A stretch of 62,107 nucleotides of DNA from Terriglobia bacterium (GTDB lineage Bacteria; Acidobacteriota; Terriglobia; UBA7540): positions 1-62,107 of the forward strand of contig JAIQGH010000019.1 in assembly GCA_020072655.1 (NCBI GenBank), given 5' to 3'. The notes beneath the pieces were generated by a model, which did not search any database, was not told the origin of the DNA, and saw nothing but the letters and a program-made list of their open reading frames with translations. A program made the translations under genes and the position numbers. This document shows, one piece after another, positions 1-62,107 of this stretch; the first letter of the stretch is position 1, and the number at the start of each line of letters is the position of its first letter.

Positions 1-387
1 AGGCGGGAAGCACCTGCCGCACCTTTGGCATGGTCCCATCAAAACCTCCAGTCGCAAGTACATGTCCTGCGGAACGTTCGTAGCGGTTTCAAATTGTTGG
101 CTGAGGCGTACCGCTTTCTCGGGGCAGACTTCTTCGCACTTGCCACAATACGTGCACCTGCGCCAGTAGAACTCGAGCACTCTCGTGTGCTGTTCCGTGT
201 CAGACACCACAATCACACCGGCCGGGCAGACGTTCGCGCATCCCCCGCATCCGAAGCACAGATCGGCGTCGACAGTGATCTTCCCGCGAAATCCAGGTTT
301 TGGCTCCTGGGGCTTAAACGGGTATCCAAGAGTCACGCGCCCTGCTTTCAGGCAAATCAGCGCTTCTCGCAGCTTGCTCAGGAACAC
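1..387 (-). CDS. hyfH: 4Fe-4S ferredoxin-like hydrogenase subunit (HyfH/HycF/NuoI type), partial
   Basis: The gene runs off the window start; 129 codons are visible. It should carry electrons through iron-sulfur clusters to the small subunit of the membrane-bound hydrogenase, on the cytoplasmic face. Two complete ferredoxin motifs are seen, CFGCGGCANVCP near residue 45 and CTYCGKCEEVCP near residue 80, plus a third cysteine cluster CQRCGRC at the truncated end. The start is taken as GTG at 387 because a strong AGGAGG lies just upstream, overlapping the stop of the preceding gene. The family is clear from cysteine spacing and neighbours. The third cluster is more than NuoI normally has and is closer to HycF/HyfH-type proteins. 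The small subunit (HyfI) is not in the window and probably follows. Confidence 0.82.
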   Translation of the reverse strand, partial: MFLSKLREALICLKAGRVTLGYPFKPQEPKPGFRGKITVDADLCFGCGGCANVCPAGVIVVSDTEQHTRVLEFYWRRCTYCGKCEEVCPEKAVRLSQQFETATNVPQDMYLRLEVLMGPCQRCGRCFPP

Positions 388-396
388 CGCAGCCTC

Positions 397-1314
397 CTAT
401 TTTCCAATCACCGCAAACGCCAGGGCGGCGAGCGACGAAAAGGCCACACGGAGGAAATAACCCATGGCCTGATCGATGCGCAGCCGCGGATTCACGACAT
501 CAATAACAGCCACCAGCACAAGGACCACAAGGACCTTCACGCTCGTCATAAGCAGATCGAGTTGATGAATTCCAAGGCGAGGCCAAGGAAAGAAGACTTC
601 AACCAGCAGAAAAGCCAGGACAAGCTGCTTCGTCCACATGGCCCACCGGAAAAGCGCGAGTCTCGGACCGCTCTGTTCCACCAGCGGGCCTCCCATGATT
701 TCCTGGTCAGCCTCGGCGATGTCGAATGGCAATTTTCCTGCCAGCGCCTGCAGGGCGAGGAAGAATGCCACGCCCCCTATCGCCATGCTGATGCTCGGTC
801 CATTCTGCACCTGCCAGTTAACAATGCCGCCTAGTGCCAAGGTCCTTGCCTTGAACGCACCGACAACGAGGGCAATGGCCAGGATGGGTTCGACAGACAA
901 AAGCATCATCATTTCGCGCGAGCTCCCTATCGAGGCATAAGGGCTGGCGCTGGCAAACCCCACCAACATGACCAGGATACCGCTCATCGCTGCCACATAG
1001 AGCACCACGATCATATCGCCCGCGAAGGCAAGCGGTGCGGCAGTTCCCATGGGGATCAGCGCAGCGAGGAGCAGTACCGACCCCAGCGTGAAAGCCGGCA
1101 GGCTCGCATAGACAACTCCGCCCGCGCTTCGCAGATCCTCCTTGCCCAAGAGCTTGAAGAGGTCCCAATAGGGTTGTGTGATTGGGGGCCCGATTCGAGA
1201 GTGGATCGCGGCTCGGAGCTTGCGCATGATGCCTTCGCAAAGCGGCGACAGGACCAGAGCGAGCGCCGCGTTCAGCAAGCAGAGCAGAAAACTCCTCATG
1301 AGCCAAGCCGTCAT
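397..1314 (-). CDS. hyfC: Group 4 hydrogenase membrane subunit HyfC/HycD (NuoH-like)
   Basis: A 305-residue integral membrane protein of the respiratory-chain subunit 1 family, which anchors the hydrophilic arm and forms part of the ion pathway next to the catalytic module. About eight hydrophobic segments are seen. The cytoplasmic loop LLGKEDLRSAGGVVY and the acidic loop FDIAEADQEIMGGPLVEQSG are typical of HycD/HyfC and NuoH. Its start overlaps the end of the hydrogenase large subunit gene by 4 bases, so the two are probably translationally coupled. Length fits the family (about 300 to 315). The HyfC assignment rather than NuoH rests on the adjacent nickel-binding large subunit. Confidence 0.88.
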   Translation of the reverse strand: MTAWLMRSFLLCLLNAALALVLSPLCEGIMRKLRAAIHSRIGPPITQPYWDLFKLLGKEDLRSAGGVVYASLPAFTLGSVLLLAALIPMGTAAPLAFAGDMIVVLYVAAMSGILVMLVGFASASPYASIGSSREMMMLLSVEPILAIALVVGAFKARTLALGGIVNWQVQNGPSISMAIGGVAFFLALQALAGKLPFDIAEADQEIMGGPLVEQSGPRLALFRWAMWTKQLVLAFLLVEVFFPWPRLGIHQLDLLMTSVKVLVVLVLVAVIDVVNPRLRIDQAMGYFLRVAFSSLAALAFAVIGK

Positions 1315-3023
1315 CGCGTCCCTCCGCCGCGAGCCTTCCTTCTGGAGATCTCCAGAAGCTCAGCGTGGGAATAGACCCTGACTTCGTTTGTCCTTCTATC
1401 AACCGTCTCGAGGCGCTCCGTGCACGAGAAGCAGGGATCCAGGCTTCCCAACGTGATCGGCACGTCTGCTATCGTTCCATTGGAGACCATGGCCGGCAAG
1501 GCCTGGAGGTTCGGATAGGTCGGAGCACGCACTCTCCACCGATACGGCCGGTTATCGCCGCCCGTCAGCACGTAGTGGACTGCCTCACCCCTCGGCGCCT
1601 CCACCACCGACACTCCAACTCTCCCGGGCGGTATTTCCTCCTTGATCTCTGCGCAAATCGGACCGTCAGGGACTGACGAGAGAGCCTCGCGCACAAGCCG
1701 AATCGATTCCAGCAACTCGCCGACGCGCACGAGCACGCGCGCCCAGGTATCACCCGCCTCTTGCGTGGCTATCTGAGGGGGCACTTCGTCATACGCCGCA
1801 TAAGGGTGATCGATCCGCGCATCGATTGCCACCCCCGAAGCTCGGGCAGGGGGGCCCACAGCACAGATTTTCTTCGCCCATTCGTTCGTCAATGCGCCGA
1901 CTCCCTTGGTCCTGGCATGCAACGTGGTGTCTCCAACGATAGCGTTGCGAACAGCTATGGTCTCCTTTTCCACCTCGGCAAGAGTCTCGAGGAGCTTTGG
2001 CTTTGTCTGATTGGGGAGATCGCGCCTAAGCCCACCGACAGTATTCATTCCGTATGTCTTGCGGTTCCCGGAGATCTCTTCACAAAGCCACATTACCGGC
2101 TCACGAATCCGCCAAGTCTGCATGAGCACCGTTTCGAAACCGATGATGTGCCCGGCAATGCCCAACCAGAGCAGGTGGGAATGGATGCGTTCCAGTTCCA
2201 GCATGATCGTTCGGATGTACCGGGCCCTGCGCGGCGCCTCGATGCCTGCAGCCTTCTCCACGGCCTGGCAATAGCATGTGGAATGAATGAACCCGCAAAT
2301 CCCACAAATTCTCTCGGCCAAATACGGGATCTCGTTGTAAGTCAAAACGCTGTCCCCGAGCTTTTCAATTCCCCGGTGGTTGTAAAAGATGCGGGTATCG
2401 CATCCCACGATCGTCTCGCCTTCGACGAACAAGCGCCAGTAGGCGGGTTCCTCCAGAACAGGGAAGAAAGGGCCCATCGGAACCACACTCGCGCCCGCGG
2501 GGGGTTCGCGCAATTGCGGTCGTACATTCTCGACACTCGGTGGCTGGAAGTTATAAGGAAAATCTCTTCGTAGTGGATAGGTGCCCTCAGGCCAGTCGTC
2601 CGCCAAGAGCAACCGGCGTGGATCCGGATGGCCTTCGGGATGGATTCCAATGGCATCTCGGAATTCCCGCTCTGCCCAGTTTGCCCCCGGGATAATCTCG
2701 GTGATCGATTCAATCCGCAGGTCTTTTTCGGGAACGGGAGATTCGAGCAAAACATAGAGATGCTCATGGTCCAGTGAAAACAGATGCAAGATGGCGAAGT
2801 CGCCTGTGACGGGTCTTCTGTCAGTCCCCACCGAAATCATGAAGCGCGCTTGCAGTTCGTTGACCAGTCCCTCCACGACGGCCCGCAGGGCCGCCTTCTC
2901 AATCGCAAATTGGAGGGTATCGGCGTGAGGTTCGGTCGCTGATAGGAGAGCACCGTCGCTGCGCGCGGCAACGACTTGCTTAACCCGCGTAACGGTCGCC
3001 TGATCTATGGTACTCATGCCCAT
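1311..3023 (-). CDS. hyfG: [NiFe] hydrogenase group 4 large subunit HyfG/HycE (NuoCD-like fusion)
   Basis: Catalytic subunit that reduces protons or oxidises H2 at a NiFe(CN)2CO centre on the cytoplasmic side. Residues 1 to about 155 form a NuoC-like 30 kDa domain and the rest is the 49 kDa-like catalytic domain. Both nickel-binding cysteine pairs are intact: RICGIC (Cys240, Cys243) and DPCFSC (Cys531, Cys534). This separates it from complex I NuoD, which has lost them. After DPCFSCTER about 33 residues remain. In HycE the equivalent tail is removed by HycI after that Arg, so this is probably a precursor form. The protease gene lies in the same operon. Length, 570, matches HycE/HyfG. Confidence 0.93.
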   Translation of the reverse strand: MGMSTIDQATVTRVKQVVAARSDGALLSATEPHADTLQFAIEKAALRAVVEGLVNELQARFMISVGTDRRPVTGDFAILHLFSLDHEHLYVLLESPVPEKDLRIESITEIIPGANWAEREFRDAIGIHPEGHPDPRRLLLADDWPEGTYPLRRDFPYNFQPPSVENVRPQLREPPAGASVVPMGPFFPVLEEPAYWRLFVEGETIVGCDTRIFYNHRGIEKLGDSVLTYNEIPYLAERICGICGFIHSTCYCQAVEKAAGIEAPRRARYIRTIMLELERIHSHLLWLGIAGHIIGFETVLMQTWRIREPVMWLCEEISGNRKTYGMNTVGGLRRDLPNQTKPKLLETLAEVEKETIAVRNAIVGDTTLHARTKGVGALTNEWAKKICAVGPPARASGVAIDARIDHPYAAYDEVPPQIATQEAGDTWARVLVRVGELLESIRLVREALSSVPDGPICAEIKEEIPPGRVGVSVVEAPRGEAVHYVLTGGDNRPYRWRVRAPTYPNLQALPAMVSNGTIADVPITLGSLDPCFSCTERLETVDRRTNEVRVYSHAELLEISRRKARGGGTR

Positions 3024-3027
3024 CTCC

Positions 3028-5028
3028 TCAGCCTTTGACCCACAGCAGGATTCCAGTCACCACAATGGCCCCAACTACTATCCACAAAAGATAGATTTGC
3101 GGGATTCCAACGTGCGTTCTGCTCACGCGGTCTGCGGCCGCGTCCATAGCTCTGACAGCTGGCACATAAAGCCATTGGTCAAAATCGAGCGCCCGGCGAA
3201 GCGGCGCTGGGAATCTCGGAACGTGCACTTTTCCGCTGGGGTAGATTCCCTGGAACGCGTGTTTGAAGGGCAGGTAGAAGCTGCTGGCGGGGTAACGAAC
3301 CGTGGCCGGAGCGTGTTCTTCTCCGCAGTACCAGACAGGCACTGACCTCACTTGCGCTCCGCCCGCGCGCTGAATTGCGTAGGAGAGCAACGCCAGAATA
3401 GCCAAGGCCGCCAGCATGGCGAGGGGCGACCAGAACGCCACCGGTGATCCGTCGATCAGGAAGAGGCCACCCCATATTCGACTCGCATCCACGCCCGCTG
3501 CCGTTATGCCAGTGACATCCGCGACGGCATGCCCGACGAACCGCAGCATGAGCTGTGGAAAGATGCCCAACAATACGCACAGAGCGGCCAGCACGACTTG
3601 GGGCACGATCATTGATATTGGCACTTCCCGCGTTCTGATGTCCGGGTCGGCCTTGCCAAGAAAGACTGATCCGAGCACCGTCAAGAATGACGCAAGCGTG
3701 GCGAGTGAAATGAACAGTGCTATGAGACCCAGCACCAGGAACAACGGGAATCGCATTCCTGCCAATACGCACCCGGCGATGATCAGCCACTTGCTAGCGA
3801 AGCCGTTGAAGGGTGGCACGCCGGCAATGCTCAATGAGGCGATGGTCGTCGTGCCGGTAGTGTACGGCATGAAACCAGCCAGGCCACCCAGCTTGTCCAT
3901 GTCGCGCTGGCCGGTCCGGTAAAGCACCGAGCCTGCTCCGAGGAACAAGCACGACTTGAAGCAGGCGTGGTTCACAGCATGGAGAATCGCACCCGCGAGA
4001 GCAATCGAGGCTAGCGCCGGGTACATCGGTAGACAGTAGGCGCCCACACCCAGCCCGAGGCAGATGTAACCGATTTGACCGATTGTGGAGAAGGCCATAA
4101 GACGTTTGGTGTCGGTCTGCCGCAGGGCCGTTAGATTTCCTACGAAAAGCGATCCTGTACCTGCGAGTGCCAGAATAATTCCCCACATCCTGAGCGACGG
4201 CGACACAACCAGAAAAGAGCAAAAAAGGCGGACCAGCCCATATATTCCAAGTTTGACCAGCGCACCGGAGAGCGTGGCGCTCATACCTGAAGGGGCAACG
4301 GGATGTGCATCGGGAAGCCAATCGCCCATGGGCAGGATTCCGGCTTTGGTAGCAAACCCCAAGAAGAAGAGGAAGATGATGGAGTGAGCCAGGAACGGCC
4401 GGGTGTTTAGCAGCGCGGACAGAGTTTGTCGAATCGCATCGAAATGAAACGAGCCGGACGTCCTCCAGAGCAACAGTGCCGCTGCCACCATGCACAGCGT
4501 TGCGCCGTGAGTGATGATGAAATACTTCAGGCCCGCCCGCTGGCTCGCCGCGTTCTCGCTCTCGAACGTCACCAGGAAGTATGACGTCAGTGTCATGGAC
4601 TCCCAGAAGATGAGGAAAAACAGGAAATCCGTGCACACCAGAACTCCGGTCATGCTGGCGACGCAGAGGAGAAGGACCGGGAAGAACTTCGCGACCTTGT
4701 CGTGGGCATAGTGCTCCATGTACCGGACGGAGTACAGCGTGCTCAGGAGTGCAATCAAGGCGACGATAGCCAGGAAGATGGCGCTCAGTGGATCGACCCG
4801 CAGCGTGAGACGGGAGCCCAGTTGGGGCAACTGTAGAATCGTGTGTTCGCCTGACGCTCCCTTGCATCCTCCAACCACCGCGAGCCCGGTGTACACGGAC
4901 GAGGCGCAAACGAAAGCGAAACTGACCCAACCACACAGCTTCCGCCTGCGCGCAAAGAGCAGGCTCACCAGTGACCCCACGATCAGAACCACGATGCTGG
5001 CTTCGACGTAGCGAACCGCATCAACCAT
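3028..5028 (-). CDS. hyfB: Hydrogenase-4 component B-like antiporter subunit (HyfB/HycC)
   Basis: A 666-residue polytopic protein of the proton-conducting antiporter family (NuoL/MrpA/HyfB). It should translocate protons or sodium in step with hydrogenase turnover. About 15 hydrophobic helices are seen. The FWESMTLTSYFLV segment contains the helix-5 glutamate typical of the family, and GDWLPDAHPVAPSGMSATLSGALVKLG contains the helix-7 lysine region. The C-terminal section (PFKHAFQGIYPSGKVHVPRF onwards) follows the HyfB/HycC pattern. The start ATG lies 1 base after the stop of the upstream subunit gene. HyfB is preferred to NuoL because of length and operon context. Confidence 0.88.
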   Translation of the reverse strand: MVDAVRYVEASIVVLIVGSLVSLLFARRRKLCGWVSFAFVCASSVYTGLAVVGGCKGASGEHTILQLPQLGSRLTLRVDPLSAIFLAIVALIALLSTLYSVRYMEHYAHDKVAKFFPVLLLCVASMTGVLVCTDFLFFLIFWESMTLTSYFLVTFESENAASQRAGLKYFIITHGATLCMVAAALLLWRTSGSFHFDAIRQTLSALLNTRPFLAHSIIFLFFLGFATKAGILPMGDWLPDAHPVAPSGMSATLSGALVKLGIYGLVRLFCSFLVVSPSLRMWGIILALAGTGSLFVGNLTALRQTDTKRLMAFSTIGQIGYICLGLGVGAYCLPMYPALASIALAGAILHAVNHACFKSCLFLGAGSVLYRTGQRDMDKLGGLAGFMPYTTGTTTIASLSIAGVPPFNGFASKWLIIAGCVLAGMRFPLFLVLGLIALFISLATLASFLTVLGSVFLGKADPDIRTREVPISMIVPQVVLAALCVLLGIFPQLMLRFVGHAVADVTGITAAGVDASRIWGGLFLIDGSPVAFWSPLAMLAALAILALLSYAIQRAGGAQVRSVPVWYCGEEHAPATVRYPASSFYLPFKHAFQGIYPSGKVHVPRFPAPLRRALDFDQWLYVPAVRAMDAAADRVSRTHVGIPQIYLLWIVVGAIVVTGILLWVKG

Positions 5029-5029
5029 T

Positions 5030-6490
5030 CTATTTCCCCATCAACTGCACCAGGGGCATGCCCACAAGCGGGGCTGCTACACAGCCGATCATCAGGAGGA
5101 TCAAAGTCGCGTTCATCGCCCGTGGTGGATCGCTAGGGACTTGGACCACTGCCAGGGGCGCCCCCAGAAAGATTTTTTGTCCGATGTAGAGCATCCAACC
5201 GAAGGAGATCAGGGTCTCGCAAAGGATGAAAACAAGGATGAGCGGTCCTATGGGACCGGAGAGACGCATGGCGCCCGAGAGGATCATGAACTTGCTCCAG
5301 AAGCATGCCAGCGGGGGAACTCCGGTGACACTCAGGAGCCCGATGAAAAATGCCGTAGCCGTGAGGGGCATGCTTCTCCCCAGGCCACGCAGCTCCGATA
5401 TGGTGCGAGTCCCGGTGACATAAGCTATGGTGCCCGCGCAAAAGAATAGGGTCGCCTTGCTGTAACCGTGGCAGATAATGTGCAAGACACCGCCCTGGAA
5501 ACCTAGGGTTGACCCAAGACCTCCGACCGCGACGCCGAGCAGCACGTAGCCGAGATGAGCGATAGTCGAGTAGGCAAGCAACCGCTTCAGGTCATCCTGA
5601 ACGAAATAAAAGGAGAGGGCGACGAAAATCGTGAGTAGCGCCATGCCCGCCATGAGAAGTGACATCCCTGGGGGAATCGCCCATCCGCTACTCACCGTCC
5701 TGGCCATCAGGTAGACGCCCGCTTTGACCATCGCCGCTGCGTGGAGGTAAGCACTGATAGGAGTCGGAGCTTCCATGGCATCAGGCAGCCACGTTTGAAG
5801 GGGGACCTGGGCCGCCTTCGCCCACGCTGCAAGCATGAGAAAGAGCAAAACCCATGATCTCAAACCATCGGGCAGCGTACCCAGAGCTGAAAAATCAAAT
5901 GAGTTTGTACGAACGAAGAGAATAAGAATTGCCAGTAGAAAGAAGGCGCTGCCGACGTGGGTCATCAATATGGCTTTGAATCCGGCCCGCAAGCTTCGCT
6001 CGTTCTGGTGAAAAGAGATCAGCGCCCATGAACACAAAGTCGTCAGTTCCCAGAAGACGAAGAACTGCAGAAAATTAGGCGCAATTGCCACCCCCACCAT
6101 GCTGCTGATGAACAAGAGCAGCCAGAAATAGTACCGGCCGTAATGCTCACTTCCCACTGGGTGCTCTCGGTTCTTCTCGGTAAGGTATGAGGTCGAATAG
6201 AGGACGGTGAGGAGTCCGATGGGCACCACGACGAGCAACATCAAAGAAGCCAAGGGGTCGATAAAAATCCCCAAAACGGGTCTATCGACGATGCCGTGCA
6301 ACCATGGAAGAGCCCCCCCCATTTTAGTGTATGAGGCGCCATAGGTGGACCATGTGAGCCACACCGCCAAGCCTGTGACAATTGCGGCAATAACTGCAGC
6401 AGCGGGGCGAGCCCCTCTTTTCAGAGCTACGCACAAAAGGGCTCCTGCCGCGGGCAGGATCAGGATTAGAACGGCAACTGAGGCGATCAA
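5030..6490 (-). CDS. Hydrogenase-4 antiporter-like subunit (HyfD/HyfF, NuoN/MrpD-like)
   Basis: A second, shorter antiporter-like membrane subunit (486 residues, about 14 helices). Conserved signals include the FWELTTLCSW glutamate segment, LQTWLPDAMEAPTPISAYLHAAAMVKAG and AYSTIAHLGYVLLG. It belongs to the NuoL/M/N-MrpD superfamily. HyfD (about 480) and HyfF (about 525) in E. coli are the nearest named counterparts, and sequence alone does not choose between them. The start is TTG, overlapping the TGA of the protease gene by 4 bases (TTGA), which implies translational coupling. Two antiporter modules make this larger than the one-module Hyc formate hydrogenlyase. Confidence 0.82.
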   Translation of the reverse strand: MIASVAVLILILPAAGALLCVALKRGARPAAAVIAAIVTGLAVWLTWSTYGASYTKMGGALPWLHGIVDRPVLGIFIDPLASLMLLVVVPIGLLTVLYSTSYLTEKNREHPVGSEHYGRYYFWLLLFISSMVGVAIAPNFLQFFVFWELTTLCSWALISFHQNERSLRAGFKAILMTHVGSAFFLLAILILFVRTNSFDFSALGTLPDGLRSWVLLFLMLAAWAKAAQVPLQTWLPDAMEAPTPISAYLHAAAMVKAGVYLMARTVSSGWAIPPGMSLLMAGMALLTIFVALSFYFVQDDLKRLLAYSTIAHLGYVLLGVAVGGLGSTLGFQGGVLHIICHGYSKATLFFCAGTIAYVTGTRTISELRGLGRSMPLTATAFFIGLLSVTGVPPLACFWSKFMILSGAMRLSGPIGPLILVFILCETLISFGWMLYIGQKIFLGAPLAVVQVPSDPPRAMNATLILLMIGCVAAPLVGMPLVQLMGK

Positions 6491-7011
6491 GCCAGCACCT
6501 TGCCTCTCAATCGGTCGGTAAACGCGACGTTAGCAGTCATCCGCAGCATCTTGAGAACACTGTCCAACACCTCGGCGAGGCGCGCGACGCTCGCATAGAC
6601 CTCCTCGCTCATAGGTTCCAAGAAAACCGTGTGGCGTGGCTGAATTGCGATCAGAAATGTATGGGCATTGGTCTCCCACGCGAGGTAGTCCATCAGCAGG
6701 CGTATTGGCACGCGGTGCGTGCTCGGCCAGTAACCAGCTATTTGATCCTTATTCAAAAGGGCGATGGAGCCAGGTGCAGAATCCAGATCAACTGAATCAA
6801 TCAGCACCACGGTGTCGGGCCGCTGATTCACGACCAGGCACAAGTAGTCTTCTGGAACATCCTGGGCGTCGATGACGCGCACACCAGGTGCATCGCTGAT
6901 CCTTCGGGCTACGACGCTTCCCGCGGCGTCGTCGCCACGGCATGGATTGCCAATGCCCATGATTACCACGTTGCCCTGAATCCGACTCGCAAGTTGTTCT
7001 TGTAGATCCAT
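6487..7011 (-). CDS. hycI: Hydrogenase maturation endopeptidase (HycI/HoxM family)
   Basis: This protease should remove the C-terminal extension of the hydrogenase large subunit after nickel insertion. At 174 residues the length is normal. The N-terminal signature GIGNPCRGDDAAG with its nickel-sensing Asp is present, followed by VIDAQDVPED (Glu/Asp near the second metal ligand) and a LIDSVDLD strand. The histidine segment near STHRVP is consistent with the third ligand. It sits inside the hydrogenase operon, between the electron-transfer genes and the membrane genes, and overlaps the next gene by 4 bases. The target is inferred from the 33-residue tail after DPCFSCTER in the large subunit. 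Confidence 0.88.
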   Translation of the reverse strand: MDLQEQLASRIQGNVVIMGIGNPCRGDDAAGSVVARRISDAPGVRVIDAQDVPEDYLCLVVNQRPDTVVLIDSVDLDSAPGSIALLNKDQIAGYWPSTHRVPIRLLMDYLAWETNAHTFLIAIQPRHTVFLEPMSEEVYASVARLAEVLDSVLKMLRMTANVAFTDRLRGKVLA

Positions 7012-7144
7012 GTTGCGGGCTCACAGGGAAACGGAAATTACTCCTAGGCCTCTTCCCGTACAAGCATCCCTTCCTGTTCCCGAACAGCTTGCTGCTTTTG
7101 AATCGAAAGAGAACCGGCACGGAAATGAGTGAATAAGCATCTCT

Positions 7145-7957
7145 CTACTCGACCAACTCCCGGATCTGCTTATAGTTGAAAACCGGTCCGTCACGGCACA
7201 CGTAGCGATGGCCAATGGCGCAGTGGTTGCACTTGCCGATGCCGCACTGCATCATACGTTCCAATGTGGAGATGACGGCCTCGTCTTTGAATCCCCGCAC
7301 GAAGAGGTCCTGGACGACAAACTTGATCATGATTGGTGGGCCACAAACATACGCAAGCGTGGAGTCCGGGCGAAGGGCGGTCTTTTCGAACAAGACCGGC
7401 ACCATCCCCACATTTCCGGTCCAACCAGGCTCAGCCCTGTCCACCGTAACGTGGAATTCCACATCTGAGCGCTTTGCCCACGCCTTCAGTTCGTCCTTGT
7501 AGACCAAGTCCGTCGGCGTCCGGGCGCCGTAAAGGATGGTCACTTTACCGAAGTGGTCGCGCTCATAGAGGACATTCCAAATGAAGCTACGCAGCGGCGG
7601 CAGTCCAATGCCGCCGCCCACAAAGAGCAGGTCTTTGCCGCGTGCTCCTTCCACGTCGAATCCGTTGCCGAAAGGGCCGCGTATGCCCACCTCGTCGCCA
7701 TTTCCAAGCTCGTGCAGCGCATCGGTCAACTGTCCGGTGCGTCTGACAGTAGCCTGCAATGTGTCTGGCCGCGTCGGGCTCGAGGCGATGCAAAAGGGAG
7801 CTTCTCCGTAACCGAACACGGACACTTCCAGGAATTGTCCAGGAAGGAATCGGAAGTCCTTTGAGTCGCGCAAGGACAATGTAAACGTCTTGGTGTCGGG
7901 CGTGTCATCCCACACCTCAACGATGCGTGCAACGTGTGGGAGGAAGACATCATTCAT
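7145..7957 (-). CDS. FAD/NAD(P)-binding sulfhydrogenase gamma-type subunit (HydG/AsrB)
   Basis: A 270-residue ferredoxin-NADP reductase-like protein. It should bind FAD and NAD(P)H and pass electrons to the partner iron-sulfur protein. The FAD-binding barrel contains the FCIASSPTRP segment. The nucleotide-binding half has VGGGIGLPPLRSF, LYGART and YVCGPPIM. The C-terminal cysteines CGIGKCNHCAIGHRYVC match the 2Fe-2S site of dihydroorotate dehydrogenase electron-transfer subunits and sulfhydrogenase gamma subunits. Its start overlaps the end of the HydB/AsrA-like gene by 8 bases. Such subunits usually accompany group 3b hydrogenases or anaerobic sulfite reductase, so their place in a group 4 operon is notable. 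Confidence 0.85.
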   Translation of the reverse strand: MNDVFLPHVARIVEVWDDTPDTKTFTLSLRDSKDFRFLPGQFLEVSVFGYGEAPFCIASSPTRPDTLQATVRRTGQLTDALHELGNGDEVGIRGPFGNGFDVEGARGKDLLFVGGGIGLPPLRSFIWNVLYERDHFGKVTILYGARTPTDLVYKDELKAWAKRSDVEFHVTVDRAEPGWTGNVGMVPVLFEKTALRPDSTLAYVCGPPIMIKFVVQDLFVRGFKDEAVISTLERMMQCGIGKCNHCAIGHRYVCRDGPVFNYKQIRELVE

Positions 7958-8999
7958 GCCATTTTCCCTTCCTGATTGCGGCTACAACTGCCGGCATGTC
8001 CGCGGTGCCGAGACACACCTTGATACATCGCCCGCAGCCAACACATCCAACCGTGCCGTCGCGCATGTAGTACTGTGCGCTTACCTTGTGGAAGAAACGA
8101 CGCTTTATCCTGTCCTTTCGCTGCTCGTGCGGGTTATGGCCCGAGGCTTCAAGGGTGAAGGCCGTGTATTGGCAGGAATCCCAGATACGGTAGCGAATCC
8201 AGTTTCCGTCCCGCGCGCGATCCCTTACGCTAAAGCAGTAACAGGTGGGGCAAATCAGGCTGCATCCGCCGCATTCCAGGCACCAGTCGCTTATCTTCTC
8301 CCATAGCGCATCTTGCACACGCCCGGTCGAAATGCGCCTCATGGCCGAGGCAAAATGGCAGGTCTCTTGCCCGAAACGGTTTCTCGCCGCTGTCTCAAGC
8401 CTTTTTCGCAGAGAGACTTCACCTTCTGTAGCTGTACGGAAGAGGTTTGCCGCATTCGACACTGCAGCCTCACCCTTTTCACTCCCGACCTCCGCAAGGT
8501 ACTTCCCACCCAGATCGGTCAATTGAATGTCATAATCGCCATTCAAAAAGGGGCCGGAATCAGTACATACACAGAAGCCCAGTGGGCATGGAGTGTTGCA
8601 GGTCAGGCTGATGACGGTGAGGCTATACGCACGACGAAGGTACGAACCATCCGCCGGTTCCATTTCCTGCATTCGAGTGAGGAATGCAATTCCTTTGACA
8701 TCACAGCTACGTACGTTGAAGAGGACGCGGCGGCTATCATCGTAAATCGGCTCAACCTCGTGGCGCTGGCCATTGCGCTTGATCGCAACAATGGGGTCGG
8801 TTTGAGGCAGTACGAATTGCTTTGCCGGGTGAAGCGGATTCTCGAAATCCCAGAGCACCTGCGCTGGAGAACTGATCGCTGAGAAGACGACCTCCCCGGA
8901 ATATCCAGCAACTGGAGCGATGACCTCTGCAGTCTCTAACAGGCGCTCGAGCCATTTTGCTATATCGGGCTTTTCTATAGTGTAAACAATTGGCTGCAT
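7950..8999 (-). CDS. 4Fe-4S dicluster sulfhydrogenase beta-type subunit (HydB/AsrA)
   Basis: A 349-residue iron-sulfur protein of the HydB/AsrA family, expected to carry electrons between the flavoprotein and the next partner. The C-terminal third holds two cluster motifs: CLECGGCSLICPTCYCF near residue 235 and VGCVGCGRCIKVC near residue 320. Between them are SCQYTAFTLEASGHNPHEQRKDRIKRRFFHK residues in the pattern typical of this family. The N-terminal two thirds are the family-specific domain without cofactor motifs. It lies 1 base after the stop of the molybdoprotein gene and overlaps the flavoprotein gene. The function is firm at family level; the physiological partner is inferred. Confidence 0.85.
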   Translation of the reverse strand: MQPIVYTIEKPDIAKWLERLLETAEVIAPVAGYSGEVVFSAISSPAQVLWDFENPLHPAKQFVLPQTDPIVAIKRNGQRHEVEPIYDDSRRVLFNVRSCDVKGIAFLTRMQEMEPADGSYLRRAYSLTVISLTCNTPCPLGFCVCTDSGPFLNGDYDIQLTDLGGKYLAEVGSEKGEAAVSNAANLFRTATEGEVSLRKRLETAARNRFGQETCHFASAMRRISTGRVQDALWEKISDWCLECGGCSLICPTCYCFSVRDRARDGNWIRYRIWDSCQYTAFTLEASGHNPHEQRKDRIKRRFFHKVSAQYYMRDGTVGCVGCGRCIKVCLGTADMPAVVAAIRKGKWHE

Positions 9000-9000
9000 A

Positions 9001-10914
9001 TTATGCCCGCTCTGCCTTTACCGCTGTTAGTCTCTCGACGCCCAATACCTTGGCGACATGCTCGCGGAACGCGTAAGGGACAAGAAGCACGCCGGGCGTG
9101 AGATCCGTCCTTACCTGAATTGGAACTACAGCAGCTCCACGGAGCGAGGTCAACTTTACCTGCCATCCCGGGCGCATGCCGAGCTCGTCCGCATCCTGCG
9201 GGCACATTTCCACGAAGCCATGGGGAAAGAGCTTTCGCTGGGATTGATAGTCTCGACTTAGGGTTGGCGAAAATGAAATGAGCGGGTCGCGACCCCAATC
9301 AAAAACACCATCCCATGCAAGTAGATGCGGGCGCTCAGGAGATGTCTGCGCTGTCACCCCAGCGGCATGGAGCACGCGCTTCCCCGTGTCAAAGTCCTCA
9401 TCCAATGTCCCGCCCCATCCTTCCTCCAGCATCTGTTGTCCGATCCCCGCGTACCGCGGTGCCGCCTGTGCGATCTCGCGGAGGACGTCTGTAGCTGAAC
9501 TATATGAAGCACTGACCTCAAACCTTGCGCAAAGCTCGGCAAGCACCTGCCATCCCGTTCTTGCTTCCCCGGGCGGATCGGTTATTGCACGAACCCTTTG
9601 GACTCTACCTTCCATGCTAGTGAGTGTTCCTTCAGTCTCAGCAAAGCTGGCAATGGGCAGAGCCACGTGGGCGGCCCTCACGGTTGGCGTAACAAAGGCA
9701 TCCAACACCACAATGTACTCCATTCTTTCCATGGCCGCGAGCGCTTGCTGTCTCATCGGGAGGACTGAGGGGGGATCGTCGGCCAAGACAATCAATCCGC
9801 TCACAGATTGCAGTAAGCTTTCTGCATCCAATCCCTGGGCCGATGGCAGTTTCTTGCCCCAAAGGCCTTGCAGACGCTGCTGAGCCCGCCCGTCGTAGAA
9901 CGGTTGGTAGCCGGGTAGTCGGTCCGGTGCTACTCCCATATCGCAGGCCCCTCGCACGTTGCTCCGCCCCAGAAGCATCAAGAGCCCGGATCCCGGTCTG
10001 CCCAGATGTCCGGTGATGGCAGCCAGCGTGACAAAGGCAGCGGCATCTTTTCGAAGCTGATCGCCCTGCGCACTGGTAGGTGGAATCAAGAACGTCGCCC
10101 GCTCCGCACGCGCAATCCACTCTGCCGCCCGGTGCATTTCTTTAGTTGCCTTGACAGCCGTCAAGTCCCGCCGCAGTGCTTCATATCCTTCACAATGGGC
10201 CGTCGCCGATGTTCGGTCCTCCAGGCTGGCATGAAGGACCCCAGCCAGAAGGCCATTGATCACTTCTCCTTCACCACCAGGTACAGTCTGCAGGTAGAGG
10301 GATGAGAGGCGTGCCATTTGCGTCCTTGCGTAGCCGATGGCAGCAAGGCGGGCTCCTTTTTCGACCGCTTTCATCACAGAAAAAGCCGCACGCGGGTGTG
10401 TCTTGGCCAGGTCACCTTCAATCAGCACGATCGTTTCGCTCAACTCGATGTCATCCAGACTGATCGAACAGCCGTATTCCCCCGTAACTTCCTCAAGACC
10501 TGCAAGGAGCGGGCGACAGATGGAATGGTAAGAGAAGTCGACGTCGTTCGTTTCCAGGCCAGCTCGAGCAAGCTTGCCGGCCAGATAGTTCTCCTCATTG
10601 GTTGCCCTGGGAGAACCAAGTACTCCCACGGATTTGCCAGCCTCGATCAGACCTTTGATGCGCCCGGTAACGTGGTCGAGTGCCTCGGCCCACGAAACAG
10701 GCTCCAGCCTTCCGTTGCGCTTGACCAACGGTTCCCTCAAGCGGGTCCCCCACAAGGGAGCCTCATGGGCGCCCCAGCCCCTGGCGCAGAGCCTTCCCCT
10801 TGAGACGGGATGAGTTTCGCTCGGCGCCACACCCACCAGTTCTCCTTTGTTCGCCAGCAGGTAAAACCCGCAGCCGCAGGCACAAAAAGGGCACGTGGTT
10901 GGCACGGTTAACAT
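9001..10914 (-). CDS. Formate dehydrogenase-like molybdopterin oxidoreductase
   Basis: A bis-MGD molybdenum or tungsten enzyme of the FdhF/NarB/NuoG family, about 637 residues from the ATG at 10914. That ATG is preferred because ATGTTAA overlaps the stop of the upstream gene; a TTG nine codons earlier is possible. Near the N-terminus are four cysteines for a 4Fe-4S cluster (Cys8, Cys11, Cys15, Cys43). Cys133 in the segment YHSICRPLLAGLEEV stands where formate dehydrogenases have Sec or Cys, but the following residue is Arg where formate dehydrogenases normally have His. The C-terminal molybdopterin dinucleotide-binding domain is present. Formate is the obvious substrate from the context, but the altered active-site neighbour leaves this open. 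Confidence 0.8.
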   Translation of the reverse strand: MLTVPTTCPFCACGCGFYLLANKGELVGVAPSETHPVSRGRLCARGWGAHEAPLWGTRLREPLVKRNGRLEPVSWAEALDHVTGRIKGLIEAGKSVGVLGSPRATNEENYLAGKLARAGLETNDVDFSYHSICRPLLAGLEEVTGEYGCSISLDDIELSETIVLIEGDLAKTHPRAAFSVMKAVEKGARLAAIGYARTQMARLSSLYLQTVPGGEGEVINGLLAGVLHASLEDRTSATAHCEGYEALRRDLTAVKATKEMHRAAEWIARAERATFLIPPTSAQGDQLRKDAAAFVTLAAITGHLGRPGSGLLMLLGRSNVRGACDMGVAPDRLPGYQPFYDGRAQQRLQGLWGKKLPSAQGLDAESLLQSVSGLIVLADDPPSVLPMRQQALAAMERMEYIVVLDAFVTPTVRAAHVALPIASFAETEGTLTSMEGRVQRVRAITDPPGEARTGWQVLAELCARFEVSASYSSATDVLREIAQAAPRYAGIGQQMLEEGWGGTLDEDFDTGKRVLHAAGVTAQTSPERPHLLAWDGVFDWGRDPLISFSPTLSRDYQSQRKLFPHGFVEMCPQDADELGMRPGWQVKLTSLRGAAVVPIQVRTDLTPGVLLVPYAFREHVAKVLGVERLTAVKAERA

Positions 10915-11393
10915 ATCAGAAGGAATACTCGTCTTCCGCAAATAGCCATTAGAAGCTGCAGCCTTGTTGCCGCCAGCCGTTTCTCGATAATGTGAGCAAA
11001 CCGTTTCAGGAGTTCGTAGCCAAGGTCATGGTCTTCTTCGGATTTTGTGCGAAGACATTTTCCGTCGAGGGCGATGGCCCGCGCGAGCTCGACGGCGCGA
11101 GCATCAAACCTCCAGCGGTACGGCGGGACAAGCCACGACCAACCTAGAACTTCCCCTTCGCCAAGGGTCAGAATAATGATGGGACCGTGTCCGGGAGCTA
11201 GGACCTCGAGCGCTACCTTGCCGTGGCGAATGAGATAAAACTGGTTAGCTTCCTCCCCTTCACGGAGGATGAACTGGCCCGCGTCGAATCGCACGTTGCA
11301 GGCGCATCCAACAAGAAGGTCGAGGTGGCGGTCTTCCAAGCCACTTAAGAAGGGGTGCCCAGCTAGAATGCCTTTAAGGGTTTCTGTGGCCAT
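10908..11393 (-). CDS. Cyclic nucleotide-binding domain protein lacking a DNA-binding domain
   Basis: A 161-residue protein with a CRP/FNR-like effector domain. The beta-roll is seen from about residue 10 to 115 (GQFILREGEEANQFYLIRHG, then LGEGEVLGWSWLVPP), followed by one long helix. There is no room for a helix-turn-helix, so it is unlikely to bind DNA as CRP does. It may sense a ligand or redox signal and act on the enzyme complex. The phosphate-binding cassette of a canonical cAMP receptor is not obvious, so the ligand is unknown. Both ends overlap neighbours, a CPFC mini-gene upstream and the molybdoprotein downstream, which implies coupled translation. The SD before its own ATG is weak. 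Confidence 0.8.
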   Translation of the reverse strand: MATETLKGILAGHPFLSGLEDRHLDLLVGCACNVRFDAGQFILREGEEANQFYLIRHGKVALEVLAPGHGPIIILTLGEGEVLGWSWLVPPYRWRFDARAVELARAIALDGKCLRTKSEEDHDLGYELLKRFAHIIEKRLAATRLQLLMAICGRRVFLLIC

Positions 11394-11475
11394 TTTTCTT
11401 TGTTGAGGCTTCGAGGAGTCGTTCGGTTTCTAGAATGGTAGCGCAGAAAGGGCACGAGGTTGGGGCAGTTAACAT
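11374..11475 (-). CDS. 33-residue CPFC mini-protein resembling the molybdoprotein N-terminus
   Basis: A small open frame starting at ATG 11475, with a strong GGGGGAG Shine-Dalgarno 7 bases upstream, and ending inside the start of the cyclic-nucleotide-binding gene (20-base overlap). Its first residues MLTAPTSCPFCA almost repeat MLTVPTTCPFCA at the start of the formate dehydrogenase-like protein 560 bases downstream; after that the two differ. It may be a coupled leader peptide, a metal-binding mini-protein, or the remnant of a duplicated fdh 5' end. The good SD and the translational overlap favour expression; the duplication is inferred from sequence similarity. Confidence 0.45.
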   Translation of the reverse strand: MLTAPTSCPFCATILETERLLEASTKKNGHRNP

Positions 11476-11602
11476 TCTATGTCTCCCCCTGAAAATACGC
11501 GTTGGGGGGCTCAGATTGGTTCAGAAGGGAGGCTTCCCCTTTCATTCGTAATGCGACCGAGCACCATGGTAGGGCCCTTCGGCGCTTCAGTTGACTCTTG
11601 TA

Positions 11603-12655
11603 TCAAGCAGCATCCTTTCTTTCCATCACTCCCCACCCATAGAACTTGTCGAACCAATTGTGAAAATCCACCATGAGCGTCTCGTATCTTTCCTTGATGT
11701 GACTGTAAAGCTTCGCGGTGTGGATCAGGAGGGCGCACTGCTCGCCCACCATTTTCATGAGACAGATCTCGTCCTCTGAAAACTCATATGGCTTGTTAGT
11801 GAAGACGCGGAGGAAGCCGATAGAGCGCCCGTGTACGAGGAGGGGCACGCTTAGCAGGGATGCGATACCCTCGCGCCTAGCCTCTTCCGGGTACTGCAAA
11901 TACTGCGTGGCGTCGTACACGGCAACACTTCTGCCTTCGAGCATTTCCGCCTTCGCCTTGCTAGCGTCGACGGGTCCTTTGTCTAGGTATCCTTGACTCA
12001 ATCCATAAGAAGCCCATAGTTCCAGCCTTCCCGTATCCGGATCCAGCAGTCGGATCACACATCCTTTTGCCCGCAGATCTTCTGTAATCACTTTAACGAT
12101 GTCCTCCAGCACGTCCTTGATGTCGAGAGATAAAGGAACAGTCTCTGAGACATGGTGAAGGATCTTCTGGAACATCGAGTGGAGGATGACGCTCGTGCAA
12201 AGAGCCGCGATGGTCTGAATCACTGCCAAGTCATCGCTAGAGAAAACCCTTTCTTCGGCGGTCGTAATATGCATCGATCCGATTACTTGACCTCGGGTCT
12301 TCAGTGGTACCAGGAGCAGCGACCCGATGCCCTCTTCCTGATAAATGGGGAAACGGTAGACTCGCGGATCGGACCGGCAATGAGTAACCAACACTGTATT
12401 TCCGTGGAGCGCCTCGCCCACCATCCCCTCCACTTCCAACGGGCGACAAATGGCGAACTTCTCGCTCAGGTCGAAAAGAGCAATGTTCTCCAACTGCCTC
12501 TGGTTTCGGCTGAGCAGGAAAAATTGGCACCCTTTTACGTGTAGGTTTTCGACGATCGATTTAGATACGGACCGTAGCATCTCGGCCGTTTCAAGCGGCG
12601 AGTTCAGAGCATCCCCGATGGTCTGAAAGACCCTAAGACAGTCAATGCCTGGCAT
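11603..12655 (-). CDS. Tandem GAF-domain sensor protein
   Basis: A 350-residue cytoplasmic protein with two GAF domains, about residues 22 to 160 and 175 to 320. Each shows the family core (GIGSLLLVPLKTRGQVIGSMHI in the first, GIASLLSVPLLVHGRSIGFLRV in the second), followed by the FSSDDLAVIQTIA or FSEDEICLMKMVGEQ helix. There is no kinase, cyclase or DNA-binding output domain, so it probably acts through protein partners. The ATG follows GAGGAG with 10-base spacing. It is codirectional with and upstream of the hydrogenase operon (128 bases to the mini-gene start), so a role in redox or gas control of that operon is possible but unproven. Its 5' end abuts a decayed hdrB. Confidence 0.82.
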   Translation of the reverse strand: MPGIDCLRVFQTIGDALNSPLETAEMLRSVSKSIVENLHVKGCQFFLLSRNQRQLENIALFDLSEKFAICRPLEVEGMVGEALHGNTVLVTHCRSDPRVYRFPIYQEEGIGSLLLVPLKTRGQVIGSMHITTAEERVFSSDDLAVIQTIAALCTSVILHSMFQKILHHVSETVPLSLDIKDVLEDIVKVITEDLRAKGCVIRLLDPDTGRLELWASYGLSQGYLDKGPVDASKAKAEMLEGRSVAVYDATQYLQYPEEARREGIASLLSVPLLVHGRSIGFLRVFTNKPYEFSEDEICLMKMVGEQCALLIHTAKLYSHIKERYETLMVDFHNWFDKFYGWGVMERKDAA

Positions 12656-12669
12656 GGTGAAATAACTCC

Positions 12670-12813
12670 TCTACAGGGAGATAATAAACAGCAATTCCAG
12701 TCCGGCAGTTCGCGGAGCTCCAGACCCAGGACACCAAAGACCGGGAGAAGCAAGTGCTGGCAGTGGCCTGCAAAACCATGCATGCAGCAGCCCGGAACCT
12801 ATATGTGCGCCAT
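12670..12813 (-). pseudogene. Decayed 5' end of heterodisulfide reductase subunit B (hdrB-like)
   Basis: Read from an ATG at 12813 this gives MAHI, then a TAG stop where HdrB has a Tyr codon, then VPGCCMHGFAGH, a linker, and ELRELPDWNCC. The first Cys and the Cys-Cys pair are separated by 31 residues, as in the CCG motif of HdrB (CX31-39CC). The LGLELRELPDWNCC segment is characteristic of the family. The rest of hdrB is absent: the sequence passes directly into the ribosome binding site of the tandem-GAF gene. This is a remnant, not an expressed protein. The family call is from motif memory and is fairly strong. Confidence 0.65.
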
Positions 12814-13114
12814 GGTCGAGGGCCTGTTTCCCCTTCGTTCGCGCACAATGCGGCCCACGCGCTTGAGCATCTCCAGGAACGCTTTCGCCAAGGCCGGGAC
12901 AGGATAGGGGCGGGGACAGATCCCCTCGCGAAGTGCTGTCCGCTTGAGGCGCGGAGTCCATGTGGGCGGACACAGGGCAAACGTTGCCGCAAGTCCCGCC
13001 TTGCAGGCAGGAGAAGGTCTTCTCGCCGCCCGATGTAGCAACCACCTCGGCGGCGAGGTCTCCCCTCGATTCCTTTTCGTGTTTCACCCTCTGGAAAAAG
13101 GTGGGACGCGCCAT
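12814..13114 (-). pseudogene. Decayed heterodisulfide reductase subunit C (hdrC-like)
   Basis: An ATG at 13114 is preceded by GGGGAGG at good spacing and opens MARPTFFQRVKHEKESRGDLAAEV. It continues with FSCLQGGTCGNVCPVSAHMD, which matches the HdrC cluster motif CxxCGTCxxxCP except that the second cysteine has become Gly (GGC for TGC). After MD the family pattern continues only in the next frame (TPRLKRTALREG), so there is a frameshift. The segment ends in AFLEMLKRVGRIV, directly before the hdrB remnant. Cysteine loss plus frameshift mark it as a pseudogene. The hdrC-hdrB order is normal for these operons. Confidence 0.6.
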
Positions 13115-14442
13115 CCCTTCGCCTCCCCTTTTCGTGGCTCTCCGCCAGGAGTGGGGCGCCAAAGCCTGTCGCTCTGGTGGCGGGCCGCAGACCTGCTTAC
13201 GGTCGGACTTATTGGCCCAGGGACTGACACACTTCTTCGCTCTGGACTGAGAGCAAGACGCGGGCCATTGGATTGGCTGGAATGCGGGATCGGACCCCCA
13301 CGGACTGTCCAAAATCAACCCGCAAGGAAGAACCATTTTCGGAAGAGCCTTTCAGTAATTCTGTACCCCTTCCCTGCGAGGATTGATGAGACATGCGACA
13401 CCGCTGGCGGACAAGTATTGAGTTTTGCGGCGCGTATCCAGGGCACAAGGCGGAGTGGCTGAGCTCGAGTTGGGACAGTCGAACTGCGAGGCCCAGGGGA
13501 GAAGGATTCTGACGCTGCGTGAAATCACTCCTGAAAACCTGATTCCATGGCCGAAACGGTCGGGGACAGGCCCGATTTGCTCCAAGGAGTCAGTTCCCAG
13601 CCTCGCCAGGTGAAACCCGGCGGGCCAGTTTCTCGCGCCGGGCTTTCCTGTGCGCTTCCTGCCAAGGCTTATGACGATTATCCCGCTGGAGGGGGTTTCG
13701 GTGGCAGGTGCGGGGTGCCAAAATTCTCTGCGGCCTAAGAATCAACAGTGAATTTCCCGGAGATCAGACCAGGGCCCGATTCCTGCCTGGGTGGCTGACC
13801 AAGGCTAGTGTGCGTCTTCAGCACTTCTGAGACTTATCTAGCCTTTTTCGAAGCTACAGTTCATTCCCCAGATCACTCCGGGTTTGGTTTGGCGCCTGGG
13901 CCAGGTTGTGCTGGAACCGGCGATCCAGGGTTGCGTGTTTTTGCTCCTTTCTGCGCTTGAGGATTTCTTCTCGTTCATTGGGGTATCCCGTTCCTCCTGC
14001 CTTGACCGGCAGGGGATCTCTACCGGAGATACTCTCTTTCTTTCCCAACCTCAATTTGCAGCACGGAGTGTTAGAACCCAGGACTATCCGGGACGGTTCA
14101 AGTAGGGGGAGAGTTACCAGGAGCGCCGACCGGAGCAAAGCCTCTCAAAGCTGGATCGACCATGGAGTGGTCCCGGCCGCAGACCAAGATTTCCCCAAGG
14201 GCTCCTGTGCGCACCAAAGGTGCCGGGCGCACACAAAACGGATTGGGAATGAAAAGTCGGCTCCTCGGAAACTGGCCGCCTGCCAACATAGATCCTATGT
14301 AACGCCGCAGGGTAGAGCGAAATCGCTCAACTCCTGTATCGTCACCAGGCCGCCCCTACCCATGATACGATCACCGGGCGGCGTAGACATGCCGCTGCTT
14401 GCATGTCTGCGAGGGTTTGGCTGGACGCCAGGAGGGTAACGA
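13115..14442. other. 1.3 kb without recognisable genes
   Basis: No frame shows a coherent protein on either strand. Low-quality open frames here lack domain signals and good ribosome binding sites. The stretch has an imperfect GC-rich hairpin around 13614-13648 (AAACCCGGCG facing CGCCGGGCTTT). A 38-base dispersed repeat lies at 14309-14346. The position next to the hdr remnants suggests decayed coding DNA. Confidence 0.5.
14309..14346. repeat. Dispersed palindromic repeat, copy 1
   Basis: This 38-base unit matches 22543-22580 with four differences: AGGGyAGAGCGAArTCGCTC, then wACTCCTGTATCGTCrCC. Its core AGAGCGA..TCGCTC is an inverted repeat that can form a short hairpin, perfect in copy 2 and imperfect here. 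Both copies lie in non-coding stretches. Confidence 0.6.
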
Positions 14443-15075
14443 GTGGAAGAACAAATACTCTGCTTCAAACGGGAAATCCTGCGGGCTCATCCCGCCAAGA
14501 CGTTTTACGACGAGAGTCTCTGGCACCAGCTCCTGGCCCACCTCGAACCCAAGGCGCGATCCGTGGCGGAACACGACTACGACACCAAACAGCTTGTGGT
14601 TTACGTCCTCATCAATCATGAACAGACCTTCCTGAGCTATCAACGCACGCCCAAGACTACCGAGACCCGCCTCAAAGCCTTGTATTCGATCGGCATCGGG
14701 GGGCACGTCAACGTGGAAGACCAGATTCAACCAACTCTATTCGGCGCGAATGAAGCGGCCTGGAAAGACTTCGTTCTCAAAGCCGTTCGGCGCGAGGTCA
14801 GCGAAGAAGTCCAAATCGAGGGGGCGAACGCCCAGGAGCCTAGACTCATCTGCTTTATCAACGATGATTCGAACGACGTGGGAAAGGTGCACTTCGGCGT
14901 GGTCTTTCTCGTGAAGCTGGCCGAACCGAGCGTCGCCATCCGAGGCGAGCGAGGCATCGGCAAGCTCAGCTTCCGTACCCTGCCGGAACTCATCTCCATG
15001 CGCGACACTATGGAGACTTGGTCACAACTGCTCGTTGACTTCCTGTCGCGCGAAAGTTCGGTGTGGCAGGAATGA
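14443..15075 (+). CDS. Nudix-fold hydrolase-like protein
   Basis: A 210-residue protein resembling the predicted phosphoesterase Nudix group (COG4112 type). The GTG start is preferred because GGAGG lies 7 bases upstream. A central GIGGHVNVED segment and AVRREVSEEVQIEG supply the Nudix helix residues REVSEEV that bind divalent metal. The spacing between the Gly and the REVSEE block is longer than in classical Nudix boxes because of an insertion (about 30 residues with QPTLFGANEAAW). The N-terminal 70 residues with RAHPAKTFYDESLW are specific to this group. Substrate is unknown. It stands alone between two gene-poor stretches, with no operon partner. Confidence 0.7.
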   Translation: MEEQILCFKREILRAHPAKTFYDESLWHQLLAHLEPKARSVAEHDYDTKQLVVYVLINHEQTFLSYQRTPKTTETRLKALYSIGIGGHVNVEDQIQPTLFGANEAAWKDFVLKAVRREVSEEVQIEGANAQEPRLICFINDDSNDVGKVHFGVVFLVKLAEPSVAIRGERGIGKLSFRTLPELISMRDTMETWSQLLVDFLSRESSVWQE

Positions 15076-15768
15076 CTTGCCCCCAGTCAGTGGGCACCCA
15101 ATATCCCGACGAGATCCTGTGCCTTCGACTCGGAGGTTGAGCGAGCGTTTCGTTGTGATCAGGGAAAAACTATTTAGCACTAAGACGGCATGATTGAGTT
15201 GAGGACGCGCAAGCGGCACACACATGGCGCGGTGCGCCGTGTGTGCGATTCTCTGGAACGCTGGTCGGCGCGCAAGCATTACCGGCCGCAGTTTGCGCCA
15301 TCGGGCCTCACCTTCGAGCGCTTCCTCCAAAGCCTCCAGGGTATGACCGACTGCAGCCGCGGGCGGATGGCTACCCATGAACGCCGTTTTGTTTGCCGAT
15401 CTGGGCCAGTGGACGTGTTCTCGCCCACACGGAACTTACTTTCGGGCTGCTCACTTCGTCTGCCACCAGTCCGGTTTTGTCGGAGTGCGTCGCAATCTGG
15501 ATTACCCTCCGCGGAATCGGTAAACACAAGGCGACAAGGCGGGACCCATCCGAAGAAACGCAAGCCCCCTTGAAACCCAGGAGTTGCAGCAACCACCTGC
15601 CACTATGGAAACCCAACTATTTTGCCCCTAAAGTCCGTGCGCGCTGTGGACGGTTCGGAGCCGATGAGCCCATTGAAATCAATAGTGCTCGGTTGGGCGT
15701 AAATGGGCCTATAATTTGAGACGGCGGAAATCCAAAAAAATAGATTCAGGTTCAGAGAGGAGTTGCCC
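15076..15768. other. Gene-poor intergenic stretch
   Basis: No supported gene is seen. A perfect TATAAT lies at 15710-15715 and may be the -10 element for the small gene that follows, but no convincing -35 box stands 16 to 18 bases upstream of it. Confidence 0.4.
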
Positions 15769-16068
15769 ATGATTGTTGTCCGCAACGTATTCCGGATGAA
15801 ATTTGGAAAGGCCAAAGAGGGCGTGGCCCTGCTCAAGGAAGGCATCGCGGTCCAAAAGCGAGCTGGCGTGGAGATGAACCAGCGCATCATGACCGACTTG
15901 GTCGGAACGTTTTACACTCTGGTCCTGGAATTGGCGATCCCCAACATCGGCGCCTTGGAAACCAACATGCTTAAAGTGATGGGTGACAAGGACTGGCAGG
16001 CCAATTATCAGAAGTTTTCTGCGCTGGCCGAATCGGGCTACCGCGAGATTTTCACGATCGTAGAATAG
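15769..16068 (+). CDS. Small dimeric alpha/beta-barrel-like protein of unknown function
   Basis: A 99-residue protein beginning MIVVRNVFRMKFGKAKEGVA. ATG at 15769 has an AGAGGAG ribosome binding site 6 bases upstream. The alternation of strand (IVVRNVFRMKFG), helix (AKEGVALLKEGIAVQKRAG), strand and helix, and ending YREIFTIVE, resembles the dimeric alpha/beta barrel (Dabb/NIPSNAP-like) superfamily. No catalytic residues stand out. It has no operon partner. The fold assignment is inference from pattern; function is unknown. A TATAAT upstream at 15710 suggests its own promoter. Confidence 0.7.
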   Translation: MIVVRNVFRMKFGKAKEGVALLKEGIAVQKRAGVEMNQRIMTDLVGTFYTLVLELAIPNIGALETNMLKVMGDKDWQANYQKFSALAESGYREIFTIVE

Positions 16069-16538
16069 TCCTGCCGGGAGCAATCCGATCTCTTCGTTGG
16101 CAGGTCCATTTGCCTGCGGAAGTTCGCACGACCTTGCCCTGGGCCGATAGAGATTGGTGCTGCTCCTTATGAGATGGCCTTGGAGTTGGTCTTCTGCTCT
16201 ATAAATCATTTCGTGGGTTTCGCTTACCCGTATGTATGTCGGCGGAACGCCGTTGTGAGATGGGTTTGGTGGAGACAAGCCAACAGCACGGTCAGGCCGT
16301 CTCACGTCAAAGTGCCCTGTCTGGCTCACCCTTACACGATTAGCAAACCCTTGGCGACTGCTCGTTGCTGATGCCAGGCCGGTAGGAGTCTGGTCCGCTT
16401 TCAAGGCGCAGTCGTCCTATTTTCCGGGAAGCCTGTTTCTCAGGACCAATCCGGCTTAAGTTTCTTCGAGAACTTGACATCCTGGAACCCTGGCTGAGGG
16501 CGAGTGTGTCCACCCAAGCATGTGTGTCCTATCTGTGC
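16069..16538. other. Intergenic stretch, nothing recognised
   Basis: Between the small barrel-like gene and the kinase gene, which converge here. No coding signal, strong hairpin or repeat was found. Confidence 0.4.
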
Positions 16539-17972
16539 CTACCGGGCCATCCAGGATGGCGGAGGTGTAAGGGGGAAGGACCCGGGGCGGCTTGCCGACC
16601 CGGGACCGCTCTTTGGATCAAAAGGTCTTGACGGCCGCACGCCAGAACTTCGCCCGCCTCGACGACCGTAGGCGCACGTTATCAAGTAGCGCTGCGAGAA
16701 AGGCAACAACGCCAGCGCTGGAACTCCCATGATCAGGATGAATCCTGCCTTGAGGAACAGCAGCAATGGCGACATAGCCCACACCAAGTCCATGATCAGA
16801 ACCAGAGGAAAAATGCGGTGAAAGAGGCGGCCGAGGTCTTCGTAATCGAAGGCCGCTGCTGCCAACAAGTAGATTCGGACGGTGGCTGCCGCACACAGAC
16901 CCACGAGCGTGCCCTCAACGAATTGAGTCACGCCCAGATCCTGAATGACTTTCAACAGGCGATGTGCGTTCTCGGGAAGGTATTGAAATGCCGCGGCGTA
17001 CATCGCCAGATAGCCAATCTGAATTACGGTGAACAGGAGACAGGCAACCCATCGAGGTAGAGGGGCAGGAACAGGCAGCGAAGGTGGAGGGAGCGGCTGG
17101 GGTTGGACGACTGGCCGGACACGTTCGAGGTCGCTCAGGACCTCGTTTGCTGACTGATAGCGCTCATTGGGGTCCTTCCGAAGGCATTTGAGGACAACGC
17201 GCTCCAGTGCCGGCGGTGACACGGGGTTGCGTTCCGTTACGGGTGGTGGTTCGCGGGTAAGAATGTTGGCTATGGTCGATGCAGAGTCCGCCCCCCGATA
17301 GGGATTCGAACCGGTCGCCATTTCATACAAGATAAGTCCGAGCGCGTGGATGTCGGAGCGTTGGTCCACGCGCTCGGCGCGGAGTTGCTCTGGCGCCATG
17401 TAGTCGATCGTGCCGGGCTGGAATCCCGGCCCGGTAAGGCTAATCAAAGCATCAGCGGGAGCGGTTCGGACCTCGTCCGCCGCAAGCGGCAGGCGCTTGA
17501 CCAAACCAAAATCCAGAATTCTGACTCGGTCGGGGCCATCGGGACGCGGCGAGAGCATGATATTCGCAGGCTTCAGGTCGCGGTGGACGAAGCCTTTTGC
17601 GTGCACAACCGCCAAGGCATCAGCGACCCTAATCCCCACGTCCAGGATTTCTTCGGTGGTCAAGCGGCGCTCCGCGAGCCGCTTCTGGAGGGTTACTCCC
17701 TCGATGAACTCATAGACGATAAAAGCCTCATTGCCGTCATCCTCATAATCGTGTACCTGGGCGATTCCGGGGTGGCTCACTGCCGCCGCCGCGCGAGCCT
17801 CTCTTCCGAAACGCACGCGAAACTGCGGGTCAGTGAGGTACTGAGGCTTAATGACCTTGAACGCCACGTCGCGGTCCAGTTTGATGTCGCGTGCCTGGTA
17901 GACGTCCCCCATCCCCCCTCCAGGGATCTTCTTCCCGATGCGGTAGCGCTTGGCTTTGAGTTCGCCTTCCAT
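16539..17972 (-). CDS. Membrane-anchored serine/threonine protein kinase (PknB type)
   Basis: A 477-residue protein. Residues 12 to about 285 are a Hanks-type kinase with a complete catalytic set: a glycine loop GGGMGDVY, Lys39 in VAFKVIK, Glu58 in the C-helix, HRDLKPAN at 130-137 (catalytic Asp132), DFG at 154-156 and APE near 205. The loop begins IPGGGMG rather than the usual LGxGGMG. A proline-rich linker near 290-305 leads to about four hydrophobic segments, so the kinase should sit on the cytoplasmic face of the inner membrane. There is no extracellular PASTA or sensor domain. It is transcribed divergently from the envelope operon starting at 18408. Substrates are unknown. Confidence 0.93.
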   Translation of the reverse strand: MEGELKAKRYRIGKKIPGGGMGDVYQARDIKLDRDVAFKVIKPQYLTDPQFRVRFGREARAAAAVSHPGIAQVHDYEDDGNEAFIVYEFIEGVTLQKRLAERRLTTEEILDVGIRVADALAVVHAKGFVHRDLKPANIMLSPRPDGPDRVRILDFGLVKRLPLAADEVRTAPADALISLTGPGFQPGTIDYMAPEQLRAERVDQRSDIHALGLILYEMATGSNPYRGADSASTIANILTREPPPVTERNPVSPPALERVVLKCLRKDPNERYQSANEVLSDLERVRPVVQPQPLPPPSLPVPAPLPRWVACLLFTVIQIGYLAMYAAAFQYLPENAHRLLKVIQDLGVTQFVEGTLVGLCAAATVRIYLLAAAAFDYEDLGRLFHRIFPLVLIMDLVWAMSPLLLFLKAGFILIMGVPALALLPFSQRYLITCAYGRRGGRSSGVRPSRPFDPKSGPGSASRPGSFPLTPPPSWMAR

Positions 17973-18315
17973 GTGTTCTCATTCAACCTGACACACGCGG
18001 CTATCTAAAGACCCTTTTGAACCTGATCGCTTATGCCGTGCATTGGTCCACACAATCCTATGCCCGATCGTCGCGGGCTGCGAACCTGAACATGGTGGGC
18101 CCATCCGGCCAGGCTCAGGGAGGTCTCGGCGAGTTCCCTGACGGGGGACGCCAGGCGATCAATGGCGTGATTCTACCCCCTCACAGGGTGACTCGCAAAT
18201 AAACTGTCATTCCATTAGCGGGAGGTGACAAACTGTCAGACGCGGCAATCTGTCCTCCTCGCTGGTGTCGTTCGGGCCGAGCATCCTGACTCGTGAGTTT
18301 GTCAACATTAATGTA
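17973..18315. other. Divergent intergenic region between kinase and envelope operon
   Basis: No gene is seen. Around 18200-18240 CTGTCA and TGACA motifs recur in both orientations (CTGTCA, then TGACA, then CTGTCAG), and TCAACATTAATG followed by TATTGA at about 18302-18319 is nearly palindromic and overlaps the -35 box of the promoter listed next. These are candidate operators only. Confidence 0.35.
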
Positions 18316-18344
18316 TTGACTTGCTATTCCATTTCTGATAAGAG
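18316..18344 (+). promoter_or_regulatory. Candidate sigma-70 promoter of the envelope operon
   Basis: TTGACT at 18316-18321, a 17-base spacer, then TAAGAG at 18339-18344. The -35 is good and the -10 weak. It lies 64 bases before the chosen start of the beta-barrel gene, and no competing gene is nearby. Confidence 0.35.
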
Positions 18345-18407
18345 GAATCCCAATTCGGAGTGTCCTCGCTGTTTGCCGGTTCCCAACTCACAGAGGACCT
18401 GATTGCC

Positions 18408-19733
18408 ATGGCGCAAAGATATCTACGGCAACTCGGGGCCAGATTTCGAGGACGTGACAGATGCAGCTTGACGCGGGCCCTCCGGGCCTCGTGGGCGATG
18501 TGGTTGCTCTTTGTGACGCTGTATCTGCCCCAGATTGCAGCTGCACAACAGGATTCCAGGGCGGCGGAGATCGAAGCTGCCCGCGAAGAGAAATCCCAAC
18601 ATCTTCAACCCGAAAAACCCTCCAAGACGGAAAGAGCCCTGCTGACCTTCAAGGAGAAGAGAGTTCTGGAGCGCATCTCATATGGCATCGGTGGTCTACG
18701 GGTCAAACTGGGAGGCATGGTCCAAGGCGGCGGCTTCGGCATCGGACCGGAGTACTTTCGGCCGGACCTCGCCAAGGGGAACCTGGTCTTTCGCACCGCG
18801 GCCCAGGCCTCAATCTGCCGCTATCAGCGATACGACATGGAATTCGGTGCGCCGCATTTTGCACGCAACAAATTGTTCCTGAACCTCTTCGCTGTCCACC
18901 ACGACTACACGGGGATCAACTATTACGGGCCGGGCGCCGATTCGAAGCGCTCCTCGCGGACAGACTTTCGCATCATCGATACCTCCATCGACGGCACGTC
19001 CGGAGTTCAGCCGGTCAAGCACATGAAGATGGGTGTGTCGGGCGGCTATTTGCTGGTGACGCTGGGGCCGGGGCAGGACACGCGTTTTGCCTCGACGGAT
19101 CAGGTTTTTGCTCCGCAACAGGCAATTGGCATTGATACGCGTCCTGACTTTGTACGCCTGGGGACTTTCGCCGAGTATGACTATCGTGATAAGCCGGGCG
19201 GCCCACGGACCGGCGGCGACTATCTCATCCAGTTCGACCGTTATTTGGCCCGACCCCACACCGGCAACGATTTCCGCCGGCTGAAAGTCGACCTGCAGCA
19301 GTACATTCCCTTCTTCAACCAACGCCGGGTGCTGGTTCTGCACGCACAATCCGTGCTCACTTACCCGGATGACCGGAGTGTCGTTCCCTTTTACCTGCAG
19401 CCGGTCCTGGGGGGATCGGAGGACCTGCGCGGGTTCCGCTCGTTCCGCTTCTACGACAACAATCTGATCCTGGTGAATGGCGAGTACCGTTGGGAGGTTT
19501 TCAGCGGACTTGATATGGCCCTGTTCGCTGACAGTGGCAAGGTCTTTCATCGGCACGCGGACTGGAACCTCCGAGACATGGAAGCCGACTTCGGATTTGG
19601 CTTTCGCTTCAACGTTCGCAGCAATGTGTTCATGCGCATTGACACGGGATTCAGTCACGAAGGCTTCCAGGTATGGTTCAAGTTCAACAACGTATTTGGT
19701 GATGAGCGCATTCGCTCCTCGAGGTTCCAGTAG
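18408..19733 (+). CDS. Omp85/BamA-type outer-membrane beta-barrel protein
   Basis: About 441 residues from ATG 18408, which has AGAGGA upstream; a GTG 48 bases earlier is possible. A hydrophobic stretch (MWLLFVTLYLPQIAAA) near residue 30 is a signal peptide with a long N-region. The rest is a series of amphipathic strands with the motif GGSEDLRGFRSFRFYDNNLI near residue 360, matching the conserved RGF/RGY loop of the Omp85 barrel (bacterial surface antigen family). No POTRA domains are present, so it is the barrel-only form. It starts a three-gene set with a kinase-like exported protein and a PAP2 phosphatase. The role may be export or insertion of a lipid, glycan or protein; the substrate is unknown. 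Confidence 0.78.
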   Translation: MAQRYLRQLGARFRGRDRCSLTRALRASWAMWLLFVTLYLPQIAAAQQDSRAAEIEAAREEKSQHLQPEKPSKTERALLTFKEKRVLERISYGIGGLRVKLGGMVQGGGFGIGPEYFRPDLAKGNLVFRTAAQASICRYQRYDMEFGAPHFARNKLFLNLFAVHHDYTGINYYGPGADSKRSSRTDFRIIDTSIDGTSGVQPVKHMKMGVSGGYLLVTLGPGQDTRFASTDQVFAPQQAIGIDTRPDFVRLGTFAEYDYRDKPGGPRTGGDYLIQFDRYLARPHTGNDFRRLKVDLQQYIPFFNQRRVLVLHAQSVLTYPDDRSVVPFYLQPVLGGSEDLRGFRSFRFYDNNLILVNGEYRWEVFSGLDMALFADSGKVFHRHADWNLRDMEADFGFGFRFNVRSNVFMRIDTGFSHEGFQVWFKFNNVFGDERIRSSRFQ

Positions 19734-19756
19734 ATTCCGCAGTGGAAGGCTGCATC

Positions 19757-21388
19757 ATGACCAGCGCCTGTTTGCGAAGCAGAAAAGCATGGTGGAGGAT
19801 AGCTCTTCTCTTGCTTCTCGCGGGGCCGGAGTTGGAGGCGGAGAAGTTTCACGTCGACGACCCCATACAAAAAGAGCCCGCGCCGATGAACGCTGCGAAA
19901 ATCAAACCGCGCAAGGTGAGCGATTATTATGACTTCTTCCAGAACACTTTTGGGAAGCCTGGCCGCCACAAAACCAGGACCACCCGCATTCCCGCGCAAG
20001 CCGTGAACACTCTCGGCGAAGTTGCCGACAGCGCCTGGTATACCAACCGGCAATACCAAACAGCCATGACGATTCAGGAACTGGTCCGCGGACCTGGCAT
20101 CGAGAACCAACCCGACACCACCGGCATGCTCACCGTAGTGGCGGCCAAAACCGAAGGCGTAATGCCCGGGTTTACGATGAAGGACTCGAAAGGTCGCCGC
20201 TACTTTGTGAAATTCGACCCCCTCGGCAATCCGGAGATGGCGACCTCGGCCGACACCATTGGCGCAAGGTTCTTTTACGCGCTCGGCTACAACGTTCCGG
20301 AGACTTACCTGTTCACCTTTCCGCGGAAGCAACTTGTGATCGCTCCAGACGCCACCGTCACGGATGTGGGTGGGAAGCGTCGCCCGATGAATGCCCGGGA
20401 TGTGACGGATCTCCTCCTCAAAGTTCCGCAGAGGCGGGATGGCCGCTATCGGGCGGTAGCCAGTCTCCTTCTTGCCGGAAGTGTGGGCCCTTTTCGCTAC
20501 CGCGGCACGCGCCGCGACGATCCCAACGATGTTGTCCCGCACGAAAACCGCCGCGACCTGCGGGGCCTGCGGGTCTTCTGTGCCTGGCTGGGCCACGACG
20601 ACTCGCGAGCCGTCAACACGCTGGACACGCTTGTCCAGGAAAACGGCATTCAGTTTATCCGCCACTACCTGATCGACTTCGGCGCTACGCTGGGGAGTGA
20701 CAGCAACTGGCCGAATAGCCCTCGTTCCGGCAACGTCTACTGGTTTGACTGGAAGACGTCCGCCGCGCAATTTTTCACGCTCGGACTGGACGTTCCGCGC
20801 TGGGCAAGGGCCAAATATCCGCACCTCCCCGCCGCGGGCCGCTTTGAGTCAGACGTCTTCGACCCCGAGCGCTGGGTGCCGTTCTACCCCAATCCGGCCT
20901 TTGACAACTATCTCCCGGATGACGCCTTCTGGGCTGCCAAGCAGGTCATGGCCTTTACGGACGAGCAGATTCGAGCGATCGTCAAGACGGGCGAATACAG
21001 CGATCCAGCGGCGGAAAAATGGGTCGCTGATTGCCTGATCGCGCGACGGGACAAGATTGGGAAAGCCTATTTTGCAGGGGTACTTCCCTTGGACCATTTC
21101 GCCATCCGACAAGATCGCCTGGTCTTCGAAGATCTGGCTGTGAGTTACAGGCTCGCTGCCCCGCGTGATTACACTGTCCAGTGGTCCCGGTTCAACAACG
21201 AGACCGAACAAAAAACTCCGCTGCCGGGAGAAACGACCCTGACATTGCCCCGACAGCTTCAGGAAGCCCCATCGGGTGAATATTTCGCCGCCGACATATA
21301 CAGCGGGGAGAAGCGGAAGTCCGTAACCGTTTATGTCCGCAAGAATGCCGGGCTCCTCGAAGTTGTGGGCGTCGACCGCACCTGGTGA
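19757..21388 (+). CDS. Exported protein with lipid-kinase-like (PI3/4K or HipA-like) motifs
   Basis: About 543 residues from ATG 19757, which follows GGAAGG with 7-base spacing. A hydrophobic N-terminus (WWRIALLLLLAG) indicates export. Residues 145 to 315 carry features in the order of the PI3/4-kinase and HipA fold: RRYFVKFDP with Lys152, an acidic helix EMATSADTIGARFFYALG with Glu160, a NVPETYL strand, GHDDSRAVN with Asp282 and Asn287 five residues apart as in the lipid-kinase loop DRHxxN, and IDFGATLG with Asp307 in place of the metal-binding DFG. The second half has no recognised domain. Kinase activity is inference; it could instead be a pseudokinase. Periplasmic ATP would be required unless orientation differs. 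It overlaps the PAP2 gene by 4 bases. Confidence 0.68.
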   Translation: MTSACLRSRKAWWRIALLLLLAGPELEAEKFHVDDPIQKEPAPMNAAKIKPRKVSDYYDFFQNTFGKPGRHKTRTTRIPAQAVNTLGEVADSAWYTNRQYQTAMTIQELVRGPGIENQPDTTGMLTVVAAKTEGVMPGFTMKDSKGRRYFVKFDPLGNPEMATSADTIGARFFYALGYNVPETYLFTFPRKQLVIAPDATVTDVGGKRRPMNARDVTDLLLKVPQRRDGRYRAVASLLLAGSVGPFRYRGTRRDDPNDVVPHENRRDLRGLRVFCAWLGHDDSRAVNTLDTLVQENGIQFIRHYLIDFGATLGSDSNWPNSPRSGNVYWFDWKTSAAQFFTLGLDVPRWARAKYPHLPAAGRFESDVFDPERWVPFYPNPAFDNYLPDDAFWAAKQVMAFTDEQIRAIVKTGEYSDPAAEKWVADCLIARRDKIGKAYFAGVLPLDHFAIRQDRLVFEDLAVSYRLAAPRDYTVQWSRFNNETEQKTPLPGETTLTLPRQLQEAPSGEYFAADIYSGEKRKSVTVYVRKNAGLLEVVGVDRTW

Positions 21389-22356
21389 AACACAATGGTC
21401 ACAAGCTCCGGGCAGCCGTGGGAACTACTCCTTTGAGAAATCGTCTCCCCTGGTTAATCGTTGCTCAGGCTGTCTTAGTGCTCCTTTCGGCCAGCCAAGT
21501 GGCATTGCCGAACGACCCGGATACTCCTCTCCAGGAGCAGCGTTCGGCCAGTCCGCGCGAAAACAAAAACCAACCGCCGGCTGTTGCGACGTCGTCCAAC
21601 GCTGCGTACGGCATGAGGGCTTTGCCGGGCGCAATCCTCCGAGACCAGAAATTCATCTGGCTCCGCCCTTTTCGGATGCAGCGCAAGGACGCGCCCTGGT
21701 TGGCAGTGATTGTCGGCGCCACCGCCGGGTTGATCGCCACCGACCGGCGAGTCGGCCAGAGCCTTACCCGGTCGCCACCCGGCGCCGGCTATGCCTTCAG
21801 CAACCGTGCCGGGCAACTGGGAAGTGGCTTCGTGGACACGGGCGTGGCCGGTGCGTTCTATCTTGCGGGCCGCTGGCGCCAAGACGAAAACGCTCGCCTG
21901 ACGGGACTTCAGGGTTTTCAGGCGTTCGCCGACAGCTTCATCGTGGTCGAGGTGCTAAAGGTGGTAACCCAGCGCCCAAGGCCGGCGCAGCCCGGCGGTC
22001 GCGTGCGCATTCACAACGCCGAGGGCCAATTCTTCACGGGCGGATACTCTTTTCCCTCCGGCCACGCGGCGGGGGCATGGGCTGTCGCGACGGTGGTCGC
22101 AGAACGATATCGTCACCGCCCGTGGGTGCCGGCGATTGCTTACAGCCTGGCGGGACTGGGGGCTACGGCCCGGATCACCGATCGCCGCCATTTTCCTTCT
22201 GACGTCTTCGTCGGCAGCGTGGTCGGGTATCTTATTGGTCGCCATGTGGCCCGCCAGCGCTCGAGCGAATCATCCACCAGGAGATCGCACCTCTGCCTAC
22301 AGCCCTACACGCCTACGGGCAGAGGCTCTGCACTCGAACTCTCCTGGCAGTTCTAG
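21385..22356 (+). CDS. PAP2-family membrane phosphatase
   Basis: A 323-residue phosphatidic acid phosphatase-type enzyme (type 2, vanadium haloperoxidase fold). All three active-site motifs are seen: KVVTQRPRP (motif 1, KxxxxxxRP), FPSGHAAGAW (motif 2, PSGH) and ARITDRRHFPSDVFVG (motif 3, RxxxxxHxxxD). An N-terminal hydrophobic segment with basic residues ahead targets the membrane, and a poorly conserved linker of about 100 residues precedes the catalytic domain. The GTG start overlaps the stop of the kinase-like gene (GTGA), so the two are probably translated together. It should remove phosphate from a lipid or polyprenyl phosphate on the periplasmic side; the substrate is not evident. Confidence 0.88.
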   Translation: MKHNGHKLRAAVGTTPLRNRLPWLIVAQAVLVLLSASQVALPNDPDTPLQEQRSASPRENKNQPPAVATSSNAAYGMRALPGAILRDQKFIWLRPFRMQRKDAPWLAVIVGATAGLIATDRRVGQSLTRSPPGAGYAFSNRAGQLGSGFVDTGVAGAFYLAGRWRQDENARLTGLQGFQAFADSFIVVEVLKVVTQRPRPAQPGGRVRIHNAEGQFFTGGYSFPSGHAAGAWAVATVVAERYRHRPWVPAIAYSLAGLGATARITDRRHFPSDVFVGSVVGYLIGRHVARQRSSESSTRRSHLCLQPYTPTGRGSALELSWQF

Positions 22357-22780
22357 TCGAGACCTGTGTAGTCGGCTCGCGCTTACAAGCGTCACTGGCC
22401 AGCCCTCGTTCGGCATGTTGTCCCTGCCAATAGTCTTGTTTATCTTGAAACAACTGATTCCCTGGTTAGACGTTGTTTGCCCTCTTGATTCATGCTCTCC
22501 TCACTCCTTCGCGCATCGGTTAGGCGGCATCTAGTCCCCTGTAGGGCAGAGCGAAGTCGCTCTACTCCTGTATCGTCGCCGACCCGGGAAGTACTCTCCG
22601 GTTGCTCGCCGAAGAACTTGCTTGCTCATCTCACCGCAAGTTATTGCCAGTCAGGAGATTCCGCCGCTACCGGGGATTCGGCCTGAGAAGTCGGCTTTTC
22701 GGAAAGTGGAGGGGTAGGCTGGGATTACTGGCGAGAACAATTCCCTATTAATTCATATTGCTCCTATTAATTGCCACTTA
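22357..22780. other. Intergenic stretch containing dispersed repeat
   Basis: No supported gene. The only clear element is the second copy of the 38-base palindromic repeat. The stretch separates the envelope operon from the recombinase remnant and may mark the left edge of an inserted element. Confidence 0.4.
22543..22580. repeat. Dispersed palindromic repeat, copy 2
   Basis: Matches 14309-14346 over 38 bases with four differences. In this copy the core is a perfect inverted repeat, AGAGCGAAGTCGCTCT. Confidence 0.6.
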
Positions 22781-22907
22781 CGACGTCGACCAAGATGCCC
22801 GACACCAATGCCCAGACAGCCATACATAAGCCCATTCGCGTTTCGCGGGAATTCCCACAAACATCAATTTGGTTGCCAGCGGATACAGCCTAAAGTGAGT
22901 TGCGCGA

Positions 22908-23933
22908 ATGTTGAACGCTGAAGGGGTGCCGTCGCCACAACCACAGCTAGGTCGCATTCCACGCTCATGGGCGCCCAGTGCAATCCGCCAGATTCTGCTG
23001 AACGAGAAATACATCGGAAAGGTGGTTTGGAACCGGAGAAAGAAAGTGCGCAATCCAACGACTGGCAGACGAGTCTTTCGAGCCCGTCCACAATCGGAGT
23101 GGATGCGGAGGGGTATTCCCGAGCTCCGAATCGTGAGTGATGAACAGTGGAAGCGCGCGCAAGGACGATTTGAGTACGTTCGCTCACACTTCGGCCCAAA
23201 CACAAAGGCCGGCATGCTCCCCCATTGGGCGCAGGTCAGCTCTCCGTACTTGTTTTCTGGCATTCTGCGCTGCGCTGTTTGCGGGGCATCCATGAACATT
23301 GTATCCGCCACGGGCAAGCGAACCTACTTAAGATACCGCTGCCCCATGCACGCATTGAGGGGAACATGCACGAACGGCCTGACGGAGCGAAGCGAGATTT
23401 TGGACGACCGTCTTCTACAGAGACTCCAAGAGACAATCCTTCGGCCTCAGGTAGTTGAGTATGCTCTTGATCGATTTGAGCGTGAGTTAGGAAGGCAATT
23501 GGAGAACGTGGATGATGAGCTGGAGACACTGAAGAGGCGCAAGCGGGTTCTCGAAGGGGAGATTCAGCAATTCACGTTGGCGTTGTTGGCAGCGGCAGGG
23601 GCGCGCACACCGGAAGCAATCGTAGCGGCGATCGATGATCGCGAAACAGAGTTGAAGCAAATATCCACTCGATTGCTGGAATCACGCTCGAATTCCTTCC
23701 AGGCCAAGCTGCCAGATACCAGGGAGTTTGTGACCTCGCGGCTGGGGGACTTGAGGAAATTGCTATCGTGTGACGTCGCGACTGCGAAAGCAGAGCTTCT
23801 AACGCACGTCCAGAGGATAGACCTGACGCCAGTGGAAGCAGGTGGAGAACGGTTCTGTCTTGCTGAGGGCCAATGGGATTTATTGGGTTGGTTTGGTGGC
23901 CGCAAATCAGTTGGTGCCGCGGGACGGAGTTGA
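22908..23933 (+). pseudogene. Large serine recombinase, C-terminal portion only
   Basis: Codes for about 340 residues of a large serine integrase: the Recombinase domain (APSAIRQILLNEKYIGKVVWNRRKK), the zinc ribbon (YLFSGILRCAVCGASM, then YRCPMHALRGTCTNG with the second cysteine pair), a coiled coil (LENVDDELETLKRRKRVLEGEIQQ) and a C-terminal tail. The N-terminal catalytic resolvase domain with its serine nucleophile is absent. Upstream in the same frame the family sequence continues as LVASGYSLK, then TGA, then VARMLNAEG. A sense codon, probably TCA for Ser, has thus become a stop. The 3' end enters the antisense of tRNA-Phe. It cannot catalyse strand exchange as it stands. It marks an old integration event. 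Confidence 0.82.
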
Positions 23934-23987
23934 ACCGCCGACGCCAGCCTTTTCAGGGCTGCGCTCTACCACCTGAGCTACCGCGGC
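23912..23987 (-). tRNA. tRNA-Phe (GAA)
   Basis: The 76-base cloverleaf reads, on the minus strand, GCCGCGGTAGCTCAGGTGG at the 5' end. The anticodon arm is CAGCC-CTGAAAA-GGCTG with anticodon GAA, followed by a TTCAACTCC T-loop region. The acceptor stem GCCGCGG pairs perfectly with CCGCGGC, then A and an encoded CCA. Its 3' end overlaps the last seven codons of the serine recombinase remnant on the other strand, a typical attachment-site position. Confidence 0.93.
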
Positions 23988-24086
23988 CCGGATTGCCATT
24001 GTCGAATGGATTTGTATTCCTGTCAAGAAAGTGGACGAAGAGCTTGCCCCACGGGGGAAGAACATAAACGATGGAGCGGAACGGTA

Positions 24087-24428
24087 TCAGTCGGGCTCCC
24101 AATTGTCGGGCGGGAATTCGACACCCCAGAAACAATGGGGCTCGACCCACTCCATCCCGACGCTGCCATCATTGGGCGTGTCCGGCCTGCCGACCCACAC
24201 GACCTTGAACTGTGCTACGCGGTTCTTTTCCTTCGTCCGGACGGAGACTTCCTGTCCGAGTGGGAGCGCGTAGGAAGTGCGGGCAGAGAGTCCGTGTTTG
24301 CTGACCGTGAGCGTCTCGGTCTCCTCGGCGAAATTGAACCCATCGGCGTCCACGCCGCTCAGGACGATGCGTGCGCGATGGGGCACCCGGCCCGTCCGCC
24401 GGCGCTCTGAAGGTAGATTGGCTGGCAT
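24087..24428 (-). CDS. PilZ-domain protein
   Basis: A 113-residue single-domain protein. The N-terminus contains SERRRTGRVPHRARI, in line with the RxxxR part of the PilZ c-di-GMP site. The second part of the site, (D/N)xSxxG, appears as TVSKHGLSAR, where Asp/Asn is replaced by Thr, so ligand binding is uncertain. The remaining strands (VAQFKVVWVG, GSVGMEWVEP) fit the PilZ barrel. Acidobacterial genomes carry many such short PilZ proteins. It lies just upstream of tRNA-Phe and downstream of ftsK, on the same strand. No partner or target is apparent. Confidence 0.75.
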   Translation of the reverse strand: MPANLPSERRRTGRVPHRARIVLSGVDADGFNFAEETETLTVSKHGLSARTSYALPLGQEVSVRTKEKNRVAQFKVVWVGRPDTPNDGSVGMEWVEPHCFWGVEFPPDNWEPD

Positions 24429-24516
24429 AGCTTCATTCCTTCCCTGGCATCGTGCGTGGCTTCGCGTGGCTCGCGAAGAGGGCCATTTGCGCGGGGTCGG
24501 TAGAAAGGGCTTCCTC

Positions 24517-26922
24517 CTAACCTAAGGAGGCGTCGATCTCCCGCAGCCAGTCAGGACGCTTCAAGACTTCGCGTGGTCTCGAGCCATCCGGTGCACTGAC
24601 GATTCCGTCCTTCTCCATCATGTCGATCAGCCGCGCGGCGCGACCGTAGCCGAGACGCAGGCGGCGCTGCAGAAGCGAGGTCGAAGCCTTGCCGGACTCA
24701 ACGACGATCCGCACAGCCTCGTCGTACACTTCGTCGAGCCCTTCGGCGTCCTCGTCCTCGTCGTCGGAAGTCTCGGTGCTGCGGTCCTTGTCGCGGAAGG
24801 GCTTCAGAAACTCTTCGTTGTACCGCGGCTGGGACTGCGACTTCCACCAGTCCACGACTTTGCAGATTTCCTTCTCGGTGACTAAGGGTCCGTGCAGGCG
24901 CAGCAGACGCGCGCTGCCAGGAGGCATGAAGAGCATGTCGCCGCGCCCGAGCAGCGCTTCCGCGCCGTTCCCGTCGAGGATGGTCCGGGAATCCACTTTC
25001 GAGGCCACACGGAAGGAAATCCGTGAAGGCATATTGGCCTTGATGAGGCCGGTAATCACATCCACCGACGGGCGCTGGGTGGCCAGGATCAGGTGAATCC
25101 CCACGGCGCGTGCCATCTGCGCCAGTCGGGTGATGGACTCCTCAACGGTCTGCGGCTCGACCATCATCAAGTCGGCCAGCTCATCAATAACGATGACGAT
25201 GTAGGGCAGTGGGCGCTCCCGTTCCCCGTTCGTGTCGAAAAGGTTCAATGTCGAATCCGGCTCGAAGATCCGGTTGAATTGCTCGATATTCCGCACGCCG
25301 TGCTCGGCGAGTTTCTTCAGCCGCTCTTCCATTTCAACGGTGGCTCGGCGAAGGACGTTCGCAGCTTGCTTGGGCTCCGTGACGATGGGCGTAAACAGGT
25401 GCGGAACGTCCTCGTAGAGCCCCAACTCCAGGCGCTTGGGGTCGATCAAGATGAACTTCACTTCTTCGGGCGTGGACTTGTAGAGGATGGAGACAATCAT
25501 GGAGTTGATGGCCACGCTCTTCCCTGAGCCCGTAGAACCCGCGATCATCAAGTGCGGCATCTGCGTGAGATCGCCGATCTTGATCTTCCCGGTGATGTCC
25601 TTGCCGAGGCAGAGGCTGAGCTTGGAGGGCGACGCGGCGAACTCGCTCGATTCGACTGCCTCGCGCAAGTGAATCGTCTCGCGGTGCAGGTTGGGAACCT
25701 CGATGCCCACGGTGGACTTTCCGGGGATGCGCTCGATCAGGATCGATTCCGCCTTGAGCGCCAGGCAGAGGTCGTCCACAAGGTTCGTAATCCGGCTGTA
25801 CTTGATACCCGCCTCAGGTTTGAACTCGAAGGTGGTGACGACCGGGCCGGGATGAATCTGCGTCACGGAGCCCGTCACGTCGAACTCATTAAACTTATCC
25901 CGCAATCGCGCGGCGCGTTCCTTTAATTCTTCTTCGTTGATGGTCTGTTCGGCCTCCGGAGGCCGCAGCAGCGTGGCGCTCGGCAGTTTGTACCCGTGCG
26001 CACCTCGGCCGACGATCTTGGGCAGGGGGGCCGGGCCGGCCTCCTCTTCAAGACTCGCGGGGCGGGTAGCAGTCGCTCCAGGGACCTTCGCCCGGAGCAA
26101 GTCCTTGATGCCGGCTGGCGAGGGAGCAACATGCACGGGGGGCGGCTGGGGGGGCGTGGCCTTTGCCGGCTCCTCGGCGAGGGGTGTCTGCTTTGCCCCG
26201 ACTTTCTGAATCACCACCGGTTCCTTGCCGACCACGCGAGCGCGTTCCACCTGCTTCTTCATGCGCTCACGCTGGCGTTCCTCGCGCCAGGCGTTCCAGC
26301 TCGCCGTCAGGGCCTTCAAGAAACTCAACCTTGCGACCAGGAAGCTCGCTGTGGTGGAGAATGAAAAACGTGTGACGAGGAATAGCGAGGTGAGGAAGGC
26401 GGTTGTAGCGACGATGATGGCCCCCACGTTGTTAAACACATGCACGAGCCCCAACGTCAGGAGGAGCCCCGCCAGTCCTCCGCCGCGGATCAGTCCGCTC
26501 ACGGGCGGCGTGTAGGGGAAAAGCTCGAGGAGCGTCGCAACTGACCCCGCGAGCAGCGCAACGCCGATGGCCTTGGTCCAGGGCGCGCCGAATGACCGCG
26601 CGAACAGCATTCGAATCCCCACGATCAGCAAGGTGGTGGGCACTAGAAATGCGGCCCATCCCAGTCCTTGAAAGAGCAAGTCGGCGCTGTAGGACCCGAC
26701 GAGACCGATCCAGTTGTGAACGGAGGTGGCGGAGGTCGCGGTATGAAAGGACGGGTCGGTTGACCGGTATGAGACCAGGCTCAAGAGGGCGAGCAGGCCC
26801 CCAACTCCCAGAAGGAATCCGATAAGTTCCGTGAGGCGGTGCGGATCGGAGAAAAAGGATTTCGTGCCCGAGGAAGAGCTGTTCCGGGCTCTGTCAACCG
26901 TGCCTGCGGAGGAGCTGCCCAT
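24517..26922 (-). CDS. ftsK: DNA translocase FtsK/SpoIIIE
   Basis: An 801-residue double-stranded DNA pump that coordinates chromosome segregation and dimer resolution with division. About four to five N-terminal transmembrane helices span residues 30 to 215, followed by a charged and proline-rich linker to about 300. The motor has Walker A GSTGSGKS, Walker B ILIDPKRLELG and DELADLMM, and the RITFxV-like segment RISFRVASKVDSRTILD. The C-terminal gamma winged helix (YDEAVRIVVESGKASTSLLQRRLRLGYGRAARLIDMME) should read KOPS sites. Length and domain order are normal for this subfamily. Start ATG 26922. It is not in an obvious division operon. Confidence 0.96.
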   Translation of the reverse strand: MGSSSAGTVDRARNSSSSGTKSFFSDPHRLTELIGFLLGVGGLLALLSLVSYRSTDPSFHTATSATSVHNWIGLVGSYSADLLFQGLGWAAFLVPTTLLIVGIRMLFARSFGAPWTKAIGVALLAGSVATLLELFPYTPPVSGLIRGGGLAGLLLTLGLVHVFNNVGAIIVATTAFLTSLFLVTRFSFSTTASFLVARLSFLKALTASWNAWREERQRERMKKQVERARVVGKEPVVIQKVGAKQTPLAEEPAKATPPQPPPVHVAPSPAGIKDLLRAKVPGATATRPASLEEEAGPAPLPKIVGRGAHGYKLPSATLLRPPEAEQTINEEELKERAARLRDKFNEFDVTGSVTQIHPGPVVTTFEFKPEAGIKYSRITNLVDDLCLALKAESILIERIPGKSTVGIEVPNLHRETIHLREAVESSEFAASPSKLSLCLGKDITGKIKIGDLTQMPHLMIAGSTGSGKSVAINSMIVSILYKSTPEEVKFILIDPKRLELGLYEDVPHLFTPIVTEPKQAANVLRRATVEMEERLKKLAEHGVRNIEQFNRIFEPDSTLNLFDTNGERERPLPYIVIVIDELADLMMVEPQTVEESITRLAQMARAVGIHLILATQRPSVDVITGLIKANMPSRISFRVASKVDSRTILDGNGAEALLGRGDMLFMPPGSARLLRLHGPLVTEKEICKVVDWWKSQSQPRYNEEFLKPFRDKDRSTETSDDEDEDAEGLDEVYDEAVRIVVESGKASTSLLQRRLRLGYGRAARLIDMMEKDGIVSAPDGSRPREVLKRPDWLREIDASLG

Positions 26923-27023
26923 GTTCAGGCCTCGCTAAGGTGTAACGGCTACCCCCAACAGGGGTATCCGCCTTCAGGCTTCAACTCGCGGTAAATCGCG
27001 CAGCGAACCCAGGCTCCTGGCGC

Positions 27024-27845
27024 TTAGGCGTGACCCATTCCCCAACCTAGCGCCAATACTAGCACGCCCAACGCAATACGGTAAACAATGAAAACTCTGA
27101 AGGTGCGGTGTTCCAGGTAGCGGATGAGGACCGCGATGACCAAATAGCCGACAAGCCCGGCAACGACGACACCCAGCAGGAAGGGCAGACGCATCTCCGG
27201 CGGTAGGCCTGTGTGGCGGATTTCCAGGCCTTTCTTGAGTGCCGCACCGGCGATGATGGGTGTGGAAAGCAGGAATGAGAAGCGGGCCGAGGTTTCACGC
27301 TTCATGCCGCGAAACAGCCCGGCCGTCATCGTGGATCCGGAACGAGAGACCCCTGGAATGACCGCGAAGGCCTGCGCCAAGCCCACGAGCAGTGAGTCAA
27401 CCAGCCCTACGTCGTTCAGACCGCGCTGGCGGCTTCCCGCGTGCTCGCCGGCCCACATGAGCACACCAACGATGACCAATGCCAGTCCGATGATGATCGG
27501 CGAACGGAGTTCCTCCTCCGCGGCGTGCTCGAAGAGCCAGCCCGCCACGCCTGCGGGCACCGAAGCGGCCAGCAGGAACCAGAGAAGCCTGCGATTCAGG
27601 CCCAGGCCCGGATTCCCGCCCCAGTCACGGCCCAAAAGGACTCCCAGCATTTCCAGCCAGTAGCGCCAGAAATAAAGGAGCACGGCCACGAGCGTGCCGG
27701 CGTGCAGGGCCACGTCAAACGTCAGACCTGGGTCCTTCCAACCCAGCAGCCAGGGAAACAATACCAAGTGCGCGGTGCTCGATATGGGCAGGAACTCCGC
27801 GAGGCCTTGAACGACGGCAAGAACAATGGCTTGGTAGAGGGGCAT
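27024..27845 (-). CDS. uppP: Undecaprenyl-diphosphatase UppP (BacA)
   Basis: A 273-residue membrane enzyme that recycles undecaprenyl pyrophosphate to the monophosphate lipid carrier for cell wall and glycan synthesis. The two family motifs are present: VVQGLAEFLPISSTAHLVL near the N-terminus, with the catalytic Glu and Ser residues, and VIPGVSRSGSTMTAGLFRGM, with the conserved Arg, near residue 165. Eight hydrophobic helices are seen. Length is usual. Its 5' end is 23 bases from the inverted repeat that flanks the four-helix-bundle gene. It is one of two candidate polyprenyl/lipid phosphatases in this window, the other being the PAP2 protein. Confidence 0.95.
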   Translation of the reverse strand: MPLYQAIVLAVVQGLAEFLPISSTAHLVLFPWLLGWKDPGLTFDVALHAGTLVAVLLYFWRYWLEMLGVLLGRDWGGNPGLGLNRRLLWFLLAASVPAGVAGWLFEHAAEEELRSPIIIGLALVIVGVLMWAGEHAGSRQRGLNDVGLVDSLLVGLAQAFAVIPGVSRSGSTMTAGLFRGMKRETSARFSFLLSTPIIAGAALKKGLEIRHTGLPPEMRLPFLLGVVVAGLVGYLVIAVLIRYLEHRTFRVFIVYRIALGVLVLALGWGMGHA

Positions 27846-27867
27846 GGGATTTTGGATTTTCGATTTT

Positions 27868-28312
27868 GGATTTTGGATTACGCGGCGGCTTGGTCAGTTT
27901 GCGTCCTTCGGGAGCGAAGTGTCTTGATTGACGCAACTGTCATCGCCACGATCTCGTTTGCTTCTTTTTTGAGCACTGCTAATCGATCCGACGGGACGAC
28001 ACCCGAATCACTGAGCAACTCCATCCAGTAGATGCATTCATCGGCTTCTTCCTCAACGATGCCGAGCTTTGCAACCACATCGACCAAGGATCGCCCGCGG
28101 CACGCCGCCCGGTAGTTCGCTCCGACGGAGGTTCCAGCCCGAAGCAATTGCTTCCCAAGCACTTCAGCCGTCCGAGTTCGAGGAAGGGATTCGACTAACT
28201 CCACCACGGCAATCGCGAACTTCCTGGTTCTTTCTTTGAATGTCTTCTCGTCCATATGCTGCGACGAGTTCCTGGTCTCCGCCCACGGGCCTGGACCCGT
28301 AATCCAAAATCC
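27868..28312. repeat. Perfect 14-base inverted repeat flanking the four-helix-bundle gene
   Basis: GGATTTTGGATTAC at 27868-27881 is the exact reverse complement of GTAATCCAAAATCC at 28299-28312. Each is the innermost unit of a short AT-rich tract of related words that extends outward (27849-27881 and 28299-28336). The left arm overlaps the stop codon of the enclosed gene. The arrangement looks like the ends of a small mobile cassette, or a pair of interspersed repeats. No flanking target duplication could be identified by eye. Confidence 0.6.
27878..28255 (-). CDS. Four-helix bundle protein (S23 / 23S rRNA intervening-sequence family)
   Basis: A 125-residue all-helical protein. The family pattern is clear: FAIAVVELVESLPRTRTAEVLGKQLLRAGTSVGANYRAACRGRS, followed by FVAKLGI-type and EADECIYWMELL helices. 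Members occur within 23S rRNA intervening sequences and as free-standing genes near variable regions; their biochemical role is unresolved. Here it stands alone on the minus strand between uppP and the RNase J gene and is bracketed by a perfect 14-base inverted repeat that reaches into its stop codon. This supports transfer as a unit. ATG 28255 has no strong SD. Confidence 0.85.
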   Translation of the reverse strand: MDEKTFKERTRKFAIAVVELVESLPRTRTAEVLGKQLLRAGTSVGANYRAACRGRSLVDVVAKLGIVEEEADECIYWMELLSDSGVVPSDRLAVLKKEANEIVAMTVASIKTLRSRRTQTDQAAA

Positions 28313-28333
28313 GAAATCTATAATCCAAAATCG

Positions 28334-30034
28334 TCAAACCTCCAGAATCACGGGCAGAATCATGGGCCGCTTTCCGGTTTCCTGATCGAAGTGCTTGCGC
28401 AGCGCGGTGCGAATTTTCTCCTTAATGACGCCCCAGTCGGCCATTTCCTCGACGTTGGACTTCTCGATGGTTCTCAGGATCACCTCGCGCGCGCTTTCGA
28501 CCAGGTCCTGAGCCTCATCGAGCGGCACGAAGCCGCGGGAGACGATCTGCGGCTGGGTTTCCAGTTCGCCCGTGTGCTCGTTGATGGCCAGAATCGGGAT
28601 CACGATCCCGTCTTCGGAGATGAGCCGGCGCTCCTTGAGGATGACGTCGCCGACCTCGTCGAGGGTGCCCACGTCGATGCAGACGCGGCCCACGGGCACG
28701 CGGCCGGCGCGGCGCGCTCCCTGAGCGTCAAACTCCAGCACGTCCCCGCTCTCGAGCAGAAAGACTTCCTTCGATACCGCGCCCAGCTCCTTGGCCACCG
28801 TCACGTGGTTGTAGAGCTGCCGGTATTCGCCGTGCACGGGGACGAAATACTGCGGGCGCACCAGGTTCAGCATCAGCTTCAGTTCTTCCGCGCTGCCATG
28901 CCCGGAGACATGCACGGGAGGCTGGCGGCCGTCTTGATAATGCACGCGCGCGCCACGCCGATAAAGATGGTCGATCATGCGGAAGATGGATTTCTCGTTG
29001 CCGGGGATGACGCGCGCGGAAATCACCACGTCATCTCCGGGCTCCACGGCCACCCACTTATGGTTGTTCACAGCCACCCGCGAGAGCGCTGCCATGGGTT
29101 CACCCTGACTGCCAGTGAGCATCACCGCCACTTCATTCCGCGGCAGTTTGCGTAAGTCCTGGGGCGGAACCACGAGCCCGCTGGGGATTTCGAGGCGGCC
29201 CATCTCTTGCGCGATCTCGGAATTCTGGAACATGGCCCGGCCGACGAAGCACAATCGCCGCCGATATTCCTGCGCAAGATTGACGACCAACTGCATGCGG
29301 TGCAGGGAAGTGGCGAAGCAGGAAATGAGCACGCGGCCTTTGGCCTCGGCCATGATCTCCTCGAAGCGCTCGCGCACCCCGCGCTCGGAGGGTGTCATGC
29401 CAGGACGGTCAACGTTCGTCGAGTCGGAGAAGAGCCCGAGCACGCCCTGGCGTCCGAATTCCGCCAGGCGGTGCAGGTCGCTCACGTGCTGGTCCATGGG
29501 CGTGGGGTCGAACTTGAAGTCACCCGTGTGGATGACCGTGCCCAGAGGAGTCGTGAGCGCCAGCGCCCCCGCATCAATGATGCTGTGCGTCAGGTGAATG
29601 AACTCGACGCGAAAAGGGCCGACTTCAAACGGCTGGCCCGGCAGCATTTCGCGCAGGTCGGCCACGTCCGCCAAGCCGTGATCAGCCAGCTTAGCGTGCG
29701 CCAGCGCCAGCGTGAAAGGGGAGCCGTAAACCGGGGCGTCCACCTCGTCGAGCACGTAGGGCAGGGAACCGATGTGGTCTTCATGGCCGTGAGTAAGCAG
29801 AATGGCTCTCAAGCGCTCCCGGTTCTCGCGTAGGTAAGTTATGTCAGGGATGACAATATCCACTCCCAACAGTTCGGCATCCGGGAACATTACGCCGCAG
29901 TCCACGACGACGAGATGGCCATCGTATTCGAAGGCCATCATGTGCATGCCGAATTCGCCGAGACCTCCGAGGGGGATGGCGCGCAGCTTGCCGGTGGGGG
30001 ACGGGATGGGTAAACCTCCTCTTCTCAGTCCCAT
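28334..30034 (-). CDS. rnj: Ribonuclease J
   Basis: A 566-residue metallo-beta-lactamase/beta-CASP ribonuclease for 5'-exonucleolytic and endonucleolytic RNA decay and maturation. LTHGHEDHIGSLPYVL supplies the HxHxDH zinc site, VIHTGDFKFD the next metal ligand, and the beta-CASP region includes the SDSTN and LTGSQGEPMAALSR motifs and VHVSGHGSAEELKLM. The C-terminal dimerisation domain is present. The ATG at 30034 lacks a good SD, whereas a perfect AGGAGG lies inside the reading frame at codons 5 to 7, exactly 7 bases before an ATC codon. Conserved sequence (KLRAIPLGGLGEFG) begins soon after, so initiation at ATC is possible. Confidence 0.94.
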   Translation of the reverse strand: MGLRRGGLPIPSPTGKLRAIPLGGLGEFGMHMMAFEYDGHLVVVDCGVMFPDAELLGVDIVIPDITYLRENRERLRAILLTHGHEDHIGSLPYVLDEVDAPVYGSPFTLALAHAKLADHGLADVADLREMLPGQPFEVGPFRVEFIHLTHSIIDAGALALTTPLGTVIHTGDFKFDPTPMDQHVSDLHRLAEFGRQGVLGLFSDSTNVDRPGMTPSERGVRERFEEIMAEAKGRVLISCFATSLHRMQLVVNLAQEYRRRLCFVGRAMFQNSEIAQEMGRLEIPSGLVVPPQDLRKLPRNEVAVMLTGSQGEPMAALSRVAVNNHKWVAVEPGDDVVISARVIPGNEKSIFRMIDHLYRRGARVHYQDGRQPPVHVSGHGSAEELKLMLNLVRPQYFVPVHGEYRQLYNHVTVAKELGAVSKEVFLLESGDVLEFDAQGARRAGRVPVGRVCIDVGTLDEVGDVILKERRLISEDGIVIPILAINEHTGELETQPQIVSRGFVPLDEAQDLVESAREVILRTIEKSNVEEMADWGVIKEKIRTALRKHFDQETGKRPMILPVILEV

Positions 30035-30124
30035 GCTAGCACAGAACCGCGCCCGGCGGGGCTGCGTGTGAGCACGCCGAACCCGTCCCGTCAGTACGCA
30101 GCGCCGCTGGGCGCTGACGCTCTT

Positions 30125-31138
30125 CTAGTTCCGGTCGCCCAAACCGTGGACGCTGCCACAGAGCCTGCAGAGGGCAGGCGGCTCGCTGTTATCCACTCGA
30201 TGCTTGATGGGGGGGAGGGTTTTAAGGTAGGTAAACATGGTCTTCAGGTCGTCATCGCTCAAGTGCCGGAAATTGTTCCAAGGCATGATCGGATTAAGCT
30301 TCCGTGCCTTGACGTAGCCCGTCTTCATGACTTGTAAGAAAAGTTGTTCGTCAAAGTAAGGGATTCCCGATGGGTCTGGTGTGATATTTGCGCCCGTCAC
30401 ATCCCCCCACGGCCCTTTCAGGCGGAACCCGCCCGCGAATGCCATGGCGTAATTAGTTTGGCCCTTCACCATCGGTGAGTGGCAGGTCACGCAATCCGCC
30501 ATGCGCACGAGGTATTCGCCGCGCTTGACGGGGTTCGAGAAGTCGGGAGGCGGCACTGGCGCGGTGACCGGCTGGGGGACGCTGCGAATAAGGTATTTCA
30601 CCGGAAAGATGATCTCGGTCTTGGGCAGCGGATTGCGAATTGGCGGAATTGAGCGGATATACACAATCACTGCCGCCAAGTCTTCGTCGGACAGGGCGCG
30701 GAACCGCTCGTAAGGCATCAGCGGAAAGAGCGCGCGGCCGTCGTGTCCAATGCCCTCGCGGATGGCGCGGGCAAGCTGGTCGTCGGTCCATTTCCCAGCA
30801 CCGGTTTCCGGGTCGGGAGTGATGTTGGGCGCCACGATGCGCCCCGGCAAGCCCTCAAGAGGGAAGATGTCCCCAGCGCCCAGCTTGGCCTCAATTGGTG
30901 GGGCCCCTGGGGCGCTCCAATCGTGGTCGGAGTGGCAATCCAAGCAGCCAATGTCGCCCTCAACCAGATATTTTCCGCGTGCTAGGCGCTCGGGCGTCGC
31001 TTCAAACTTGCGGCTGCTCAGCGGACGCACGCGTGGCCCGATAAATGGCCGCCACCCGATAGTCAAGCTTATAGCAACGCACAGAATGACACAAAGCCCG
31101 ACCACGACAAGACCGACGATCTTGGCAGCCTTTCCCAT
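30125..31138 (-). CDS. Membrane-anchored diheme cytochrome c
   Basis: About 337 residues from ATG 31138, chosen because AGGAGA precedes it and it places the hydrophobic anchor (AKIVGLVVVGLCVILCVAISLTIG) at the N-terminus. Two CxxCH haem motifs are seen, CLDCH near residue 80 and CVTCH near residue 220, each in a separate c-type domain with a distal Met region (ALFPLMPYERFRALSDEDLAAV and LNPIMPWNNFRHLSDDDLKTM). The tandem domains look like an internal duplication. This kind of protein acts as a periplasmic electron carrier for membrane dehydrogenases. No dehydrogenase gene is adjacent, so the partner is unknown. A longer start at 31231 would add a non-hydrophobic leader and is less likely. Confidence 0.88.
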   Translation of the reverse strand: MGKAAKIVGLVVVGLCVILCVAISLTIGWRPFIGPRVRPLSSRKFEATPERLARGKYLVEGDIGCLDCHSDHDWSAPGAPPIEAKLGAGDIFPLEGLPGRIVAPNITPDPETGAGKWTDDQLARAIREGIGHDGRALFPLMPYERFRALSDEDLAAVIVYIRSIPPIRNPLPKTEIIFPVKYLIRSVPQPVTAPVPPPDFSNPVKRGEYLVRMADCVTCHSPMVKGQTNYAMAFAGGFRLKGPWGDVTGANITPDPSGIPYFDEQLFLQVMKTGYVKARKLNPIMPWNNFRHLSDDDLKTMFTYLKTLPPIKHRVDNSEPPALCRLCGSVHGLGDRN

Positions 31139-31670
31139 CTCTCCTGTCCTCCCAAAGAATTTAGTGATGTGTCGTTCGCCTCCGCTTGGGGAGTGAGATG
31201 CCCTCGCGCAGACGCTTGTCTTGGCCGGCAACTGGCTCGATGTGGAACCAGTGCCATTCAGCGACCGGCACAGACGGACATCCTGTCGCCCGAAACGGGC
31301 AGCCTCTCGCGATCTTCAGTTGTTGAGAGAAGACGCCGACCTGTCGTCTCTTGCTATTAAAAGCCTCTGCGAAACAGCGACATTATATCACAGCCGTACG
31401 GGCAGGCAAAGTCGGACATCACGTCCAAACTTACCACTGGGGTAATATCGTTCTGTGACATCTATCGAAAGCAGCGATACACATGGTGGATGCGATGCGA
31501 CCACCCGCAGCGTGCCCTTCCTCCTATTCGGTTTTGCTGGAAAGCTCCTGACCTTCCCTGACATTCTCGACTTCTGGACCACGTCTAGCGAACGGCGCAA
31601 TGGGTTTCATTTGGCGCTTACTCAGAATCCGCAGCGTTCGATTTGGTCACGAGCACCCCGACTTTTCCCC
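31139..31670. other. Divergent intergenic region, no gene recognised
   Basis: Lies between the cytochrome c gene (minus) and the transporter operon (plus). No frame gives a recognisable protein. Confidence 0.4.
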
Positions 31671-31722
31671 TTGACAATCTACAGGAATGGCCCTAGTCTT
31701 GCCTCCTGTAGGCATTCTACAG
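31671..31722 (+). promoter_or_regulatory. Promoter with overlapping CTACAG/CTGTAG operator, transporter operon
   Basis: A consensus -35 TTGACA (31671-31676), a 17-base spacer and TAGTCT (31694-31699) precede the adaptor gene by about 100 bases. Within and beside it are CTACAGGA (31679-31686), its exact inverted copy TCCTGTAG (31704-31711), and a third half-site CTACAG (31717-31722). The half-sites resemble the TACA/TGTA words bound by BlaI/CopY-type repressors. The operon itself encodes a PadR regulator, which could equally act here. The promoter is well supported by sequence; the identity of the repressor is inferred. Confidence 0.55.
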
Positions 31723-31795
31723 AAGCGCAACTGGCGCCTATAGGGGGACTAGAAAAAGTCTCGCTGTTGCTCGGGGGCGCCCGAGGAGGTTGCAC

Positions 31796-33046
31796 GTGGA
31801 CATTCCCCGGCAGGGTGCGGCGCGCGAGCGGCGCCGCCGTCGTGTAATCTACGGTCTGATCGGCGGGGCGGCACTGGTGGGCGTTTCGGCGGGAGTGGCG
31901 CATCTGAAGCCCGCCGCGCCCGAAGTCGAGCGCACCACGGTCTGGACGGACACGGTCCGCCGCGGGCCGATGGACATTCAGGTGCGCAGCTTGGGGACAC
32001 TAGTTCCTGAAGACATCCTGTGGATTCCCGCCCTCACCGATGGACGTGTCAACCACCGGTTACTTCCCGGCGTTGCCGTCCGACCCAACACCATTCTCCT
32101 CGAACTCAGCAACCCGGAACTTGAGCAAGCCACCTTGGATGCTGGGTGGCAATTGAAACAGGCGGTGGCAGAATTCAATAGTCTCAAAGCGCAACTCGAC
32201 AGCCAACTTCTCGACCAAAGGGTCACAGCCGCCACGGTGCAGTCAGATTATCAGCAAGCCCGCCTTACCGGTGAGAAGGACGAGGCGCTGGTGAAGCTCG
32301 GCCTTCAATCCGAACTGAATCAGAAGCTTTCGGCCGCTAAAGCCGGCGCATTCGCCACGCGAAACCAGATTGAGACCGAGCGAGTGAAAGTGCTCTCCGA
32401 CTCCATCGCGGCGCAGCTTGCTGCCCAGCAGGCGAAAATCGAACAGCTTCGTGCGCTTTACAACCTAAAGCGCAGCCAGCTTGATTCCCTCCGCGTGCGG
32501 GCCGGGGCGGAAGGCGTGCTCCAGGAAGTGCTCGTGGAGGTGGGGCAGCGCGTGGCTGCGGGGACCATCCTGGCCAAGGTCGCCCAACCGACCCATCTCA
32601 AGGCGCAGCTCAAGATTGCCGAAACGCAGGCGAAAGATGTGCTGCTCGGCGAGAAGGCCAGCATCGATACCCATAATGGCGTCATCGCCGGGCATGTGGT
32701 TCGGATCGATCCATCAGTGATCAACGGAACGCGCACGGTGGACGTCAAACTCGATGGACCGCTGCCCGCAGGTGCGGTGCCTGATTTAAGCGTGGACGGG
32801 ACGATTCAAATTGAACATCTCGAGAGCGTCCTCCACGTCGGACGGCCCGCCTTCGGTCAGCCGAAGAGTATCGTCGGCCTGTTCAAACTCGTGAACGGCG
32901 GCAAGGAAGCGGTGCGCGTACAAGTGAAGCTCGGGCGCGCGTCGGTAAGTACCGTGGAAATCCTGAACGAGCTTCGGGAGGGTGACGAAATCGTCCTTTC
33001 GGACATGTCGAGGTGGGACGGCTTTGATCGAATTCGTTTGCAGTGA
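31796..33046 (+). CDS. Periplasmic adaptor (membrane fusion) protein, MacA/HlyD-like
   Basis: About 416 residues from GTG 31796, which lies 6 bases after AGGAGG; a TTG 6 bases earlier abuts the SD and is less likely. A basic N-terminus and one membrane segment (VIYGLIGGAALVGVSAGVAHL) are followed by a barrel half-motif, a long coiled-coil hairpin (about residues 115 to 230, rich in Ala, Gln and Leu), the second lipoyl half (GVLQEVLVEVGQRVAAGTILAKVAQP), and a beta-barrel and proximal domain. It should bridge an ABC permease in the inner membrane to an outer-membrane channel. The permease, ATPase and PadR genes follow on the same strand. No TolC-like gene is in the window. Confidence 0.88.
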   Translation: MDIPRQGAARERRRRRVIYGLIGGAALVGVSAGVAHLKPAAPEVERTTVWTDTVRRGPMDIQVRSLGTLVPEDILWIPALTDGRVNHRLLPGVAVRPNTILLELSNPELEQATLDAGWQLKQAVAEFNSLKAQLDSQLLDQRVTAATVQSDYQQARLTGEKDEALVKLGLQSELNQKLSAAKAGAFATRNQIETERVKVLSDSIAAQLAAQQAKIEQLRALYNLKRSQLDSLRVRAGAEGVLQEVLVEVGQRVAAGTILAKVAQPTHLKAQLKIAETQAKDVLLGEKASIDTHNGVIAGHVVRIDPSVINGTRTVDVKLDGPLPAGAVPDLSVDGTIQIEHLESVLHVGRPAFGQPKSIVGLFKLVNGGKEAVRVQVKLGRASVSTVEILNELREGDEIVLSDMSRWDGFDRIRLQ

Positions 33047-33048
33047 AC

Positions 33049-33111
33049 GGTAGCGGCGGTCTGTGACCGCCGAACTGCATCGCCGTCGCCGACGAGGACA
33101 CCGGCGCTACC
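33049..33111. repeat. Structured repeat element with GGTAGCG/CGCTACC ends, copy 1
   Basis: GGTAGCG (33049-33055) faces CGCTACC (33105-33111). Inside, CGGCGGTC-tgt-GACCGCCG (33054-33072) forms a perfect 8-base-pair hairpin, and the right half has a second weaker hairpin (CGCCG facing CGGCG). It fills almost all the gap between the adaptor stop and the permease start. Confidence 0.6.
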
Positions 33112-33125
33112 ATGCGGGGACAACA

Positions 33126-35765
33126 ATGACCAGGCTGCGAGCATTATTCGCGAAAAACCAGGTGGAGCGGGAACTCGACGACGAGTTGCGGTTTCATCTC
33201 GAGAAGCAGATCGAGGTGAACGTCGCGGCGGGGATGAGGCCCGAGGAGGCGCGGACGGCAGCTCTGCGCAGTTTTGGCGGGGTGGAGCAAGTGAAGGAAG
33301 AATGCCGCGAGGCCTGGGGGCTGCGCTTCATCGAGATTCTCATTCAGGACGTCCGGTACGGTCTGCGCATGCTGGCAAAGAACCCCGGCTTCACGGCCGT
33401 CGCGGTGCTGACGCTCGCGCTGGGCATCGGGGCGAACACGGCGATCTTTAGCGTGGTCAATGGGGTCCTTCTGCGGCCGCTGCCTTATCCGGAACCCGAC
33501 CGCCTGGTGCGGATCTATGAAAGGTCGGCTCAGTTCAATGTGATGTCCGTCGCATATCCGAACTTTCTGGATTGGGAGAGGACGAACCGTTCCTTTGCAG
33601 GCTTGGCAGCCTACCGAGGTGAAAGCTTCAACTTCACGGGCACAGGTCAGCCTGAACAAATTCCCGGGGCGGTGGTTGCAGCCAATTTCTTTTCAGTGCT
33701 TGATGTGAAACCGCTGCTGGGTCGCACCTTTACATCTGATGAGGATCGCCAGGGCGCCAACCCGGTTGCCATGGTCAGTGAAGGTCTGTGGAAGCGGAGG
33801 TTCGGGAGCAGCACCGCTGTTCTTGGCAAAAGCCTTGAGCTCGACGGGCAGGCCTACAGCATCGTAGGCATTGTTCCTCGCGATTGCCGCCTGCTGGATC
33901 CGGCTGAGGCAATCACGCCGCTTTGGCAGTGGCGCCGACGAATGCAGTTGGAGAGCCGGGAGTTCCATCCAGGCATCCAGGTCGTGGGCCGCCTGAAGCC
34001 CGGAGTCAGCCTTGCTCAGGCGCAAGCTGATATGGATAGCGTTGCCCACAGCCTCGCCCAGGCATATCCGAAGACAAATGAAGGCCAAGGCACGGCGATT
34101 GTGCCACTGAAGAACGCCATCGTTGGTGATGTTCGCGCCATGTTGCTTTTGCTCCAGGCCGCAGTAGGCTTCGTGGTGTTGATCGTCTGCGCGAACGTGG
34201 CCAACTTGTTTCTTGCCCGATCTGTGGCGCGGAGAAGGGAAGTCGCCGTCCGCGTTGCAGTAGGTGCAAGCCGGGCTCGACTAATTCGACAGTTCCTCAC
34301 GGAGAGCGTCATTGTGGGCCTGGCTGGGGGTGCGTTGGGCCTGCTGTTAGCGTCCTGGGGAATCCCACCTCTCCTGGCTGCTGTTCCTGGCGGGTTGCCG
34401 CGGCGGGAGGCTGTCGGGCTGGATGGAAGTGTCCTGCTTTTCACCCTGGCGGTGTCCTTGTTAACGGGCATCCTCTTCGGCTTGGCGCCTGCCTTTGAGA
34501 GCTCGCGCTCGGATCTGCAGGAGGCACTCAAGGAAGGTGGCCGAAGTGCGGTCGGCGGGCATCGTCGCACACAGAGTGTATTTGTGGTTTCGGAAGTCGC
34601 ACTGGCGCTGGTCTTGCTGGCAGGGGCTGGGCTCATGATCCGGACCGTCCAGCGCCTTTGGGACGTGAATCCCGGACTCAATCCACAGCACGTCTTGACC
34701 ATGCAGGTGGCTCTTTCGCCGACGCTGCCTAATGATCCCTCTGCGATCAGGATTGCCTGGCATCAGCTTCTCGACAGAGTCCGGAACATACCTGGGGTCG
34801 AATCTGCCGCAGTGACTATCTTGGTTCCCTTGAGCGGCGACGACAATGAAATGTCGTTCTGGACGAGCGGCCAGCCGCCATCTTCGATGGCACAAATGCC
34901 TGTGGCGCTCGGCTATATCACCACGCCGGGATATCTGCGCACCATGGGGATTCCCCTGCTGCGCGGACGTTCCTTCACGGAGCAGGACTCAGAGAGTTCA
35001 CTGAAGGTTGTGATGATTGACGAGGTTCTGGCCACGCATTTCTTCCCCGGTCAGGACCCTGTCGGCCAGCAGCTGCAGCTCGCCGGGTTTGGACCATTGG
35101 AGATCATCGGCGTCGCGGGACACGTCAAGCATTGGGGCCTGGACGCGGATGACAGCGCCAAAATCCGCGATCAACTCTATTTTCCTTTTTTCCAGATCCC
35201 CGACCAGTTCATGGCCCAGTCCAAGATGGGCTTGCGGTTGGTGCTTCGCACAGGCTCCAACCCGATAAGCATGGTCTCCGCCGTGAGCAGACAGGTTATG
35301 GGACTGGGCAGGGATCAACCCGTCTACAACGTCGGGTCCATGGAGCAGCTCATTGCCGGTTCCCTAGCCCGGCGTCGCTTCTTGCGAATGTTGCTGGTGA
35401 TCTTTGCAGGACTGGCTTTGACTCTTGCGGCAATCGGGATTCTTGGTGTCATCTCTTACTCGGTCAGTCAACGCACGCACGAGATCGGCATCCGCATGGC
35501 TCTGGGTGCCGAAAGGCGCGATGTTCTGAAGCTGGTCTTGGGCCGGGGACTAGTTCTGGCCCTCTCCGGAGTCGCGATTGGTCTGGTAGCCGCTCTGGGG
35601 TTGACTCATTTCCTCGCTAGCATGTTGTACGGAATCCGTCCGGCCGATCCGCTGACACTTATCGGCGTCGTCATTCTGCTGCTCGGCGTTGCCCTCCTGG
35701 CAAGCTACATCCCCGCTCGCCGGGCGACGAAGGTTGATCCGATGGTGGCCTTGCGCTACGAGTGA
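33126..35765 (+). CDS. ADOP-family ABC transporter permease (duplicated MacB/FtsX domains)
   Basis: About 879 residues from ATG 33126. This is the acidobacterial duplicated orphan permease type: an N-terminal soluble prefix domain (FAKNQVERELDDELRFHLE) with GMRPEEARTAALRSFGGVEQVKEECRE, then two MacB-like periplasmic plus FtsX-permease units. The first starts DVRYGLRMLAKNPGFTAVAVLTLALGIGANTAIFSVVNGVLLRPLPY and the last ends with the family tail YIPARRATKVDPMVALRYE. Most ADOP proteins lack a neighbouring ATPase, but here an ATPase gene and an adaptor gene are adjacent, so the system looks complete. Substrate is unknown; macrolide, peptide or lipid export are known roles of relatives. Confidence 0.93.
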   Translation: MTRLRALFAKNQVERELDDELRFHLEKQIEVNVAAGMRPEEARTAALRSFGGVEQVKEECREAWGLRFIEILIQDVRYGLRMLAKNPGFTAVAVLTLALGIGANTAIFSVVNGVLLRPLPYPEPDRLVRIYERSAQFNVMSVAYPNFLDWERTNRSFAGLAAYRGESFNFTGTGQPEQIPGAVVAANFFSVLDVKPLLGRTFTSDEDRQGANPVAMVSEGLWKRRFGSSTAVLGKSLELDGQAYSIVGIVPRDCRLLDPAEAITPLWQWRRRMQLESREFHPGIQVVGRLKPGVSLAQAQADMDSVAHSLAQAYPKTNEGQGTAIVPLKNAIVGDVRAMLLLLQAAVGFVVLIVCANVANLFLARSVARRREVAVRVAVGASRARLIRQFLTESVIVGLAGGALGLLLASWGIPPLLAAVPGGLPRREAVGLDGSVLLFTLAVSLLTGILFGLAPAFESSRSDLQEALKEGGRSAVGGHRRTQSVFVVSEVALALVLLAGAGLMIRTVQRLWDVNPGLNPQHVLTMQVALSPTLPNDPSAIRIAWHQLLDRVRNIPGVESAAVTILVPLSGDDNEMSFWTSGQPPSSMAQMPVALGYITTPGYLRTMGIPLLRGRSFTEQDSESSLKVVMIDEVLATHFFPGQDPVGQQLQLAGFGPLEIIGVAGHVKHWGLDADDSAKIRDQLYFPFFQIPDQFMAQSKMGLRLVLRTGSNPISMVSAVSRQVMGLGRDQPVYNVGSMEQLIAGSLARRRFLRMLLVIFAGLALTLAAIGILGVISYSVSQRTHEIGIRMALGAERRDVLKLVLGRGLVLALSGVAIGLVAALGLTHFLASMLYGIRPADPLTLIGVVILLLGVALLASYIPARRATKVDPMVALRYE

Positions 35766-35880
35766 AGTGATCGGGAGATCGAGCCATCGGGTCATTGAGT
35801 CATTGAATCATCGGGTGATTGGGCCATTGAAAGGCAAGCGAGTTTCGCTTTTCGAGTTTCCAGCTTCGAGTCTCCAGTCG
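35766..35880. repeat. Degenerate low-complexity tandem repeat
   Basis: The spacer between permease and ATPase genes is built of short related words: repeats of GATCGGG, TCATTGAG/TCATTGAA/TCATCGGG, then TTTCGCTTTTCGAGTTTCC and CTTCGAGTCTCC. The second half matches the style of the tracts at 44810-45075. Confidence 0.5.
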
Positions 35881-35890
35881 AGGAGTCCCA

Positions 35891-36646
35891 ATGAACACAC
35901 AGTTAGAGCCACTGATCAAGCTCGAGGGGGTCAGAAAGATCTTCCGCACGGACGAGGTCGAAACCCATGCGCTCGCGGGCATCGACCTGGAAGTCGCGCC
36001 CGGCGAGTACGTGTCCGTCGAGGGGCCGTCGGGCTGCGGCAAGTCAACGCTGCTTTCGATCGTCGGCCTGCTCGATTCGCCGAGCGAGGGTCGCTACTGG
36101 CTGAAGGATCGGCCGGTCGAGACGCTCGAGTTCGGCGAGCGCGCACGCATCCGCAACCGCGAGGTGGGGTTCATCTTTCAAAGCTTCAACCTGATTGGCG
36201 ACCTGAGCGTTTACGAGAACGTGGAGCTGCCGCTTACCTATCGCGGCATGCCGGCGGGCGAGCGCAGGCGCCGCATCGCGGAAGCGCTCGAGCGCGTGGG
36301 CCTGGCGCACCGCATGAAGCACTATCCGGCGCAATTGTCAGGCGGCGAGCAGCAGCGCGTGGCCGTGGCGCGGGCGCTGGGAGGGAAGCCCTCCCTGTTG
36401 CTGGCTGACGAGCCGACGGGCAATCTCGACTCCAAGAGCGGCGAGGCTGTGATGTCTCTCCTCGGCGAGCTCCACGGCGACGGCGCCACCATCATCATGG
36501 TGACGCACGACCTGCGTTACGCGCGCCACGCGGAACGGATCGTCAAGCTCTTCGACGGCCGCATCGTGAACGGCGCCCCGGCGAGCGTATCACCCGCGGG
36601 GACGGCAGACATCGCGGCCGCCGGCACTGATCCGCTGCTTTCCTGA
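35891..36646 (+). CDS. ABC transporter ATP-binding protein, MacB/LolD type
   Basis: A 251-residue ATPase powering the adjacent permease. Walker A is GPSGCGKS (residues 45-52), the Q-loop segment VGFIFQSFNLIGDL, the signature LSGGEQQR near 150, Walker B LLLADEPTGNLD near 172, and the switch histidine in VTHD. FNLIGDLSVYENVELPL is typical of the LolD/MacB subfamily. Unlike E. coli MacB, ATPase and permease are separate polypeptides. Its ATG is 10 bases after a GAGGAG. A PadR regulator gene begins 22 bases downstream. Confidence 0.95.
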   Translation: MNTQLEPLIKLEGVRKIFRTDEVETHALAGIDLEVAPGEYVSVEGPSGCGKSTLLSIVGLLDSPSEGRYWLKDRPVETLEFGERARIRNREVGFIFQSFNLIGDLSVYENVELPLTYRGMPAGERRRRIAEALERVGLAHRMKHYPAQLSGGEQQRVAVARALGGKPSLLLADEPTGNLDSKSGEAVMSLLGELHGDGATIIMVTHDLRYARHAERIVKLFDGRIVNGAPASVSPAGTADIAAAGTDPLLS

Positions 36647-36668
36647 GACTCGGCACGGAAGGAGTTTT

Positions 36669-36998
36669 ATGGCTAAACCTACGGACCTGCTGCAGGGCAC
36701 GCTCGACCTGCTGATCCTGAAGACGCTCGCGCTCGAGCCCATGCACGGCTGGGGCATCGCGCAGCGCCTCCGGCAGATTTCGAATGACGTTCTTCAGGTG
36801 CAACAGGGCTCGCTCTACCCGGCACTGCACCGGCTCGAACGGCAAGGGTTGATCGCCGCCACGTGGCGAGCTTCGGAGAACAACCGCCGCGCCAAATACT
36901 ACGAGCTCACGCCTGCGGGTCGGAAGCGGCTCGAAAGCGAGGCGTCAAGCTGGCAAAAGCTGTCGACCGCCATCGCTCAGGTGCTCGAAAGCGCCTGA
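36669..36998 (+). CDS. PadR-family transcriptional regulator
   Basis: A 109-residue winged-helix repressor. The opening LLQGTLDLLILKTLALEPMHGWGIAQRLRQIS is the hallmark of the PadR helix-turn-helix, followed by QGSLYPALHRLERQGLIAATW and the wing RRAKYYELTPAGRKRL. A short C-terminal helix allows dimerisation. The gene closes the transporter operon, 22 bases after the ATPase gene with GGAAGGAG before the ATG. PadR plus ADOP or MacAB genes is a common acidobacterial arrangement, in which the regulator probably controls its own operon. The inducer is unknown. Confidence 0.93.
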   Translation: MAKPTDLLQGTLDLLILKTLALEPMHGWGIAQRLRQISNDVLQVQQGSLYPALHRLERQGLIAATWRASENNRRAKYYELTPAGRKRLESEASSWQKLSTAIAQVLESA

Positions 36999-37345
36999 GG
37001 CGACGGCCCCTGCAAGCCGCGGCCCGCTCGACTCCTGGGGAGCGAATGCGTCACGTTTGTGAACATCAAGCGAGCATGATGGATTCACCGGACGCTTACA
37101 GTTGCCGGGGTGCTGCGCTGGAGCTTACATTGCAGGGAACGGTCAGCAAGCTGCGACTTCACGCGGCCGACTATTCCAGAGTGCAATTCGCGCCGGGCTC
37201 CTGGAAGCCCCACGATCCTTTCAATCCCTGCCAGCAGCTTCAAACCCACCAGGCAGTGATGACCTTCCGCTCCTTCCAGGGTTCGCCTTAGGACGGTGAA
37301 ATCGTTTCTATTGAACTGCGGGAGTGATCGCAACGGTCACGAGAG
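36999..37345. other. Intergenic stretch with a doubtful 71-residue open frame
   Basis: An ATG at 37076 opens a frame to 37291 (MMDSPDAYSCRGAALELTLQ at its start). No ribosome binding site is seen and I do not recognise it, although ELTLQGTVSKLRLH has the look of a small OB-fold strand pair. It may be chance coding or the decayed start of a gene. The region lies between convergent genes. Confidence 0.3.
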
Positions 37346-38164
37346 TTACAGCTGCCTGAGGTCGCGCCACAAATCTGCAAATTGGCCCAAGTTCATTTCC
37401 TCGGCGCGAGTCGACGTTGCCAAGCCGTGCGAGGCGAGCGCCTCTATAACGCGCGCCCGCTGGAAGCTCGCTCGAAGGTTGTTGAGCAGGTTTTTCCTTT
37501 TCTGAGCGAAACAGTGCTTCGCGAATCGCAGAAAGCGAGCTTGGTCATCAGGAGTCCATTCTGGGTACTTCGAACGCATCAGGAATTGCACAAGTGCCGA
37601 TTGGATTTTGGGGGGCGGGGAAAAAGCTCCCGGCGGCACAATCAGTCGAATGCGGGGCTCCGAATAAAGCTGCGCGAGGACGCTCAGGTAGCCGTAAGCG
37701 CGCGAGCCGGGCCGGGCCGTGAGCCTCTCGGCGACCTCGCGCTGAACGAGTAGTGCCATGCCGCGGATCGAAGGCGCGAACTTGAACAGGTGATGAACAA
37801 TCGGCGAGGTGATGTAGTAGGGCAGATTGCCAAAGACGAGGCATTTTTCCACGCGCTGGCGACGACAGAGATCGGCAAGATCCGTCGTGAGGATGTCGCC
37901 CATGAGGATCTCGACGTTCTTCCCCTGGAACTGTGCTGCGAGCGCCTCCGCCAGGGAAGCGTCCAGCTCGATGGCGACGAGGTGCCGGACGCGCGGCGCA
38001 AGCAGCGCGGTCATCGCGCCTCGGCCCGCCCCGATCTCGATGACGAAATCTTCTTCACGCAGATCGAGCGCCTCGATGATTCGTCGTCGGTGACCTTCGC
38101 TGACCAGGAAATGCTGGCCGAGTCTCGGACGCCGTGTACGCACCACACGCGCATTGTAGCGCAT
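37346..38164 (-). CDS. rsmA: 16S rRNA dimethyladenosine transferase RsmA (KsgA)
   Basis: About 272 residues from ATG 38164. It dimethylates two adjacent adenines near the 3' end of 16S rRNA during small-subunit assembly. Motifs: RPRLGQHFLVSEG at the N-terminus, SAM-binding VIEIGAGRGAMTALLA, the acidic IELDASLAEAL, the catalytic NLPYYITSPIV (motif IV, N-L-P-Y) and FSPPPKIQSALVQF. The C-terminal helical domain is complete. The open frame extends 28 codons further upstream, but that extension lacks family similarity. GAAAAGGA directly precedes the chosen ATG. Length is normal. Confidence 0.94.
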   Translation of the reverse strand: MRYNARVVRTRRPRLGQHFLVSEGHRRRIIEALDLREEDFVIEIGAGRGAMTALLAPRVRHLVAIELDASLAEALAAQFQGKNVEILMGDILTTDLADLCRRQRVEKCLVFGNLPYYITSPIVHHLFKFAPSIRGMALLVQREVAERLTARPGSRAYGYLSVLAQLYSEPRIRLIVPPGAFSPPPKIQSALVQFLMRSKYPEWTPDDQARFLRFAKHCFAQKRKNLLNNLRASFQRARVIEALASHGLATSTRAEEMNLGQFADLWRDLRQL

Positions 38165-38421
38165 TCCTTTTCGTCTGCTTGGCCGAACGAGTAGAGTAGG
38201 GCGACCCCATGGGACCGCCATCGCCCAGGGTTGCGTCCGCCTTGACAACCGGCCGATCCAGGCCTATCGTCTCATCCATCCTTTCCGGGTCAGTGATATT
38301 GGTCTTGCGCCGGCTCGACCGGCGGGAGCTCGCTTAACCTTCGGCAACCAGCTTTGGCAAGCTTCAGGAACTCCGCCTTTCGACCTTAGAACGAATTCAA
38401 TCCACCCTTGGAGGTGCGTGT

Positions 38422-39186
38422 ATGTGGAAGGCACGATTCTTCTTCACCGTCGGACTCGTGTGCCTGCTGGCGTTGCCCCTCCTGGCGCAGGAAAAGCCGG
38501 GAAACGTAGCGACCGCAACGTATGTGAAGCCGAAACCAGGCATGCGCCAGCAGTTCGAGCAAGCCAACAAGCGCCATATGGAGTGGCACCGGCAGCAGAA
38601 GGACACGTGGACAATCAACGTTTGGGAGGTTATAAGCGGTGAACACATCGGTCAGTACGGATACGCCACAGTTGGCCACCACTGGAAGGACTTTGACGCC
38701 CGCGCCAAATTCGACGAGGCCGACATGGCCGACTACATGGCCAACGTTGCGCAGTATGTCGATTTGGAAAGCAACACCTACTGGATTCACCACCCCGACC
38801 AAAGTCGTCCCTTGCCAGGCGATGCGCCAATCCAGCTCTATGAAGCGGTACGGTATCACCTGAATGTGGACGGGGAGTCTGATTTTCTCCTCACGGGCCG
38901 CAAGATCCTCGAGGCTATCCAGAAAACTAACTACCCCGTGTACTACGAGGCCTACGAGCTCTGGGACGGTGGGGAGCACCCGACTTACCTGTTGATATTC
39001 CCGCACAAAAATTGGGCAGACTTTGAGCCGCCTGAACAGACCTTCCCGGCAATGCTGGAGAAAGCCTTCGGGCGCGACGAAGCCGAGTCCCTGATGAAAC
39101 TTTCCAGTAAAAGCATTCATTGTGTGCACAGTGAGGTTTGGGTCGCCAGGCCCGACCTCGGCTACGTGCCACCGGCAGCAAAGTAA
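38422..39186 (+). CDS. Secreted protein of unknown function, possibly tandem alpha/beta-barrel domains
   Basis: A 254-residue protein with a clear signal peptide (MWKARFFFTVGLVCLLALPLLAQ, cleavage after LLA or QE). GGAGG precedes the ATG by 7 bases. The mature part begins GNVATATYVKPKPGMRQQFEQANKRHMEWHRQQ, which fits the strand-helix start of a dimeric alpha/beta (NIPSNAP-like) domain; a second similar unit may begin at IQLYEAVRYHLNVDGE. No catalytic motif is recognised. A terminator-like hairpin follows the stop, so it is probably monocistronic. It is aromatic-rich and acidic. Function is unknown. Confidence 0.8.
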   Translation: MWKARFFFTVGLVCLLALPLLAQEKPGNVATATYVKPKPGMRQQFEQANKRHMEWHRQQKDTWTINVWEVISGEHIGQYGYATVGHHWKDFDARAKFDEADMADYMANVAQYVDLESNTYWIHHPDQSRPLPGDAPIQLYEAVRYHLNVDGESDFLLTGRKILEAIQKTNYPVYYEAYELWDGGEHPTYLLIFPHKNWADFEPPEQTFPAMLEKAFGRDEAESLMKLSSKSIHCVHSEVWVARPDLGYVPPAAK

Positions 39187-39196
39187 GCTCTTGTAG

Positions 39197-39229
39197 CCAC
39201 GGCCCCGATGAGCTCTATCGGGGCTGTGG
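39197..39229 (+). terminator. Rho-independent-like terminator
   Basis: CCACGGCCCCGAT (39197-39209) pairs with ATCGGGGCTGTGG (39217-39229), 13 pairs including one G-T, with a 7-base loop. It stands 11 bases after the stop of the secreted-protein gene and is followed by GTTTGTG, a weak T-tract. Confidence 0.5.
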
Positions 39230-39310
39230 GTTTGTGAACGACGCAAAGAAGCAAGATTGGGGGAAAGCTCAATCGTGAGCAGATTCAGAAATCGTAACTG
39301 GAGGTGTGCG

Positions 39311-39826
39311 ATGCGACGACTCTACTTGATGGCAATACTGGTTCCTTCACTTGTGGTGATGGGGCTCACTGTGGCGTGTCAACAACCGCCGCCGCCGAGC
39401 CCGCCGGATACGCGCGCCGCCGATGAGCGCGCCATCCGGGAAGCGGACGTTGCAGGGTCTAAGGCGGCCGCGGCCAAGGACGTCGAGGCGTACGTCGGCT
39501 TGTATGCCGAGGATGCCCTTGTTCTTCCACCCAATGCACCTATGCAGACGGGGAAGGAAGCTATCCGGAAGTCGACGTCCGAGACGATGGCTAGCCCCGG
39601 ATTCGCTCTTAGCTTCCAGCCGTCCAAAGTGGAAGCTTCACGTGCCGGTGACCTGGCCTACGACGTGGGCACGTATCAGTTCGCGGTGAACGATGCGAAG
39701 GGCAAGCCCGTCAGCGACCGCGGAAAGTATGTGGTTGTATGGAAGAAACAGCCGGACGGCAAGTGGAAGATCGTGGCCGACATTTTTAACTCCGACCTGG
39801 CGGTGCCTAAAGCTGCCAAGCTGTAG
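39311..39826 (+). CDS. Secreted or lipoprotein SnoaL/DUF4440-type (NTF2-like) protein
   Basis: About 171 residues from ATG 39311, which has GGAGG 6 bases upstream. The N-terminus (MRRLYLMAILVPSLVVMGLTVACQQ) is a signal sequence ending in a possible but imperfect lipobox, LTVAC; the proline-rich stretch that follows is typical of lipoprotein tethers. The body matches the NTF2-like DUF4440 pattern: ADERAIREADVAGSKAAAAKDVEAYVGLYAEDALVLPP, then KSTSETMASPGF, and DRGKYVVVWKKQPDGKWKIVADIFNSD. Such proteins often have unknown roles in stress or ketosteroid-isomerase-like chemistry. It stands alone, with a hairpin after the stop. Confidence 0.85.
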   Translation: MRRLYLMAILVPSLVVMGLTVACQQPPPPSPPDTRAADERAIREADVAGSKAAAAKDVEAYVGLYAEDALVLPPNAPMQTGKEAIRKSTSETMASPGFALSFQPSKVEASRAGDLAYDVGTYQFAVNDAKGKPVSDRGKYVVVWKKQPDGKWKIVADIFNSDLAVPKAAKL

Positions 39827-39838
39827 CCAATCAAAGAG

Positions 39839-39865
39839 CGCGGATCCCGCTTCGCGGGGTCCGCG
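39839..39865 (+). terminator. GC-rich hairpin after the DUF4440-type gene
   Basis: CGCGGATCCCGC (39839-39850) pairs with GCGGGGTCCGCG (39854-39865) across a TTC loop, with one G-T pair. It lies 12 bases after the stop. There is no T-tract, so it may be a repeat or processing hairpin rather than a true terminator. Confidence 0.4.
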
Positions 39866-40045
39866 GCGTCTTGAACGTAAGGCGAAGCCGGCGATCGATC
39901 TGGCCATCCAATGGGCATTGGGTGCTCGCCTGACTGAGCTCCGGCCGCCGCTGAGAGCTACACCCGGATTCTATGCCGAGCTCGGGCTCGCGCCCTGCGG
40001 ACTACCGACCCTGCTCCCGTGCGCCGTTTGCCCGGCCCTTTCGTC

Positions 40046-40075
40046 TTGACTTTTAGCAGACCCTTCCTCTAACTT
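40046..40075 (+). promoter_or_regulatory. Candidate promoter of glgA
   Basis: TTGACT (40046-40051), an 18-base spacer and TAACTT (40070-40075), ending 41 bases before the GTG start of glgA. Both boxes are reasonable, and nothing else nearby would need this promoter. Confidence 0.45.
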
Positions 40076-40116
40076 AACGGTTTTGAGAATTTTGCTTTTC
40101 GGATAGGAGATTGAGC

Positions 40117-41595
40117 GTGCGAATCACATTTGCAGCGTCCGAAGGTGTGCCCTTTTCAAAAACGGGAGGTCTAGCTGACGTCGTCGGCGCGTTGCCCAAG
40201 GCGCTTGCCGCCGCGGGGCACGAGGTCGAGGTTCTGCTGCCGCGATACCGGATGACCAAGCCCGGCGCCCCTTTGCCTAACTGCCGAAGCGTCACACTGC
40301 CGCTGGGCAACGGTTTCCACTTCGCCTCCCTCCAGGATGGGGGAGTGGCCGACGGCGTTCACACCTACCTTGTTGATTGCCCGGAGTTTTTCGACCGCGA
40401 CGAACTGTACACGGAGAAGGGGCAGGACTATCCCGACAACCACTTGCGTTTTGCGGCCTTCTCACTGGCCTGCCTGGAATTCATGAAACGCTCCGCGAAC
40501 CCTCCTGAGATCATCCACTGCCATGACTGGCAGGCGGCGCTCGTGCCGATCTACCTTCGCAACCTCTACACGGGCGACCCGTTTTTCGCAGACACGTCAG
40601 TCGTCTTCACGATCCACAACTTGGGTTATCAAGGGTTGTTTCCGCCCCACATCCTGCCGGCGGTCGGGCTTCATGCCGGCCTCTTCACGATTGACGGCTT
40701 GGAGTTCTACGGCAAGGTCAACCTTCTGAAGGGCGGGATTCTCTTCTCGGATTTCGTGACGACGGTCAGCCACAAGTATGCGGAAGAGATTCAGACGCCG
40801 GAATTTGGCTGCGGTCTGGAAGGCGTCCTCCAAACCCGCGCCAGCCGTCTGGAAGGAATCGTCAACGGCGTGGATTATGACGCCTGGGACCCTGCAACCG
40901 ATAAGCTAATCGCCGCCAACTATTCGCCGCAGGATCTGAAGGGCAAGGAAGTGTGCAAGAAGGCCTTGCTCGAGAAAATGGGTGTGACGCGCCCGGTGCT
41001 CACCCGGCCGGTGATCGGAATTGTTTCGCGCTTCGCTACGCAGAAAGGGTTTGACCTCATTGCCGGGGTGGCGGAGCAACTCATGGCCATGGACCTCTAC
41101 ATTGTCGCGCTGGGGACGGGCGAGCCGCAGTACGAGGAGCTTTTCCGGAGCCTCACGGCCAAGTACCCGCAGAAGTTCCGCGTCAAGGTCGCTTATGACA
41201 ATACGCTGGCCCACCAGATCGAGGCGGGGGCGGACATGTTTCTGATGCCCTCCCGCTACGAGCCCTGCGGGTTGAACCAAATCTACAGCATGAAGTACGG
41301 GACGGTGCCGGTGGCGCGGGCGACGGGCGGCCTGGACGACACGATTGAGCCGTTTAACGGCAGGACCGGGACGGGCTTCAAATTTGCCGATTACCAGCCC
41401 GAAGCGCTGCTGGGGGTGATTCACCAGGCGGTCAACTTCTATCGGCAGCCCAAGGTTTGGCGGGTACTTATGCTCAATGGCATGCAGAAGGACTTTTCCT
41501 GGCCGAGTTCCGCCAAGCAGTACATCAAGGTTTATGAGGCCGCGCTGAAGACGCCGGCGAAAATGAAAACTGCCGCTCCCGCATCTAATTCCTGA
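40117..41595 (+). CDS. glgA: Glycogen synthase GlgA (ADP-glucose type, GT5)
   Basis: About 492 residues from GTG 40117, placed 6 bases after AGGAGA. It transfers glucose from ADP-glucose to growing alpha-1,4-glucan. The substrate-binding N-terminal motif SKTGGLADVVGALPKAL is present, followed by HCHDWQAALVPIYL and FTIHNLGYQGLF. In the C-terminal half are GIVSRFATQKGFDLIAGV and the catalytic region PSRYEPCGLNQIYSMKYGTVPVARATGGLDDTI. Length fits bacterial GlgA. No glgB, glgC or glgP gene is close. A thioredoxin gene follows 26 bases downstream. Confidence 0.96.
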   Translation: MRITFAASEGVPFSKTGGLADVVGALPKALAAAGHEVEVLLPRYRMTKPGAPLPNCRSVTLPLGNGFHFASLQDGGVADGVHTYLVDCPEFFDRDELYTEKGQDYPDNHLRFAAFSLACLEFMKRSANPPEIIHCHDWQAALVPIYLRNLYTGDPFFADTSVVFTIHNLGYQGLFPPHILPAVGLHAGLFTIDGLEFYGKVNLLKGGILFSDFVTTVSHKYAEEIQTPEFGCGLEGVLQTRASRLEGIVNGVDYDAWDPATDKLIAANYSPQDLKGKEVCKKALLEKMGVTRPVLTRPVIGIVSRFATQKGFDLIAGVAEQLMAMDLYIVALGTGEPQYEELFRSLTAKYPQKFRVKVAYDNTLAHQIEAGADMFLMPSRYEPCGLNQIYSMKYGTVPVARATGGLDDTIEPFNGRTGTGFKFADYQPEALLGVIHQAVNFYRQPKVWRVLMLNGMQKDFSWPSSAKQYIKVYEAALKTPAKMKTAAPASNS

Positions 41596-41621
41596 AAGCG
41601 TTCCGCGGAGGTTGACGAGTC

Positions 41622-41951
41622 ATGGGTGGCAAGAACACGCTGGTCTTCACCGACCAGAACTTTGAGTCGGAAGTGCTGAAGTCCGACCAGCCGGTCCTGG
41701 TGGACTTCTGGGCAGAATGGTGCGCGCCTTGTCGGATGATGGCACCCACCGTGGAGGCTCTCGCCGCTGAATACGCCGGCCGCGTCAAGGTCGGGAAGCT
41801 GAATGTGGATGAGAATCAGTCCGTGACGGCTCGGTATCAAATTCGTGGCATCCCGACCCTATTGATATTCAAGGGCGGAGAAATTCGGGAACAATACGTC
41901 GGCGCCACCTCGAAAGATGTGATCGTCAAGCTGTTGGAGCAGCACTTATAG
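41622..41951 (+). CDS. trx: Thioredoxin
   Basis: A 109-residue cytosolic thioredoxin with the active site FWAEWCAPCRMMAP. The CxxC dipeptide is AP instead of the usual GP, a common natural variant. The cis-proline segment GIPTLLIFKGG and the C-terminal helix are intact. The start is ATG 41622, with GCGGAGG upstream. It follows glgA by 26 bases and precedes purA by about 90. Its redox targets are not evident from the context. Confidence 0.95.
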   Translation: MGGKNTLVFTDQNFESEVLKSDQPVLVDFWAEWCAPCRMMAPTVEALAAEYAGRVKVGKLNVDENQSVTARYQIRGIPTLLIFKGGEIREQYVGATSKDVIVKLLEQHL

Positions 41952-42042
41952 CGCGGGGCGGACATCCCGGCCGCCCCTTGGGCGACCATCCAGTGAAATC
42001 CATAACTGACGTTCGATCAGACTGAGTCCGAAAGGGACAGCC

Positions 42043-43329
42043 ATGTGGCAGAACGTGGTCATCGTCGGGGCCCAATGGGGCGATGAAGGGAAGGGCAAAG
42101 TCGTCGATGCCCTGGCCGAGCATTTCGACATCGTCGCGCGCTACCAGGGTGGCGCAAATGCCGGCCACACCGTGGTGGTGAATGGGACGAAGTTTGTCCT
42201 GCAGTTGCTCCCCGCCGGCGTCGTGCGGCCGGATAAGATCGCGGTGATCGGCAACGGCTTGGTAATTAACCCTGAGTCCCTCCTTGAGGAAGTGGCGCGG
42301 GTCGAGAACGCAGGTGTGGTGATTGGCCAGCGGCTCATGGTAAGCGATCGCGCGCACCTGATCTTGCCTTATCATCGCAGCCACGAAGTCGCCGCGGAGC
42401 AGGCGCGCGGGGTGGGGAAAATCGGAACGACGGCCAAGGGCATCGGGCCCTGCTACGAGGACAAGGCCGGACGGCGCGGGCTCCGGACCGGCGACCTGCG
42501 CGACTTTGAAGTCTTCCGCCGCAAGTGTGGCGAGGTGGTGGCCGACAAGAATCGTCTGGCCTCGGCGCTGTTTGCCGGCACAATGCTCGAGGCTGATGAC
42601 CTCGCGGAGAGCTACTACGAGAAGGCGCGTTGCATCCTGCCGTATCTGGCTGACGTCTCGGCGTATCTGAATACGGAGATGGACCGCGGTCGGCGAGTCC
42701 TCTTCGAGGGCGCGCAGGGGACGATGCTCGACCTCGACCACGGGACATACCCTTTTGTGACGTCATCGAGCGCGGCGGCAGGCGGAGCGTGCACGGGCAC
42801 GGGCGTCGGGCCGACGCGGATCGACGCCGTCGTGGGCGTCTCGAAGGCTTATGCTACCCGCGTGGGCAGCGGGCCGTTTCCCACTGAGGCGCTGGGCATC
42901 GAAGGCGAGAAGATTCGCGAGCGGGGAGGCGAATACGGCGCCGTCACCGGGCGGCCGCGCCGCTGCGGATGGTTTGATGTGCCGGCGGCGCGTTACAGCG
43001 CCCGGCTCAACCACCTGAAGGCATTGGTGATCACCAAGCTCGATATCCTCGATCACCTGGCCGAGATTCCCGTGGGTGTGGAATATGATCTCGATGGCTG
43101 CGGCACGACGGAGTTTCCGTCCGAGATCGCCGCGCTCGAGCGGATGAAGGTGCGGTACCGGGTGATGCCCGGCTGGCAGGAGTCGACTCACGGGATAAGT
43201 GAGTTTGCCCAGCTTCCTCAAAAGGCCCAGGATTATCTGCATTTTCTTGTTGATCAGGTGGGAGTGGAAATCGCGGTGGTCTCGACCGGCCCCCAGCGCG
43301 ACCAAACGATCTGGATGAAGGAACTGTAG
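42043..43329 (+). CDS. purA: Adenylosuccinate synthetase PurA
   Basis: A 428-residue enzyme that couples GTP hydrolysis to joining IMP and aspartate in AMP synthesis. The GTP-binding N-terminus VVIVGAQWGDEGKGKVVDALAE contains the catalytic Asp and the phosphate loop; NAGHTVV, the IMP-binding KGIGPCYEDKAGRRGLR and QGTMLDLDHGTYPFVTSSS segments and VLITKLD-type guanine recognition (ALVITKLDIL) are all present. Length is normal. A structured repeat follows the gene. Confidence 0.97.
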   Translation: MWQNVVIVGAQWGDEGKGKVVDALAEHFDIVARYQGGANAGHTVVVNGTKFVLQLLPAGVVRPDKIAVIGNGLVINPESLLEEVARVENAGVVIGQRLMVSDRAHLILPYHRSHEVAAEQARGVGKIGTTAKGIGPCYEDKAGRRGLRTGDLRDFEVFRRKCGEVVADKNRLASALFAGTMLEADDLAESYYEKARCILPYLADVSAYLNTEMDRGRRVLFEGAQGTMLDLDHGTYPFVTSSSAAAGGACTGTGVGPTRIDAVVGVSKAYATRVGSGPFPTEALGIEGEKIRERGGEYGAVTGRPRRCGWFDVPAARYSARLNHLKALVITKLDILDHLAEIPVGVEYDLDGCGTTEFPSEIAALERMKVRYRVMPGWQESTHGISEFAQLPQKAQDYLHFLVDQVGVEIAVVSTGPQRDQTIWMKEL

Positions 43330-43384
43330 ATGGTAGGCGGCATGCGGTAGACGGGGGAAGAGCAGAAGGCAGAAGGCAGAAGCA

Positions 43385-43467
43385 GGTAGCGCGGACCTCC
43401 GCTTTTGAGGTCCGCGGCTCTGCCCTAAGAAGAACCGCGGACCTGAAGGACGCAGGTCCGCGCTACC
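43385..43467. repeat. Structured repeat element with GGTAGCG/CGCTACC ends, copy 2
   Basis: Outer arms GGTAGCGCGGACCT (43385-43398) and AGGTCCGCGCTACC (43454-43467) are perfect inverted copies. Inside, CGGACCTC...GAGGTCCG (43392 to about 43414) and CGGACCT...AGGTCCG (about 43438-43460) allow two internal stem-loops, giving a cloverleaf-like fold. AT-rich AATCCAAAATC words follow to 43520. Confidence 0.65.
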
Positions 43468-43583
43468 CGCTCTAGGACTAATCGAAAATCCAAAATCAAA
43501 AATCCAAAATCAGAGAAGACTGTCAACTGTTGACTGAAGACTGTAAACTGGATTCTTACTCCTGAATCCTGGCTTCTCCTCCC

Positions 43584-44795
43584 ATGTCACTCAGTTTTGA
43601 AGAGGCGCTCGAAAAGGTCCGTGAGAAACTGAGCGGCGTGGCGCGCGTTCCACCTTCCGAGAGCGTCGGTCTTCCGAGTGCTCTGGGGCGTTTCCTTGCC
43701 GAAGACGTTGCCGCCGACCGTGATTACCCTCCCTTCCATCGCGCCATTCGAGACGGGTTTGCCGTCCGCTCGTCGGATGTCGTCGGTGTGCCCGTCGGAC
43801 TCGTCCGCCAAGGCGAAGTGCGCGCCGGCGCGCATTTCTCCGCCACAGTTGGGGTCGGGGAATGCGTTGAAATTATGACCGGCGCGCCGCTGCCCCCTGG
43901 AGCCGACGCCGTCGTGATGATTGAGCACGTCCGCGTCACTGGCTCACAGGTCGAAGTCCTGCGCTCAATCGGCCCCTGGGAAAACGTGGTGCGGAAGGGA
44001 AGCGAAGCTGCGGTTGGCAGCGTCGTCTTGCGACGTGGCCGTCGCGTGATGTCGGGGGAAATCGGATTGCTCGCTTCCGTCGGCCGCGACCCGGTCCGAG
44101 TTTTCCGCCAGCCGGAAGTGGCGATTCTTCCCACCGGCGACGAAGTCGTGCCGCACGAGCAGAAGCCGCAGTGGTTTCAGATCCGCAACAGCAACGCCCT
44201 CACGCTGGCCGCGCAGGTTCGGGCGGCGGGCGGGCGACCGCGGCCCATGCCCATCGCCCCCGACGATGAGGAATCACTCCGGCGGTCAGTCCGGGAGGGA
44301 TTAGAATCGGACCTCCTGCTTCTCAGTGGCGGCGTCTCCATGGGGAAGTACGACTTCGTAAGAAAAATCCTGAGCGAACTGGGAGCGGAGTCCTTCATCC
44401 AAGGTGTCGCGATTCGGCCGGGAAAGCCTCTGGTTTTCGGTCGTGTGGCCGAGAAGTTCTTCTTCGGTCTGCCAGGGAACCCCGTTTCGACCTATGTGAC
44501 TTTCGAGCTTTTCGTTCGGCCGGCCCTCGCGATGCTAAGCGGGGGCGAGTTCCTTCGGCCGGTCTTCCTGCGTGCGCGGCTGGGAAAGCCTTTCCGCCAG
44601 AAACACGGGCTGACGGCGTTTATGCCCGCACGTGTGGAGACGCGCGACGGCGACCCCGTGGTGGAATTGGTCGGCTGGCAGGGTTCCGGGGACTTGGTTG
44701 GCGTTGCCGCGGCAAATTGCTTCCTGGTGGTCCACCCCGAACAGATGGAACTCGCGGCCGGGGCATGGGTGGATGTGCTGCCAAGACCCGGGTAG
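43584..44795 (+). CDS. moeA: Molybdopterin molybdotransferase MoeA
   Basis: A 403-residue enzyme that inserts molybdate into adenylylated molybdopterin. Domain order is normal: an N-terminal all-beta region with AEDVAADRDYPPFHRAIRDGFAVRS (typical SPFDNSAMDGYA position, here with RAIRDGFAV), MTGAPLPPGADAVVMIEH, the MogA-like domain with ILPTGDEVV, IRNSNALTLAAQVRAAGG and LLSGGVSMGKYDFVRKIL, then GLPGNPVSTYVTFELFVRP and the C-terminal barrel. With moaC and mogA nearby it makes a Moco cluster that could serve the molybdoprotein encoded at 9001-10914; this link is inferred. Confidence 0.95.
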   Translation: MSLSFEEALEKVREKLSGVARVPPSESVGLPSALGRFLAEDVAADRDYPPFHRAIRDGFAVRSSDVVGVPVGLVRQGEVRAGAHFSATVGVGECVEIMTGAPLPPGADAVVMIEHVRVTGSQVEVLRSIGPWENVVRKGSEAAVGSVVLRRGRRVMSGEIGLLASVGRDPVRVFRQPEVAILPTGDEVVPHEQKPQWFQIRNSNALTLAAQVRAAGGRPRPMPIAPDDEESLRRSVREGLESDLLLLSGGVSMGKYDFVRKILSELGAESFIQGVAIRPGKPLVFGRVAEKFFFGLPGNPVSTYVTFELFVRPALAMLSGGEFLRPVFLRARLGKPFRQKHGLTAFMPARVETRDGDPVVELVGWQGSGDLVGVAAANCFLVVHPEQMELAAGAWVDVLPRPG

Positions 44796-44809
44796 CAGGT
44801 TTCGGAGGG

Positions 44810-45075
44810 AAATAGGAGATTGGAAAATAGAAACTGGGAAATCGAAATTGGAAACTGGAAAATCGAAACTCGAAATTAGAAAGTCGAAAATCGAAAATCG
44901 AAACGGGGAGGCTGAGGAGTGAAGATGGAAGATCGAGGTCGGGGATAGAAACTCGAAACCAGAAATTGCTAACTGGTAAACGCCGACGAGCGGGTTTCGA
45001 TTTCAAGTTTCTAGTTTCGATCTTCCCTTTTCGAATTTCGAGTTTCTCATTTCGAATTTCCCATTGCATTTCCAC
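44810..45075. repeat. Low-complexity GAAA/TTTC tandem tract with opposing arms
   Basis: From about 44815 to 44965 the plus strand is a run of variants of GAAACTGGAAAATCGAAA and GAAATTAGAAAGTCG. From about 44995 to 45070 the strand changes to TTTCGATTTCAAGTTTCTAG and TTTCGAATTTCGAGTTTC words. The two halves are roughly inverted and could form a long imperfect hairpin between moeA and moaC. Smaller tracts of the same type occur at 35840-35880, 43480-43520 and beside 27868-28312. Confidence 0.55.
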
Positions 45076-45086
45076 CGAGGATGCCC

Positions 45087-45557
45087 ATGTCTAGGGGACT
45101 GAGTCATTACGATCGAAGGGGCCGGGTTCGCATGGTGGATGTCTCTGCAAAACGCGACACCGTCCGGCAGGCCGTGGCGAGTGTCCTGGTGAAGATGAAG
45201 GCGCGGACGCAGCGCGGGCTCCGGCGCAATCCCAAGGGTGACCCGCTGGAAGTGGCGCGCATCGCGGGGATCGCGGCTGCCAAGCGCACCTCGGAATTGA
45301 TTCCTCTTTGTCACCCCTTGCTCCTCAGCCACATTGATGTGCAGGCGGAATTATGCAAGAATGGCGTCCTGATCACCGCGACGATTCGCACCACGGGTCC
45401 AACCGGGGTCGAAATGGAAGCGCTGACGGCGGCGGCCGTGGCGGGCCTGACCGTTTACGACATGTGCAAGGCGTTGGACCGAGGGATCGAAATCACGCGC
45501 CTTCGCCTGCTGGAGAAAAGCGGAGGGAAAAGCGGCACGTTCCGGGCCGCGCGCTGA
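45087..45557 (+). CDS. moaC: Cyclic pyranopterin monophosphate synthase MoaC
   Basis: About 156 residues from ATG 45087, which is 6 bases after GAGG; an ATG at 45081 abuts the SD. The enzyme acts in the first step of molybdopterin synthesis with MoaA. Family motifs seen: [37 protein letters not shown] and [28 protein letters not shown], with active-site residues in the last two. Usual length. The partner moaA is not in the window. It lies between moeA and a response regulator gene on the same strand. Confidence 0.95.
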
Positions 45558-45599
45558 GGGTTCCCATCACTCCGCCTAGCCCCGGAGAGCGGATCTGAC

Positions 45600-46331
45600 A
45601 TGCTCGCGAGCTTGAAAATCCTTGTCGTTGACGATAACCCCACCATCCTGAGGCTGCTCACGCGGAGCTTGGACAAGTGTGGCGAGTTGATTACCGCCAC
45701 GGACGGCGCGGATGCCCTCATGAAGGTCATTGAGCTGAAGCCCGACCTGATTATCAGCGACTATTCGATGCCGGTCATGGACGGCCGGGCGCTCTTCGAG
45801 AAGCTGCAGGCTCGGAAGGAAACTAAGGACATTCCCTTCTGCTTCCTTGCTTCGCAAAAGGAAATCGACGAGCACCTGCGCATGGTTGTGGACGGCGTCG
45901 AGGAATACTTCGTCAAGCCATTCTTCGTGACGGAGCTCGCGGCGCAGGCGCATCGCATCACCGGTCGCATGAATCAGGCGCGGATGGAACGGCTGGGCGG
46001 CCGGGGCGCCGTGACCGGCCATCTCAGCGAGATGAACCTGCTTGACTGGATGACCTCACTCGAGCAGGGGCGCAAGACCTGTGCCTTGATTCTCCGCCAC
46101 GGCGGCGAGGAATGCATTCTTTACTTTATCGAAGGCCAGGTAGCTCACGCTACTTACGGAACCTTGGCCGGCGACCAGGCGGTCTTCAAAGTCCTCACCT
46201 GGACGGAAGGCGACTGGGAATTGGACTTTTCCAGGACGACCTCGGAGCATACGACCACCATGTCCACTCAGGGGCTGATGATGGAAGGCCTGCGCCTGCT
46301 CGATGAGGCCAACCGCGATGCCGCCGGTTAG
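45600..46331 (+). CDS. Response regulator with C-terminal PATAN (DUF4388) domain
   Basis: A 243-residue protein. Residues 5 to 125 are a receiver domain: acidic pair Asp11-Asp12 in VVDDN, phosphoacceptor Asp54 in ISDYSMPVMDG, and a Lys in EEYFVKPF. Residues about 140 to 240 match the PATAN/DUF4388 pattern, GHLSEMNLLDWMTSLEQGRKTCALIL, YFIEGQVAHATYGTLAGDQAVFKVLTWTEGDWEL. PATAN domains act in protein interaction and signalling, often in gliding or surface behaviour. There is no cognate kinase next to it. It lies 42 bases after moaC and before mogA, an unexpected place inside a cofactor cluster. Confidence 0.9.
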   Translation: MLASLKILVVDDNPTILRLLTRSLDKCGELITATDGADALMKVIELKPDLIISDYSMPVMDGRALFEKLQARKETKDIPFCFLASQKEIDEHLRMVVDGVEEYFVKPFFVTELAAQAHRITGRMNQARMERLGGRGAVTGHLSEMNLLDWMTSLEQGRKTCALILRHGGEECILYFIEGQVAHATYGTLAGDQAVFKVLTWTEGDWELDFSRTTSEHTTTMSTQGLMMEGLRLLDEANRDAAG

Positions 46332-46363
46332 GGTTGTGCGTCTATGCGTTCACACGCGTGGCG

Positions 46364-46421
46364 CCCTGATTTATCGGGGCATGCCGGGCTCCCGATTTCA
46401 TCGGGACGGGTTCCGCCCGGC
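46364..46421. repeat. Nested short hairpins between the response regulator and mogA
   Basis: CCCTGAT-tt-ATCGGGG (46364-46379) and CCCGAT-ttc-ATCGGG (46391-46405) are adjacent stem-loops. An outer pair GCCGGGC (46383-46389) and GCCCGGC (46415-46421) encloses the second. It could be an attenuator or a dispersed repeat. Confidence 0.45.
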
Positions 46422-46438
46422 ACTACTTCCCACCTCGC

Positions 46439-46933
46439 ATGGCTGATTCTCTCCGCGCCAAAATCCTCGTGCTCAGTGATTCGGCCGCCCGTGGCGCACG
46501 CCAGGACCTTTCCGGCCCTGCCATGCAGGAATTGCTGAAAGCTCACGGCTGGCGTGTCACGGGATTCGAAATCCTGCCCGACGACACGGAGGAGATTCGC
46601 AGCCACCTGCTCGCGTGGGCGGCTGGGGGGGACTGCGACGCGATCTTCACCGTAGGTGGGACGGGGCTTGGCCCGCGCGATGTGACGCCGGAGGCGACGC
46701 GCGCGGTGATCGAAAAAGAAATCCCAGGGCTCGCCGAACTGATGCGGGCAGAAGGGTTGAAGAAAACCCGCAAGGCGGCGCTTTCACGTGGCGTGGCGGG
46801 CGTGCGGGGGGACAAGCTCATCGTGAACCTTCCAGGGAGTGTCCGCGGAGCACGCGAGTCGCTGGAGGCCATCCTCGGTCTGCTGCCCCACGCCATTGAC
46901 CTCCTTCACGGAAGAACGGAGCATGCGGAATAA
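46439..46933 (+). CDS. mogA: Molybdopterin adenylyltransferase (MogA/MoaB family)
   Basis: A 164-residue protein that activates molybdopterin with ATP before metal insertion by MoeA. The hallmark FTVGGTGLGPRDVTPEATRAVIEKEIPGLAELMR is complete, with the acidic residues of the molybdopterin site, and the N-terminal strand KILVLSDSAARGARQD and C-terminal LIVNLPGSVRGARESLEAIL fit the fold. The MogA/MoaB choice cannot be made firmly from sequence; MoaB-type proteins have the same length. The ATG lacks a clear SD and lies 34 bases after a hairpin cluster. Confidence 0.92.
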   Translation: MADSLRAKILVLSDSAARGARQDLSGPAMQELLKAHGWRVTGFEILPDDTEEIRSHLLAWAAGGDCDAIFTVGGTGLGPRDVTPEATRAVIEKEIPGLAELMRAEGLKKTRKAALSRGVAGVRGDKLIVNLPGSVRGARESLEAILGLLPHAIDLLHGRTEHAE

Positions 46934-47025
46934 GGCGCGCTCCATGCCGGGCGGCTTCGTTCCACTGCACGGTGGACCGTCGGTGTGATATCATGGAATG
47001 CAATCGACCAGGAGGATGAGGGCGA

Positions 47026-47385
47026 GTGCTTGACCAATACGGCCCGATTCTGATTTTCTTCGTGATTGCCGCGGCCTTTCCCATCGTCGTCCTGTGGCTC
47101 GCGCGCTTCGTGCGACCGAGGTTCAATCCCACGCCGGAAAAGGTGATGCCCTACGAGTGCGGTATCACTCCTGAGTCCGACGCCCGCGGGCGATACACGG
47201 TCCGCTTTTACATTATCGCTATCCTGTTTGTGATCTTCGATGTCGAAACAGTCTACCTGATTCCTTGGGCTGTCCAATACCAGGTGCTGGGCTTGTTCGG
47301 CTTGGTGGAGATGCTGGTTTTTCTCGGCATCCTCGTCGTCGGCTACATCTGGATCTGGAAGCGCGGCGCGCTCGAGTGGGTCTAG
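47026..47385 (+). CDS. nuoA: NADH-quinone oxidoreductase subunit A (NuoA), isolated copy
   Basis: A 119-residue membrane subunit of complex I with three helices. The conserved loop KVMPYECGITPESDARGRYTVRFYIIAILFVIFDVETVYLIPWA contains the Cys and acidic residues typical of the quinone-site loop. The start is GTG 47026 with an AGGAGGA about 10 bases upstream. No nuoB or other complex I gene is adjacent; the next gene is a sugar-acid epimerase-like gene 213 bases away. It is therefore an orphan copy, or a nuoA separated from the main operon. The protein looks intact. Confidence 0.93.
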   Translation: MLDQYGPILIFFVIAAAFPIVVLWLARFVRPRFNPTPEKVMPYECGITPESDARGRYTVRFYIIAILFVIFDVETVYLIPWAVQYQVLGLFGLVEMLVFLGILVVGYIWIWKRGALEWV

Positions 47386-47598
47386 CCCGCTCGACAACCT
47401 CCTGTCTTAATGCTAGTTATCCGACGGGCGAAATCAGTATTTCCGAAACACATCACCCGCAAACCGCCGTCAGAGCACACCCCCATTCCGATACTCGCTG
47501 CTTGCCCGCGGATTTTCACGGATGATAGGATGCCCTCCCTCGACTTGCCTGTTCGCTGACCGTTGAGGGACAGTAGCGGCCACGCGGAGTGGGAGGCT

Positions 47599-49497
47599 AT
47601 GGGCTTCAACCTAACGGAAGAGAGCCAGGAAAGAGAACTGGAAATCCTTGCGGAGCGGATCCTCGAATTGTGTGGGGGCCAAAGGCTATCCGACGAGCTT
47701 CGCGGGCGCTTCGCCAAAGAGGCCGGCTGCCTTGGTTTCCGATCGGTGCGGCTATACCCCGGATCGCTCGAGGAAGATCCAGAGCATCGCTCAAACTACT
47801 ACATTTCCGTCGATCTCCTCGAGGAAGGCAGAGCCCGGCCAGTATTGGTCCATATCGCCCCTGGCTCAAAGTCGGTGGCGTCTAGGTTCGCGGCCGTCGC
47901 CCAATCTTTTCCGGCCCGCCTGGCAGGTCAGGAAGAAATCTGGATTCGTTATTTCCCTTTCACGTCAGGAGACCACGCCAGCATCCGCACCTTCGCGGAG
48001 CAGGTTGCCCCGGTCTTCTTGCCCAGGCCGCAGCGGGCGCTGCCCGCCGTCGCGGTGGGAAACCGGCATCCGGAGATCAGCCTGCCGGCGGCTTTTGACG
48101 CTTTCCGCGCGATCAAGAAACGAATGGACGTCAACATGGCCTCAACGGTGCAGCTCTCGGCGACGCGGGAAATGACCACCGACGAAGCGCTCGCGGCGCG
48201 TGATGGCGAGATTCCCACGGCCGCCGGCCACACGCGCGTTTCCATCCGGCACCTCTACCACGCGGGGCTCTGGGCGGCCATCCGCAGCGGCTGGCGCGAG
48301 GGCTATACGGCCGAGGCCGATCATTTCATCGTGACCGGCAACTCGCCCGAGGAGATCGCTCGCTCCGTGGAAACGGTGAAGGAAGCCATCCGCCACGCCG
48401 TAGGCTACACCAAGTTCACGACGGACACCTCGCGTCTCATCGAGCTTCAGGCCGACCCGCGCCACCCCCAGGCGTGGAGCGATGCCGTCGTCGCGGAGAA
48501 GTGGAGTCAGATTTTCTCCAACGAAGAGCGCCATTGGATGCTGAGCGAGTTCCCGAGGGCTTTCGCTATCGAGGGATGTTCGCACGCTTTCACGCGGGAG
48601 GAAATCACTCGCCTGGCGGTCAAATTCGGGGAGAGCCTGAAGCTGAATGAAGAGCTTCATGATTCCATCCGGGCTGAGAAGGTGAGAGCCGGATGCTCGC
48701 CGGAGTTCGACTTCGAACCTTCGCTCGACGAAGCCGAGACGTTGACCACGGCCAAGGAATTGCTCTTCTACATGCATTGGCTGAAGGCGCGCGGCCGGCC
48801 CGCGCAACTCGTGCCGCCGAACCTGGGATTCAAGAAACGGCAGGCATATCCGGAGGCGATGCAATCCGCGGGTGCTATCGGCCTCGCGGACTACTGCCAC
48901 CACAAGATGTGGGACGAGCTGCCGCGCCGCACTGCAGAGGAGTTTCACAGCCAGCCACTCGCCGAACTCGCCGCGCGCATCGCCGAGCTCGCCGCCGTGG
49001 CGCGCTACTTCGATGGAACGCTGAGCATCCATTCCGGCAGCGGCAAGCAAGCGGCGGTCCTGGAGCTCATCGGCCAGGCGACAGCCGGACGGGTCAATTA
49101 CAAGATTTCCGGGGAGCTGCAGCTCCAGTTGTTTGATGTCCTCTCGGAACAACCGGAGGACTCACCTTGGAAACAGCTTTATGCGCGGATGGCGGAACGC
49201 ACTAATCAGTTTGCTGCGGCCGGCGCCTACGGCGCGGAAAGTGAACTGGCCGGTCACTATCTCAAAATGGGCCGCGGCAACTACCTGGGCAAGAGCGAAT
49301 TGGGCCGCGTGGATGGGAACTTGTTCCTGGTGTTTTGGCTGGGGAACATCGTGGGAAGCCGCGATGTGGATTCTCCGGACGGCGACTGCCGTTTCTTCAA
49401 GGAAAAGCTCGACGAGTTGCCGGAAGACTTAGTCCAGGAAGTGCGCCGCCGGAACACCCGCTACATCGTTTGGCTCGCCGAGCACCTGCGACCGTAG
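47599..49497 (+). CDS. Tagaturonate/fructuronate epimerase-like protein (UxaE family)
   Basis: About 632 residues from ATG 47599 (GGGAGG just upstream; a start 36 bases earlier is possible). It resembles the UxaE family first described in Thermotoga, which interconverts D-fructuronate and D-tagaturonate. Segments that suggest this are EADHFIVTG, GYTKFTTDTSRLIE, LVPPNLGFKKRQAYPEAM, DGTLSIHSGSGKQAAVLEL and a C-terminal RRNTRYIVWLAEHLRP. The protein is longer than Thermotoga UxaE, with an extra N-terminal region of about 170 residues. Two SDR dehydrogenase genes and a LarA-type gene a few kilobases downstream make a sugar-acid role plausible. I am reasonably, not fully, sure of the family. Confidence 0.62.
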   Translation: MGFNLTEESQERELEILAERILELCGGQRLSDELRGRFAKEAGCLGFRSVRLYPGSLEEDPEHRSNYYISVDLLEEGRARPVLVHIAPGSKSVASRFAAVAQSFPARLAGQEEIWIRYFPFTSGDHASIRTFAEQVAPVFLPRPQRALPAVAVGNRHPEISLPAAFDAFRAIKKRMDVNMASTVQLSATREMTTDEALAARDGEIPTAAGHTRVSIRHLYHAGLWAAIRSGWREGYTAEADHFIVTGNSPEEIARSVETVKEAIRHAVGYTKFTTDTSRLIELQADPRHPQAWSDAVVAEKWSQIFSNEERHWMLSEFPRAFAIEGCSHAFTREEITRLAVKFGESLKLNEELHDSIRAEKVRAGCSPEFDFEPSLDEAETLTTAKELLFYMHWLKARGRPAQLVPPNLGFKKRQAYPEAMQSAGAIGLADYCHHKMWDELPRRTAEEFHSQPLAELAARIAELAAVARYFDGTLSIHSGSGKQAAVLELIGQATAGRVNYKISGELQLQLFDVLSEQPEDSPWKQLYARMAERTNQFAAAGAYGAESELAGHYLKMGRGNYLGKSELGRVDGNLFLVFWLGNIVGSRDVDSPDGDCRFFKEKLDELPEDLVQEVRRRNTRYIVWLAEHLRP

Positions 49498-49531
49498 AGA
49501 CACTCAAAGCGAACTGCTCTGCTGGCCGTGC

Positions 49532-49735
49532 TCATGCCTCCTTGCTGAGCTTCCTGATGATGGATTTGGCCAACCCCTCGTGAATCTCACTGTGGCGGGG
49601 CACGGGTTGGGACTGCTTCGTTTTCGGGTTGGTGTACCAATCATGGCTCGCCCCGTGCCGGACCAGCACACAGCCAATCTCTTCCAGCTTCTTGATCAGG
49701 CCCTTCTTTTCAATCGGCCACGACCAAATCTTCAA
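49532..49735 (-). CDS. hicA: HicA-like mRNA interferase toxin
   Basis: A small double-stranded-RNA-binding-fold toxin that cleaves translating mRNA. The family signature EKKGLIKKLEEIGCVLVRHGASHDWYTNPKTKQSQPVPRHSEIHEGLAKSIIRKL is nearly complete, with the catalytic His in HGASHDW. There is no ATG at the expected start. TTG codons at 49735 and 49768 are in frame. The residue that aligns with the usual first Met is an ATT codon overlapping the antitoxin stop (ATTGA). The start at 49735 is therefore only a choice. It overlaps hicB and depends on it for translation. Confidence 0.8.
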   Translation of the reverse strand: MKIWSWPIEKKGLIKKLEEIGCVLVRHGASHDWYTNPKTKQSQPVPRHSEIHEGLAKSIIRKLSKEA

Positions 49736-49904
49736 CCTTCCGAATGTACGGGATTTCGCCGGATTCAAGGTCTGCCAGGAGGTCCTTGAGATGCTGGACT
49801 AGTTCGTCTTTCGACTTCCCTTGCGTATGATAGTCGGGGTATTCATTCAGAAACCCCAGAAAATATTCACCATCCTGCCAGTAGGTGAACTTCGCGATTT
49901 TCAT
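49710..49904 (-). CDS. hicB: HicB-like antitoxin
   Basis: A 64-residue partner of HicA. The pattern KFTYWQDGEYFLGFLNEYPDYHTQGKSKDELVQHLKDLLADL matches the HicB partial RNase H fold. No DNA-binding domain is present in this short form, so autoregulation would need another factor. ATG 49904 lies upstream of hicA, and the two overlap. This antitoxin-first order is the less common arrangement for the pair. Four bases of the hicB stop region coincide with the likely hicA start. The pair sits between a sugar-acid gene and the phosphofructokinase gene. Confidence 0.82.
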   Translation of the reverse strand: MKIAKFTYWQDGEYFLGFLNEYPDYHTQGKSKDELVQHLKDLLADLESGEIPYIRKVEDLVVAD

Positions 49905-49987
49905 CGCGTGCTCCTAGAAATCATGCTGCCAGCCATTTTCCCCATGCGGGAAGTATACTCCAAACAGTAAATCCATTTTCTCTGTAC

Positions 49988-50008
49988 AGACGTTCCGCCG
50001 GAACGTCT
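49988..50008. repeat. Short palindromic hairpin
   Basis: AGACGTTCC-gcc-GGAACGTCT is a perfect 9-base-pair stem with a 3-base loop, between the phosphofructokinase stop and the hicB start. A related but incomplete word (GGACGTCCCGG) follows. It may be a dispersed repeat or the terminator of the phosphofructokinase gene. Confidence 0.45.
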
Positions 50009-50065
50009 CTACGGACGTCCCGGCGGCGGGTCCGCCCCGGCCCTTCTCAGTGGCGATGTCCACTG

Positions 50066-51346
50066 TCAATACGCCTGTGGCACGTACCGAGGCAGTTTTT
50101 GCGAGGCGAAAATCTTTTTGAACCGGGCAAAGCGTTGCAGCCCTCCGACGAGCGGAATCGTCGGCCATCCGTCGCCGATGAGCGGCTGCGCGTACCGCAG
50201 GAAATCATCCGTCACATCAATCCTGTTGGGAGTGATCCAGTGGGGAGGAAACTTCCTCTCCGAATTGGCGACCTGCTCCAGCGGGACTTTGTCATAACGC
50301 ACGCAGTATTTGTCGCCGGGCTCGCGCAGGATGGTGCTCATGTACCCGGAACCTTCTTGGGCGGCAATCTGCACACCTTTCTGTCCGACCTTGTAGGCTT
50401 CGTCCAGGTCGACGGTTGAGGCGTAGATCATGTTGTGGCGCTGATCGGTGCCGGGAAGATTGCTGCGGGCCACGCCGCGCGCCTTCAGGCCCACCTTGTT
50501 AAGGTAGTTCGTCACCACGCGCTCGACGGTCATTCCTGACGAGGAGTACATGATGTGGCCGAAGCCGTCCCTGTTTTCGCCGAGGTCGCCAACGTCGAAC
50601 CCTTCGCTGACGACGGCGATGCAGCGTCCGCTGCGCTTTAACTCGTCGTTCACAAGGTCCGCCAGGGCCTCCAGCGTCAGGCCGCATTCGGCGAAATAGA
50701 TTTGTAGCGGCATCTCGCGATGCGGGTCAGCCAGGCGCGAAGCAGCGGGGATAAACCCCACCTTGCGTCCCATCGCCTGGAGCACAATTACTGGCTCGGC
50801 AGGAGACGAGCCGGCGTTTTCCTCGTTCACGCACTGGATGTAAAGAGCCCAAAAGCGAGCGACGCTCCCATAGCCGGGGGTGTGGTCAATCAGCTTGAAC
50901 TCCGTGTCGCCGACGTCGTTATCGATCGTCTTGGGCGCGCCGACGGCCACCAGATCCATGCTGCGCTCTGCGGCGAGCTTGGAGACCTTGTGGGCGGTGT
51001 CCATGGAATCGTTGCCACCGATGTAAAAGAAGTAACCGATGTCGTGCGCGCGAAATACGTCCATGATGCGGTTGAAGTCTTCCTGCTGCTTCGCCTTGAG
51101 CTTGTACCGGCAGGAGCCGATGCTGCCGGCGGCGGGTGTCACGCTCAGGAGCGCGATCTCCTCTGCCGGCTGCGCTGAGAGGTTCAGCAGTTCTTCTTTC
51201 AGCACACCCTCAATGCCGTGATAGCCGGCGTAAACCGTGCCGAACTTGTCCGGCATGGTCTGGCAGGCTTCGAGGATGCCACGCAGGGTGTTATTGATGA
51301 CCGGAGTCGGCCCTCCGGCCTGAGCAACGATGACGTTCTTGGCCAT
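50066..51346 (-). CDS. pfk: 6-phosphofructokinase, PPi-type clade with an atypical GGND motif
   Basis: About 426 residues from ATG 51346, which has GGAGA upstream. It phosphorylates fructose 6-phosphate. The clade-marking residues are unusual. The phosphoryl-donor loop reads IGGNDSMDTAHK (GGND at 110-113), where ATP enzymes have GGDG and PPi enzymes GGDD. The next loop is PKTIDND (138-144), whose Lys is typical of PPi-dependent enzymes. The fructose phosphate residues QAMGRKVGF and SEGFD are retained. Donor identity is therefore uncertain, but an Asp at position 113 and Lys at 139 argue for pyrophosphate. The Asn at 112 replaces a metal-binding Asp. Confidence 0.88.
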   Translation of the reverse strand: MAKNVIVAQAGGPTPVINNTLRGILEACQTMPDKFGTVYAGYHGIEGVLKEELLNLSAQPAEEIALLSVTPAAGSIGSCRYKLKAKQQEDFNRIMDVFRAHDIGYFFYIGGNDSMDTAHKVSKLAAERSMDLVAVGAPKTIDNDVGDTEFKLIDHTPGYGSVARFWALYIQCVNEENAGSSPAEPVIVLQAMGRKVGFIPAASRLADPHREMPLQIYFAECGLTLEALADLVNDELKRSGRCIAVVSEGFDVGDLGENRDGFGHIMYSSSGMTVERVVTNYLNKVGLKARGVARSNLPGTDQRHNMIYASTVDLDEAYKVGQKGVQIAAQEGSGYMSTILREPGDKYCVRYDKVPLEQVANSERKFPPHWITPNRIDVTDDFLRYAQPLIGDGWPTIPLVGGLQRFARFKKIFASQKLPRYVPQAY

Positions 51347-51447
51347 AGTGAGTCTCCGCATTAAATTGCTATGGATTTGGGTGCGGGGTGGATCGTCGGC
51401 CCCGACCGAAAGGCTTCACGAAATTCCGCGACGGACCCCGATGCACT

Positions 51448-52701
51448 TCATCGAGACCGGACGCGATAAAGCATTTCTCCGGCGCGCGGGACGACCAGAA
51501 TGCCGTCTTCCTCGCGGCCCTGCCAGTCGTCCAAGTTGACCTCGGCCGGATCGAGATAGCCGACGTTAATTCGCTCGCACCGCTCGCGGGGGATGCCGGT
51601 GGCCAGCGTCACGCGAATGCGAGGGCTTTCCTTGCCGGACGCCGCGCAATATTGCCCCAGACCCTTCAGGTGCGTCGAGTGCGCCAAAACCCCGCCGGGA
51701 TACCGCTTGAACTTGTCCCACTGCGCCAGGAAATAATCGCGGCAGTGGTAGCCGATCTCGTCAATTAGCTTTCCGTGGGTATAGCTGACCTCGGTGAGCT
51801 GCGGCGCGTAGATCACTACCTCGCCGCCGTCGGCGACCGCCGGCTCCATCTTGTACATTCCCTTGGCGGCCGTCCACAGGTCGTCGTACAGAGGAGGCAT
51901 GATGGAAAGGACGCGACGGAAGGGTTCGTTGACATATACGATGTGCTTCTCGGCGGAGAGCGCCGAGGCCGCCTGCCACGCTTCCTGAGGCGGTCCGAAG
52001 AAGAGGCCGGCCATGCCTTCGTGCGTGACCACCAAGGCGAAGCATACCGTGGGCCGGTCGACCATGGCCGCGGCACGGTCGATCACGGCGCGCACGGGGG
52101 TGTAACCAGAGCCGATGATCTTGTAGCTGGTCATCACAGCGCCCAGCCAGTGAGTGAAATTGATGATTTCTGCCGCGGCGATACCGGGGAAGAAATACTT
52201 CGTTCCGCCCGAAAAGCCCACGACCTCGTGCGGAAACACAGGGCCGCAAATGATGATTTGGTCGTAATCCAGGATGAGCTTATTGAGCCGGACGGGAACG
52301 TCCTCGGCCATCAGGCCGCTGGTGAGGTCGCCGATCTCGGCGGCGGGAATCGTGCCGAGCGTCACAAAACTCTCGGGATCCTCCCAGCGATGGTTGAAGA
52401 TGCGAGTCTTTCCGACCTGGCCGTTCGAGACGGGCCGGCCTACCAGCCTGCTCAGTTGCGCGTCGTTCATAGGCTGGTGAGTGCCCAAAGCCACCAGGTA
52501 GTCCAGCGCGGTCACGCGCGGCGCGAGGAGTTCCTCAAACAAGTCGAACATCAAGGGCATCGGCATGGTGCGCGTGCCGTCCGGGATGATCGTCAGGACG
52601 CGCTTGCCGTCGATGGCGAGCGTGGCCAACCCTTCGCGCACCACCTGGACCGTTTCCTCGCGGGTCAGGTAGCGATTCGCGTAGCCCTTGCCGATGACCA
52701 T
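51448..52701 (-). CDS. larA: LarA-family nickel-pincer cofactor-dependent racemase/epimerase
   Basis: A 417-residue enzyme of the lactate racemase family (DUF2088). The catalytic set is preserved: IPDGTRTMP (phosphate binding, residues 40-47), ALGTHQPM with His75, HEVVGFSGGTKYFFPG with His158 and Lys168 (the residue that in LarA carries the pincer linkage) and His184. The 10- and 16-residue spacing from His158 to Lys168 to His184 equals that of LarA. The true substrate is probably not lactate: relatives act on malate, gluconate and other hydroxy acids, and the neighbours are sugar-acid enzymes. larB, larC and larE cofactor genes are not in the window. ATG 52701 follows GGAG. Confidence 0.9.
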   Translation of the reverse strand: MVIGKGYANRYLTREETVQVVREGLATLAIDGKRVLTIIPDGTRTMPMPLMFDLFEELLAPRVTALDYLVALGTHQPMNDAQLSRLVGRPVSNGQVGKTRIFNHRWEDPESFVTLGTIPAAEIGDLTSGLMAEDVPVRLNKLILDYDQIIICGPVFPHEVVGFSGGTKYFFPGIAAAEIINFTHWLGAVMTSYKIIGSGYTPVRAVIDRAAAMVDRPTVCFALVVTHEGMAGLFFGPPQEAWQAASALSAEKHIVYVNEPFRRVLSIMPPLYDDLWTAAKGMYKMEPAVADGGEVVIYAPQLTEVSYTHGKLIDEIGYHCRDYFLAQWDKFKRYPGGVLAHSTHLKGLGQYCAASGKESPRIRVTLATGIPRERCERINVGYLDPAEVNLDDWQGREEDGILVVPRAGEMLYRVRSR

Positions 52702-52733
52702 CCTGTTTCTCCGTTTACGGTCGAGCTTCCTGC

Positions 52734-53567
52734 CTACACTCCACTATAAGCCGAGAACCCGCCGTCGATGGGAACTATCACTCCGGTAACAAACGCCGAA
52801 GCGGGGGAGAGTAGCCACAAAACCGCGCCGAACAAATCTCCGGGCTGGCCAAAACGCCCCATAGGCGTGTGGGCAATGATCGCCTGGCCGCGCGGCGTGA
52901 GCTCGCCTGTCTGCTCGTCATAGAGCAGGAATCGGTTTTGCGCGGTGACGAAAAAGCCCGGCGCGATCGCGTTGACCCGGATTCGCGGGGAATAACATTG
53001 CGCCATGTGTACCGCCAGCCATTGCGTGAAGTTGCTTACTCCCGCCTTGGCTGCTGAATAAGCCGGGATGCGAGTCAGCGGGCGAAAGGCATTCATCGAG
53101 GAAATATTCAGAATCGTTCCTTGGCCCTTTTCCGCCATAACCTTGCCGATGACTTGGCAGGGAAGCATTGTTCCCAGGATGTTCAGGTCGAAGACCCAGC
53201 GCAAAGCCTCAGTCGGCAGGTCGAAAAAGGAAAGGTCCGGACTGGTCGTGGCCTGGGGCTTGTTACCGCCCGCGGCGTTCACCAAGCAATGGATTTCGCC
53301 GAATCTCTTCATGATCGCCTCAGTAGCTTGGCGCAAGCTGGATATATCCAGGACGTTGACCTCTACGACCATCGCTCGTCCCGCGCGTTCGCCCATGCGC
53401 TCAAGCAGAGCCGGCGCAGGCTGCAGGTTAACATCCATTACCGCCACATCGGCTCCACAATTCACCAGTGCCAGGGCGATCTCGCCGCCCAGGATGCCTG
53501 TGCCTCCGGTGATCACGACCGTCCGGCCGGTGAAATCGTATTGGCGGGTCAGTTCAGCCAGGTCCAT
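52734..53567 (-). CDS. SDR oxidoreductase, fructuronate reductase/gluconate dehydrogenase-like
   Basis: A 277-residue short-chain dehydrogenase. The cofactor loop GGTGILG, NAAGGN after the fourth strand, catalytic Ser in NISSMNAF, YSAAK (Tyr-x-x-x-Lys) and the C-terminal GVIVPIDGGF are all seen. The GGNKPQATTSPDLSFFDLP insertion and FDLNILGTMLPCQVIGKVM resemble SDR-type D-mannonate oxidoreductases (UxuB-like), which fits a uronate role. The gene is 32 bases downstream of the LarA-type gene on the same strand, in an apparent pair. NAD or NADP preference is not evident. The exact substrate is inferred. Confidence 0.85.
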   Translation of the reverse strand: MDLAELTRQYDFTGRTVVITGGTGILGGEIALALVNCGADVAVMDVNLQPAPALLERMGERAGRAMVVEVNVLDISSLRQATEAIMKRFGEIHCLVNAAGGNKPQATTSPDLSFFDLPTEALRWVFDLNILGTMLPCQVIGKVMAEKGQGTILNISSMNAFRPLTRIPAYSAAKAGVSNFTQWLAVHMAQCYSPRIRVNAIAPGFFVTAQNRFLLYDEQTGELTPRGQAIIAHTPMGRFGQPGDLFGAVLWLLSPASAFVTGVIVPIDGGFSAYSGV

Positions 53568-53813
53568 CGGAATGTTTCCTCCGCGATTTGGGAATTCGAC
53601 CGCGTGTATGCTTTCTTGCGCGCGAAGCCGCAGAAACGGCTCAAGTATAGGCCAAGCCTAGCCGCATGTCTCCTGCGTGAAGTCTCGCAGCCACCGTCAA
53701 TTCGCCATTCGACTTGACCGTGGGCTTACCTCAGAGGGCGTACTGCCTTGCCGGTTTTTTTGACTCGATGATAGGATTCTTGTCTACCCAATCTCACGTC
53801 GAGGTTAAACACC

Positions 53814-54599
53814 GTGTCCTACTACCGAGGGCTTAGTCTGGAGGGAAAGCGCGCGCTGGTGTTTGGTGGAACGAGCGGCCTGGGGAAATCGATAGCCTTG
53901 GGCTTTGCGGAGGCCGGCGCCGACGTGGTTCCGGTCAGCCGGCGCGCCGACGAGGTTCACAAGACGGCGGAGGAGATCCGCCATCTCGGCAGGGGCTCCC
54001 TGGAAGTCGCCGCCGACGTCACCCGCCGTGAAGACATCCAACGGGTCATCGACCGTATGTTTTCTGAATGGGGGCGGATTGACATCCTGGTGAACTCCGC
54101 CGGCACGGGGAAGCGGGTGCCATCGCTGGAGCTGGACGACCAGGAATGGGACCGCCTCATGGACGTCAACCTGCGCGGCACCTGGTACGCTTGCCAGATG
54201 GTCGGCCGGGTGATGAAGGAGCAGATGTACGGGCGGATCATCAACATCTCCTCGATATCCGCGTTCCTGAGCGCGCACGAGACCACGCACTATGCGGCCA
54301 GTAAGGGGGCGGTGGTGCAGATCACGCGCTGTTTGGCGGCCGAGTGGGCCAAGGACAACATCACCGTCAACTCCATTGCGCCGGGTGTTTTTGAGACTGC
54401 GCTCAACGTCCGAATCATTCATGAGCCGGGCCGCAAGGCGTCCATCATGGCGCACACGCCCATGCGACGCTTCGGCAATCTCGAGGAGATCAAGGGCGCG
54501 GCGATCTTCCTTGCTTCCGACAGCGCCAGTTTTGTGACCGGAGCGATGATTCCCGTGGACGGTGGCTTCCTCGCGCAAGGCATCGGCGAGGGGGTATGA
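53814..54599 (+). CDS. SDR oxidoreductase, KduD/gluconate 5-dehydrogenase-like
   Basis: About 261 residues from GTG 53814. The Rossmann motif GGTSGLG, NSAGTG, NISSISAF, YAASKG (catalytic Tyr and Lys) and VTGAMIPVDGGF are present. The overall pattern is that of 2-keto-3-deoxygluconate or gluconate 5-dehydrogenases, but paralogues are many. It is transcribed divergently from the other SDR/larA pair, with about 250 bases between, so a shared regulatory region is possible. No SD is striking. The closeness of two SDR genes with opposite orientation suggests complementary oxidation and reduction in a sugar-acid pathway. Confidence 0.83.
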   Translation: MSYYRGLSLEGKRALVFGGTSGLGKSIALGFAEAGADVVPVSRRADEVHKTAEEIRHLGRGSLEVAADVTRREDIQRVIDRMFSEWGRIDILVNSAGTGKRVPSLELDDQEWDRLMDVNLRGTWYACQMVGRVMKEQMYGRIINISSISAFLSAHETTHYAASKGAVVQITRCLAAEWAKDNITVNSIAPGVFETALNVRIIHEPGRKASIMAHTPMRRFGNLEEIKGAAIFLASDSASFVTGAMIPVDGGFLAQGIGEGV

Positions 54600-54754
54600 G
54601 CGGGCGGTGAAAGTTCCGTGGCTGTTCCTCAGCAGTCTGAGGCGAGTGGTTCCTCTTATTCACGGGGGTCTGGACATCTAAAGATGCAGATCTGGCCCGC
54701 CTTAGATTTCCTACCACTTCTCACGGCCAGTGCTGGGTGGTTCCAGCCAAACAA

Positions 54755-57700
54755 TCAGAACTTCCAGTCGCTTGTAAGGCTCACGGCGTTGCCGCGCAGC
54801 GGTCCCAGCACCTGAGCCGTGTTGTAGTGTGTATAGGCGATGCCGAGGGTCAGGTTGGGGCTCACCTTGACGCTAAACGAAGGCTTCACGACAAACGACC
54901 GCGTGAGCGCGCCTCCGTGTCCGGTCTGCTGCGTTCCGAAGGCGCCGAACCAGTCGTAGCCCACGGGGCCAAAGAGCTTTCCGTAAATGCGGCCGGTGAG
55001 TTGGTGGTTTTGGTAGAAAGTCGGGTTGAAAAAGCCCAGGAATACATTCCGTCGGCCTCCCGCAAAGCCGTAGGCCGTGCCCCGGTAGCCACCGTCGAGC
55101 GAAAAGCGGTCGGAGTGGACGAAATTATGGTTGAAGGTAATGTCCCCGCCGTGGCCCCAGTCCACAGCTCGTGAAGTCTGGGTTGTTACCTGTCCAATTG
55201 CGCATAGCATGTATGGCGTGCTGGCGATCCACGTCGGCTGCAATGCGGTGTTGCCAACGGCGTCCGGCACAACCACCGGACACGATGCAGTCCCTGATGA
55301 CGGGTAGTACAAGAATGGCGGGTCGGCCAGAGGGAAGTCCGGCGGCCCGATTAAGGGGATGAACAGCGGCCCGGGAACGGGGACTCCCACTTGCACTTTC
55401 GCCGGATTACTTGCACCGTGGTCTGTGTCTACGACAACAGTGTATAGCGTGGACGCTTGCCCCAAGCCGGCACTGTCCATGAAAGCAAAATCCGCTGTTT
55501 CCCGGTTGCGGTCCGTGAACAGGCGCGTGTAGAAGAAGTCAAAATGCAGTTCCGTGCGGGGTGTAGGAAAGAAATTCAGCCCACCATCAAAGCGGGTCTG
55601 AGTCAGGTGCAGCTTCATGGCGCGCGGGGTGGGGTAATACACTGCTGGCCCGTGCATCCAATCCAGGTCAATGCTGAGTTTCTTGAGGGGAGAAATGGTG
55701 CCACCGGCAAGGCCGATGGGTTTGTACGCCTCGCCGGGCACTGTCGTCGGCCCTACGCCGAGCGCATTGGTGACCGACGGGCCGAACCGATCGACCAGGT
55801 TGCTGAGGTTCCCGGTAAGATCTGGCGAACGCTGGATGTCCGATGGACCAAAGCGCGCGAAACCCACACCGCCTCGGATCGTCAGATACCTGGATGCGTG
55901 CCAAGTGTGCCGGGAAATGAACGTCCAAGGCGCCACGGCCCCCTGTACAGAAGGTGTAGGGCTCTGCGTGGGAAGTGACGTAAAGCTGAAGTAAGAATCC
56001 ACCTTTGGGAACAAGGGAACGCCGATCGTCACGCCGTATGTTTCATAGCGGACATCCTCGTTAGGAAGTCCGCTGACGGTTATCTCGGGGTAAGCCGTTT
56101 GCGTCACGGCGGGCACCGGCTGACCCTGCTGGTTGAGCGCCAAGTTCCCTGCTGCATCGGTAGCAATCCCGATATAGCTGACGGGGAGTGCCCCCAGCGT
56201 CACCGAGCTGGCCGGGCCGATTTCGCGGGCGTAGGAGGTCGTCGTGTGAATCGTGATGGCGCGCTCTTCCCGGAGGCGCTGGCGCATGGAGACGATTTCC
56301 GGATTGTTCGGGCTGATTTGTTCGGCGCGGTCCAAGAACTCCTTAGTCTGTCGGCGGTGGCCGCGGGCGTGCTCGATGCTGGCGAGCAGGAAGAGCGCGT
56401 CGAAGTTGTTTGGCTCGGCCGCCACGACGTCATTGGCCGCCGCGTAGGCCTGCTTGGCATCGCCCTGGTAGTAACTGATCCGCGCTTTTCCCAGGAGCGC
56501 CGAGGTGTCGTGGGGATTCTGCTTCAACACCGCGTCGTAGTTCCTCAGGGCACTGGCGCGGTCGCCCTGGCGGTCGTCGAGTTGCGCCAGCGCCAGACGA
56601 GCGTCGCGATTCTGGGACTCGGCAGCCAGGACGGTGTTGAGCGACTGCCGGGCTGCTGCACTCTCTTGCAGGCGGATTTGGAGCCGCGCGACTTCCATCT
56701 GGTAGGTGGAGTTGGCTGGATCACGTGTGAGTAGGTTTTGGTAGGCCTTGAGAGCCTCGCGGTCCTGGTGCGACCACACATAGACGCGCGCCAGATCCTC
56801 CTGCGCACTGGTATCGTCGGGCGAATCCTTCAACACCTCACGATACAAGTGGATGGATTCGTCGTACTGGCCCCGGCCCGCGAGCAAACGGGCGAGTTCC
56901 TTCTTGGCGCTCTGATCGTCCGGCGCCAGCTCGAGCGCTTTACGGTAATCCTGGATGGCCGCGGTTTCATTCTTCAGTTGTGTCTCGGTGTAGGCACGGC
57001 CCTTGAGCGCGGCGACGTCGTCAGGGTAAGCGGCGAGCCGCTGATCGTAGTAGGCGAGATAGGTCTCGGGTGAAGCGCCGCTCGCCGGGCGCAGGGCCGT
57101 CCATTTGGCTTCCTCCTCGGCGCGGCGAATGGTGTCGAGCGCCTGGGCGTTCTGCTTGTCGTCCGCCCGTTTGGCGGCGAGGCTCTGGAAGATGGCGCGA
57201 GCTTCGGCGAGTTTCCCCGTCCAGAGAAGGACGAAGGCCTTCCCCTGCAGGGCGTCGTAATTATCCGGGGAGGTGCGGAGGGCGTCATTGTAACGGTCGA
57301 GAGCCTCCTCATATCTGTGCTCGGCGGCAAGCGCCAGCGCCAAGCCGACCTTGGCGTCGGTGCGCTGGGGATTCACCTGCAGAAGCTTGCGAAAGACTTC
57401 AACGGCATCGGCAGTTCGCCGCGTGCGGAGCATCGCTGCCCCGAGTTCGGCCAGCGCGTCCTGGGAGTTGGGCTCCGCGGCGGCGACATGCTGGAAGTGA
57501 GGGATAGCCTCCGCGTCCTGCTGGCACATGACGAGCGCCCGCGCCAGGCGCAACTCCAGGCCCGTATCATTGGGCGAGAGCGCGAGGGCCTTGCGGTTGT
57601 AATCGACGGTCTCCGGGCAGCGTGATGCGGTTGCTGTCAGCTCGGCGAGCGCGCGGAGCGCCACGGCATCATTCGGGTCCTTGGTCAGCCTCTCCCTATA

Positions 57701-58414
57701 AAGGCTCTCGAGGCGGGCCGTGTCCCCCGAACGCCGGGCCGCGGCGATTTCCTTCTGCTCGAGCCCGGCCTGTGCTTGCCCGAGTCCCCGGGCGATCTCG
57801 TTGTCCCGAGGAAAACGTCGGTGAAGATCTTCGAAGAGTGCCTGCGCTTCTTCGTACCGGCTCAGCCACAGGAGAGCGAAAGCCTTGCCCGCCAGCGCCT
57901 CACCATTCTTGGGCTCGAGCCGCAACACCCGGTCGAACAGCCGCAGACCCTCTTCGTGCTCACCCTGCCACGTGGCAAGGCGGGCCAGTCCGATGAGGGC
58001 CGAGGGATAGTTGGGATTGGAAGAGAGAACAAAGTTGTATTGTTCCTGCGCATGCGCATAGTCCTTCTCGCGCGCATACAAGTCACCGAGCCTGCTGCGA
58101 GCCTCCAGGTCACCGGGGCTGCGTTGCAGGTAGGCATCGTAAGTCTGCTCGGCTTGGCGGGGCCGGTCGGCGGCGGCATAGGCCTCGGCTGCGCGCTTCC
58201 AGGCTCCGGCCGGCGCACCTGGCCGCTCCGCCGCCTGCTGAAAAAGCGTGGCGGCTTCCGCGGCGCGATTCAAACCAATTAGGCAGCGGCCCAGGTTTTC
58301 GACGACCTCTGCCGAGTCCGGGTTGAGTTCATACGCCTTGGAGTAGTAGCTAGCCGCCTGCGCGTAGCCCTGCGGGCCGCGTTGGAAGTAGCAGAACGCC
58401 AGGTTCTTGAGCAC
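54755..58414 (-). CDS. TPR-repeat outer-membrane beta-barrel export protein (BcsC-like), 5' end damaged
   Basis: A 1,219-residue frame. About residues 1 to 760 are roughly twenty tetratricopeptide repeats. The remaining 450 are strand-rich, with VTIGVPLFPKVDSYFSF, LTIRGGVGFARFG and a final SLTSDWKF whose terminal Phe is the usual beta-barrel signature. The plan matches polysaccharide secretins of the BcsC/PgaA type. The TPR sequence continues upstream beyond the GTG at 58414, through an in-frame TAA (58457-58459, between YEGAR and RYLEVL), to FEALATRHANALF. A TTG at 58554 with AGGAG upstream joins that frame if a C5 run (58527-58531) had one more C. The gene therefore probably began at 58554, and two lesions now block full-length translation. 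Confidence 0.8.
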   Translation of the reverse strand: MLKNLAFCYFQRGPQGYAQAASYYSKAYELNPDSAEVVENLGRCLIGLNRAAEAATLFQQAAERPGAPAGAWKRAAEAYAAADRPRQAEQTYDAYLQRSPGDLEARSRLGDLYAREKDYAHAQEQYNFVLSSNPNYPSALIGLARLATWQGEHEEGLRLFDRVLRLEPKNGEALAGKAFALLWLSRYEEAQALFEDLHRRFPRDNEIARGLGQAQAGLEQKEIAAARRSGDTARLESLYRERLTKDPNDAVALRALAELTATASRCPETVDYNRKALALSPNDTGLELRLARALVMCQQDAEAIPHFQHVAAAEPNSQDALAELGAAMLRTRRTADAVEVFRKLLQVNPQRTDAKVGLALALAAEHRYEEALDRYNDALRTSPDNYDALQGKAFVLLWTGKLAEARAIFQSLAAKRADDKQNAQALDTIRRAEEEAKWTALRPASGASPETYLAYYDQRLAAYPDDVAALKGRAYTETQLKNETAAIQDYRKALELAPDDQSAKKELARLLAGRGQYDESIHLYREVLKDSPDDTSAQEDLARVYVWSHQDREALKAYQNLLTRDPANSTYQMEVARLQIRLQESAAARQSLNTVLAAESQNRDARLALAQLDDRQGDRASALRNYDAVLKQNPHDTSALLGKARISYYQGDAKQAYAAANDVVAAEPNNFDALFLLASIEHARGHRRQTKEFLDRAEQISPNNPEIVSMRQRLREERAITIHTTTSYAREIGPASSVTLGALPVSYIGIATDAAGNLALNQQGQPVPAVTQTAYPEITVSGLPNEDVRYETYGVTIGVPLFPKVDSYFSFTSLPTQSPTPSVQGAVAPWTFISRHTWHASRYLTIRGGVGFARFGPSDIQRSPDLTGNLSNLVDRFGPSVTNALGVGPTTVPGEAYKPIGLAGGTISPLKKLSIDLDWMHGPAVYYPTPRAMKLHLTQTRFDGGLNFFPTPRTELHFDFFYTRLFTDRNRETADFAFMDSAGLGQASTLYTVVVDTDHGASNPAKVQVGVPVPGPLFIPLIGPPDFPLADPPFLYYPSSGTASCPVVVPDAVGNTALQPTWIASTPYMLCAIGQVTTQTSRAVDWGHGGDITFNHNFVHSDRFSLDGGYRGTAYGFAGGRRNVFLGFFNPTFYQNHQLTGRIYGKLFGPVGYDWFGAFGTQQTGHGGALTRSFVVKPSFSVKVSPNLTLGIAYTHYNTAQVLGPLRGNAVSLTSDWKF

Positions 58415-58607
58415 GTCGAAGTTCTTGGGGTTGGAAGGGAGAACTTCCAGGTAGCGTTAGCGCGCGCCCTCGTAATCTTTTTGGAGAAAGAGGGCATTAG
58501 CGTGCCGGGTCGCCAAGGCTTCGAACGGGGGTGCTCGGATGGGCTGAAACTCAAGTGATTGTCTCCTATCCTGTTTTCCAGCGCCCTGGCTCGCCTTCGG
58601 CCATCGC

Positions 58608-61559
58608 TCACCTGCCCGATGGGCCGGCGCCCCCTTTCCTGGGCGACCGTGGTGTCTTGCTCCCACCCTGTGCAACAGCCTGCGAGGGACGTTCGTGAGT
58701 GGCCGGCGGAGAGGCTGGCAGGGATTGAAACACCTTGCGTAGAATCGCGTAGGAGTCCTTGAGGCGCAGATCGTAGCGTGGCGCGTTCCATCCTTCCCAA
58801 CGATATTGCTTGAGCGCGCGGCTCTCGATCGTTGCGGGACCGGTCATCGGCGGCAGGGCGTCGGCGACCGGGTGCCCCTGCTCCATGATGGCTCCCAGAC
58901 GGGCGCTCGCCAGGGGGCGGTAAGAGAACGCAGCCACCAGAAATCCCGGCGTTTCGGCGGTGATGACCGTCCCATCCGCTTCCAGACCGGCGAAAACCTT
59001 GAAGCTGGACGGGTCCGTCACGTTCAAGAGGTTCCAGGGAATTCGCAGGTCGATGGTGTTGGTTTGAACGTTCGCGTGCCACTCCGCCAGCGTGTCATAG
59101 TCCGCCGCCTGAGGAGTAAGCGTTCCGTAGCGCAGGATGCCCCGCTCATAGCGCTGAGGTGGGAAGTATTTCCCGTCCCGCCCGAAGCGGCGCCGGTTCG
59201 GTTCAATGATCTGGGCTTCGAAGTCGCCGCTGGCCGAGACCGAGGGTTTCCAGCCGAGCTTCGCGGCGAGAGTGGTCTGTGTGGGGATGCCTTCCACGGG
59301 CGCGACCTTGAACGGACTATACGTGGACGCAATCCAGATGCGGCTGGAGGCGGGGCCGGTGAGCTGGATCGCGTAGTTCATGCCGGCAGGAAAGCGCACC
59401 GGCGTGATGAACGGCAGGTAAGTGATTCCCCCCACGTTCGGAGCGGTCCCCAGGCCAATCAAGTAGTTCACGTCTTTCCAGTCGGGCTGGCCGTCGTTGT
59501 CGTTGTCGAGCTTGCCCACGACCAAGCGCAAGTAGAGGAAGGCCTCGTCGGCATCCATGTACAAGGCTTTCAGGTCGCGCGCGGGATCGAACTGGTCGCC
59601 GACGGGCTGGGCGGGGCCCGGCGCTGACTTCGCGTAGAACGGGGACTGGCTCGCGAACTCCGCCCGATCTCCGGAAAGCCGGCGCGCCTTGCGCAGGTGT
59701 GAGTCAGCCGCCAGCAAGCCGAAGTGTTCGGCGGGGTTCATGAAATTCTCCCACAGCGTTCGCCGCTCGGGAGGCGTTTCGTAGTCGCGCTGTATCCAGG
59801 ACAGGCGGTGCCACTGGTCCAGCCATTCCAGGACGGTGCCGCCGGCCGCGCCCGCTTCGCGAACACTTCGGGTCAGGCGGGCCAGCAACTGGCCCTGCTG
59901 CGGCTCCGTCTTGCCGCCCTCGGCGAAACCCGCGGGACTGAAGTGCCCGATGCCCAGGCTGCTGGGAATCCCGTAGTCCGCGACGACCAGTGGCAGCCCG
60001 GGGTGATAGGCCTTTAGATCCCGCAAATATCCGAGGAACGGGTTGCTGCCTTCAGCGTCGCGCACGGCTTGGTAGCGCGGGTCTTGGTTGAGAAAATCGG
60101 GATAATAAGGAAGGACACTGTAAGCCGAGAAGTAGCCCGCCACAAACCCCTCATGCGGCCGCAAGTGCGTGGGATCGAGGGAGACGCCGTCATCGTCGTC
60201 AAACGGCCAGGAGGGCGCGGGCAGCCGCTCGCCCTGGGCGCGGCGAATGGAGACTTCCTCCAGCAGCGTGCTCTCCGTCGGATGACGAATCGGATCCAGG
60301 GTGGGCCAGTTGATGAACGCCACCGGATGCTGCCAGTTGTATTTTCCTTCCTCGTATTCCGCGGCGGTGTTGATCATCTGCGCGAGGAAAACCTCCGCGG
60401 GGCTGCCGGAGGGAACCTCAATGTACGTTCCTTGGTAGGTCTGGATGTCCGGGTGGAGCAGGTTGTTGCCGGTCACAATATGGGAAGGCCACGCTTGACC
60501 GACCAGCAGGCCCGTGACCCACGGCGCGACGTCGTCGGTGTAGACGCCGCCGGCGTGTCCCCCGCCGGCCGGCACATCGCCCTGGCCGTGGATCACGTCG
60601 ATGGTGTCGCGAACGCTTTTCTGGCAGGTGCGAAAGTATTCGCCATCAAACATGTCGGAGCGCGGCGGGTCAGCAAATGGAATGCCTTGCAGGAGCCAGA
60701 GCGGTTTCTGGCCTGCGGCGCTGTTGAACTCACGGAGAGCGCGATAAAACGCGGGCGGCAACAGGGTGGAAAGACGGACCGTATTGGCGCCCAGGTCGCT
60801 GATCCTGGCGAACCAGTCGCGATAGACGGCGGGGTCGGTCACTGCGTCGGCGGGGAAGGACCCAGGAAGGGCGGCGGTGAGGTCCACTCCGATGAGGTAG
60901 GTCGGCTGCCAGTGGCCATCGGCTAGCCACGCGAGATAGTCCCCTTGGACGTGCGCAGGGTAGGTCAGTACCGTGGGCCGCTGGAAGCTCGGGGCTTCCA
61001 GATTTACCCCGCGGACATCGGTGCTGTTGAGCAACTCCTGCAAGTTCTGAGTAGCGACCGCGTTTTTCTCATCGCGCTCGAGTGCCACCTTGAATTCGCG
61101 CGCCGCCTCGCGGTAGCGCCCCTGCTGCCGGTGGTAGGCTCCTTCGGCGACGTGCACGTCAGCGCTGTCTACTCCGGCCTGACGGAGCTGGTCAAGAAGC
61201 TGCCGCGCCACTTCGCCCTTGCCCAGGGCGATCTCGGTATAGGCGTAGCCAAGGGTAATATCCACGACGTGCGGCGCAAGGTCGTGTGCCCGGCGGAAGT
61301 AAGGCTCCTCGGCGGCCTTCGGATCGCCCAACTTAAGGTAGTTCCAGCCTAGCAACGCCAGAATCGCCGTATCGTTCGGATCCACGCGAGTCGCCTGCTG
61401 GAGCAGCCGGAGCGATTGCCTGTAGTTCCGGTTTTTGTACTCGCGCACCGCCTCGGTGTAAATCGGTCCGGTAACGGGCTTAATCCAGAACTCCCAGAAA
61501 TACACCACCACGAGGATCACCAGCAGCGAGATGACGACCCGGTTCTTCAGAATCCGCAT
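58608..61559 (-). CDS. Membrane-anchored TPR plus glycosidase-like protein of the exopolysaccharide locus
   Basis: A 983-residue protein. One N-terminal membrane helix (VVISLLVILVVVYFWEFWI) is followed by TPR-type repeats to about residue 185. Next comes a region that looks like a TIM-barrel glycoside hydrolase (QPTYLIGVDLTAALPGSFP, DLGANTVRLSTLLPPAF, PLVVADYGIPSSLGIGHF, GTVLEWLDQWHRLSW), where the acidic D-x-G and E-W positions could be catalytic. The C-terminal 250 residues resemble a carbohydrate-binding beta-sandwich (LYMDADEAFLYLRLVVGKLDNDNDG). It lies 14 bases after a glycosyltransferase gene and 54 before the TPR/barrel gene, so it probably processes or anchors the polymer in the periplasm. 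The combination is not one I can name. Confidence 0.72.
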   Translation of the reverse strand: MRILKNRVVISLLVILVVVYFWEFWIKPVTGPIYTEAVREYKNRNYRQSLRLLQQATRVDPNDTAILALLGWNYLKLGDPKAAEEPYFRRAHDLAPHVVDITLGYAYTEIALGKGEVARQLLDQLRQAGVDSADVHVAEGAYHRQQGRYREAAREFKVALERDEKNAVATQNLQELLNSTDVRGVNLEAPSFQRPTVLTYPAHVQGDYLAWLADGHWQPTYLIGVDLTAALPGSFPADAVTDPAVYRDWFARISDLGANTVRLSTLLPPAFYRALREFNSAAGQKPLWLLQGIPFADPPRSDMFDGEYFRTCQKSVRDTIDVIHGQGDVPAGGGHAGGVYTDDVAPWVTGLLVGQAWPSHIVTGNNLLHPDIQTYQGTYIEVPSGSPAEVFLAQMINTAAEYEEGKYNWQHPVAFINWPTLDPIRHPTESTLLEEVSIRRAQGERLPAPSWPFDDDDGVSLDPTHLRPHEGFVAGYFSAYSVLPYYPDFLNQDPRYQAVRDAEGSNPFLGYLRDLKAYHPGLPLVVADYGIPSSLGIGHFSPAGFAEGGKTEPQQGQLLARLTRSVREAGAAGGTVLEWLDQWHRLSWIQRDYETPPERRTLWENFMNPAEHFGLLAADSHLRKARRLSGDRAEFASQSPFYAKSAPGPAQPVGDQFDPARDLKALYMDADEAFLYLRLVVGKLDNDNDGQPDWKDVNYLIGLGTAPNVGGITYLPFITPVRFPAGMNYAIQLTGPASSRIWIASTYSPFKVAPVEGIPTQTTLAAKLGWKPSVSASGDFEAQIIEPNRRRFGRDGKYFPPQRYERGILRYGTLTPQAADYDTLAEWHANVQTNTIDLRIPWNLLNVTDPSSFKVFAGLEADGTVITAETPGFLVAAFSYRPLASARLGAIMEQGHPVADALPPMTGPATIESRALKQYRWEGWNAPRYDLRLKDSYAILRKVFQSLPASPPATHERPSQAVAQGGSKTPRSPRKGGAGPSGR

Positions 61560-61573
61560 AACGTCCGCCTAAA

Positions 61574-62107
61574 CTAACCCGCCCCGACGTGGACGACCTT
61601 CTCCCACTGGCGGAACCCCGTCACGAATTTGAATACCCCTTGCACGCGGTAATAGAGCACGACCTGCCGGAAACCGAGGTTCTCGATGACGGCATACCCG
61701 AGCAGGATCATCAGGTCGCGGAAGCCGGGGTAGCGGCGATAGGTCAACTCCTCCAGCAAGACCGACCCCACCGAAAGGAAGGAACCGTAGACGAGACTCA
61801 AAACTACAAACAGGATGAACAGCGGTACGGGGACCATGCCGAAGAAAAGCGCGAGGGGGACCATGAAGTAGCCGAGGAACTCCACGACCGCCCCCAGCGC
61901 CTCTACGTAAAGATGGAACGGAAAACTCATCATGCCGATCAGGCCGTACTTGCTGTTGAAAAGCATTTCGGAGCTTTTCCAGAGGGTTTGGCAGAGCCCC
62001 ATCTGCCACCGCCGGCGTTGGCGCCCCAGCATCGCCATGCGGCCGGGGCACTCCGTCCAGCAAACCGGATCGGAGGTGAACTTCATCTTGATCCGGCGCT
62101 TGTGATG
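61574..62107 (-). CDS. Family 2 processive glycosyltransferase, C-terminal part (partial)
   Basis: Only the last 177 residues are inside the window; the frame is open at the window end. The QRRRWQMG motif is the QxxRW signature of processive GT2 enzymes (cellulose, poly-GlcNAc or hyaluronan synthases), and about four transmembrane helices follow, as in BcsA-like synthases. The gene precedes the TPR/glycosidase-like protein by 14 bases. The polymer made cannot be inferred from this portion. Annotated together with its neighbours, it defines an exopolysaccharide synthesis and secretion operon that extends beyond the window. Confidence 0.88.
   Translation of the reverse strand, partial: HHKRRIKMKFTSDPVCWTECPGRMAMLGRQRRRWQMGLCQTLWKSSEMLFNSKYGLIGMMSFPFHLYVEALGAVVEFLGYFMVPLALFFGMVPVPLFILFVVLSLVYGSFLSVGSVLLEELTYRRYPGFRDLMILLGYAVIENLGFRQVVLYYRVQGVFKFVTGFRQWEKVVHVGAG

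Follow-up and report, generated by a model that had tools for sequence, protein, structure and literature searches.

The window, a stretch of 62,107 nucleotides from the Terriglobia bacterium contig JAIQGH010000019.1, contains three consecutive genes on one strand, which encode a β-barrel protein of the Omp85 superfamily, a protein with a kinase fold and an apparent export signal (hereafter K1) and a PAP2-superfamily phosphatase (Table 1). The coordinates of the open reading frames bear out the original prediction of a same-strand unit in which the last two genes overlap by 4 bases, and we consider it confirmed that this three-gene envelope operon is real rather than a chance pattern. The likely start of K1 is the ATG at 19757, with GGAAGG located ~8 bases upstream. 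Residues are numbered here from the GTG of the open reading frame, such that D287, N292 and D312 correspond to D282, N287 and D307 counted from the ATG.

Table 1. Features of the barrel-kinase-phosphatase locus (positions are those of the window)
Feature	Coordinates	Strand	Basis
POTRA-less Omp85 barrel	18360..19733	+	Pfam PF01103, AF2, Foldseek, alignment A4
Kinase-fold protein K1, apparently exported	19742..21388	+	548 aa from GTG; 543 aa from ATG 19757
K1 putative N-terminal export signal	19757..19840	+	sequence, alignment A1, model helix
K157 codon, predicted ATP-binding lysine, YFVKFDP	20210..20212	+	K in 107/112 homologues
K1 family signature DDPNDVVPHENRRD, D259-D272	20516..20557	+	nearly invariant
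K1 predicted catalytic loop D287-S-R-A-V-N292	20600..20617	+	D in 109/113, N in 111/113 homologues
K1 predicted metal-binding D312-F-G	20675..20683	+	D in 113/113 homologues
PAP2-superfamily phosphatase	21385..22356	+	Pfam PF01569, 9.6e-22; motifs

The barrel gene and its neighbours

The product of the first gene matches the Omp85 family PF01103 above the Pfam cut-off (E = 8.8e-12; 45.6 bits versus 24). Its AlphaFold2 (AF2) model (pLDDT 85.9) comprises a signal peptide, ~70 residues of helix and a barrel of 15-16 strands. POTRA domains are absent, the N-terminal residues 8-108 forming helices only. Foldseek matched the model to the barrels of BamA/TamA (E about 1e-13), and the L6 motif is present as LRGF, with R357 and G358 being invariant in 32 homologues (alignment A4). 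The Pfam match, the POTRA-less model and the invariant RG motif all agree with the barrel-only Omp85 protein that had been proposed from the sequence. Proteins of the noNterm-Omp85 group (PMC4104836) similarly consist of an Omp85 barrel lacking N-terminal POTRA domains, but the barrel of the window differs from them in being almost always encoded in one operon with a kinase, a term absent from the text of that survey.

Across 79 named K1 loci, the barrel gene lies directly 5' of the K1 gene on the same strand in 76, and the same arrangement is found in almost all kinase-bearing relatives. Barrel and kinase are also encoded in a culturable acidobacterium, Edaphobacter aggregans DSM 19364 (locus L107). 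The three exceptions are a contig that begins at the kinase gene, a locus with the barrel just downstream, and one in which the barrel is upstream of a preceding kinase copy. The barrel and K1 thus constitute the conserved core of the locus, and their status as true operon partners is supported.

The third gene product is a clear PAP2 phosphatase, scoring 77.6 bits against a Pfam cut-off of 27.2 and carrying the motifs KVVTQRPRP, YSFPSGH and RITDRRHFPSD. The original prediction had proposed surveying gene neighbourhoods for co-occurrence of all three genes; the survey sustained the barrel as a partner of K1, whereas PAP2, present in only 12 of the 79 loci, had to be rejected as a constant one. 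PAP2 nevertheless follows K1 in each of the five kinase-bearing genomes of the window's family, the window included, and within this family the partnership holds. Among the flanking genes scanned at K1 loci, PAP2 accounts for 6/60 downstream and 2/47 upstream genes, and metallophosphatases for 8/60 and 9/47, respectively. PAP2 is a lineage trait and an occasional third gene, with a metallophosphatase found elsewhere. Given that some lineages carry the former and others the latter, a phosphatase from either of two unrelated families often joins the barrel-kinase pair.

Fold, conserved residues and predicted export of K1

An alignment of 43 homologues (A1) served as the basis for the AlphaFold2 model of K1, which is of high confidence (mean pLDDT 92.8, pTM 0.90). 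The structure prediction and fold search suggested in the original prediction recovered a kinase fold with both the N-lobe and the C-lobe (AF2, Foldseek and VIA-align). The best PDB matches in Foldseek were the Golgi casein kinase Fam20C, CtkA, Fam20A, Rio2, HipT, PI4KII-alpha and HipA, and the top ranks of both searches are occupied by kinases of the PI4K/HipA/Fam20 type. With VIA-align, K1 could be superimposed on CtkA with a Z score of 14.5 across 238 residues, followed by Fam20C (13.7), PI4KII-alpha (13.3) and HipT (~11.8), values far above the level that the VIA-align notes describe as common. By its model, K1 belongs to the protein-kinase-like superfamily (PI4K/HipA/Fam20 type), and we predict that it is active. 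Of the proposed 'lipid kinase', the kinase fold stands but the lipid part is conjectural: CtkA and Fam20, which phosphorylate proteins or glycans, reach scores equal to that of PI4KII. The PI3/PI4 kinases, including type II PI4K, have the D-x4-N and DFG motifs in common with K1, but beyond the fold no sequence match to them was obtained.

At the sequence level, K1 has no match in Pfam or NCBIfam, and searches against PDB sequences, with either the single sequence or the 43-member profile, yielded nothing beyond chance. Weak matches to HipA_2 (PF20613) were found for 12 of the 43 members (best E = 8e-4), although the best score of 19.2 bits is below the Pfam cut-off of 27 and the matches, where coordinates are given, cover the N-lobe only. 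Neither K1 nor its homologues match the Fam20 family of Pfam and, despite the strong fold match, we do not claim membership in that family. Identification of K1 as a HipA toxin was rejected as well. CtkA, HipT and HipA include the best overall fold match and share with K1 the D-x4-N...D arrangement, but K1 is about 550 aa long, appears to be exported, has an Omp85 barrel as its constant neighbour, scores below the HipA_2 cut-off and is accompanied by no HipB-like protein among the recurrent neighbour clusters of >=100 aa at its loci.

The residues to which we assign, by motif, the roles of ATP-binding lysine (K157), catalytic loop (D287 and N292) and metal ligand (D312) are near-invariant across 113 homologues (Table 1), in line with the VKF lysine and Asp/Asn/Asp triad highlighted in the original prediction. 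Five further residues, D259, D260, N262, H267 and R271, are identical in 113/113 homologues. They belong to a DDPND...H...R signature located before a C-lobe helix, which is practically invariant in the family and, to our knowledge, has not been described previously. A distinct branch, comprising the K1 proteins of loci L040, L041 and L135, has acquired a C-terminal extension of ~400 residues and lost both K157 and D287; a Pfam scan of this extended branch returned no match.

Inspection of the K1 N-terminus by eye suggests a signal peptide, with an n-region RSRK, a hydrophobic core ALLLLLAGP and a probable cleavage site after LEA. In the model, residues 10-26 form a hydrophobic helix which ends at LEA/EK, and in almost every homologue the N-terminus is a hydrophobic stretch with positive charges, followed by (K/R)F(Y/H)xDDP (alignment A1). 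Both observations support the export segment noted in the original prediction, and export of K1 out of the cytoplasm accordingly seems probable.

NTT-family transporters and a second, apparently exported kinase family

Clustering of the genes flanking K1, performed without prior expectation, uncovered a recurrent neighbour that matches the TLC ATP/ADP transporter family PF03219 (hereafter NTT) above the Pfam cut-off, with E values down to 5e-26, and represents 25 of the 60 downstream genes scanned. When a profile of 31 of these neighbours was compared with the PDB, the sole matches with E < 0.1 were 9j3n (9e-31), 'ADP,ATP carrier protein 1', and 9j3j (9e-24), a chloroplast carrier, the only solved NTTs. 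NTT genes are present at 46 of the 79 K1 loci, 26 of them directly downstream on the same strand; of the 44 loci whose flanks are complete, 26 contain one. Because most of the genomes are metagenome-assembled, a missing neighbour can reflect a contig break. In the relatives, NTT is the commonest further neighbour of the barrel-K1 pair, adjoining it in the majority of them. For instance, in Bryobacterales bacterium F-183, the barrel, kinase and NTT genes follow in this order, separated by gaps of a few bases; at this locus (L098, from AP025252) they occupy 4724-5980, 5986-7530 and 7537-8916, respectively. No NTT adjoins the operon in the window, which is why the transporter had escaped the original prediction, but two NTT-HEAT proteins are encoded elsewhere in the same genome. 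One of these, encoded on contig C51, shares 54-62% identity with the NTT-HEAT proteins encoded divergently upstream of the barrel in the nearest relatives. The K1-adjacent NTTs include single-domain proteins, NTT-HEAT, a divergent two-member group and HEAT fusions of 740 residues, and their genes lie either downstream on the same strand or upstream in divergent orientation. This variation in subfamily and position points to repeated association rather than to a single inherited operon.

The linkage is mirrored in the distribution of the two genes. Among 151 relatives, 28 genomes carry K1 and 43 carry NTT; all 28 K1 genomes have NTT, compared to 15 of the 123 others (Fisher p = 6.5e-20, phylogeny ignored). 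The two genes are within 5 kb of each other in 20 of the 28 genomes, where ~0.1 would be expected by chance. In a broader sample of 396 Acidobacteriota genomes, NTT was found in 56 of the 61 K1 genomes versus 69 of the 335 others (again ignoring phylogeny), and was not detected in the remaining five K1 genomes. The Fisher tests used lists of genes taken from the search-result tables, and K1-NTT adjacency in the phylum search is to be read as a lower bound ('at least'). PF03219 was not found in any of 14 control genomes.

In the window's genome, the NTT-HEAT gene on contig C51 directly follows a gene (L138:237-1157) for a different kinase-like protein of 306 residues, with a signal-like N-terminal segment and the motifs DTDRNMTN...MIDFS. 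The family of this protein (K2; alignment A5) matches PI3_PI4_kinase (5.6e-5), Fam20C (PF06702; 4e-4) and also HipA_2, as well as the solved FAM20A (2.4e-5). K2 is encoded in 78 of the 396 Acidobacteriota genomes, and NTT is present in 78/78 of them. On the contigs listed, at least 27 genomes have a K2 gene within 5 kb of an NTT gene, and in at least 14 the distance is no more than 1 kb. When only the best K2 match per genome is considered, NTT is nearby in 3/20, other copies being adjacent to it in many genomes. Nine relatives have K2 near NTT in the absence of K1. Profile comparison of K1 and K2 yielded a match of only 40 residues round the catalytic loop, with a probability of 10.6%; given this confinement, sequence does not establish a common origin of the two families. 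Thus, two kinase families that are unalignable beyond the catalytic loop are tied to the same transporter. Altogether, 99 of the 104 genomes with K1 or K2 in the phylum sample encode NTT, and 26 of its 125 NTT genomes have neither kinase.

A possible envelope phosphorylation module

We propose, with a probability of roughly 55%, that the operon is an envelope phosphorylation module in which exported kinases act on an envelope substrate with ATP supplied to the periplasm by NTT. Following export via Sec, K1 would act either at the periplasmic face of the POTRA-less Omp85 barrel encoded by the same mRNA or by way of this barrel, phosphorylating a putative envelope or surface substrate. The barrel might provide an outer-membrane anchor or a path for the substrate, and the phosphatase, PAP2 in the window and a metallophosphatase in other lineages, could be the counter-enzyme or recycle the product. 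In the inner membrane, the NTT/TLC antiporter would exchange cytosolic ATP for periplasmic ADP; the ATP/ADP gradient from cytosol to periplasm would drive ATP out and ADP back in, as an exported kinase would need. The acidobacterial hosts of NTT are presumed to be free-living, so that the direction would presumably be export of ATP rather than its import. That free-living Acidobacteriota possess an ATP-fuelled phosphorylation system outside the cytoplasm, with dedicated NTT antiporters trading outgoing ATP for ADP to serve two or more exported kinase families, K1 with its barrel and the Fam20-like K2, is in our judgement as likely as not.

Several alternatives have to be weighed against this scheme. 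K1 could be a secreted protein, with the POTRA-less Omp85 delivering K1 itself, or what it produces, to the cell surface; K1 would then use environmental ATP on extracellular targets, and NTT would serve nucleotide scavenging instead of ATP export. Such a role would fit the near-universal adjacency of barrel and kinase, the translocation of partner proteins by Omp85/TpsB barrels such as FhaC (PMC5422565) and the top fold match, CtkA of H. pylori. We consider it unlikely, given that no secretion domain was seen in K1, that the barrel lacks the POTRA domains through which known TpsB proteins recognize their cargo, and that NTT also pairs with K2, with no barrel partner noticed at the K2 loci viewed. 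Equally unlikely, in our estimate, is that K1 is a structural pseudo-enzyme or a chaperone of the barrel, its fold being a binding module and its linkage to NTT reflecting a shared envelope regulon. The loss of K157 and D287 in the extended branch suggests that the fold can serve without catalysis; however, the K/D/N/D residues are kept in >95% of the 113 homologues, and the degenerate members form a separate, fused branch. Of the five K1 genomes in which NTT was not detected, one, G213, encodes the extended K1. This branch might be regarded as a natural control, although a single case is only suggestive.

The remaining alternative concerns the transported solute. The NTT neighbours resemble characterized transporters with low identity, at the level of HMMs. 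Of the essential charged residues of AtNTT1, which we take to be K155, E245, E385 and K527, the HMM alignment indicates that E385 seems to be kept but the other three are not, so that the solute may not be ATP/ADP. NTT might then carry NAD, a nucleotide sugar or a phosphate ester, which K1 and the phosphatases would consume or produce, with K1 using a donor other than ATP. Indeed, characterized NTTs include an NAD carrier and a protein for which assays showed no nucleotide transport (PMC5381601). Against this stands the sharing of NTT by two kinase families that cannot be aligned beyond the catalytic loop, for which ATP is the likeliest common ligand and, even with the partial conservation of the AtNTT1 residues, we rate a non-ATP solute as the least probable of these alternatives. 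An envelope module supplied with ATP by NTT remains our preferred reading.

The components of the proposed module have counterparts in known systems. Fam20 kinases act in the lumen of the secretory pathway. As with the role envisaged for K1, these animal enzymes (Fam20C, Fam20A and Hydra Fam20), which share its kinase fold (VIA-align Z of 12-13.7), work outside the cytosol and depend on ATP imported into the compartment, but K1 is bacterial, has no Pfam Fam20 match and is encoded together with an outer-membrane barrel. CotH acts at a stage when ATP is still available from the mother cell, and we know of no NTT or barrel partner for it. The CotH spore-coat kinases (PMC7821199) are bacterial enzymes whose target is an extracytoplasmic structure, as proposed for K1. 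A working analogue of the suggested NTT function is SLC35B1/AXER, the ATP/ADP exchanger that feeds the lumen of the ER with ATP (PMC6113206, PMC12267056), although it is eukaryotic and belongs to an unrelated transporter family. The K1 neighbours share PF03219 and the profile match with the NTT/TLC antiporters, including the Chlamydia-type transporters, plant NTT1 and NTT-HEAT, but differ from the known members in their physical tie to exported kinases; our literature searches found no report on NTT together with exported kinases, and none that combines the phrase 'HipA-like kinase' with Omp85.

The usual teaching is that the bacterial periplasm contains no ATP and that the envelope is consequently modified with pre-charged donors; we know of no bacterium that maintains free periplasmic ATP. 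A transporter of the ATP/ADP family linked by genome position to two families of exported kinases would overturn this view for a large soil phylum and, if the proposal is correct, would explain why free-living bacteria have NTTs. NTT, NTT-HEAT and NTT-HEAT-cNBD proteins have been reported in free-living bacteria by Major et al. (2017; PMC5381601), who, in the part of the article available, leave their function open and do not mention kinases; the module would assign these transporters a testable role and would mirror the animal lumenal kinases served by the ER ATP/ADP exchanger. The novelty, based on genomics and predicted structures, lies in the combination, each part being a member of a known superfamily. 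As for the host range of K1, the best 80 of its 427 relatives from the contig search are all acidobacterial, except for one labelled Arcobacter.

Kinase families K1 and K2

In one branch of K1, the apparently exported kinase-fold family of the operon, the kinase is fused with a C-terminal extension of ~400 residues for which there is no Pfam match. Here the ATP lysine is replaced by Arg and the catalytic Asp by Asn, Tyr or Glu, substitutions that make these proteins likely pseudokinases. Elsewhere, the kinase and barrel genes each occur as tandem duplicates. The second kinase-like family, K2, is present in 78 of the 396 Acidobacteriota genomes of the phylum sample, frequently in multiple copies.

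Coordinates of the features discussed
Feature	Location	Strand	Remarks
Fused K1	L040:1462-4359
Fused K1	L041:47-3061	minus
Fused K1	L135:5456-8473
K1, tandem duplicate	L060:4344-7656
Barrel, tandem duplicate	L061:2497-5019
K2 gene	L138:237-1157 (window's genome, contig C51)		Fam20/PI3K-like, predicted exported; immediately precedes NTT-HEAT gene
K2 gene	L169:8270-9187
Ser/Thr protein kinase	window 16539-17972	minus	Pkinase, 2.8e-42
Serine recombinase remnant	window 22908-23933		Recombinase and zinc-ribbon domains, without N-terminal catalytic domain
NTT-HEAT-cNMP-binding fusion	L205:7793-11167 (window's genome, contig C125)		~1124 aa
MFS/TLC-like protein with HEAT repeats	L086:8842-11037, and relatives	minus	740 aa

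Flanks of the operon

The Ser/Thr protein kinase gene, whose product has a hydrophobic C-terminal part, is oriented divergently from the barrel gene and occupies the site of the NTT-HEAT (ATP/ADP antiporter with HEAT repeats) gene in the nearest relatives. The recombinase remnant, a short way downstream of the operon, suggests a trace of a decayed mobile element.

Other NTT-related proteins

The NTT-HEAT-cNMP-binding fusion, also found in close relatives within the same family, possibly has a different NTT role; no exported kinase was seen near its gene in these genomes. In many Bryobacterales, the gene of the MFS/TLC-like protein is convergent to the kinase-adjacent NTT.
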